From Gammaproteobacteria bacterium (lineage in GTDB: Bacteria > Pseudomonadota > Gammaproteobacteria > GCA-001735895), in NCBI GenBank assembly GCA_024638385.1, contig JAHEKJ010000004.1, positions 34,966 through 72,847 on the forward strand: 37,882 nt of DNA, given 5' to 3'. Position 1 is the first letter of the stretch; the number at the start of each line of letters is the position of its first letter. A program made the position numbers and the translations under genes. Below the pieces are notes generated by a model. It was not told the origin of the DNA. It did no database searches and saw nothing but the letters and a program-made list of their open reading frames with translations. Shown in pieces: positions 1 through 37,882 of this stretch.

Positions 1-166
1 CGGCGGATTGCTTCGCAGCTTCGCAGCTCGCAATGACGGCAGGTATCGGGAGATCCCTTCGCGGAGCCTGCCCCGGCCCCGGCCCGGGGGCCGGGGTAAA
101 CTTCAGCCGGGGCTCGGGACGCCGGCGGCGGATTGCTTCGCTGCTTCGCGGCTCGCAGTGACGCTG
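1..166. repeat. dispersed CTCGCAATGAC-type intergenic repeats and a GC hairpin
   Basis: Two copies of the same half-element lie here. The first, about 3-36, has the core GATTGCTTCGCAGCTTCGCA followed by GCTCGCAATGAC. The second, about 127-163, differs by a few substitutions. A full inverted-repeat version of this element lies at 30945-31035, so it is a dispersed intergenic repeat. Between the copies, 70-79 (CCCCGGCCCC) and 86-95 (GGGGCCGGGG) form a perfect 10-bp stem with a 6-base loop. No T-run follows it, so it is not an obvious intrinsic terminator. No gene is visible in 1-264. Confidence 0.7.
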
Positions 167-197
167 GTTTTGGAGCTTAAGTAAGTGCCGTTTACGC

Positions 198-281
198 CTG
201 ACCCCTGAAATCGGGTCAGAGCAAATCAATGCTTCTCGCACCGAAATTTTGCTTTGCCCTGGATTTAATTCGGGTCAGGGG
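198..281. repeat. TCAGGGGTCAGG-bounded repeat element, second copy at 31052-31117
   Basis: The stretch contains CTGACCC and GGGTCAG inverted motifs near 198-219 and a second GGGTCAGGGG at 272-281. Its interior (ATCGGGTCAG, then GCAAA, then AAATTTTGC, then GCCCTGG) is recognisable in reverse orientation at 31052-31117 beside engB. Its right end supplies the last codons (A-T-P-D-P-N) and the stop codon of the EamA permease gene, so the element reaches into coding sequence. It resembles REP-like non-coding repeats; no transposase is nearby. Confidence 0.6.
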
Positions 282-1170
282 TGGCGATGGGTTTGCGGGA
301 TCTGGTCAGGACGATGTAGTTGCCGACCAGCACGAGGGCGAAGCCAAAGATCGCGCGCGCGGTCCAGAGGTAATTTTCGAACAGCGTCGAAATGCCGAGC
401 GCGATGACCGGGAACAGCACCGCGGCGTAGGCCGCGCGGTCGGCGCCGATGCGCCCGACCAGCGTCAGGTAGCTGCCGAAGGCGAGCACCGAACCGAACA
501 CCGCGAGGTACAGCAGCGAGACGCTGTAGGCCGGCGCCGGATCGTATGCGAAAGGTACGCCGCTCGCGAGCGCGTAGGCGAGCATGATCAGCGCGCCGTA
601 GGCCATGCCCCAGGCGTTGGTCGGCACGACCGCGAGATCGTTTTTCTGGTTGCGCGCCGACAGGATATTGCCGAGCGACGCGAGATAGGTCGCGACCAGG
701 CACATCCAAAGGCCGCGCCAGGTGCCGGCGCCGGCGTCGACCGCGGTGACCTCCGACCAGAAGATCGCGGCGATGCCGCCGATGCCGAGGAGCGCGCCGA
801 CGATGACGCGCCGGTTGATCGGCGCGCGCAGGAACAGTGCGGCATTGACGATGTTCATCAGGATCACGGTCGAAAACAGCAGCGCGACGATGCCCGAGGT
901 CAACAGCGCGGTGGCGTAGTAGAAGATCAGGTAGTTGCTCGAAAACAGGAACAGCGCCTGCAGCGCGATGAATCCGTGTTGCGCGGGGCTGTAGCGCAAC
1001 CGGCGCCCGGTCGCGACGCAGTAGGCGAGCAGGATTGCCGCCGCCAGCGCGAATCGATAAACCAGCGAAATTTCCGGCGCGACCACGCCGAGCTGAAACT
1101 TGATCGCGTACCAGGTCGATCCCCAGATCAGAACCGACGCGAAATAGAGACTCGCGCTATGCGTCAGCAT
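265..1170 (-). CDS. EamA/DMT-superfamily permease, last gene of the TPP-riboswitch operon
   Basis: A 301-residue protein of about ten hydrophobic segments with the two-fold EamA repeat of drug/metabolite transporters. The N-terminus carries the typical W-G-S-T-W motif in its first membrane helix (around residue 15), and the second repeat begins near residue 160. The ATG at 1170 is chosen because the reading frame upstream lies inside the preceding kinase gene and encodes nothing membrane-like; the start overlaps that kinase gene by 14 bp, which indicates translational coupling. As the distal gene of a thiB-led operon under a TPP riboswitch it may move thiamine, a thiamine precursor or a related compound. 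That is inference from context; EamA proteins have very diverse substrates. The C-terminal six residues and stop are encoded by a dispersed repeat. Confidence 0.85.
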   Translation of the reverse strand: MLTHSASLYFASVLIWGSTWYAIKFQLGVVAPEISLVYRFALAAAILLAYCVATGRRLRYSPAQHGFIALQALFLFSSNYLIFYYATALLTSGIVALLFSTVILMNIVNAALFLRAPINRRVIVGALLGIGGIAAIFWSEVTAVDAGAGTWRGLWMCLVATYLASLGNILSARNQKNDLAVVPTNAWGMAYGALIMLAYALASGVPFAYDPAPAYSVSLLYLAVFGSVLAFGSYLTLVGRIGADRAAYAAVLFPVIALGISTLFENYLWTARAIFGFALVLVGNYIVLTRSRKPIATPDPN

Positions 1171-1957
1171 CGCCGTCGTCGCGCGCGAACGCGGCCATCC
1201 AGCAGTCGGCCAGCAAGCGCAGCACTCCCCGGTAATCGAACAGGATCGACTCGTCGAGCGGCTCGCCGTCGGCGCAATAATCCAGCAATAGCTGGCGGCT
1301 TTGCGCGTAGTCGAGGTCGGCGGCATTGGCCAGCGTCGCAAGGTCCCAGTAGGGTGACGCCGGCGCCGAGTACTCCCAGTCGATCAGCCAGATGCGCGAC
1401 CGGTCGAGCAACAGATTTTCGAGCACCAGGTCGTTGTGCGATGGCACCGGCTCGGCATCGACCGCCTCCAGCCGGCCGATGACCCAGCGGCATTGTTCGA
1501 GGCGCGGCGCGAAGCAGGCGCGTTGCGCTGCCGGCAGCCGCCCGGCGTAACGCTCCAGCAGCGTGGCCAGCTCGACGCGACCGCGGAATTCCCGCCCGCT
1601 GCGGTGCAGGCGTCGCAACGCGTCGAGCACCCGTGCGCGCAGTGCCGCGTCGGCCAGGTCGCGCGGCCGCAGGTGGCGCGTCGCCGTCAACGTTGGTGTC
1701 AGCGAAGCACCGCCGGCGTCTTGCCAGCTGACTTCGGGCGCGAGTCCGAGCTCGACCGCGATTTGCTGGTTGCGACGCTCGGCTTCGCGATCGATGAAAG
1801 CGTTGGTCGTGGCGCGCGGCACGCGCAAAATCCAGTCGGCGTCGGCGCGACGCAGACGGAAGATAACGTTGGTGTAGCCGGGCAGGCGCGAAATTTCGAA
1901 GTCCGCCGGTGTCAGGCCGGCGAGTGCGGGAATCCGCGCAAACAGTTCGTCGAGCAC
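1157..1957 (-). CDS. thiK: choline/thiamine kinase-type phosphotransferase (probable thiamine kinase)
   Basis: A 266-residue aminoglycoside-phosphotransferase/choline-kinase fold protein. The Brenner catalytic motif S-H-N-D-L-V-L-E-N (residues 173-181, catalytic Asp176, Mg-binding Asn181) and the D-W-E-Y metal-binding motif (193-196) are intact. This is the family that includes E. coli thiamine kinase YcfN/ThiK, choline kinase LicA and other small-molecule kinases. The gene starts with GTG 2 nt after the thiQ stop and overlaps the EamA gene by 14 bp, so it belongs to the riboswitch-controlled thiamine operon. It would phosphorylate imported thiamine to thiamine monophosphate in the cytoplasm. 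Fold and catalytic motifs are seen; the thiamine substrate is inferred from the operon. A choline or other kinase remains possible. Confidence 0.8.
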   Translation of the reverse strand: MLDELFARIPALAGLTPADFEISRLPGYTNVIFRLRRADADWILRVPRATTNAFIDREAERRNQQIAVELGLAPEVSWQDAGGASLTPTLTATRHLRPRDLADAALRARVLDALRRLHRSGREFRGRVELATLLERYAGRLPAAQRACFAPRLEQCRWVIGRLEAVDAEPVPSHNDLVLENLLLDRSRIWLIDWEYSAPASPYWDLATLANAADLDYAQSRQLLLDYCADGEPLDESILFDYRGVLRLLADCWMAAFARDDGDADA

Positions 1958-1959
1958 GC

Positions 1960-2661
1960 TTACCGCGTTCCCAGGTAGGCTCGCAGCGAAGCATGCTCGC
2001 GGTCGTCGAGCAGTTCGCGGGTCGACGCGAGGCGCTCGACGCGGCCCCGCTCGATAAACGCGCAGCGCGCCGATACCAGCAGCGCGTCGCGCGGCTGATG
2101 GCTTACCAGCAGCGCCGCCATTGCGCGCTCGCGCACCAGCCCGGCGACGAGTTCGAGCAATTCCTCGCGCTGCGCCGGCCCGAGCGCGGCGAAGGCTTCG
2201 TCGAGCAGCAGCACCTTGCGCTCGCGCACGAGGACTCGCGCCAGCGCCGCGCGTTGCCGCTGGCCGCCGGAAACCTCGCCGGGCCGGCGCCGCTCGAGGC
2301 CGTCGAGCCCGACGCGGGCGAAGGCCGCATTAACGGCATCGGTTTGCGCTTCGTCCAGCGCCAGCGACGGGTCGATGCCGAGGGCGACGTTGGTAAACAG
2401 GTCGAGGTGCGGAAACAGGTTGTGCTGCTGGAACACGATCGTGACGGGTCGCCGCGCCGGCGGCAGCGCGTCGATCGCATCGCCGTCGACCCGGATACTC
2501 CCCGCGCTCGGCTCGAGGAAGCCGGCGACCAGGTGCAGCAGCGTCGACTTGCCGGCGCCGCTCGGACCGATCAACGACAGCACCTCGCCGGCGGCGACGT
2601 CGAGATCGAAGCGCATCGGCTCACCGCCATAGTCGAATTCGAGATCGTCGATTTCAAGCAT
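1960..2661 (-). CDS. thiQ: thiamine ABC transporter, ATP-binding protein ThiQ
   Basis: A 233-residue ABC ATPase that powers thiamine/TPP import through ThiP. Walker A is G-P-S-G-A-G-K-S-T (32-40), the Q-loop is F-Q-Q-H-N-L-F (around 76), the signature is V-S-G-G-Q-R-Q-R, and Walker B is V-L-L-L-D-E-A-F with the switch His in V-S-H-Q. The length fits ThiQ (about 230 residues). The ATG at 2661 overlaps the thiP stop by 8 bp; an in-frame GTG at 2673 would add four residues and cannot be excluded. The gene lies between thiP and the kinase gene in one transcription unit, which separates ThiQ from generic spermidine- or iron-type ATPases. Confidence 0.92.
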   Translation of the reverse strand: MLEIDDLEFDYGGEPMRFDLDVAAGEVLSLIGPSGAGKSTLLHLVAGFLEPSAGSIRVDGDAIDALPPARRPVTIVFQQHNLFPHLDLFTNVALGIDPSLALDEAQTDAVNAAFARVGLDGLERRRPGEVSGGQRQRAALARVLVRERKVLLLDEAFAALGPAQREELLELVAGLVRERAMAALLVSHQPRDALLVSARCAFIERGRVERLASTRELLDDREHASLRAYLGTR

Positions 2662-4219
2662 CGCGGCGCCCACCGAGGCCGCGTTCGAGCAACCAGAAAA
2701 GCAGCAGGCACAGCGACAGCAGCACCGCCGCGGTGACCGCGGCTTCGCCGACGCGATAGGCGCCGAGTTGCTGGTAGAGCAACAGCGGCAGCGTCGTCGT
2801 CTGCGGCGTGCCGAACAGCGCGATCACGCCGAGGTCGCCGAGCGCGAGCGCGGCGACCAGCGCCGCCGACAGGCCGAAAGCGCGCCGCAGCAGCGGCCAG
2901 TCGACGCACCGCCAGCGGTGCCAGCCGGCGAGACCCAGGCTCGCGCACAGCAGATCGTGGCGCGCGCGGTGCTGACGCATCGCCGGCCCCAGCGTGCGAA
3001 TCACGAACGGCAGGCCCATCAGCGTGTTGATCCCGATCACGATCGGGAAAACCCAGTTGAAGACGTCGACATGCGGTGACAATAACACGAACAGGCCGGT
3101 GCCGAGCACCAGCGGCGGCACCACGTAGATGATCGATGCGGCGGTCTCGATACCGCGCGCGCGGCGCGCCTGCCCGCGGCGCGCGAGGTCGCTGCTGGTG
3201 CGCAGCAGCGCGTATCCGGCGAGCGTCGCGAGCGCCGCCGCGGACAGCCCGATCGCGAGCGAAAAGAACACCGCGCGCCACAGCGCCGGGTTCGCGAGCA
3301 CCGCCGCGACGGGTCCGCGGGCGGCGTCGAGCAACAACGACGCGAGCGGCAGCGCGACGTAGACGCCGGCGAGCGCGACCGGCAACAACCACCAGCGGCT
3401 CGCCCGTGGAAGCACCGGCGCGGCATGGGTTGCCAATCCGGGCTCGACGTCGGGCAATCTTTGCAGGCGCAGCGTGAAAGCGGCGACCAGCGCGCACAGG
3501 CCGAGCTGCAACAGCGCCAGCACGACCGCGCGCAGCGGGGCAAAATCGAATCGCAACGACTGGTAGATCGCAACCTCGAGCGTCGTGCTGCGCGGACCGC
3601 CGCCGAGCGTCAGGACCACGGCGAAGCTCGTCAGGCAAAGCATGAACACGAGCAGCAACACGCCGGGCAAGCCTTCGCGCAGCGCCGGCCACTCGAGGTG
3701 GCGAAACCGGTGCCAGTCGCCGAAGCCGAGCTGTTCGCCGAGTTGCCAGTGATGTTGCGGGATCGATTCCCACAGCGGCAACAGCAGGCGCACCGCCAGC
3801 GGCAGGTTGAAGAAGACATGCGCGATGAGGATGCCGTTGAGGCCGTACAGCGATCGGCCGAGCGGCAGCCAGCCGTCGCTGCCGTAGACCGAGACCACGC
3901 CGAGCACGACGACGATCGACGGCACCACCAGCGGCACGCCGAACAGGCGCAGCAACTGCTCGCGTAACGGGAAATCCCGGTGGTAGGCGAAGGCGCGGGC
4001 GATCGGTATTGCCGGCAAAACCGCGAGCAGTGTCGACAGGCCGGCCTGGTAAACACTGAACCAGAACGCGTTGCGAATATAAGCGCTGCGCCAGAAGGCC
4101 CAGCTCGATGCCCCGGCTTCGGTATCGGCGCCGAGTCCGAGCAGGCCGGCGAGCGGCGCGCCGACGGCGAGCGCGAGCAGCGCGAGCACCGGATAGGCGC
4201 TGCGAGCCCGCGGGATCAA
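2654..4219 (-). CDS. thiP: thiamine ABC transporter, permease ThiP
   Basis: A 521-residue inner-membrane protein with two fused permease halves, as in the ThiP/FbpB group (E. coli ThiP is about 536 residues). There are about twelve hydrophobic segments, and each half has an EAA-type cytoplasmic loop: L-G-F-G-D-W-H-R-F-R-H near residue 165 and L-G-L-A-G-W-H-R-W-R near 430. These loops contact ThiQ. The proposed start is TTG at 4219, 13 bp after the thiB stop; no ATG or GTG gives a better N-terminus ahead of the first membrane helix, and the ribosome-binding site is weak, which suggests coupling to thiB translation. Confidence 0.92.
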   Translation of the reverse strand: MIPRARSAYPVLALLALAVGAPLAGLLGLGADTEAGASSWAFWRSAYIRNAFWFSVYQAGLSTLLAVLPAIPIARAFAYHRDFPLREQLLRLFGVPLVVPSIVVVLGVVSVYGSDGWLPLGRSLYGLNGILIAHVFFNLPLAVRLLLPLWESIPQHHWQLGEQLGFGDWHRFRHLEWPALREGLPGVLLLVFMLCLTSFAVVLTLGGGPRSTTLEVAIYQSLRFDFAPLRAVVLALLQLGLCALVAAFTLRLQRLPDVEPGLATHAAPVLPRASRWWLLPVALAGVYVALPLASLLLDAARGPVAAVLANPALWRAVFFSLAIGLSAAALATLAGYALLRTSSDLARRGQARRARGIETAASIIYVVPPLVLGTGLFVLLSPHVDVFNWVFPIVIGINTLMGLPFVIRTLGPAMRQHRARHDLLCASLGLAGWHRWRCVDWPLLRRAFGLSAALVAALALGDLGVIALFGTPQTTTLPLLLYQQLGAYRVGEAAVTAAVLLSLCLLLFWLLERGLGGRRDA

Positions 4220-4232
4220 GCCCGGCCGCCGG

Positions 4233-5243
4233 TCAGCGTGACATGACTTCGAGCCATTCGTCGATCCAGCCCTGGCGCTGCGCCGCGACGATGTCGTCGT
4301 CGAACCTGAGCGCCGGCGTCGGGTCTATCAGCTGGTCGAACTCCGGCGGTAGTTGCGCGCGCGGCAGCGTCGCGGGATACATCCAGTTGGTCGTCGGAAT
4401 GACGCGTTGAAAAGCCTCGCTCAGCATGAACTCGAGAAACTCACGCGCCAGCGCCTGCCGATCGCTGCCGGCGACGATGCCGGCAACCTCGATCTGCTGG
4501 TAATGCCCTTCGGCGAAGCGGGCCGCGGCGAAGCGCGAATCCTGCTCGGCGATCAGGTGATAGGCCGGCGACGTCGAGTAGCTCAATACCATGTCGGCCT
4601 CGCCCTTGAGGAACAGGCCATAGGCTTCGCTCCAGCCCTTGCTGACGGTGACGACGCGCGGCGCGAGCTTCGCCCAGGCTTCGCGCGCGCGATCGCCGTA
4701 AACCTTTTTGACCCACAGCAGCAGACCGAGGCCGGGCGTCGACGTGCGCGGATCCTGCAGCAACAGCGTCGGGCCCTGCGGGTTCTCGACCAGCTGCGCG
4801 AGGCTCGTCGGCGGCCGCTCGATTCGCTCGCGGTTGTAGACGAAGGCGAAGTAGCCATAGTCGTAGGGCAGAAACAATTCGTCAGTCCACGGCTGCGGCA
4901 GCGCGGAGCTTTTCAGCTCGAGGTCATGCGGCACGAACAGGCCCGTTGCGCGCGCCACGGCCGTGAGGCTGGTGTCGATGCCGAGCAGCAGGTCGGCGCG
5001 GGTGTTGCGGCCCTCGAGACGCAACCGGTTCAGCATCGAGACCCCGTCTTCGAGACCCACGAACTCGACATCGCAGTCGCAGCGCGCCTCGAACGCGGGC
5101 TCGATTTGCGGACCCGGTCCCCACTCGCTGACGAATGAATCGTAGGTGTAGACCACGAGCCGGGGCTTGCCGGCGCCACCGGCAATTCCGGTGACGCCCA
5201 GCGCGATCACCGCGGCGACCAGAATTCTGAACATGCTCGGCAT
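4233..5243 (-). CDS. thiB: periplasmic thiamine-binding protein ThiB
   Basis: A 336-residue solute-binding protein with an N-terminal signal peptide (hydrophobic residues about 5-22, ending G-I-A-G-G-A-G). The mature N-terminus L-V-V-Y-T-Y-D-S-F and W-G-P-G-P are hallmarks of ThiB, and S-Y-S-T-S-P-A-Y-H (around 220) matches the ligand-binding region. It captures thiamine, TMP or TPP in the periplasm and delivers it to ThiPQ. ATG 5243 follows a GGGGAT ribosome-binding site at 5250-5255; a second in-frame ATG at 5234 is possible but too close to that site. It is the first gene of the operon behind a TPP riboswitch. Confidence 0.95.
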   Translation of the reverse strand: MPSMFRILVAAVIALGVTGIAGGAGKPRLVVYTYDSFVSEWGPGPQIEPAFEARCDCDVEFVGLEDGVSMLNRLRLEGRNTRADLLLGIDTSLTAVARATGLFVPHDLELKSSALPQPWTDELFLPYDYGYFAFVYNRERIERPPTSLAQLVENPQGPTLLLQDPRTSTPGLGLLLWVKKVYGDRAREAWAKLAPRVVTVSKGWSEAYGLFLKGEADMVLSYSTSPAYHLIAEQDSRFAAARFAEGHYQQIEVAGIVAGSDRQALAREFLEFMLSEAFQRVIPTTNWMYPATLPRAQLPPEFDQLIDPTPALRFDDDIVAAQRQGWIDEWLEVMSR

Positions 5244-5249
5244 ACGACT

Positions 5250-5389
5250 ATCCCCGTGGCGGACTCGGCGGCGACGGGAAGGGAAAATCCGGGGATTCGC
5301 TCACATCCCTACGCCAGCATTAACTGGATCAGGTTCATCGGGTTGGCGTTCGCGGACGCCTCTCAGCAAGCTGCACCCCGTTGAGGAAG
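5250..5389 (-). promoter_or_regulatory. TPP (THI-box) riboswitch with ribosome-binding-site switch
   Basis: The minus strand reads the universal THI element. The 5' part ACGGGGTGC (about 5374-5382) is followed by GCTGAGAGGC (5360-5369), which contains the pyrimidine-sensing CTGAGA. Then come the 3' part GAACCTGATCCAGTTAATGC (5318-5337) and GGCGTAGGGA (5306-5315). Downstream, AUCCCCG (RNA of 5290-5296) is perfectly complementary to CGGGGAU, the thiB ribosome-binding site at 5250-5256. The same AUCCC can alternatively pair with GGGAU (5305-5309) in the 3' strand of P1. The reading is a translational OFF switch: TPP binding fixes P1, frees AUCCCCG and masks the start site. The aptamer itself is about 5302-5389. 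Confidence 0.95.
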
Positions 5390-5393
5390 AGCG

Positions 5394-5422
5394 ACTATAT
5401 TACGTGAGTCGCAGCGGCGCAA
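5394..5422 (-). promoter_or_regulatory. sigma70-type promoter of the thiBPQ operon
   Basis: On the minus strand TTGCGC (5417-5422) and TATAGT (5394-5399) are separated by exactly 17 bp. Transcription would begin near 5387-5389, just at the 5' edge of the THI element, which supports the assignment. It lies in the short gap after the acetyltransferase gene. Confidence 0.65.
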
Positions 5423-5438
5423 GCAGCGCCGTGACGGC

Positions 5439-5906
5439 TCAGCGCCGGTACTCGAGCCCGGCCGCGAGTTCCTCGAATATCCGGTAATCCGTTTCCCGCA
5501 TGCCGAGACGGCGGTAGCTTTGCTGCGCGGCGGAATTGTCGCGCTCGACGTAGAGCCGATAGCCGCAGACCGCGTCGTCCTGCTCGGCCAGCTCCTTGAC
5601 GTGTGTATAGAGCTCTCGATAGAGGCCCTGACGACGATACTCGGGTCGCACGTACACGCTCTGGATCCACCAGAACATGCCGTTGCGCCAGTCGCTCCAC
5701 TCGTAGGTCACCATCAACGAGGCCTGGATGCCGTTGTCGAGTTCGACGACCAGGTAAAAACCGCGCTCGGGATGCCCGATCATACCGCGCACGCCAGCCG
5801 CGATCACGTCCGGGATCAGCTCGACGCCCTCGGTCTCGCGCGCCATGTTGATATTGAAATCGGCCAGTTCTTCGGCGTCTTGCGCCAGCGCCCGACGAAT
5901 GATCAT
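5439..5906 (-). CDS. GNAT-family N-acetyltransferase
   Basis: A 155-residue single-domain acetyltransferase. The acetyl-CoA pyrophosphate loop is V-R-P-E-Y-R-R-Q-G-L-Y (86-96), preceded by the beta4 strand W-W-I-Q-S-V-Y-V; the C-terminal part Y-V-E-R-D-N-S-A-A-Q-Q-S-Y fits GNAT motif B. ATG 5906 is chosen because a strong GGGGAGGG ribosome-binding site lies about 6 nt upstream and the domain starts at once (M-I-I-R-R-A). The gene follows the YlqF-type GTPase gene by 13 bp and is probably co-transcribed with it. The acceptor, protein or small molecule, cannot be told from sequence. Confidence 0.9.
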   Translation of the reverse strand: MIIRRALAQDAEELADFNINMARETEGVELIPDVIAAGVRGMIGHPERGFYLVVELDNGIQASLMVTYEWSDWRNGMFWWIQSVYVRPEYRRQGLYRELYTHVKELAEQDDAVCGYRLYVERDNSAAQQSYRRLGMRETDYRIFEELAAGLEYRR

Positions 5907-5919
5907 CGCGCCCTCCCCG

Positions 5920-6831
5920 TCATGATTTCGCCCGCCGCGCCCGCCGCGCCGCGCGCGCCTCGTCGCGTCGCTGCCGTTCCGCCGCGGCCTGCTCGCGCTC
6001 GGCGGCGAGCCCCGCCGGCGTCTCGAAGCACAGCACGCCGAGCTCACCCGCGCGCAGCTCGTGCAACAGCAGGCGCGCGACCTTTTCGAGATCCACGCGG
6101 CCGCCGGCGACGATGCAACCGCGGCGCCGACCGATCGCCTCGAGAATCTCGAGTTCCGACGCCGGCAGCACGTCGATAGCATAGCGCTCGCGCAACCGCG
6201 CCGGGTAATCCCGAGCGAGAAACCCGGCGAGGTAACTCGCGACGTCCTGCAGGTCCAGCGCAGTATCCCGAATCGCCCCGGTCGCCGCAAGCCGGTAGCC
6301 GCTGGCTTCGACGTCGATGTTCGGCCACAGCATGCCGGGGGTATCGACCAGGATCAGTTCGGGCGAGACCTCGATGCGCTGCTGCAGGCGCGTCAGTGCG
6401 GCCTCGCCGCCGGTCTTCGCGACCTTGCGACCGGCGAGGCGATTGATCAGCGTCGACTTGCCGACGTTCGGAATACCGGCGATCAGCGCGTGCACGACCG
6501 ACGAGCGGTTGGCGCGCACCGGCACGAGCTCGCGGCAGCGCGCGGGGATCTCCTGAATTCTCTCGTCGCGGCTGCTGCAGGTCAGCGTCCGCACGCCGCT
6601 CTGCGCGTCGAAATGCGCGCGCCATTCGGCGAGACCGTCGGCGTCCGCCAGATCGCTCTTGTTGAGCACCTTCAGGCACGGCTTGTCGCCGCGCAGGCGC
6701 GCAAGCAGCGGGTTTTCGCTCGACCCCGGCAAGCGCGCGTCGAGAACCTCGATGACGAGGTCGACCTGCGGCAGGATGCTGGAAAATTCCTTGCGCGCCT
6801 TGTGCATATGGCCTGGAAACCACTGGATCAT
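5920..6831 (-). CDS. ylqF: YlqF/RbgA-type circularly permuted GTPase, ribosome biogenesis
   Basis: A 303-residue GTPase with permuted motif order: G4 N-K-S-D (57-60) precedes G1 G-I-P-N-V-G-K-S-T (119-127), followed by G3 D-T-P-G (163-166). The N-terminus W-F-P-G-H-M-H-K-A is the YlqF/YawG hallmark. Bacillus RbgA acts in late assembly of the 50S subunit; the proteobacterial homologue presumably has a similar role. The C-terminus ends in an Arg/Ala-rich basic tail (about 275-303) that could contact rRNA. The ATG at 6831 fits the family N-terminus. It is the first gene of a two-gene unit with the acetyltransferase, divergent from the SRPBCC gene at 6910. Confidence 0.92.
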   Translation of the reverse strand: MIQWFPGHMHKARKEFSSILPQVDLVIEVLDARLPGSSENPLLARLRGDKPCLKVLNKSDLADADGLAEWRAHFDAQSGVRTLTCSSRDERIQEIPARCRELVPVRANRSSVVHALIAGIPNVGKSTLINRLAGRKVAKTGGEAALTRLQQRIEVSPELILVDTPGMLWPNIDVEASGYRLAATGAIRDTALDLQDVASYLAGFLARDYPARLRERYAIDVLPASELEILEAIGRRRGCIVAGGRVDLEKVARLLLHELRAGELGVLCFETPAGLAAEREQAAAERQRRDEARAARRARRAKS

Positions 6832-6909
6832 GCTGCACCCGTCACAAAACGAGATCTAATTCTGGCCAAGTCTATTCCCAATGTCATCAAAACGTTTAAA
6901 CTAACCGCC

Positions 6910-7353
6910 ATGGCGGAGATCAAGCACCGCGTCGGGATCAAGGGCGGCGCGGCCGAAATTTACCCGTTGCTGACGACCGACACCGGCCTCGCGAAGTGGT
7001 GGACCACCGACACTCGCGGCGCCGGCGACGTCGGTTCGATCATCGAGTTTCGGTTCGACGGCGCCGGACCCGATTTCGAAGTCGTCGAGCTGGTCCCCGA
7101 TCGGCGCGTACACTGGCGTCATCACGGTGATACGCCACCGGCCTGGATCGGCACCGAGGTCCGCTTCGATCTGCACGAAGACGATCGCCAGACGGTGATC
7201 GGCTTCAGCCATGACAAGTGGGCCACGGCCGACGATTTCTTCGCCCATTGCTGTACCAAATGGGGCGTATTCCTGATGAGCATCAAGTCGTGCATCGAGA
7301 CCGGCAAGGGACATCCCTACCCGGACGACGTGCACATCGATTTCGACGAGTGA
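6910..7353 (+). CDS. SRPBCC/AHSA1 (START-like) domain protein
   Basis: A 147-residue single-domain protein. The pattern of I-K-H-R-V-G-I-K-G then L-A-K-W-W-T-T-D-T, a central beta-sheet, and a C-terminal helix with W-G-V-F-L-M-S-I-K is typical of the AHSA1 (activator of Hsp90 ATPase homologue 1-like) branch of SRPBCC ligand-binding folds. The open frame extends far upstream through the antisense of ylqF, but the domain begins at ATG 6910. The ribosome-binding site is poor. The S4-domain gene follows 2 nt later, so the two are likely one transcript. Ligand and role are unknown. Confidence 0.85.
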   Translation: MAEIKHRVGIKGGAAEIYPLLTTDTGLAKWWTTDTRGAGDVGSIIEFRFDGAGPDFEVVELVPDRRVHWRHHGDTPPAWIGTEVRFDLHEDDRQTVIGFSHDKWATADDFFAHCCTKWGVFLMSIKSCIETGKGHPYPDDVHIDFDE

Positions 7354-7355
7354 CG

Positions 7356-7589
7356 ATGGACGATTCGCGTAAAATCATCGCCGAACTCGAATCCGAGTTC
7401 GTCGAGCTGTACAAGATCCTCAAGTTCGAAGGTATCGCCGACAGCGGCGGCGAAGCCAAGCAGGCAATCGCCGACGGCCTCGTCAGCGTCAATGGCGAAG
7501 TCGAAACGCGCAAGCGCAAGAAGATTCGCGCCGGCGACCAGATCGATTTTATCGATCATCACATCGAGGTCGTCGATAAAGACGCCTGA
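7356..7589 (+). CDS. S4-domain RNA-binding protein, YbcJ-like
   Basis: A 77-residue protein that is essentially one S4 RNA-binding domain: L-Y-K-I-L-K-F-E-G, S-G-G-E-A-K-Q-A-I-A-D-G, V-N-G-E-V-E-T-R-K-R-K-K-I. This matches the E. coli YbcJ pattern closely. The ATG at 7356 lies 2 nt after the SRPBCC stop. It presumably binds structured RNA; YbcJ-type proteins have been linked to ribosome-associated functions, but no specific target can be read here. Confidence 0.9.
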   Translation: MDDSRKIIAELESEFVELYKILKFEGIADSGGEAKQAIADGLVSVNGEVETRKRKKIRAGDQIDFIDHHIEVVDKDA

Positions 7590-7595
7590 CGCGAG

Positions 7596-7624
7596 GTGAC
7601 CTTGGCGCGCATCTCGGCTAGAAT
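7596..7624 (+). promoter_or_regulatory. trhO: putative sigma70 promoter of trhO
   Basis: GTGACC (7596-7601) and TAGAAT (7619-7624) are separated by 17 bp, about 45 bp ahead of the trhO ATG. The -10 is good and the -35 is a partial match. Confidence 0.5.
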
Positions 7625-7669
7625 ACGCGCCCTTTTCAAGACCGAGCATTGCCCCGGATCCGCCGACTC

Positions 7670-8656
7670 ATGAACCCGCCCATCGTCGTCGCCGCGCTAT
7701 ATCGTTTCGTTCGTCTCGACGATTATGCCGCGTTGCGCGAGCCGCTGCTCGAGCTGATGCGAAACACGGGATTGCGCGGCACGCTGCTGCTCGCCGGCGA
7801 GGGGATCAACGGCACCGTCGCCGGCGACCCGGCCGGTGTCGAGGCGCTGCTCGCCCGGTTGCGCGCAGACCCCCGCTTCGACGATCTCGAGTGCAAGTTC
7901 TCGCGGACCGGCGAAATGCCGTTTCATCGCGCGCGGGTCAAGCTCAGGCGCGAAATCGTCACCCTCGGCGTCGACGACGTCGACCCGGACCAGGCCGGCG
8001 TCCATGTCGAGCCGGCGGCGTGGAACGCGCTGCTCGACGATCCCGCGGTGACCGTGATCGACACCCGCAACGCCTACGAAACGGCCATCGGCAGCTTCGC
8101 CGGCGCGATTCATCCCGGAACCGAATCGTTCCGCGATTTTCCGGCCTTCGTCGACGCCGAACTCGACCCGCGCCGGCAGCGCAAGATCGCGATGTTCTGC
8201 ACCGGCGGTATTCGCTGCGAAAAAGCCACCGCCTACCTGCGGCAGCACGGCTTCGGCGAGGTTTATCAGCTGCGGGGCGGGATACTGAAATACCTCGAAG
8301 AAGTTCCCGAGAGCGAGTCCCGCTGGCGCGGCGAATGTTTCGTCTTCGATAACCGGGTCAGCGTCAATCACGCGCTCGAGCCGGGCAGTTACGATCAGTG
8401 CCACGCGTGCCGCCTGCCGCTCAGCGAAACCGACAAGCAGAGCGAACTCTACCAGCCGGGCGTCAGCTGTCCGGCCTGCCACGGCGTCCGCGACGACGCG
8501 GCGCGCGAACGCCTGCGCGAACGCGAGCGCCAGGTGGGTCTCGCACGAAAGCGCGGCGAGACGCACTTCGGCGACGACGCGAGCGCGCGCGGCGCGACGC
8601 GCAGGGCGGCCAAACTCGCCGCCAAGGCCGCGCAACGGCGGCGCGCGACGGGCTAG
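7670..8656 (+). CDS. trhO: tRNA uridine(34) hydroxylase TrhO (YceA family, rhodanese-like)
   Basis: A 328-residue protein with the N-terminal UPF0176 domain (Y-R-F near 11, [13 protein letters not shown] at 37-49) and a rhodanese domain whose active loop is [10 protein letters not shown] (catalytic Cys177, second Cys183). A C-terminal zinc-like C-x2-C (C-H-A-C) and C-P-A-C-H follow. TrhO makes 5-hydroxyuridine at the wobble position of tRNAs, an oxygen-dependent route to cmo5U and mo5U. ATG 7670 starts the family N-terminus; a TTG seven codons upstream is less likely. The C-terminal tail is Arg/Ala rich and the last bases overlap the convergent DUF2835 gene by 4 bp. Confidence 0.95.
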
Positions 8657-8913
8657 AGGCGCTCGGCTAGAGACGCTCGGCCAGAGGCGCTCGGCCAGAG
8701 GCGCTCGAGTGAAACGATCCGGTTGGCCGCATCGATTCGCACCCGGAAACGCCCGCGAATTCCGTTGGCATCGACGTAGGCGCGGAAATTACCGACCGGT
8801 AACTGCAGCGTCTCGCCCTGCTCGGATTCGACGACGATATAGCGCGCGTCGCCCCGGTAAATGGTCTCGGTGCGACGCGCAGACAACGCGAGGCTGAATT
8901 CGTAGCTGCGCAT
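8653..8913 (-). CDS. DUF2835 family protein
   Basis: An 86-residue protein matching the DUF2835 pattern: Y-E-F-S-L-A-L-S near the start, [28 protein letters not shown] and the terminal S-L-E-R-L. Members are normally about 70 residues; here about 15 extra residues follow S-L-E-R-L and are encoded by a 14-bp tandem repeat (see the repeat at 8657-8709). ATG 8913 gives the family N-terminus; the open frame runs on upstream only as the antisense of the racemase gene. Function unknown. Confidence 0.85.
8657..8709. repeat. 14-bp tandem repeat at the convergent trhO/DUF2835 ends
   Basis: The unit CGCTCGGCCAGAGG is repeated about 3.5 times with single-base changes. It extends the DUF2835 reading frame (minus strand) past its usual end and abuts the trhO stop at 8654-8656. 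The unit length is not a multiple of three, so each copy is read in a different frame. Confidence 0.8.
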
Positions 8914-8955
8914 GCTCCCAGTTATAGCGCAGGATCGAGCGAGGAGAGCGACCCG

Positions 8956-9654
8956 ATGAAAACAATCGGCCTGATCGGCGGCATGAGCTGGCAGAGTACG
9001 CAAGCCTATTACCGGCTGCTCAACGAGGGGATAAACGCGCGTCTCGGCGGGCTGCATTCGGCCGAAATCCTGCTCGCGAGCCTCGATTTCGCGCCGCTCG
9101 AGGCCCTGCAGCACGCCGGCGACTGGGACGGCGCGGCCGCAGCTCTGATCCGCGCCGCACGCCGGCTCGAGGCCGGCGGCGCCGATTTTTTCCTGATCGG
9201 CAGCAACACGATGCACCGCGTCGCCGACACGGTCGCCGGCGCGGTCGATATCCCGTTGCTGCACATCGCCGACGCCGCCGGCGATGCGCTTGCGCGCGAC
9301 GGCGTTCGCCGGGCCGGCCTGCTCGGCACCGCGTTCACGATGGAACTCGACTTCTACCGGGAGCGGCTCGCCGGGAGTTACGGCATCGACGTCGTCGTGC
9401 CCGAATTGCACGACCGGCAAATGCTCCACGACATCATCTTCCAGGAACTCTGCGCCGGCAATTTCGACGCCGATTCGCGCGAGGTATTGCTCGCGATCAT
9501 CGACCGGCTAGGTGCGCACTCGATCGACGGCATCATCCTCGGCTGCACCGAGCTCGACCTGTTGATTCAGCCGCGAGACCTCGAACCGGCACTTTACGAC
9601 ACGACCGCGATCCACGCCGCACGCGCGGTCGAATCCGCGCTGGAGGGTGCCTAG
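8956..9654 (+). CDS. aspartate/glutamate racemase family, YgeA-like
   Basis: A 232-residue protein very close in pattern to E. coli YgeA: M-K-T-I-G-L-I-G-G-M-S-W, Y-Y-R-L-L-N-E-G-I, R-L-G-G-L-H-S-A. The second catalytic motif G-C-T-E has Cys197. In the first motif, G-S-N-T-M-H, the position of the usual catalytic cysteine is Ser83; in YgeA, as I recall, it is Thr83, a change linked to L-Asp/L-Glu-specific racemisation. The protein may therefore handle L-amino acids preferentially. A good G-A-G-G-A-G ribosome-binding site (about 8941-8946) precedes ATG 8956. Its stop overlaps the end of the convergent ferredoxin gene. Confidence 0.9.
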   Translation: MKTIGLIGGMSWQSTQAYYRLLNEGINARLGGLHSAEILLASLDFAPLEALQHAGDWDGAAAALIRAARRLEAGGADFFLIGSNTMHRVADTVAGAVDIPLLHIADAAGDALARDGVRRAGLLGTAFTMELDFYRERLAGSYGIDVVVPELHDRQMLHDIIFQELCAGNFDADSREVLLAIIDRLGAHSIDGIILGCTELDLLIQPRDLEPALYDTTAIHAARAVESALEGA

Positions 9655-9932
9655 AATACCGGCGGTGCGCGCTCGATGACGAGATCGGAAAGCGGTCGCG
9701 CGCTGCAAAACAGCGCGTAGCCGGCAACCGTGTCGCCGGGCGCGAGCGCCGGCGGTGTTCCGTGTGGATATGCGATTTTTCCGCGCAACAGCAGGCCCCG
9801 GCACGCGCCGCACTGGCCGCCGCGACAACTATAGGGCATCAGGATGTTGGCACGGTGCGCGGCGGTGAGCACCGGCTCGTCGGCGGCGCAATCGAAACTC
9901 GCGCCGTCGGGCTCGAGGGTTACCTGAAAGAT
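9651..9932 (-). CDS. plant-type 2Fe-2S ferredoxin domain; start codon unresolved
   Basis: The frame encodes a complete 2Fe-2S ferredoxin fold: F-Q-V-T-L-E-P-D-G, then C-R-G-G-Q-C-G-A-C (Cys 36, 41, 44 counting from 9932) and L-F-C-S-A-R-P (Cys76). It resembles the N-terminal ferredoxin domain of AscD/CDP-6-deoxyglucoseen-reductase-type flavoreductases, but a TAG stops it right after the domain and no reductase follows. The first standard start is GTG at 9872, which would cut off the first two strands. The homologous part reaches ATC at 9932, preceded by GGTG; no ATG, GTG or TTG is available between there and the parA coding end. Either a rare start is used or the gene is a decaying remnant. 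It lies 16 bp behind the parA stop, two genes from ubiD. Confidence 0.65.
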   Translation of the reverse strand: MFQVTLEPDGASFDCAADEPVLTAAHRANILMPYSCRGGQCGACRGLLLRGKIAYPHGTPPALAPGDTVAGYALFCSARPLSDLVIERAPPVF

Positions 9933-9948
9933 TGCCGCACCGATCTCG

Positions 9949-10590
9949 CTACACCGGCTGGCTGCGCTTGCTGTTGAGCCAGCGAATGATCGGGTCCCAC
10001 TGGTCGACGTCGCGACGCACCGAATAGGGCGCGAGTTCGAAGATGCCGAGGCCGCGCTCGGCCGCGCGCACGTAGTTCTGGGTTTCGCGCAGCACGCTGA
10101 TGAACGGCGCCTTGCGCACCTTGCGCAAATAAGCGTCGAGCTGGTGGTAAATGTTGTAATGCTCGCGGCATCGGTTCGCGATCAGCGCGACGCGGGCTTC
10201 CTTACGCGCGATGCGGCTGTTTTCCAGTACCTTCTGAATGAACGGGGTTGCCGCGCGCATGTCGATCGGCGACGGCAACACCGGGATGATGATGCTTTGC
10301 GGGCGCCGCAGAAGCGCGGCGAGATCCTTGCCGTGGGCTGCCGCCGGCGTGTCGTATATTACGTAGTCGGCGCTGCGCGGCACTCGGAAACTGCCGCTCG
10401 AGCCGTCGACGCCGGCGATCGAACTGCGTCCGCTCGGCCGTGCCGCGAGCCAGTCGCGGCTCGAGCCCTGGGGATCCATGTCGACCAGCAGGACTTTCTT
10501 GCCCTTGCTCGCATAATAACTGGCGAGATTGGTGGCGATCGTGCTCTTGCCCGAGCCGCCCTTGGAATTCAACACCATGATCGAGCGCAT
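9949..10590 (-). CDS. orphan ParA/Soj-type P-loop ATPase
   Basis: A 213-residue ATPase with the deviant Walker A K-G-G-S-G-K-S-T (10-17, signature Lys10) and Walker A' L-V-D-M-D-P-Q-G-S-S (35-44), as in ParA, McdA and other positioning ATPases; an I-Y-D-T-P-A motif is the Walker B region. It lacks an N-terminal HTH, so it is the small ParA type. No ParB, MinE-like or other recognisable partner is next to it: upstream is ubiD, downstream the ferredoxin. A strong GGGAGGTC ribosome-binding site precedes ATG 10590. It is probably an ATPase that dimerises on the nucleoid and positions an unknown cargo; this is inference from the family. Confidence 0.88.
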   Translation of the reverse strand: MRSIMVLNSKGGSGKSTIATNLASYYASKGKKVLLVDMDPQGSSRDWLAARPSGRSSIAGVDGSSGSFRVPRSADYVIYDTPAAAHGKDLAALLRRPQSIIIPVLPSPIDMRAATPFIQKVLENSRIARKEARVALIANRCREHYNIYHQLDAYLRKVRKAPFISVLRETQNYVRAAERGLGIFELAPYSVRRDVDQWDPIIRWLNSKRSQPV

Positions 10591-10660
10591 TTGACCTCCC
10601 GGCCGGTCTCTTGTTACTGCGCGAAATTATCGTTGATATTCGGGGCCGGTGCAAAAACGG

Positions 10661-12124
10661 CTAATCGAGCCCGAGATCGGCCCAGATCTCGTCGATGCGG
10701 GCGACGATATCGGGCGAGCGCTCGATCGGCCGGCCCCATTCGCGGCCGGTCTCGCCGGCCTTGTTGGTCGCGTCGAGTCCCATTTTCGAACCGAGGCCGG
10801 ATTGCGGCGAGGCGAAATCGAGATAGTCGATCGGCGTGTTCTCGATCAGCGTGACGTCGCGCGCCGGGTCGACTCGCGTCGATATCGCCCAGATCACGTC
10901 TTCCCAGCGGCGCGCGTCGATGTCGTCGTCGACGACGATGACGAACTTGGTGTACATGAACTGGCGCAGGAACGACCAGACCCCCATCATCACGCGCTTG
11001 GCGTGGCCGGGATACTGCTTGCGCATGCTTACCACGGCGACGCGATACGAGCAGCCTTCCGCCGGCAGGTAGAAATCGACGATCTCGGGAAACTGCTTTT
11101 GCAGCAGCGGGATGAACACCTCGTTGAGCGCGAGGCCGAGCATCGCCGGTTCGTCGGGCGGGCGACCGGTATAGGTGCTGTGATAGATCGGATCCGGACG
11201 CATCGTCATCGTATCGATCGTGAACACCGGAAAGCGCTCGATTTCGTTGTAGTAGCCGGTGTGATCGCCGAACGGCCCCTCGTCGGCCTCGTCGCCGGCG
11301 TGGATGTGGCCCTCGAGAACGATTTCGGCGCGCGCGGGGACTTCGAGATCCGAGCCGATGCAGCGCGCGACTTCGGTCTTCGCGCCGCGCAGCAGACCGG
11401 CGAACGCATATTCTGACAGGGCGTCGGGAATCGGCGTGACCGCGGCGAGTATCGTCGCCGGGTCGCAGCCGAGCACGACCGCCAACGGGAAGGGTTCGTC
11501 GCCTCTTTGCGCGCGCCAGTCCTTGTAATCGAGCGCGCCGCCGCGCTGCGCGAGCCAGCGCATGATGACGCGGTTGCGGGCGATCACCTGCTGGCGGTAA
11601 ATACCGAGGTTTTGCCGCGAGCGTTCGGGTCCCCGGGTGGTGACCAGCCCCCAGGTGATCAACGGCCCGGCGTCGCCTGGCCAGCAGGTCTGGATCGGCA
11701 GGCGCGCGAGATCGACGTCGTCGCCGGCCAGACGGACTTCCTGGCACGCCGGCTTTTTCACCAGCTTCGGCGACATGTCGAGAACTTTCTTGTAGAGCGG
11801 TAGCGACTTCAGCGCGTCGCGGAAGCCTTTCGGCGGTGCCGGCTCCTTGAGAAACGCGAGCAGCTTGCCGATATCCCGCAGCGCCGCGACCTGTTCCTCG
11901 CCCATCGCGCGCGCGACCCGGCGCTCGGTACCGAAGAGGTTGGCAAGCAGCGGCATTTCGCTGTCGCCGGGGCGTTCGAACAGCAGCGCGGGACCGCCGC
12001 GGCGAAGTACGCGGTCGGCGATTTCGGTCACCTCGAGGTGGGGGTCGACTCGCTGCGAGATTCGTTTCAGTTCACCGTCGCGTTCGAGCTGCTCGATGAA
12101 GTCTCGCAGATCGCGGTATTCCAT
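10661..12124 (-). CDS. ubiD: UbiD, prenylated-FMN-dependent 4-hydroxy-3-polyprenylbenzoate decarboxylase
   Basis: A 487-residue UbiD (E. coli 497). Y-R-D-L-R-D-F-I at the N-terminus, the central G-L-V-T-T-R-G-P-E segment, and E-G-H-I-H-A-G-D-E with [10 protein letters not shown] are the prFMN/metal-binding and catalytic regions of the family. It performs the decarboxylation step of ubiquinone biosynthesis and needs prFMN made by UbiX, which is not in this window. ATG 12124 lies directly after the stop of the SH3-domain gene (zero gap), so the two are translationally linked. Confidence 0.96.
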
Positions 12125-12793
12125 CTACCAGACTTTGATGCCGTGGAACTTCGATTTGATCCGGGCTTCGATAAATTGCTTGCTGACGAGGTAGCTCAAT
12201 ATGACGATGACGAATACCAGCGGGACGATGTACTGCCAGTAATGCAGGAAGGTGTCGCCCAGCACGATCCACGGTGGGGTCGTGTCGGCTTCCTTGCGCT
12301 CGAGTTCGCGCTGCTTGGCTTCGGTTTCGCGCTCGAGCGCGGCGATGTTTTCCAGCGCCTTTTGTTTTTCCAGCTCGAGCGCGTCGATTTTCTCGACCAT
12401 CGCGTCCATGTCTTTTTCGTACTGGTCGATGATGATCTTGCTGTTGGCGAGTTTTTCGATTTCGGCTTCGAGTTCGCGCACCTTCTCCTGCTCCTCGCGC
12501 AGCAACAGGTTCGAAGTCGGCTCGGTGACGAGAAACCCGCGCTTGACCCAGCCCCTGGTGCCATCCGGGATCGTTACCAGCGCATAGGCACCCGAGATCT
12601 GCTCGATCTCGAGCAGGTCGCCCGATTGCAACAGCTTGATCACCTGGGACGACGAGTTCGGCCCTTCGTACAGCGACAATCGCAACTGGTCGGTAACATA
12701 CTGCCGATCGCGATCCTCATCGCTCGCTTCCTGGGCCGCGAGCGGACCTGTGAGCATCACAATGATTAACCCGCAACAGATTCTATTCCACAT
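12125..12793 (-). CDS. SH3-domain, coiled-coil, membrane-anchored protein (YgiM-like, TIGR04211 type)
   Basis: A 222-residue protein. A signal peptide or N-terminal anchor covers residues 1-20, a bacterial SH3 domain about 30-90 (L-R-L-S-L-Y-E-G-P, G-T-R-G-W-V), a long charged coiled coil about 95-170, and one membrane helix about 185-205 followed by a short basic tail. This order is that of E. coli YgiM and the TIGR04211 family, thought to sit in the inner membrane with the SH3 domain in the periplasm. It starts 3 nt after the oligopeptidase stop and ends directly before ubiD. Its exact role is unknown. Confidence 0.88.
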   Translation of the reverse strand: MWNRICCGLIIVMLTGPLAAQEASDEDRDRQYVTDQLRLSLYEGPNSSSQVIKLLQSGDLLEIEQISGAYALVTIPDGTRGWVKRGFLVTEPTSNLLLREEQEKVRELEAEIEKLANSKIIIDQYEKDMDAMVEKIDALELEKQKALENIAALERETEAKQRELERKEADTTPPWIVLGDTFLHYWQYIVPLVFVIVILSYLVSKQFIEARIKSKFHGIKVW

Positions 12794-12796
12794 TTT

Positions 12797-14833
12797 CTAG
12801 CTGATTCCACTGTGTCTGAGCAATGCGTCTATCTCGGGATCGCGGCCGCGAAAACAGCGAAACGATTCGATCGCCGGCCGGGATCCACCCTGCTCGAGTA
12901 CGCAACTCAGAAATCTTTTGCCCGTTTCAGGATTGAATATGCCTTCTTCTTCAAATGCCGCGAACGCATCCGCGGACAGGACCTCCGCCCACTTGTAGCT
13001 ATAATAACCCGCGGCATACCCCCCTGCAAAAATATGTGAGAAGCCGTTCTGGAAGCGGTTGATCGGCGGGGTCGCGACGACCGACACCTGCGCGCGCACG
13101 GCGTCGAGCACCGCCTGGATCCGGGCCGCACTGGTTATCTCGGGATCCTCGTGCAGGCGAATGTCGAACAGCGCGAATTCGATCTGGCGCAACATCCGCA
13201 GCGCGCTCTGGAAGTTTCTTGCCGCGCGCATCCGATCGAATAGCTCGTCCGGCAGGGGCTCACCGGATTCGTAATGCCGCGCGAACAGGTCCAGCGCCTC
13301 GCGCTCCCAGCAATAATTTTCCATGAACTGGCTCGGCAGTTCGACCGCGTCCCACTCGACGCCGTTGATGCCGGCGACGTCGGGGACGTCGACCCGGGTC
13401 AGCATGTGGTGCAGGCCGTGGCCGAACTCGTGGAACAGCGTGATGACTTCGTCGTGCGTGAACAGCGCGGGTTCGTCACCGATCGGCGGGGTCAGGTTAC
13501 AGGTCAGGTAAGCCACCGGCAGCTGCGTCTTGCCGTCGATCCGGAAGCGATTGACGCACTCGTCCATCCACGCGCCACCGCGCTTGTTCTCGCGCGCGTA
13601 CAAATCGAGGTAAAAATGGCCGATGGTCTCATCGGCCGTATTCGTTATCCGGAAGAATCCGACCGCGTCGTCCCAGCGGTCGACGTCGTCGTCGGCGCGC
13701 TCGATGCGCACGCCGTAGAGACGGTGGACAATTTCGAACAGGCCGGCGACGACGCGGCGATCGGCAAAATAGGGTTTGAGCTGTTCGTCCGAAATCCGGT
13801 AACGATGCTGCTTGAGTCTCTCGCTGTAGTACGCGTAATCCCAGGCTTCGAGATCGCCGTCGAAGCCGAGCGATTCGGCAAACGCCTGGCGTTCGGCGAC
13901 TTCGGCCTCGGCGGCGGCGCGGGAGCGCGCGGCGAGGTCTTCGAGGAAGCCGGCGACTTCGTCGACCGACGTCGCCATCTTGGTTTCGAGCGACAACTCG
14001 GCATAACTGGAAAAACCCAGTATCCGTGCTTTTTCCTGTCTTTTCGCGACAATTTCTTCCATGATCGGCGCATTATCGTAACTTTTGTCGGTAATGCCGC
14101 AATCCGACGCGCGCGTCACATAGGCTTCGTATATCGCCTGTCGCAATTCGCGATTTTCGGCATGCGTGATCACCGCGAGATAGCACGGCATGTCGAGCGT
14201 GATGCGGTATCCCGGCAAGTCTTTTTGCTCGGCCAACTGGCGCAGCATCAGGCGCGCGTATTCCGGCAGGCCGGCGAGCTCGTCCTCGTCTTCGGTGTGA
14301 TATTGCCAGGCCTGGGTCGCGTCGAGCAGGTTGTTCTCGAATCGCGACTGCAACTCGGACAATTCTTTTTGCAATTCCTGGTAGCGGGTTCGGTCATCGC
14401 CTTCCAACTCGACGCCACCGAGGCGAAAGTGCTTGAGCGAGTCGTCGATTGCCTTGCGCTGCGCCGCGTTAAAGTTCGCATAGTCCGGCGAGCCGGCGAG
14501 GCTGCGATAAGCCGCGTAGAGCTCGCGGTTCTGGCTCAGGTCGGTCGAGTACTCGGCGAGCAGCGGCAGGCAGGCATTGTAGGCTGCGCGCAGCGCGTCG
14601 CTGCTCTTGACCGAGTTCAGGTGACGCACCGGGGACCAGGCCTTGTCGAGGCGATCGTTGATCAGCTCGAGCGGCTCGATCAGGCTGTTCCAGCTGAAAT
14701 CGGATTGTTTCAACAGTTCGTCGATCGTCGCCCGGTTGTCGGCGATCAGGCGCTCGATCGCCGGTTGCACGATGTCCGGCGTAATCCGGCTGAAGGCGGG
14801 CAGCTCGTGCGGCTCGAGGAGCGGATTGGTCAA
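12797..14833 (-). CDS. prlC: oligopeptidase A (M3 metallopeptidase)
   Basis: A 678-residue zinc peptidase of family M3 (E. coli OpdA/PrlC 680). The zinc motif H-E-F-G-H is at 468-472 and the third ligand region G-V-E-W-D-A-V-E-L follows at 491-499. It degrades short peptides in the cytoplasm, including signal peptides released by secretion. The start is TTG 14833, which gives the family N-terminus M-T-N-P-L-L and has an AAGGAA ribosome-binding site about 8 nt upstream; no ATG is nearby. Confidence 0.95.
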   Translation of the reverse strand: MTNPLLEPHELPAFSRITPDIVQPAIERLIADNRATIDELLKQSDFSWNSLIEPLELINDRLDKAWSPVRHLNSVKSSDALRAAYNACLPLLAEYSTDLSQNRELYAAYRSLAGSPDYANFNAAQRKAIDDSLKHFRLGGVELEGDDRTRYQELQKELSELQSRFENNLLDATQAWQYHTEDEDELAGLPEYARLMLRQLAEQKDLPGYRITLDMPCYLAVITHAENRELRQAIYEAYVTRASDCGITDKSYDNAPIMEEIVAKRQEKARILGFSSYAELSLETKMATSVDEVAGFLEDLAARSRAAAEAEVAERQAFAESLGFDGDLEAWDYAYYSERLKQHRYRISDEQLKPYFADRRVVAGLFEIVHRLYGVRIERADDDVDRWDDAVGFFRITNTADETIGHFYLDLYARENKRGGAWMDECVNRFRIDGKTQLPVAYLTCNLTPPIGDEPALFTHDEVITLFHEFGHGLHHMLTRVDVPDVAGINGVEWDAVELPSQFMENYCWEREALDLFARHYESGEPLPDELFDRMRAARNFQSALRMLRQIEFALFDIRLHEDPEITSAARIQAVLDAVRAQVSVVATPPINRFQNGFSHIFAGGYAAGYYSYKWAEVLSADAFAAFEEEGIFNPETGKRFLSCVLEQGGSRPAIESFRCFRGRDPEIDALLRHSGIS

Positions 14834-14880
14834 GTTGGTTTCCTTCGGTTTGGCTACTTCGGGTCGCGTAGTCTACACGC

Positions 14881-15813
14881 TTAGAGCGGCAGCGGCGCGC
14901 GTATAGAATACATGACGACGAGCGCACTGAAAATCAAGAAGGCGGAGCCGCCGGCGAGATAAGCCTTGATCTTCTTGCGCAAGACCAGCGACTCCTCCGC
15001 CACCGCCGACAGTATGTAGGGGTGTTTGCGATCCAGGGGTCGCGACAATACGTGGTGCTCGCGCTGTTCGCGCGCGATTTCGGCGAGCACCTGCTTGCGC
15101 GCCGCGGCGCGAATGACCTGCCACTCGTCTTGCTGAATCTTGCCGTTGCGATCGAGATCGAATTCGCGCAAGTAGCGTTGCGGTTGTAGTTTCCACTGCT
15201 TTACGAGGTCTTCGACGCGGCGCGCGACGAGCTCGTCGGACGGATTGCTGTGGACGGTGCGAAACGCGCCGAGCGCGTAGACCAGCGTCGCCGGACGAAT
15301 CAGGCGCTCGCGAAACCGGTACTTGCCGAAGCCCAGGCCGAGCAGGCCGCCGGCCGGTCCGAGCTTGCCGGCATCGGCGCTGTTGCCATACCAGGTGCGA
15401 TCGCTCTCGGCAATGACGTGCGCGTCGTCGGGGTCGACGACGCACTCGCCGGTATCGTCGACCAGACGAAACAGATGGTCGCTGCGCTGGTCGGAAATGT
15501 TGGTCCAGGTCGTGCGCTTGCCGCTGCGGCGCCGCTTGTCGATCGTGCAGTGATACCAGATGCAACGGCTGTTGCTGAACGGCGACAGGATCGCGCCGTC
15601 CGGCAACCATTCACCGAGACCCTTCAGCTCGACATGTCCCTGTGGCGCCGAACGAATTTTCGACGTCGCGGTACCGTCCATGAATCGAAAGCGGCGGTAC
15701 GACGCGAAGCAGAAGAAGACCAGGAACCCGAGCAGCACGATACCGACGCCGTATAGCGTCAGGTACTCCATGGATGGCATCTGCCCGATTTCGGACTCGA
15801 GCCAGGACAGCAT
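14881..15813 (-). CDS. GIDE-domain membrane protein with an EF-hand loop
   Basis: A 310-residue protein. It has a membrane helix about 17-37, a soluble region resembling the GIDE domain (the membrane-proximal domain of MULAN/GIDE ligases; S-R-C-I-W-Y-H, D-D-T-G-E-C-V-V-D-P near 80-128), and a second membrane helix about 284-304. At 219-230 lies a canonical EF-hand loop D-L-D-R-N-G-K-I-Q-Q-D-E, with Asp219, Asp221, Asn223 and Glu230 in calcium-binding positions. Bacterial GIDE proteins often neighbour LemA, as here (20-bp gap, lemA upstream). No RING or other enzymatic domain is present. The pair may form an envelope complex; the EF-hand suggests calcium responsiveness. Function unknown. Confidence 0.82.
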   Translation of the reverse strand: MLSWLESEIGQMPSMEYLTLYGVGIVLLGFLVFFCFASYRRFRFMDGTATSKIRSAPQGHVELKGLGEWLPDGAILSPFSNSRCIWYHCTIDKRRRSGKRTTWTNISDQRSDHLFRLVDDTGECVVDPDDAHVIAESDRTWYGNSADAGKLGPAGGLLGLGFGKYRFRERLIRPATLVYALGAFRTVHSNPSDELVARRVEDLVKQWKLQPQRYLREFDLDRNGKIQQDEWQVIRAAARKQVLAEIAREQREHHVLSRPLDRKHPYILSAVAEESLVLRKKIKAYLAGGSAFLIFSALVVMYSIRAPLPL

Positions 15814-15833
15814 CGCCGGCGACGGTACGCGCG

Positions 15834-16409
15834 TCAGGTATTGAACAATTGCTTGACGCTGACGTCGGCAATTTCGCTGGCGTCGAACTCGAGCAGTTCA
15901 CGCGGCCCGAAACCCAGCAGGCGCGCGACGATGATGTCGGGAAACTGCTCGATTCCGATATTGTTGATGTTGACCGACTCGTTGTAGAACTCGCGGCGGT
16001 CGGCGATGGTATTTTCGAGCGTGCTGATGCGGCTTTGCAAATGCTGAAAGTTCTCGTTGGCGCGCAGCTCAGGATAGTCTTCGGACAGTGCGAACAGATT
16101 ACCCAGGCCCATGCGCAGCGCGCCCTCGGCCAGCCCGAGACCGGCGACATCCTGGTTTTCGCGCGCCTGGGCGACCTGGGCACGGGCCTGCATGACCTTC
16201 TCCAGCGTCTCCTGCTCGTACTTCATGTATTGTTTGCAGGTTTCGACCAGTTTCGGTATTTCGTCGTGGCGCTGCTTGAGCAGCACGTCGATGTTGGACC
16301 AGGCTTTGGAGACATTGTGCTTGAGTCGCACCAGGTGATTGTAGATGCTGATTCCGTAAACCAGCACGAGCGCCACGGCGGCCCAGAAGATGATGCTGCC
16401 TATATCCAT
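15834..16409 (-). CDS. lemA: LemA family protein
   Basis: A 191-residue LemA protein: one N-terminal membrane helix (about 3-22), then the helical LemA domain with Y-N-x-L-V-R-L-K-H-N-V-S-K-A-W-S-N-I-D-V-L-L-K-Q-R and the C-terminal Y-N-E-S-V-N-I-N-N and F-P-D-I-I-V-A-R-L-L-G-F. ATG 16409 is preferred over the in-frame TTG at 16424, since GGGA lies about 10 nt upstream and the membrane helix starts right after it. It heads a unit with the GIDE protein, behind its own promoter. LemA proteins have no firmly known biochemical role. Confidence 0.93.
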   Translation of the reverse strand: MDIGSIIFWAAVALVLVYGISIYNHLVRLKHNVSKAWSNIDVLLKQRHDEIPKLVETCKQYMKYEQETLEKVMQARAQVAQARENQDVAGLGLAEGALRMGLGNLFALSEDYPELRANENFQHLQSRISTLENTIADRREFYNESVNINNIGIEQFPDIIVARLLGFGPRELLEFDASEIADVSVKQLFNT

Positions 16410-16442
16410 CGGATTATTTCCCAAATTATATCCAGAAACCTC

Positions 16443-16470
16443 TTTATAGAGATAAATTCAGTAAAATCAA
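16443..16470 (-). promoter_or_regulatory. putative sigma70 promoter of lemA
   Basis: On the minus strand TTGATT (16465-16470) and TATAAA (16443-16448) are separated by 16 bp in an AT-rich gap between gyrB and lemA. It would start transcription about 25-30 bp before the lemA ATG. Confidence 0.6.
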
Positions 16471-16488
16471 GTAGTTGTGCGATCGACG

Positions 16489-19973
<3,485 letters not shown>

Positions 19974-19988
19974 CCGGTTCGCCGCGCG

Positions 19989-21089
19989 TTACAGGCGCAT
20001 CGGCATGACGACATACAGGCTCTCTTTATCCTCGCTGTCGTTGATGACGCAACTGCTGTTGGCATCCTTGAGCTTGATCTGGACCTTGTCCGACTCGAGA
20101 ACGTTGAGCACGTCGATCAGGTAAGTGACGTTGAAACCGATCTCCATTTCCGCTTCGTCGTAATTGACCTGTAATTCTTCCTCGGCTTCTTCCTGGTCCG
20201 GGTTATTGGCCTGTATCGACAAATTCCCCGGCGCCAGCGTCAGACGGATCCCCCGGTACTTTTCGTTCGACAGGATCGCGATCCGGCTCATCGATTGCTT
20301 CAGCGTGTCCCGATCGACTTCGAGAGTCCGGTTGCCGTCTACCGGAATCACGCGCTGATAATCGGGAAACTTGCCGTCGATCAACTTGGTCGTGAACACC
20401 AGGCGGTCGGTTTCCACGCGCAAGTGGTTCTGACTGAGAATGCAGCGTGCCTCGTCCGCGCCGCCATCGAGCAGCCGCGACAATTCGAGCACCGCCTTGC
20501 GCGGAATAATGATCTGTCGATCGTCGTCGACGCCGGTATCGCAGTCGATTTCGGCGAGCGCGAGCCGATGGCCGTCGGTCGCGACCAGGCGCAACTTGCC
20601 GGGCACCACTTCCATCAGAATGCCGTTGAGATAGTAGCGCACGTCCTGTTGCGCCATCGCGAACGAGGTCCGATCGAAAAGCGACTTGAGTCGGTTTTGC
20701 GCGATCGCGAAACTGTGCTGCGCATCGATCTCGTCGAGTCCCGGGAAATCCCGCGCCGGCAGCGACGCAAGCGTAAAACGACTGCGGGCCGATGTCAGCG
20801 ATACGCGATTCTCGTCGATAGTGAAATTGATCGCCGATCCATCCGGCAACGCCTTGCAGATATCGAGCAACTTGCGCGCGGGCAGCGTGGTCTGAAAATC
20901 GTCGGTCGCGTCCGAATCGATCCCGGCAACCATCTCGATCTCGAGGTCGGTCGCAGTCAGGCTCAAGTCACCGCCTGTTGACTTCAATAAAACGTTGCCG
21001 AGGATCGGCAGGGTCTGGCGACGTTCGACAGCGCCGATGACTTGCTGCAACGGGCCGAGCAAATCTTCTCTTTTAATCGTAGTTTGCAT
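19989..21089 (-). CDS. dnaN: DNA polymerase III beta sliding clamp
   Basis: A 366-residue beta clamp (E. coli 366) with the three-fold clamp pattern, the family N-terminus L-L-G-P-L-Q-Q-V-I-G and the conserved C-terminus V-V-M-P-M-R-L that contributes to the partner-binding cleft. It tethers polymerase III and other DNA enzymes. ATG 21089 is followed at once by family sequence. The gene is separated from dnaA by 207 bp that contain DnaA boxes. Confidence 0.98.
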   Translation of the reverse strand: MQTTIKREDLLGPLQQVIGAVERRQTLPILGNVLLKSTGGDLSLTATDLEIEMVAGIDSDATDDFQTTLPARKLLDICKALPDGSAINFTIDENRVSLTSARSRFTLASLPARDFPGLDEIDAQHSFAIAQNRLKSLFDRTSFAMAQQDVRYYLNGILMEVVPGKLRLVATDGHRLALAEIDCDTGVDDDRQIIIPRKAVLELSRLLDGGADEARCILSQNHLRVETDRLVFTTKLIDGKFPDYQRVIPVDGNRTLEVDRDTLKQSMSRIAILSNEKYRGIRLTLAPGNLSIQANNPDQEEAEEELQVNYDEAEMEIGFNVTYLIDVLNVLESDKVQIKLKDANSSCVINDSEDKESLYVVMPMRL

Positions 21090-21296
21090 TTAGATATCTA
21101 GTTTACTGTGATTACTGTTAACTTCGCTAAACTGAGTAACTTTAAAAAGTACCTGTATATCAACAAGTTGAACCGCATAATTGGCGTTACAACCTGTCCA
21201 TTGCGTCTGTCTAAGCTGTGGATATGTGACGCATAAGTTCGGATCCGGATTTTATCCCGAACTTGTCCACATCCGGCGCACAGGCAACCCCGGGGT
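21090..21296. other. dnaA-dnaN intergenic region, candidate replication-origin or DnaA-binding region
   Basis: The dnaN-proximal half (about 21079-21182) is strikingly AT-rich for this genome, with ATTTAGATATCTAG and TAACTTTAAAAAGTA, as expected of a DNA-unwinding element. The dnaA-proximal half has a TTGTCCACA box (21263-21271) and a TGTGGATAT box (21217-21225, reverse orientation, one mismatch to TTATNCACA). Origins in Gammaproteobacteria lie on either side of dnaA, so this is a candidate, not a proof. It also must contain any separate dnaN promoter. Confidence 0.45.
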
Positions 21297-22646
21297 CTAA
21301 TTGCTCAGCATCCGGGTCAATATCTCGAAATCCTCGTCGATACGCCGATCCTCGTGGCGCAATTCCTCGATCTTGCGGCAAGCGTGCAATACGGTCGTAT
21401 GGTCGCGTCCGCCGAAAGCGCTGCCGATTTCCGGCAGGCTGTGCCGGGTCAGTTGCTTGGCCAGCGCCATCGCGATTTGTCGCGGCCTCGTGATCGAGCG
21501 ATTGCGCCGGCTCGAGAGCAGATCGGCGACCCGAATCTTGAAGTATTCCGCGACCAGTTTCTGGATGTTGTCGAGGGTTATCGGCTTGTCCTGAACGGCG
21601 AGCAGTTCCTTGAGCGCCTGGCGCGCGAACTCGGGCGTAATCGGTTCGCCGGTGAAGCGGGCGTGCGCGACCATGCGTTTGAGCGCGCCCTCGAGTTCGC
21701 GAATGTTCGATTTGAAACGTTCGGCAATGAAAAACGCGACGTCGTCCGGCACTTCGACATCGGATTCCTCGGCCTTGCTGTTGAGGATTGCGACGCGGGT
21801 TTCGAGATCGGGCGGCTTGATGTCGACCGCGAGGCCCCAGCCGAGGCGCGAGCGAATGCGATCTTCGAGGCCCTCGATTTCCTTCGGAAACCGGTCGCAG
21901 GTGATGACCATCTGCGCGTGCGCTTCGTAGAGCGAGTTGAAGGTATGAAAAAACTCCTCCTGCGAGCGGCTCTTGTCGGCGAGAAACTGGATGTCGTCGA
22001 TCAGCAGCGCATCGAGGCTGCGGTAAGAATTCTTGAAATCGTTCATGCGGCTGTGTTGCAACGCCTTGACCATGTCGGAGACGAAGCGCTCGCAATTGAC
22101 GTAGAGAATGTTGGCGTCGGGATTGTTTTCGCGAATCTGGTTGCCGATTGCATGCATCAGGTGCGTCTTGCCGAGCCCGACGCCGCCGTAAATGTAGAGC
22201 GGATTGTATTCAGATCCCGGCTGGCTGCTGACTTGGATCGACGCGGCACGCGCCAGCTGGTTCGATTTGCCCTCGACGAAATTCCTGAATTTTTGCGTTT
22301 CATTAAGACCCGACGAGCGGTAGGCACGCGGCGCCGGCATGTTCGGCACCTCGACCGGCTCGGTCGGCCTCGCGTGCGAGCCGATCGCGAGGCTGACCGA
22401 AATCGACTTGCTGTCGTCGAGACTGGTGACCAGCTCGCGGATGCGGTCGAGGAAATGTTTGCGCACCCAGTCCATGACGAAGCGGTTGGGCGCCAGCAGT
22501 TTGAGCGTGTTGAGCTCCTGCTCAACCTGCAACGGCAGGATCCAGGTGTTGAGTTGCTGTTCGCTTATTTCGCCCTCGAGGCAGGAAATACACTGTTGCC
22601 AGATCGGATTCAAGATATTGACCGTTGCTTTCGCCAGTTGTGTCAT
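21297..22646 (-). CDS. dnaA: chromosomal replication initiator DnaA
   Basis: A 449-residue DnaA with domain I (W-Q-Q-C-I-S-C-L-E), a short linker, the AAA+ domain with Walker A G-G-V-G-L-G-K-T (154-161) and Walker B L-L-I-D-D-I-Q-F, and the domain IV DNA-binding signature D-H-T-T-V-L-H-A-C near the C-terminus. ATG 22646 gives 14 residues before the usual domain I Trp; a TTG in frame near 22616 could also serve. The ribosome-binding site is weak. It is the first gene of the leftward dnaA-dnaN-recF-gyrB cluster. Confidence 0.98.
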
Positions 22647-22771
22647 CGGGCGCCGGGCACCCGCTGCCGGCGCGGCGGTACGAGACCGACGCCGAATTCG
22701 TTATCGTTCGTTGAATCGATCGCATCGCCCTCGTCGCCAGGCATCCCGAACCGCGATCGACAGCGACCAAT

Positions 22772-22800
22772 ATTATACTTATCCACAGCCCGAGCAAAGG
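22772..22800 (-). promoter_or_regulatory. dnaA promoter with embedded DnaA box
   Basis: On the minus strand TATAAT (22772-22777) is a perfect -10. A weak -35 (CCTTTG at 22795-22800 or CTTTGC one base inward) lies 16-17 bp upstream. The DnaA box TTATCCACA (22779-22787) sits between them, an arrangement that would let DnaA repress its own transcription. Confidence 0.65.
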
Positions 22801-22899
22801 GCCGGGATACAAAAAAGCCAAACTTTTGTGCGCTATTTACGAGCCGGTCCGCCACCGCGCCCGCGTCGAGGCAGTTGTTGGCGCAGCTGCACAAAGATA

Positions 22900-22928
22900 T
22901 TGACGTGACGCGGCGCGACCAGTACATT
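22900..22928 (+). promoter_or_regulatory. rpmH-rnpA promoter
   Basis: TTGACG (22900-22905) and TACATT (22923-22928) are separated by 17 bp, about 48 bp upstream of the rpmH ATG. It would drive the rpmH-rnpA-yidD-yidC unit. Confidence 0.65.
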
Positions 22929-22976
22929 GTCGCGCCTTGTTGACGTCGACAAACCGGAAGAACCGAGGCTACCGTC

Positions 22977-23111
22977 ATGAAACGTACCTTTCAACCGAGC
23001 AATCTCCGGCGTGCGCGAACGCACGGCTTTCGCGCGCGCATGCGGACTCGCGGCGGGCGCGCCGTGATTCGGGCTCGTCGGGCAAAGGGCAGGGCGCGCC
23101 TTACGCCGTAA
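22977..23111 (+). CDS. rpmH: 50S ribosomal protein L34
   Basis: A 44-residue protein with the standard L34 sequence pattern: [12 protein letters not shown] at the start, [20 protein letters not shown] and a C-terminal L-T-P. It is a small basic protein of the large ribosomal subunit. The stop is separated from the rnpA start by a single base. Confidence 0.97.
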
Positions 23112-23112
23112 C

Positions 23113-23481
23113 GTGTCCGGCCGCCGCAGCGCGTCTTTTCCGCGCCGATCGAGACTGACGCGCGCGCGTGACTTCCAGAAGGTATTCAACAACAACGTAC
23201 GGATCGGCGACGCCTGGCTGACGATTCTGGTCGGTAAAAACGACGGCGACTGGCCGCGGCTGGGTTTCGCGATTGCACGCAAACAGGTGCCGACGGCGGT
23301 CAGGCGCAATGCGCTCAAGCGGCTGTTTCGCGAGAGCTTCCGCACGCATCAGCAGCGGTTGCCGCCGCGAGACATGGTTATCATGGTCAGGCGCGAGATC
23401 CTGGCGGCGACGTCGGCGCAGATTCGAGACGCGTTGGAGCGACACTGGAAAAGCATTACCGAGCAATGCGCAAACTGCTGA
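23113..23481 (+). CDS. rnpA: ribonuclease P protein component
   Basis: A 122-residue basic protein with [22 protein letters not shown] and the RNR signature [13 protein letters not shown]. It assists the RNase P RNA in maturing tRNA 5' ends. The start is GTG 23113, one base after the rpmH stop, so expression is likely coupled to L34 synthesis. It overlaps yidD by 16 bp. Confidence 0.96.
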
Positions 23482-23699
23482 TTGGCCTCATTCAACTGTA
23501 CCGCTGCACGCTGAGCCCGTTCGTCGGCCAGCATTGCCGCTATACGCCGACCTGCTCGCAGTATGCGATCGACGCGATACGGCTGCACGGTGCGTGGCGT
23601 GGCAGCTGGCTCGCGGTCAAGCGCGTCGGCAGTTGCCATCCGTGGCATGCCGGCGGCTACGATCCAGTGCCCGGTTCGCCGGAGAGTCGGCATGGATAA
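23466..23699 (+). CDS. yidD: membrane protein insertion efficiency factor YidD
   Basis: A 77-residue YidD with the family core [24 protein letters not shown] and [13 protein letters not shown]. It acts at the inner membrane with YidC. ATG 23466 lies inside the end of rnpA, and its end overlaps yidC by 8 bp, a compact order conserved in many bacteria. Confidence 0.96.
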
Positions 23700-25356
23700 C
23701 GCGCGCCTGTTCCTGTTCGCCGCGCTCGCCTTCGTCGCGATGCTGCTGTGGCAACAATGGCAAGCGGATTACGGCCCGAAGCCGGCCGGCCTCGTCGATT
23801 CGGCAACCGGCCAGGCGCAGACCGCGCCGGGGATCGACGTCGTGCCGGATGCCGACCTGCCGGACCCGGCAACCGAGGTCGCGCCGGTGACCGGCGATGC
23901 GCCGCCGGCGGCCGAACCGCTCGTCGAGCAGCAACTGATTCGCGTCGATACCGATGTCGTCCAGGCGTTGATCGATACTCGCGGCGGCGTCGTGCGTTCG
24001 CTCAAGCTCAAACAATACCCGACCTCGCTCGACCGCCCCGACGACTGGCTCGAACTGATCCACAGCGACATCAATTCGGCGCACATCCTGCAAAGCGGCC
24101 TGCAAAACAAGCAAAAGCTCGCGCCGACTCACCACGACCCGTTCCGCGTCGAGCAGCAGGAGTATCGGCTCGCCGATGGCGCCGACGAACTCGTCGTGCC
24201 GTTCTACTGGAGCCGCGACGGCATCGAGGTCGTCAAGGAATACCGTTTTGGCCGCGGCGATTACATGATCGAAGTGATGCACCGCGTCCGCAACAATAGC
24301 GACGCGGACTGGACCGGCAACCAGTACCGCCAGATCCAGCGCACGCGCCCGATCGACGAATCGAGGCTGCTCTACACCTACACCGGCGCGGTTTACTACA
24401 ACGAGGAAATCAAGTACGAGAAGGTCGACTTCGACGACATGGAAGACGGCCAGCTCAAGCTGCAGTCGAGCGGCGGCTGGATCGCGATGATCCAGCATTA
24501 CTTCCTGTCGGCCTGGGTGCCGGGCGAGGACGAGGCAAATCTCGTCTACACGATCGCCAATACGCGACGCGAACCGGCGACCTATACCATCGGCATGCGC
24601 TCGCAGAATCGCGTTATCCCGGTCGGCGAAAGCAGCGAATTCCGCACCCGCCTGTTCGTTGGCCCCAAGCTGGTCGACCGGCTCGAGGAAATCTCGCCCG
24701 GCCTCGAGTTGACGGTCGACTACGGCGTGCTGACGTTCCTGTCGAAACCGCTGTACTGGCTGCTGGACTGGTATCACGGCTTCGTTGGCAACTGGGGCTT
24801 TGCGATCGTTCTGCTGACGCTGACGGTCAAGGCGGTTTTCTACAAGCTGTCGGAGACGAGCTACCGCTCGATGGCGAAGATGCGCAAGGTCAGCCCACGG
24901 CTGAAGACTCTCAAGGAGCGCTACGGCGACGACCGGCAAAAGATGAACCAGGCGATGATGGAGCTCTACAAGACCGAAAAGATCAACCCGATGAGCGGCT
25001 GCCTGCCGATTCTCGTGCAGATCCCGGTGTTCATCGCGCTCTACTGGGCATTGCTCGAGAGCGTCGAGTTGCGCCAGGCGCCGTTCATTCTCTGGATCAA
25101 GGACCTGTCGGTGATGGATCCGTACTTCGTGCTGCCGATCCTGATGGGCGCCAGCATGGTCGTGCAGCAACGACTCAACCCGCCGCCACCCGACCCGGTG
25201 CAGGCCAAGATCATGATGGCGCTGCCGTTCGTGTTCACCGTGTTCTTCGCGTTTTTCCCGGCAGGGCTGGTGCTATACTGGGTCGTCAACAACGTGTTGT
25301 CGATCGCCCAGCAATGGATCATCACCAAGCGTATCGAAGCCGGCGCCAAGGCCTGA
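23692..25356 (+). CDS. yidC: membrane protein insertase YidC
   Basis: A 554-residue YidC of the Gram-negative type. It has an N-terminal membrane helix (about 5-20), a large periplasmic beta-sandwich (about 60-340), and the C-terminal insertase domain with five membrane helices, including [10 protein letters not shown] and [12 protein letters not shown]. It inserts and folds membrane proteins alone or with SecYEG. ATG 23692 is chosen because the frame upstream is only the shadow of yidD, and M-D-N-A-R is the usual N-terminus. Confidence 0.97.
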
Positions 25357-25390
25357 GCCGGCGCCTTCCCGCACACCGACCCCACCCGCG

Positions 25391-26725
25391 ATGACTGCCA
25401 GTGACACCATCGTCGCGCTGGCGACGCCGCCGGGCGTCGGCGCGCTTGCGATCCTGCGCCTGTCCGGTCCGCGGGCGCGGGAAGTCGGCGAAACCGCAAG
25501 CCGAAGCCGGCTCGAACCGGGACGGATACAGCTGCGAAAATTCTATGCCGCCGACGGCGACCTTCTCGACCATGGTCTGTGCCTGTACTTCGCCGAGCCG
25601 CGCAGTTTTACCGGCGAAGACTGCGTCGAGTTGCAGGTGCACGGCGGACCGATCGTCGTCGATATGCTGCTCGAGCGACTGTGCGATCTCGGCGCCCGCC
25701 TCGCGCGCCCGGGCGAATTCTCCGAGCGGGCATTCCTAAACGGCAAGCTCGACCTGACCCAGGCCGAGGCGATCGCCGACCTGATCGAATCGGGCAGCCG
25801 CGCCGCATCGCGCGCGGCGATGCGCTCGCTCGAGGGGCGCTTTTCCGAGCAGATCCACCGGCTGGTCGACGAGATCATCGACCTGCGTGCATTCATCGAG
25901 GCCGCGCTCGATTTCGCCGAGGAAGAGATCGACTTCCTCGACAATGACGATATCCGCAGCCGACTGGAGACCTGCGCGACGCATCTCGACGAGATTCTCG
26001 CCCAGGCCGAGGCGGGGCGGACCCTGCAGGAAGGCTTGACGGTTGCGCTTGCCGGCTTGCCCAATGCCGGTAAATCGAGCCTGCTCAACGCGCTCGCCGG
26101 CTACGAGGCCGCGATCGTGACCGAGCATGAAGGCACCACGCGTGACGTCTTGCGCGAGCGCGTTTCGCTGAAGGGAGTGCCGGTGCGGATCAACGACACC
26201 GCCGGCCTGCGCGACGCCGATCACCCGGCCGAGCAGGAAGGGGTTCGTCGCGCCTGGACCGAGATCGACCGCGCCGACATCGTGCTGTTCCTGATCGACG
26301 TTACCCGTGGCGCGACCGAAACCGACCGGGCGCTGCTCGAGCGCCTGCCCGCCGAGCGCGTGCAGCGCGTCTACAGCAAATGCGATCTACTCGAGGCCGG
26401 CGCGACGCGCGCGCTCGACGGGATCTACGTTTCGGCGCGCACCGGCGAAGGCCTCGAGTCGCTGATCGGGCGCATCATCGGGGATGGCGCCGATTACAAC
26501 CAGGACCACCAGGCCTTTCTCGCTCGCCGGCGGCACGTCGATGCGCTGCGGCGCGCACTCGAATTCGTGCGCCAGGCGGCAGCGACCTTCGGCGAAACCC
26601 GCTCGGGCGAACTGATGGCCGAGGATTTGCGTGCGGCGCAACGGCACCTCGGCGAGATCACCGGCGAATTCACCAGCGACGATCTGCTCGGCCGGATCTT
26701 CGCCAGCTTCTGTATCGGCAAGTAG
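25391..26725 (+). CDS. mnmE: tRNA modification GTPase MnmE
   Basis: A 444-residue MnmE (TrmE). The N-terminal folate-binding domain starts D-T-I-V-A-L-A-T-P-P-G. The G domain has G-L-P-N-A-G-K-S-S (222-230), T-T-R-D (249-252) and D-T-A-G (269-272). The C-terminus F-C-I-G-K contains the essential cysteine. With MnmG it makes cmnm5U at wobble U34 in tRNAs. It follows yidC by 34 bp and converges on the homoserine kinase gene, 5 bp away. Confidence 0.97.
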   Translation: MTASDTIVALATPPGVGALAILRLSGPRAREVGETASRSRLEPGRIQLRKFYAADGDLLDHGLCLYFAEPRSFTGEDCVELQVHGGPIVVDMLLERLCDLGARLARPGEFSERAFLNGKLDLTQAEAIADLIESGSRAASRAAMRSLEGRFSEQIHRLVDEIIDLRAFIEAALDFAEEEIDFLDNDDIRSRLETCATHLDEILAQAEAGRTLQEGLTVALAGLPNAGKSSLLNALAGYEAAIVTEHEGTTRDVLRERVSLKGVPVRINDTAGLRDADHPAEQEGVRRAWTEIDRADIVLFLIDVTRGATETDRALLERLPAERVQRVYSKCDLLEAGATRALDGIYVSARTGEGLESLIGRIIGDGADYNQDHQAFLARRRHVDALRRALEFVRQAAATFGETRSGELMAEDLRAAQRHLGEITGEFTSDDLLGRIFASFCIGK

Positions 26726-26730
26726 TCGGT

Positions 26731-27696
26731 TCAGGCGGCCGCCGCGTCGGCCAGCATCGACGCGAGCGCGTCGCCGCCGTCGGTGCGGCGCTCGAACAGC
26801 CGGCGAAACTCGTCCGGGCTCTTGCTGTAGGTCATTTCACCCGGTTGCGGGAACGTCTGGTCGTAGAGTCGCGACAGCCAGAAACGCATCGCCGTGACCC
26901 GCAGCAACAGCGCCAGTGAATCGATCTCGGCGGCGTTGAGTCGGCGTACCCCCTGATAGCCTTCGAGCAGAGCGCGCGTGCGCCCGGTGTCGAGTTCGGC
27001 GTCGTCGTCGTTGCACCAGTCGTTGAGCATGACCGCGAGATCGAAAGCGTAGCTGTCGACGCAGGCATAGTCGAAATCGATGAATCCGAAGAGGTCGCCG
27101 CGGTCGAACAATGCATTGTCGCGAAACAGGTCCGCGTGGATCGCGCCGCCCGGGAGCGAGTCGGCGTCGCTGCGCTGGTAGTCGGCGAGCGCGGCGTCGA
27201 TCGTTTCGCGGTCGTCGCCGTCGAGCGTTTCCGCGAGCATGTCGCGCGCCGCGTGCATCCAGTCGAGGCCGCGCGGGTTGGGGCGGTAAGCGTTGAAATC
27301 GCTGCCGGCCAGGTGCAGCCGGGCGAGTTCGGCGGCGGCATCGCGACAATGGTCGACACCCGGCGCGGGCACGACCTGGCCGGGCAGCCGTTCGATGATC
27401 GCCGCGGGACGCTGGTTCAGATTCGAAAACAGCTCGCCGCGGCGGTCCTCGATCGGCATCGCGCAGCGCACGCCGGCGCCGCCGAGATGTCGCTGCAGGC
27501 CGAGGATGTAGTCGAGCTCGTCGTCGCTATGATGTTCGTACAGCGTCAGCACGAAGTCGCCGGTGTCGGTATCGAGCCGGTAATTGGTGTTCGTGATGCC
27601 CGCCGCGATCGGTTCGAGCGCGCGACAGCGGCCGATCGAATAGCGTTCGAGGAAAGGCTCGAGATCCTGCTGCGAAACGGTAGTGTATACGGACAT
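26731..27696 (-). CDS. thrB: homoserine kinase, APH-fold (Pseudomonas ThrB type)
   Basis: A 321-residue kinase with aminoglycoside-phosphotransferase fold: M-S-V-Y-T-T-V-S at the start, G-I-T-N-T-N-Y near residue 35, catalytic H-A-D-L-F-R-D-N and metal-binding F-I-D-F-D-Y. This is the form of homoserine kinase used by Pseudomonas and others in threonine synthesis, unrelated to the GHMP-type ThrB of E. coli. ATG 27696 is chosen over a TTG four codons upstream because it gives the family N-terminus. It is divergent from polA (92-bp gap), as in Pseudomonas. Another small-molecule kinase is possible but less likely. Confidence 0.88.
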   Translation of the reverse strand: MSVYTTVSQQDLEPFLERYSIGRCRALEPIAAGITNTNYRLDTDTGDFVLTLYEHHSDDELDYILGLQRHLGGAGVRCAMPIEDRRGELFSNLNQRPAAIIERLPGQVVPAPGVDHCRDAAAELARLHLAGSDFNAYRPNPRGLDWMHAARDMLAETLDGDDRETIDAALADYQRSDADSLPGGAIHADLFRDNALFDRGDLFGFIDFDYACVDSYAFDLAVMLNDWCNDDDAELDTGRTRALLEGYQGVRRLNAAEIDSLALLLRVTAMRFWLSRLYDQTFPQPGEMTYSKSPDEFRRLFERRTDGGDALASMLADAAAA

Positions 27697-27788
27697 CAAC
27701 GCGGCCAAGGGTTATGCGCAAGGCGGCATGGCCGCCGTCATTGCTGTGTTATGATCGGGCTGTCGGGTCGGCATTTTAGCGCAACTTC

Positions 27789-30500
27789 ATGAATCAGGAA
27801 CAACAAAAAAAACTCGTCCTCGTCGACGGCTCCTCGTACCTGTTTCGCGCGTTCTACGCGCGCACCGGCGCCGAGTTGTCGAGTCCGACCGGATTTCCGA
27901 CGCAGGCGATTTACATCGTCATCAACATGCTGCGCAAGCTGATCAAGGACGAGGCGCCGGACGGGATCGCGGTCGTGTTCGATGCCAGCGGCAAGACTTT
28001 TCGTGACGACCTCTACCCCGAATACAAGGCGAACCGGGAAACCATGCCGGACGACTTGCGCAAGCAGATCGAGCCGCTGCACGAAATTATTCGCGCGATG
28101 GGTTTGCCCCTGCTGTGCGTCGACGGCGTCGAGGCCGACGACGTCATCGGCACGCTCGCGCGCGAGGCCACGACGCGAGGCTACGAGGTCCTGATTTCGA
28201 CATCGGACAAGGACATGGCGCAGTTGGTCAACGACAAGGTGACGCTGGTCGACACGATGAACAACAAGGTTCTCGACGAGGACGGCGTGGTCGACAAATT
28301 CCAGGTCCGAGCCGACCAGATCGTCGACTACCTCGCGCTGATGGGTGACAGTTCGGACAATATACCGGGCGTGCCCAAGGTCGGCCCGAAAACGGCGGCG
28401 AAGTGGATCGCCGAATACGGCAGCCTCGACGACGTCATCGCCCACGCCGACGAGATTCCGGGCAAGGTCGGCGAGAACCTGCGCGCGTCGCTCGATTTTC
28501 TGCCGTTGTCCCACGAACTCGCAACGATCAAGCTCGATTGCGATACCGGCATCGATGTCGACGAACTCGAACCACAACCGGGGGACGCCGCGGCGCTGGC
28601 CAACTATTACCGCGAGTACGGCTTCAACCGCTGGTACGAAGAGGTCGCCAGCGAGGCCGGCATCGAAGCGTCGTCGCCGAAACCCGACCCCGATGCCGAG
28701 TACGAGTGCGTGCTGACCGAGGACGCGTTCGAGGCCTGGGTCGCGCGCCTGGAGCGGTCGCCGCAGTTCGCGATCGATACCGAAACCACGAGCATCGACT
28801 ACATGCGCGCCGAGCTGGTCGGCATATCGCTTTGCGTCGAAGTCGGCCGAGCCTGTTACATCCCGCTCGCGCATCGCTACGAAGGCGCGCCGAAACAGCT
28901 CGACAAGCGCGCCGTGCTGGCGCGGCTGAAGCCGATCCTGGAAGATCCCGCGAAAGCCAAGATCGGGCAAAACCTGAAGTACGACGCGCATATCCTGGTC
29001 GGCGAAGAGATACGCCTGCGTGGCATCGCGCACGATACGATGCTCGAATCCTACGTGCTGAACTCGACCGCGAGCCGCCACAACATGGACGCGTTGGCGA
29101 AGTACTACCTCGGCTACGACACGATTCACTACGAAGACATCGCCGGGCGCGGCGCCAAGCAGAAGACTTTCGACCAGATCGAGCTCGATGTGGCCAGCGA
29201 CTACGCCGCCGAGGACGCCGACATCACGCTGCGCCTGCACGAGGCCCTGTCGGCCGAGCTCGGCAAGGTCGATCGGCTGCTGGCGGTTTACACCGACATC
29301 GAAATGCCGCTGCTCGACGTGCTGCTGGAGGTCGAGCGCAACGGCGTGCTGATCGACGAAAAGATGCTCAAGCGCCAGGGCGGCGAGATCGACAAGCAGC
29401 GCGGCAAGATCGAGGAGAAAATCTATGCCGAGGCCGGACAGGTATTCAACATCGGTTCGCCGAAGCAGATCCAGGAGATTCTGTTCGACAAGCTCGCGCT
29501 GCCGGTGCTGCGCAAGACGCCCGGCGGCCAGCCGTCGACCGCCGAAGACGTGCTCGAGGAGCTCGCCGCCGAATACGAGATCCCGAAGCTCATTCTCGAG
29601 CATCGTAGCCTGACCAAGCTGCTGTCGACCTACATCGACAAGTTACCGCAGGAAATCAATCCGGCTACCGGTCGCGTGCACACGAATTACCAGCAGGCGG
29701 TGGCGTCGACCGGCCGGCTGTCGTCGACCTCGCCGAACCTGCAAAACATTCCGGTGCGCACGGCCGAGGGCCGGCGTATCCGCGAAGCCTTCGTCGCGCC
29801 GCCCGGGCACCGCATCCTGGCGCTCGACTACTCGCAGATCGAACTGCGAATCATGGCGCACCTGTCGGGCGACGACAGCCTGCGCGAAGCCTTCGCCCGC
29901 GGTCTCGACGTGCACCGTGCGACCGCGGCCGAGGTGTTCGGCGCCGATCTCGATGCGGTGTCTTCCGAGCAGCGCCGCGCCGCCAAGGCGATCAACTTCG
30001 GCCTGATCTACGGCATGTCGGCATTCGGTCTCGGCCGCCAGCTCGGCATCCCGCGCGGCGAGGCGCAGCAATATGTCGACACCTATTTCGAGCGCTATCC
30101 GGGCGTCAAGCGCTACATGGAGGAGACCAAGGAGCGCGCGCGCGAGCAGGGCTACGTCGAGACCGTGTTCGGCCGCCGGCTCTACCTGCCGGATATCAAG
30201 CACTCGAACGTCAACGTTCGCCAGTACGCCGAGCGCACCGCGATCAACGCGCCGATGCAGGGCACCGCCGCCGATATCATCAAGCGCGCGATGATTCGCG
30301 TGCAGCAATGGATCGGCGAGCAAGCCCCGAATTGCCGCATGATCATGCAGGTCCACGACGAACTCGTATTCGAGATCGCCAGCGCCGAGGTCGACGCCTG
30401 CCGCGAGGCAATCGCGGCGCGGATGACCGGCGCCGCGGATCTGTCGGTCAGCCTCGTCGTCGACGCCGGCGTCGGCGACAACTGGAACGAGGCGCACTGA
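27789..30500 (+). CDS. polA: DNA polymerase I
   Basis: A 903-residue polymerase (E. coli 928). The 5'-3' exonuclease (1-about 290) has L-V-D-G-S-S-Y-L-F-R-A and D-G-V-E-A-D-D-V-I-G. The 3'-5' exonuclease has an intact D-T-E-T (330-333), so proofreading is expected. The polymerase domain has D-Y-S-Q-I-E-L-R, R-R-A-A-K-A-I-N-F-G-L-I-Y-G and Q-V-H-D-E-L-V-F-E. It acts in Okazaki fragment processing and repair. The small RNA candidate follows about 235 bp downstream. Confidence 0.98.
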   Translation: MNQEQQKKLVLVDGSSYLFRAFYARTGAELSSPTGFPTQAIYIVINMLRKLIKDEAPDGIAVVFDASGKTFRDDLYPEYKANRETMPDDLRKQIEPLHEIIRAMGLPLLCVDGVEADDVIGTLAREATTRGYEVLISTSDKDMAQLVNDKVTLVDTMNNKVLDEDGVVDKFQVRADQIVDYLALMGDSSDNIPGVPKVGPKTAAKWIAEYGSLDDVIAHADEIPGKVGENLRASLDFLPLSHELATIKLDCDTGIDVDELEPQPGDAAALANYYREYGFNRWYEEVASEAGIEASSPKPDPDAEYECVLTEDAFEAWVARLERSPQFAIDTETTSIDYMRAELVGISLCVEVGRACYIPLAHRYEGAPKQLDKRAVLARLKPILEDPAKAKIGQNLKYDAHILVGEEIRLRGIAHDTMLESYVLNSTASRHNMDALAKYYLGYDTIHYEDIAGRGAKQKTFDQIELDVASDYAAEDADITLRLHEALSAELGKVDRLLAVYTDIEMPLLDVLLEVERNGVLIDEKMLKRQGGEIDKQRGKIEEKIYAEAGQVFNIGSPKQIQEILFDKLALPVLRKTPGGQPSTAEDVLEELAAEYEIPKLILEHRSLTKLLSTYIDKLPQEINPATGRVHTNYQQAVASTGRLSSTSPNLQNIPVRTAEGRRIREAFVAPPGHRILALDYSQIELRIMAHLSGDDSLREAFARGLDVHRATAAEVFGADLDAVSSEQRRAAKAINFGLIYGMSAFGLGRQLGIPRGEAQQYVDTYFERYPGVKRYMEETKERAREQGYVETVFGRRLYLPDIKHSNVNVRQYAERTAINAPMQGTAADIIKRAMIRVQQWIGEQAPNCRMIMQVHDELVFEIASAEVDACREAIAARMTGAADLSVSLVVDAGVGDNWNEAH

Positions 30501-30735
30501 GCCACGCACCGGACCGGCGCCCAATCTGCGCTAGTCGAGCTAAAGATTTTGCGCAATCGGCCGATAGCTGCCAAAGGCAGGGCCCGGCGCGGGCACGAGG
30601 CTCCGCGGTTGACTCCGGACCGCGGAACTACCCGCAAAGCGATAGGGGTTGAATTTTACTGAACCGATCCCATCTGCGATGCGTATTGGAAGGTAATTTT
30701 GACGGAACTAAAAGGTTGTGCCGAATGTCCATGAA
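30501..30735. other. polA downstream region
   Basis: No coding frame looks real here. A 7-bp stem CCGCGGT (30603-30609) / ACCGCGG (30619-30625) with a 9-base loop follows polA but has no T-run, so at best it is a 3'-end stabilising or Rho-dependent element. The last 40 bp hold the putative small RNA promoter. Confidence 0.5.
30704..30733 (+). promoter_or_regulatory. possible sigmaE/AlgU-type promoter of the small RNA
   Basis: GGAACTA (30704-30710) followed after 16 bp by GTCCAT (30727-30732) resembles the envelope-stress sigma factor pattern (GGAACTT, 15-16 bp, GTCNAA). An overlapping TTGACG (30699-30704) could be a sigma70 -35, but no good -10 lies 16-18 bp from it. Confidence 0.4.
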
Positions 30736-30854
30736 TTAGCGCTATAGCCCAGCGCTATGTCCGTTCTCCCTCCTATGAGCGGACAAGGGTCCGGAAACCC
30801 CATCCGGATCCATACGTTTGTCCCTGGCAGTGTTTACTGCCAGGGCTTTTTTTT
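30736..30854 (+). ncRNA. candidate small regulatory RNA in the Spot 42/ErsA position
   Basis: About 119 nt fold into a chain of hairpins. AGCGCT (30738-30743) pairs with AGCGCT (30751-30756). TGTCCG (30758-30763) pairs with CGGACA (30780-30785), exposing a C-rich loop TTCTCCCTCCTATGAG. GGGTCCGG (30787-30794) pairs with CCGGATCC (30804-30811, one G-U). A perfect terminator ends it. The place between polA and engB is that of Spot 42 in enterics and ErsA in Pseudomonas. The loop CTCCCTCC is complementary to ribosome-binding sites (GGAGG), as in Hfq-type RNAs. The 5' end is estimated. No sequence identity to Spot 42 is evident. Confidence 0.75.
30822..30854 (+). terminator. intrinsic terminator of the small RNA
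   Basis: CCCTGGCAGT (30822-30831) and ACTGCCAGGG (30836-30845) form a perfect 10-bp stem with a 4-base GTTT loop, followed by C and eight T (30847-30854). This is the clearest intrinsic terminator in the window. Confidence 0.95.
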
Positions 30855-30944
30855 GCCCGCAGGCCTGCTGCGCGGCGCGTGCGCGGCGTTGGATTTCTAC
30901 ACCAAACGCTTGCGTGGGTTGGCGCCGGCCGCCGGGATTTGCCG

Positions 30945-31035
30945 GTCATTGCGAGGAGGCGCAGCCGACGAAGCAACCTCCCAAATCCTGCCCGATCTCC
31001 GGTGATTGCTTCGCTGCTTCGCAGCTCGCAATGAC
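30945..31035. repeat. complete GTCATTGCGAG...CTCGCAATGAC inverted-repeat element
   Basis: GTCATTGCGAG (30945-30955) and CTCGCAATGAC (31025-31035) are perfect inverted ends. The inner arms GACGAAGCAA and TTGCTTCGCTGC also pair imperfectly. Half copies lie at 3-36 and 127-163. It looks like a miniature palindromic intergenic element without coding capacity. Confidence 0.8.
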
Positions 31036-31051
31036 GGCGAGTATCGGGATA

Positions 31052-31117
31052 TTCGGGCCAGGGCAAAATTTATTCGAAAGTACTTTTATCAGGTTAAGTT
31101 TTGCGCTGACCCGATTT
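31052..31117. repeat. second copy of the CCCTGG/GGGTCAG repeat (see 198-281)
   Basis: In reverse orientation this reads ATCGGGTCAG, CGCAAA, then AAATTTTGCCCTGG, matching the interior of the element at 198-281 with substitutions and a small length difference. It again lies next to a CTCGCAATGAC element and close to the 3' end of a minus-strand gene (engB). Confidence 0.6.
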
Positions 31118-31131
31118 TACGGTCATTCGGA

Positions 31132-31722
31132 CTATTCGGGTTCGAGCCAGGCGCGGCAGCGCTGTTCGAGCTGATCGAGGCCCTGGCGATTGACGGTCGA
31201 TAGCGCCGACACGCCGTGCGCGGGGCCGCCGAGGCTCGACTCGGCCGCCGTAACCGCGCGCGCGACCTGGTTGCGCGACAGCTTGTCCGCCTTGGTCAGC
31301 AGAATGTGTAGCGGCAACCGATCGCGCACCATCTCGATCAGCGCCTGATCGAGCGCGCCGACGCCGCGGCGAATATCGACGACGATGACGAGCCCGCGCA
31401 GCGCCTGCCGCTCGAGCAGGAAGCCCGACAGCACCCGGTCCCAGTGCTGACGCATGCGTTGCGGGACCCTGGCATAGCCGTAGCCGGGCAGGTCGACGAG
31501 GCGGCGGGTCGCATCGAGCGCGAAGAAGTTGATCAGCTGCGTGCGCCCGGGCGTCTTGCTCGTCTTGCACAGGCCTTTTTGCCGCACCAGGCAATTGATC
31601 GCGCTGGACTTGCCGGCGTTCGAGCGCCCGGCAAACGCGACCTCGGCGCCGCTGTCGGGCGGCAGCTGCGACAGCTCGTAGGCGCTGGTCAGGAAACGGG
31701 CTTCGGAAAATACTGGGCTCAT
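31132..31722 (-). CDS. engB: ribosome biogenesis GTP-binding protein EngB (YihA/YsxC)
   Basis: A 196-residue TRAFAC GTPase: G1 G-R-S-N-A-G-K-S-S (32-40), switch T-P-G-R-T-Q, G3 D-L-P-G-Y-G-Y-A (77-84) and G4 T-K-A-D-K. It is needed for 50S subunit assembly. ATG 31722 gives the usual short N-terminus. It is divergent from cytochrome c4, with 90 bp between them. Confidence 0.96.
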   Translation of the reverse strand: MSPVFSEARFLTSAYELSQLPPDSGAEVAFAGRSNAGKSSAINCLVRQKGLCKTSKTPGRTQLINFFALDATRRLVDLPGYGYARVPQRMRQHWDRVLSGFLLERQALRGLVIVVDIRRGVGALDQALIEMVRDRLPLHILLTKADKLSRNQVARAVTAAESSLGGPAHGVSALSTVNRQGLDQLEQRCRAWLEPE

Positions 31723-31734
31723 GCCGATCGGGGC

Positions 31735-31764
31735 TTATTGTTGAACGCGCGGCCGGGGTATGAT
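31735..31764 (+). promoter_or_regulatory. putative promoter of the cytochrome c4 gene
   Basis: TTATTG (31735-31740) and TATGAT (31759-31764) are separated by 18 bp, about 48 bp ahead of the start codon. The -10 is good, the -35 moderate. Confidence 0.4.
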
Positions 31765-31812
31765 ATACATTTGCGCCCAAAATTTCCGTACCCTTTTCCC
31801 CCGGGAGATGTA

Positions 31813-32421
31813 ATGAAAGCGAGCCATATTGGAGCCTTGGTGCTGGCCTGTTGCGGCCTGACGGCGTTCGCCGCGACCGCCGCGGATATTGAAGCGGGCA
31901 AAGCCAAGAGCGCGGTCTGTGCCGCCTGCCACGGAGTCGACGGCAACAGCTCCAACCCGATTTGGCCGTCGCTCGCCGGCCAGCACGCGAGCTATACCTA
32001 CAAGCAGCTGATGGATTTCAAGGACGGCCGGCGGGTCAACGCGTCGATGACCGGCATGGTCGCGTTGTTGACCGAGGAAGACATGAAGAATCTGGCCGCC
32101 TTTTACGAAAGCAAGATTCCGAGGGGCGTCGCATTCGATTCCGCGACGATCGCCAGGGGCGAGAGTATCTACCGTGGCGGCATCACCGAAACCCGGGTCG
32201 CGGCCTGCATGGGCTGCCACTCGCCGAGCGGCAAGGGCAACGGCCCGGCCGCGTGGCCGTCGCTCGCCGGACAGCATCCGCAGTATATCATCGCGCAATT
32301 GCAGTACTTCAAGGAAGGATTACGCGCCAACGATCCCGGCAAGATGATGCGCAACGTCGTCGTGCGGATGTCCGACGCCGAGATGGAGGCAGTCGCGAAC
32401 TACGTCGCGGGCATACGCTAG
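31813..32421 (+). CDS. cytochrome c4, periplasmic dihaem
   Basis: A 202-residue protein with a signal peptide (1-about 23, ending T-A-A) and two class I cytochrome c domains, each with a haem motif: C-A-A-C-H (36-40) and C-M-G-C-H (132-136). The axial Met of each domain is likely in S-M-T-G-M and in K-M-M-R-N. The repeated W-P-S-L-A-G-Q-H in both halves is typical of cytochrome c4. It carries electrons to terminal oxidases. ATG 31813 has GGGAG 5 nt upstream; the frame upstream is the antisense of engB. Confidence 0.95.
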   Translation: MKASHIGALVLACCGLTAFAATAADIEAGKAKSAVCAACHGVDGNSSNPIWPSLAGQHASYTYKQLMDFKDGRRVNASMTGMVALLTEEDMKNLAAFYESKIPRGVAFDSATIARGESIYRGGITETRVAACMGCHSPSGKGNGPAAWPSLAGQHPQYIIAQLQYFKEGLRANDPGKMMRNVVVRMSDAEMEAVANYVAGIR

Positions 32422-32528
32422 GCGCAGCGCGGGCGTTCAGCCCGGATTCATCGGGCGCGAACTAGTCTTGCGTCAAACCAATCGCGACGCCGATGGTCAT
32501 AACAACATCGATTTGCAGGAGCATGGCT

Positions 32529-33155
32529 ATGAGTAGAGGCTGGCTGACGGGATTCTTTCTGTTTGCGTTTTTCACCGGCGCCGCGCAGGCGCAACTGGCC
32601 TTCGTCGAGGGCACCGATTTCCAGGCGATTTCGCCGCCGGTCAGGACTTCGGACCCCGACCGGGTCGTCGTCACCGAAATTTTCTGGTACGGCTGTCCGC
32701 ATTGCTTTCGCTTCGAGCCCTACGCCGAGCGTCTCGCCGCGAGCCTGCCCGAGGGCGCCGTTTTCGAGCAGGTGCCGTCGGTGCTGAATTCGCGCTGGAC
32801 CGAACACGCCCGCGCTTACTACGCCTTCCGGACGATGGGCGTGCTCGAGCAAACCCACAAGGCCTTCTTCGATGCGATCCACCTGAAGCGCCAGCGCCTT
32901 AACAGTCTCGATGCGATCGCCGCGTTTGTCGCCGGGCAAGGCCTCGACGAAGCGGCCTTTCGCGAGCACTACTTCTCGTTTCCGGTCGAGACCCAGATTC
33001 GACGCAACATGCAAAAGGAAAAGCGCTACGGTCACCGCGGCGTACCGGCGGTCGTGGTCAACGGCAAGTACCTGGTATCCGCATCGCTGGCCGGCAGCAA
33101 CGAGCGCATGGTCGAAATCATTCGCTTCCTCGTCGCGCGGGAACTCGCCGGCTAG
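32529..33155 (+). CDS. dsbA: thiol:disulfide interchange protein DsbA
   Basis: A 208-residue periplasmic oxidoreductase with a signal peptide (1-about 21, ending A-A-Q-A), the thioredoxin-fold active site C-P-H-C (56-59) and the cis-Pro loop R-G-V-P-A. It introduces disulfide bonds in exported proteins. ATG 32529 is chosen because AGGAG (32517-32521) lies 7 nt upstream; the ATG at 32523 would be only 1 nt from it. It follows cytochrome c4 by about 107 bp, as in Pseudomonas. Confidence 0.95.
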   Translation: MSRGWLTGFFLFAFFTGAAQAQLAFVEGTDFQAISPPVRTSDPDRVVVTEIFWYGCPHCFRFEPYAERLAASLPEGAVFEQVPSVLNSRWTEHARAYYAFRTMGVLEQTHKAFFDAIHLKRQRLNSLDAIAAFVAGQGLDEAAFREHYFSFPVETQIRRNMQKEKRYGHRGVPAVVVNGKYLVSASLAGSNERMVEIIRFLVARELAG

Positions 33156-33166
33156 CGATCGTCGCG

Positions 33167-34864
33167 CTACTCGGTGCTCCAGCTGAAACGCGCGATCGCG
33201 ATATTGCCCTTGCCGTGATACTCGAGCGAGTCGCATAAATCCCGGGTCAGCAGGATACCGCGACCGCTCAGGGCGTCGTCGCCCCGCGTCGGCGGCGGTT
33301 GCCGATCGTGGTCGAATCCCCGACCGCTGTCCTCGATCCGTAATACGATGCTGCGCCGCTCCTCCTGCTGCTCGACGGACAGGTTGAAGATGACGTAGCC
33401 GCTGTCGAGGTCCGCCAGGCGCTGCTCACGCGCCTGGAAGTAGGCGTTGAAACCATCGGATCGGGTCTTCAGCTTCGAATCGAGGCCGAGCACCCCGTGA
33501 TCGAGCGCGTTGACATAGAGTTCGGTCATGACCGTGAACAGCGATTGGCGCTGGGCCTCGAGCGCTTCCATCTCGAGCAGGTAGGTCACCAGGATCGGCA
33601 CCGGGTTGGTCTCGCGCAGCCGCGCACCGTTGAAGCGCAGCGACAGCTTCCATTCCCCGCGATCGCCCGCCTGCTGCGCCGGCAGCCTGAAGTAATCCTG
33701 CGGTTCGAGCGCCGGCAGGACATCGTGCACGCAGGCGATTTCGACCAGCGTCACGTCGTCGGCCTGGGTGACCTGGTCGCCGCAAAACCGATCGAGATCC
33801 GAGATCACGCGATCGAAGATGCGACCCGCCGGCGCCAAGGCGATCGACTCGCTCAGGCGCTGGTAGCCGAATTCCTCGTCCTCCGAATTGCGCGCCTCGG
33901 TCAACCCGTCGCTGTGCAGCAGGATTCGATCGTCATAGCTGATCGGCGCGTATTGCAGCATCTCGCGCGGGTCGATCGACGCGTCGACGCCGAGCGGCAA
34001 ACCGGTCGAGGTCAGGCGATGCTTGATCCGGTTGCTGCCGCCCTCGACAACCAACACGTCGGGCATGCCGGCATTGAACACGCGCACGTGCTCGAGATCG
34101 TGATTGAGCACGACCAGCTGGGCGCCGAAAAACATACCCACCGGCAGCATGGCCTTCAGCTTCTTGTTGATACCGACCAGGATTTCCTCGGGACTGAAAC
34201 CCTTCGCCGTCATCGCGCGGAAGACCTCGGAAACCGGCATTGCGCCGAGCGCGGCGAGCAGACCGTGACCGGTGAAGTCGCCACACAGGAAAAACAGGTC
34301 GCGCGAAGGCGAGTAGGCGGACAGCACCATGTCACCGCTGAAAATTCCGGCCGGGCGCACGGTTTGCCGCAGGTGCGGATTGTCGATGTTCGAGCTCTGA
34401 ATGGCGTTGACGAACACCGATTCGGCGATTTCCTGCTCGCGGTGAATCATGCTGTACATGCCCTGGACCTCGTGATTGAGCGCGGCGATACGCTGCATCG
34501 AGCGGATCTTGCTTTGCAGGATCAGCTTGTCGTAGGGCTTGACGAGAAAATCGTCGCCGCCGGCGTCGATACATTGCGCCAGGGCTTCCTCGTCGGTCAT
34601 TGCGGTAAGAAATATCACCGGGACGAAGCGCTTGCCGGCAATTTGCTTGATCTGGCGCGTCGCCTCGTAACCGTCGAGCACGGGCATCATGACGTCCATG
34701 AAGATGATGTCGGGGGCTTCGCGGCGGAACAGGTCGACCGCTTCCTGGCCGTCGGTCGCCTCGATGGTCGAGTAGCCCTGCCGGCTCAGCAGCGACTTCA
34801 AGACCAGGCGGTTGGTCTTCTCGTCGTCGACGATCAGGGCTTTGCCGGGGGCGGAGAGGTTCAT
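33167..34864 (-). CDS. response regulator with PP2C phosphatase and HATPase domains (HsbR-like)
   Basis: A 565-residue three-domain protein. The receiver (about 8-125) has acidic pocket Asp13/Asp14, phospho-acceptor Asp57 and Lys109. The SpoIIE-type PP2C phosphatase (about 170-385) has G-D-M, G-D-F-T-G-H-G and H-S-D-G-L-T-E-A. The C-terminal RsbW-like ATPase/kinase (about 420-560) has E-L-Y-V-N-A-L-D-H-G and E-D-S-G-R-G-F-D. This is the architecture of Pseudomonas HsbR, which acts in partner switching on an anti-sigma antagonist. No histidine phosphotransferase, STAS partner or sigma gene is adjacent. ATG 34864 is preferred over an upstream start at 34882. Confidence 0.9.
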   Translation of the reverse strand: MNLSAPGKALIVDDEKTNRLVLKSLLSRQGYSTIEATDGQEAVDLFRREAPDIIFMDVMMPVLDGYEATRQIKQIAGKRFVPVIFLTAMTDEEALAQCIDAGGDDFLVKPYDKLILQSKIRSMQRIAALNHEVQGMYSMIHREQEIAESVFVNAIQSSNIDNPHLRQTVRPAGIFSGDMVLSAYSPSRDLFFLCGDFTGHGLLAALGAMPVSEVFRAMTAKGFSPEEILVGINKKLKAMLPVGMFFGAQLVVLNHDLEHVRVFNAGMPDVLVVEGGSNRIKHRLTSTGLPLGVDASIDPREMLQYAPISYDDRILLHSDGLTEARNSEDEEFGYQRLSESIALAPAGRIFDRVISDLDRFCGDQVTQADDVTLVEIACVHDVLPALEPQDYFRLPAQQAGDRGEWKLSLRFNGARLRETNPVPILVTYLLEMEALEAQRQSLFTVMTELYVNALDHGVLGLDSKLKTRSDGFNAYFQAREQRLADLDSGYVIFNLSVEQQEERRSIVLRIEDSGRGFDHDRQPPPTRGDDALSGRGILLTRDLCDSLEYHGKGNIAIARFSWSTE

Positions 34865-34960
34865 CGCGTTGTGCCTCGGCAAAGCATCGGTCTTACCGAT
34901 CGGCAGGGAGTGTCCTTGAGCGTCGAATCGATCAATGTGTAGTTCAAAAAGACCGCGAAT

Positions 34961-36727
34961 TCAAGCGCCCGCGGTTTCGGCGCGCGGCGGCCAGCCGAGG
35001 CGTTCGGCGAGACCCGAGGTCCGCCGGGTCAGGCGTGCGATCGCCGCAGCGACCACCTCCGGCGGCGCCTGCAGCGCGAAATCGCGCCGCGCGCGGGTGA
35101 CCGCCGTATAAAGCAGTTCGCGCGACAGCGCCTCGGCGGCCGGGTCGGTCGGCAACACCAGCAGGACCGAGTCGAATTCCGAGCCCTGCGCCTTGTGTAC
35201 CGTGGTCGCCCAGGCGGGAACGTGGTCGGGCAGCCGGTTGACGGAAAACTCGCGCACGCCGTCGGTGCCGGGAAAGCAGGCGCGCAAGCCCCGCGGACCC
35301 GACCACAAGACTCCGGTATCTCCGTTGTAGAGCTCGAGTTCGTGCCGGTTGCGCGTCAACATGACAGGCAGGCCATGATAGTAATCACCCGCGGCGATCC
35401 GGTTGCGCCGTTGCAACGCCGTCGAGAATTGCCGGTTCAGGCCCTCGACGCCCAGCGGTCCGCGATTGACCGCGCACAGCACTCGCGAACGGGCGAATGC
35501 GGTCAGCGCCGCAACCGGGCTATCGCTGTCGAAAATGGCCTGGTAACGCTCGCACTGCGCGGCGAAAGCGGTCGCGGCGAGCGCTTCGCCGGCATTCGCC
35601 TCCCAGGCGATACCCGGCGCGCCGGATCCGAGCAGTTCGAGTAATCCGCCGGTATCGCCGAGGTTGATCTGGCGCGCGAGTGCACCGATGCCGCTGTCGG
35701 CGGCAAAGCGAAAGCTGTGCCGCAGCAGGGCGATAGCCGCCGCGATCGGCGCGTCGACGGTCTCGGGCTCGAGGCCGTGTCCGGTAATATCGCCGAGCAC
35801 GTTGCCGGCGGCGACGGCGGCCAGCTGATCGCGATCGCCGAGCAGTATCAGGCGCGCATCGGCGGGCAGCGCCTCGAGCAGGCGATACATCAGCTCGAGG
35901 TCGATCATCGAGGCCTCGTCGACGACGACGCAATCGAATGGCAACGGATGGTTCGCGCCGTAGCGATACGCGTGCCGACGATAGCCGAGCAGCCGATGCA
36001 GGGTGCCGGCCTGTTCCGGCAGCGCGTCGCGCAACGCGTCGCCGAGGTCGAGCTGGCTACCGCGCTGGCGGATCGAGTCGAGCATGCGCGCCGCGGCCTT
36101 GCCGGTCGGTGCCGTCAACGCGACTCGCAGGCCCGGCTCGGTGTCGAGCAGCGTCGCCAGCAGCCGCAGAACCGTGGTCGTCTTGCCGGTGCCCGGCCCG
36201 CCGGAAATGATCGCCAGTCGCCGGCTCGCCGAAAGCATCACGGCGTGTCGCTGATCGGCTTCTTCGGGGCCCGCATCGGCGAACAGCGCGGCAACGCGGT
36301 CGCGAACCGGGCCGGAGACCTCCGCCGGCTTGTCGAGTAGCGCAGCGAGCCGCGCCGCCACCCGCGATTCGTAATGCCAGTAGCGCTGCAGGTAGAGACG
36401 AGTGCCGTCGAGCACGAGCGGCGTATCGGCGCCGGGATCGCCGACCGCCGGGTGCGCGCGCAGCGCTCGTTGCCAGGCGGCGGGGTCGATGCGCTGCGGC
36501 AGCTCGTTGGCGATTTCTCCCGCGGCGGCGAACGGCGGTCGGTCACGGTATTGCTCGAGATCGATGCAGACATCGCCGGCGAGATTGGCGTCACCGACCA
36601 GCGCCGCCGCCAGCGCCGGCACGTCGTCGATCGAGCCGGGCCCCTGGCGGGCGACGAATTCGGCGAAGTAACAGGCCAGCCAGTCGATATCGCCGGCGCG
36701 CGCCAGCCGCTGCAGCACCGGGCTCAT
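34961..36727 (-). CDS. recD: exodeoxyribonuclease V alpha subunit RecD
   Basis: A 588-residue SF1 helicase (E. coli 608). Walker A is G-G-P-G-T-G-K-T-T-T (about 175-184), motif II is V-V-D-E-A-S-M, and the C-terminal motifs are T-V-H-K-A-Q-G-S-E-F and Y-T-A-V-T-R-A-R. It is the fast 5'-3' motor of RecBCD. The ATG overlaps the recB stop by 4 bp (ATGA), so the two subunits are translationally coupled. Confidence 0.96.
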   Translation of the reverse strand: MSPVLQRLARAGDIDWLACYFAEFVARQGPGSIDDVPALAAALVGDANLAGDVCIDLEQYRDRPPFAAAGEIANELPQRIDPAAWQRALRAHPAVGDPGADTPLVLDGTRLYLQRYWHYESRVAARLAALLDKPAEVSGPVRDRVAALFADAGPEEADQRHAVMLSASRRLAIISGGPGTGKTTTVLRLLATLLDTEPGLRVALTAPTGKAAARMLDSIRQRGSQLDLGDALRDALPEQAGTLHRLLGYRRHAYRYGANHPLPFDCVVVDEASMIDLELMYRLLEALPADARLILLGDRDQLAAVAAGNVLGDITGHGLEPETVDAPIAAAIALLRHSFRFAADSGIGALARQINLGDTGGLLELLGSGAPGIAWEANAGEALAATAFAAQCERYQAIFDSDSPVAALTAFARSRVLCAVNRGPLGVEGLNRQFSTALQRRNRIAAGDYYHGLPVMLTRNRHELELYNGDTGVLWSGPRGLRACFPGTDGVREFSVNRLPDHVPAWATTVHKAQGSEFDSVLLVLPTDPAAEALSRELLYTAVTRARRDFALQAPPEVVAAAIARLTRRTSGLAERLGWPPRAETAGA

Positions 36728-37882
36728 GCCGACTCCCGGGCATTCGGCGTGAATGCGAGCAGGGCGTCGAGTTCGCCAAGTTCGGTCGCGGAATGACGTT
36801 CGAAGTGCACGCCGTAGCGATTGCCGTGAGCGGGACGCATGCCGCGCAGAAACAGGTAGTAGCAGCCACCGAAGTGGCGATCGTAGTGATAATCGGCAAG
36901 CCGCCGACCGAGATAGCGGTGCAGTGCCAGCGCGTAGAGCATCGCCTGCAAATCGTAGCGGCGCTCGCGCATCGCCGTCGCCAGCTGCTCGGGGGCGAAG
37001 TCGTCGAGCCGGTGGCCGAGCAGGTTACTCTTGTAATCGGCGAGGTAGTAACGGCCCTCGAATTCGAAGACGAGGTCGATCACGCCGGTAATCAGGCCGC
37101 CGAAATTATTGCTGTCGAGCGCCAGCAGCGGCTCCGGCGAGCGCGCCTGGCAGTAATCGTCGACCGCGCCGACATCGAAGCTATCGAGCGCGAAATCGAA
37201 GGCCAGCTCGTTGAGGCGTTGCCGGTTTTGCAACCGTTCGAGACGCAGCGAATCGCCGTCGAGCGGGGTGTGCAGGATATCATCGAGCCAGGCGCGCAGG
37301 GTCTGTTCGGCCTGCGCGCCGGAGATGCCGGAGCCGGGCAGGAATCGGGGGAACAACTCGGCGCACTGGGCGTCCAGGTCGGCGGTGAAATCGAGATGTT
37401 CGAGCAGCGCGTGCAGCGCGACGCCGACCTGGCTGCCGGCGGCGAACTCGAGCACCGGGTCGGCGGCGACTGCCGCGGCGGCGGGCGACGCCGGCTGGTG
37501 GATGCCGCGGGTCAACGCGGTAAAGCTGCCGATGCGCCAGTAGCCGAGCCGTTCGCGCGCGAGCATCGCGAGTTCGAGGCCGGGGCGGTCATCATCGCCG
37601 GTATTTGCGGTGCGCGCCGCCGCCGAGGGCGCGGCCGGCAGCATGCAACGCTCGATACTGCCGTCGCCGGCCGCGACCAGCGCGTCGAGATCCGACTCGA
37701 GATCGAAATTCTCGCCGAAGCCGTCGAACGGCGCGTGCTCGAGATCTTCCGGCGACCGCGTCGAGTGCAGCAGGTAGGCGAGCGCGGTTTGCCGGGCGTG
37801 ACCATCGGAGCGAGAAGCGCCGGCGTTGCCCCAGGCGAGGTAGACCCGCGCGCGCGCGCGCGTCAACGCGACGTAGAGCAGC
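36724..37882 (-). CDS. recB: exodeoxyribonuclease V beta subunit RecB, 3' part, runs off the right edge
   Basis: The C-terminal 386 residues of RecB, open to the window edge. At the edge is helicase motif VI L-L-Y-V-A-L-T-R-A-R. The nuclease domain has V-G-V-A-L-H-A-L-L-E-H, G-V-I-D-L-V-F-E (catalytic Asp) and Y-L-A-D-Y-K-S-N (catalytic D-x-K), so both nuclease and helicase appear intact as far as visible. The 5' part, about two thirds of the protein, lies outside. It precedes recD in one unit. Confidence 0.96.
   Translation of the reverse strand, partial: LLYVALTRARARVYLAWGNAGASRSDGHARQTALAYLLHSTRSPEDLEHAPFDGFGENFDLESDLDALVAAGDGSIERCMLPAAPSAAARTANTGDDDRPGLELAMLARERLGYWRIGSFTALTRGIHQPASPAAAAVAADPVLEFAAGSQVGVALHALLEHLDFTADLDAQCAELFPRFLPGSGISGAQAEQTLRAWLDDILHTPLDGDSLRLERLQNRQRLNELAFDFALDSFDVGAVDDYCQARSPEPLLALDSNNFGGLITGVIDLVFEFEGRYYLADYKSNLLGHRLDDFAPEQLATAMRERRYDLQAMLYALALHRYLGRRLADYHYDRHFGGCYYLFLRGMRPAHGNRYGVHFERHSATELGELDALLAFTPNARESA

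Follow-up and report, generated by a model that had tools for sequence, protein, structure and literature searches.

The window analysed here, a stretch of 37,882 nucleotides from a gammaproteobacterial contig, holds a gap of 631 nt (30501–31131) between two convergent genes: a plus-strand reading frame that we take by recognition to be polA, with its stop at 30500, and engB on the minus strand, with its 3' end at 31132. A predicted small-RNA gene lies within this gap, on the polA strand (Table 1). An earlier note, made from the letters of the DNA alone, had described a structured small RNA at this place, and that observation of a structured RNA beside polA is confirmed as real: the predicted fold consists of three hairpins followed by a perfect terminator, and the segment 30734–30854 has a folding energy of -58.3 kcal/mol, where shuffled sequences average -30.8 (z -7.97) and none of 200 reaches the same stability. 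The longer segment 30704–30860 folds with a z of -5.6. The note had assigned all of 30704–30854 to the RNA, which holds for about 30734–30854; the stretch 30704–30733 is probably promoter, with the RNA starting near 30734–30737.

Table 1. Genes, promoter elements and parts of the small RNA (positions are those of the window)
Feature	Position	Strand	Basis
polA (DNA polymerase I), upstream neighbour	27789..30500	+	ORF; E. coli polA locus aligns (tblastn)
-35 element GGAACT, σE/AlgU-type promoter	30704..30709	+	GAACT invariant in 19/19 aligned genus loci
-10 element GTCCA	30727..30731	+	GTC invariant in 19/19 aligned genus loci
Small RNA, about 118–121 nt	30734..30854	+	5' end inferred from promoter spacing; fold, covariation
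Hairpin 1, loop 30744–30750 AUAGCCC	30737..30757	+	Fold; helix of 6 pairs, 98.5% of cells paired (A3)
Hairpin 2, loop 30767–30776 UCCCUCCUAU	30758..30785	+	Genus-invariant (19 sequences); 98.4% of cells paired (A3)
CCUCCU inside loop 2, probable seed for pairing with Shine-Dalgarno sites	30769..30774	+	Sequence; pairing inferred
Hairpin 3, loop 30796–30802 AACCCCA	30787..30811	+	Fold; 94.1% of cells paired (A3)
Intrinsic terminator, 10-bp stem 30822–30845, tail C then T8 (30847–30854)	30822..30854	+	98.2% of cells paired (A3)
engB/yihA GTPase, downstream convergent neighbour	31132..31722	-	ORF; E. coli yihA aligns (tblastn)

In the predicted fold hairpin 2 follows directly on hairpin 1. The second hairpin displays the exposed C-rich loop that the note had pointed to, with a predicted length of 10 nt rather than the 16 given there, and runs of C also occupy the loops of hairpins 1 and 3. 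The CCUCCU of loop 2 is, we take it, the core of the anti-Shine-Dalgarno sequence of 16S rRNA. The terminator-like site is one of two in the gap when both strands are counted, with 0.8 expected. Between the small-RNA terminator and engB there is also a perfect 11-nt inverted repeat, GTCATTGCGAG...CTCGCAATGAC, with arms 69 nt apart (window 30945–31035); similar repeat matches near 24–37 and 149–162 of the window suggest that it is possibly a dispersed repeat element.

By blastn the small RNA is found in 21 of 39 genomes, namely its own and 20 of the 23 others of the genus, and in 0 of 15 from other genera; the genus genomes G010, G014 and G015 gave no blastn match. Several of these 21 loci end at contig ends; polA and engB are both present in 18, polA only in L020, and engB only in L014 and L021. 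In an alignment of 19 of them (the truncated L020 and L021 being omitted), the full GGAACT is kept in 16, the flanking sequence diverges while promoter elements and RNA persist, and hairpin 2 with its loop shows zero variation. A covariance model built from these 19 loci, R1, matches the window, itself part of the training set, at 30737–30852 with 125.2 bits, and it matches 37 of the 41 genomes searched in the order, the exceptions being G010, G015, G022 and G055.

Beyond the order, R1 matches 36 of 369 genomes of the class, in 29 of 271 genera; a minus-strand match at L015 (E 0.0042) was dropped as spurious and the threshold raised. When 58 matches (57 distinct) were aligned to R1, in the alignment termed A3, two-sided changes appeared in 31 of the 32 base pairs, so that the stems whose conservation among relatives the earlier note had proposed to check are conserved by compensating change; hairpin 2 too covaries once one leaves the genus. 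In A3, 96.9% of cells are paired, a figure favoured by the fitting of the alignment to the structure, against at most 43.2% in a control in which partners were slid by 1–3 columns. A second covariance model, R2, trained on the 58 A3 matches, finds the family in 163 of 369 class genomes and 120 of 271 genera, training genomes included, and has no match in the other 206; because R2 was partly trained on R1 matches and run on the same class sample, the 163 are not independent of the 36. An alignment of 101 matches from further regions (A5, which shares 13 identical RNAs with A3) has two-sided changes in 32 of 32 pairs and 94.1% of cells paired. Loop 2 contains CCC in 57 of 57 A3 rows and in 97 of 101 rows of the partly model-selected A5, and loop 3 contains CCCC in 55 of 57 and 85 of 101. 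In a sample of the phylum, R2 matches 15 of 398 genomes, 14 of them in the class and a single, marginal one (G406) outside it, and a search of a phage collection gave no match. A close relative of the window's RNA is that of the Olavius algarvensis Gamma 3 endosymbiont (L207; EngB 70% identical, R2 124.9 bits), the remaining nearest named loci being records of uncultured gammaproteobacteria.

The position of the gene is conserved as well, and here the evidence comes from genes that lie outside both models. Among the 150 R2 matches listed, 96 come from genomes for which a polA is also listed (polA positions likewise being 150 entries of a longer list); 57 of these follow the polA 3' end at no more than 1.5 kb, with a median distance of 162 bp, and 39 do not. 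For the 93 listed matches with no polA nearby, 87 regions were read together with flanks of 2.2 kb, or less at contig ends, the remaining 6 adjoining a region read: polA was present in 23, engB in 48, either in 55 and neither in 32. Altogether 112 of the 144 R2 matches examined adjoin polA and/or engB. Judged from these sequence models, the polA–engB gap would thus appear to be occupied by this small-RNA family through much of the class.

Some loci hold more than one copy. Tandem arrays of four R2 matches each occur at or near polA–engB in G210 (L179), G317 (L186) and G302 (contig C3, 217561–218299); arrays of two to four copies also include L156, L154 and L175, and two copies are present in several genomes, including Ectothiorhodospira mobilis DSM 4180 (L251). 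Copies within arrays differ, which may mean divided targets. At one locus (L055, in G171), a c-di-GMP-I riboswitch (2036–2120, minus strand, 77.9 bits) lies between the small RNA and polA.

Promoters of the σE/AlgU type follow a recognizable consensus, with a GAACT-like -35 and a GTC-containing -10 element, and we based the promoter call on it, searching the 70 nt before each RNA for GAAC[TC]N15-19GTC. The earlier note had suggested a σE-like promoter upstream, and the pattern is borne out well beyond the elements invariant in the genus (Table 1): it precedes 92 of 144 distinct RNAs, in 88 of those 92 at -30 to -37, whereas windows shifted upstream contain it in 0, 0, 5, 2 and 2 of 141–144 cases and shuffled sequences in 0.8 of 144. 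Outside the genus it precedes 69 of 120 distinct RNAs (shifted controls 0, 0, 5, 2 and 1 of 118–120), leaving 51 of the 120 without it. The window's genome encodes RpoE, at 315.5 bits against a cut-off of 236, as well as Hfq, at 101.6 bits against 27.

The promoter also recurs where R2 finds nothing. polA and engB converge in 48 of 80 named loci, and the pattern is present in 17 of the 26 of these with an R2 match (7 of the 26 being the window's own group, L202–L208) and in 17 of the 22 without one; over the 23,376 nt of the convergent named loci there are 44 forward matches to the pattern against 1 on the other strand. In 40 R2-negative genomes with a listed polA, a subset of such genomes chosen by eye from the polA list and with 5 of the 40 stretches shortened by contig ends, the pattern lies within 700 nt of polA in 16 on the forward strand (two of which, L328 and L344, look like chance occurrences in coding sequence) and in 3 on the reverse; where engB is within 1.5 kb, it is found in 12 of 14. 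Many of the RNAs behind these promoters, judged by eye and unscored, likewise have a terminator and hairpins whose loops are of the CUCCC or UUCCC type. Because RNAs with the pattern and C-rich loops recur in R2-negative loci, R2 probably undercounts, and loci that keep polA next to engB seem commonly to combine a σE-type promoter with a C-rich-loop RNA. Four R2-negative named loci (L239, L248, L260 and L276) have more than one σE-like match between the two genes, and the RNAs behind the two such promoters of L239 are near-repeats of each other.

How does this family relate to RNAs already described? At gathering score Rfam recognizes a single element in the window, a TPP riboswitch (5288–5390, minus strand, 67.4 bits, threshold 54.3), and so no named Rfam family applies to the small RNA. 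That riboswitch lies ahead of the minus-strand reading frames 4233–5243 and 2654–4219, which by eye we presume to be thiB and thiP of a thiamine transporter. Below threshold, the window's RNA scores 29.2 bits with anti-hemB (threshold 49.5), 21.2 with ncS025 (46) and 13.6 with Spot_42 (80), so that the nearest curated family by model score is anti-hemB and not Spot 42; the earlier note had named neither anti-hemB nor sX13. Direct membership in anti-hemB (RF02837) was nevertheless rejected, since the 29.2 bits are exceeded by a second weak match elsewhere in the same genome (30.5 bits; L317, 965–1031, minus strand, contig C149 of G000), which is perhaps chance or another C-rich-loop RNA. At E ≤ 0.001, anti-hemB matches 89 of 185 genomes and passes its threshold in 9; weak matches of this kind are non-specific, because 3 of 14 control genomes match too.

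The connection to anti-hemB runs instead through intermediates: genus-trained R1 finds L052 and L055 at 65.5 and 61.3 bits, and both pass the anti-hemB threshold, at 51.5 and 50.7 bits. The strong anti-hemB loci L308, L309, L310, L316 and L272 (71–84 bits) lie beside engB and score 47.6, 47.0, 42.4, 35.9 and 56.0 bits, respectively, with R2. L078, the strongest anti-hemB match of the class sample (65.7 bits), scores 31.8 bits with R2 and adjoins neither polA nor engB. The exact σE pattern was not found before the six strong anti-hemB loci tested, nor before the sX13 loci or Spot 42 (spf); a GAACTT element does remain upstream of L308 and L272. Like the window's RNA, anti-hemB (also ncS04, or Burkholderia RNA 7) has a hairpin with a CCUCCCU-type loop, a further hairpin and a terminator, but its Rfam model lacks hairpin 1. 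For ncS04, the portion of the published account available gives a 105-nt transcript, states Hfq binding, and has a qPCR table in which expression stays unchanged in all seven conditions (PMC5688073). At L190 a tandem pair of anti-hemB-type RNAs that pass the threshold (1998–2269, minus strand, and 3786–4144, plus strand) lies beside tmRNA rather than polA or engB and is a relocated copy of the locus. Among 40 R2-match regions scanned with Rfam, 3 hold anti-hemB matches (4 in total) and 0 hold sX13, the other 37 being missed at gathering score.

The link to sX13 is thinner than that to anti-hemB, even as sX13 offers the closest functional parallel. Direct membership in sX13 (RF02232), a family of the Xanthomonadaceae, was rejected: its model, with a threshold of 50 bits, matches neither the polA–engB gap of the window at E ≤ 10 nor the window's genome (G000). 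That threshold is passed in 2 of 185 genomes (L194 and L195); the next best, G210, reaches 48.3 bits, with 46.4 for R2 and 35.9 for anti-hemB. In the 10 genomes with an sX13 match, it coincides with an R2 match in G210, G122, G177 and G061, while G035 and G204 hold true sX13; on true sX13 loci R2 scores 26.4 and 19.7 bits, and other places in those genomes score about equally. As far as the available part of its description goes, sX13, too, lies downstream of polA and has three stems and C-rich loops; its repression requires these C-rich motifs and G-rich motifs in the targets and is Hfq-independent, and compensatory mutants failed to restore regulation (PMC3771888). True sX13 loci differ from the window's RNA in having no σE pattern. 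The same source, to the extent available, gives C-rich apical motifs for alphaproteobacterial ar7 and ar14 and says that ar7 adjoins polA (PMC3771888); with the ar14 model, one class member reaches 31.3 bits (threshold 58.8).

ErsA of Pseudomonas aeruginosa was compared by its published description alone, no ErsA family being among the Rfam matches. In the excerpts available, it resembles the window's RNA in lying between polA and engB, in having a promoter of the sigma22 (AlgT/U) type, and in its 132 nt and three stem-loops (PMC8575079, PMC7565897); it is described there as strictly sigma22-dependent (PMC7565897). It differs, by the same excerpts, in that its pairing, with Hfq, uses domain II, a U-rich and unstructured stretch separating SL1 from SL2 that the window's RNA lacks. 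The literature searched, in which few subscription journals were covered, yielded no paper uniting ErsA and sX13, or these polA–engB RNAs, as one family, and a search for small RNAs 'downstream of polA' returned the sX13 paper only (PMC3771888); in that literature, the wide polA–engB family is not unified.

Taking structure, covariation, locus, promoter pattern and loop conservation as the sequences give them, and inferring from there transcription, σE control, Hfq binding and loop-to-ribosome-binding-site pairing, we think it rather likely that this is a free-standing gene for a σE-induced, trans-acting small RNA of a polA–engB family, acting through the pairing of its C-rich loops to Shine-Dalgarno or G-rich sites; the interpretation offered in the earlier note is to that extent supported. 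Envelope stress would fire the RpoE (σE/AlgU) promoter, and a transcript of ~120 nt would stop at its own terminator, where the U-tail may load Hfq, a step made uncertain by the Hfq independence of sX13. Three rigid hairpins would then display the C-rich loops, chiefly UCCCUCCUAU with its CCUCCU, and by analogy with the known RNAs loops 2 and 3 would cover G-rich sites close to start codons, Shine-Dalgarno sequences among them, lowering translation of a set of mRNAs. Counting against this reading are the 206 class genomes with no R2 match, the RNAs outside the genus that lack the promoter pattern and its absence from the sX13, Spot 42 and strong anti-hemB loci, the failure of compensatory sX13 mutants to restore regulation, and the unchanged expression of ncS04. 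The target prediction with the loop as seed that the earlier note had proposed was less rewarding: a simple pattern, an ATG preceded by the exact 9-nt complement of loop 2, is absent from the window's genome (0 matches). Across 24 genomes the complement with a start codon behind it occurs 20 times, in 11 of them, while the reversed control occurs 10 times, and among these 20 there is no convincing conserved target. An orthologous pair, L285 and L286, was dropped as candidates, the ATG being apparently internal to what we take by eye to be an HtrA-type protease.

This lack of a specific target is what one would expect if the RNA worked by titration, with the CCUCCU loop or the U-tail soaking up Shine-Dalgarno-bearing complexes or Hfq; the placing of the Shine-Dalgarno-complementary hexamer in a loop, and strong loop conservation with no longer conserved seed, fit such a role equally well. 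We nonetheless regard it as unlikely, for the family retains three C-rich loops that differ from one another, more than a simple sponge would require, and sX13, of similar anatomy, represses defined reporters in the part of the study available (PMC3771888). A reading in which there is no separate gene, but only a terminator and a processed polA 3' UTR acting at the DNA or 3'UTR level, draws on the position of the RNA 204–236 nt downstream of polA on the same strand and on the 52 of 57 polA-near R2 matches that share the polA strand. It is made very improbable by the RNA's own conserved promoter, by the 5 of 57 matches on the opposite strand, and by those matches that remain next to engB although polA now lies elsewhere. 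Least credible of all is that the locus encodes a small protein, as spf does in the annotated spfP (SpfP in Spot 42): an 82-codon frame does run from the ATG at 30757 to 31005, but it was rejected as coding since it is stopped or lacks its start in 11 of 19 genus sequences, and the changes follow base pairing.

The comparison with Spot 42 (spf, RF00021) needs separate treatment, as the gene occupies the very place of Spot 42 and ErsA, just as the earlier note had stated: E. coli has polA-spf-yihA, and ErsA is published from the same position. The ErsA–Spot 42 synteny has reportedly been remarked on before. Were the window's RNA a diverged Spot 42, it would be the same gene, Hfq-dependent and tuned by CRP and carbon rather than by envelope stress. 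Place, length and terminator agree, and in 6 kb of E. coli spf is the sole R2 match, at 21.1 bits, csrC in the same stretch giving none. That match, however, rests mainly on the terminator, and we did not accept it as proof of homology. Spot 42 itself has no C-rich loops, no σE-like pattern of the kind that precedes the genus RNAs, and a regulation by carbon, and the Spot_42 score given above, far below its gathering score, upholds the note's impression that the sequences differ. We accordingly give the diverged Spot 42 very little credence, and favour a σE-induced RNA with C-rich pairing loops.

A broader evolutionary reading may be offered more tentatively, as one that we find quite possible while stopping short of favouring it: that a single σE-driven, C-rich-loop small-RNA gene has occupied the polA–engB gap since early Gammaproteobacteria (in the GTDB sense, with the betas), that it gave rise locally to anti-hemB, sX13 and ErsA, and that Spot 42 branched off late, losing the σE promoter and the C-rich loops. 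If right, this would join several separately studied RNAs in one evolutionary story and supply, outside the enterobacteria, a post-transcriptional arm common to the envelope-stress response, and annotation could name a small RNA that Rfam thresholds miss in 37 of 40 match regions. The class-wide counts are given here, and model, promoter and locus are now usable for tests. On this broader reading, much of the class would respond to envelope stress by slowing translation with an RNA that pairs to Shine-Dalgarno sites.
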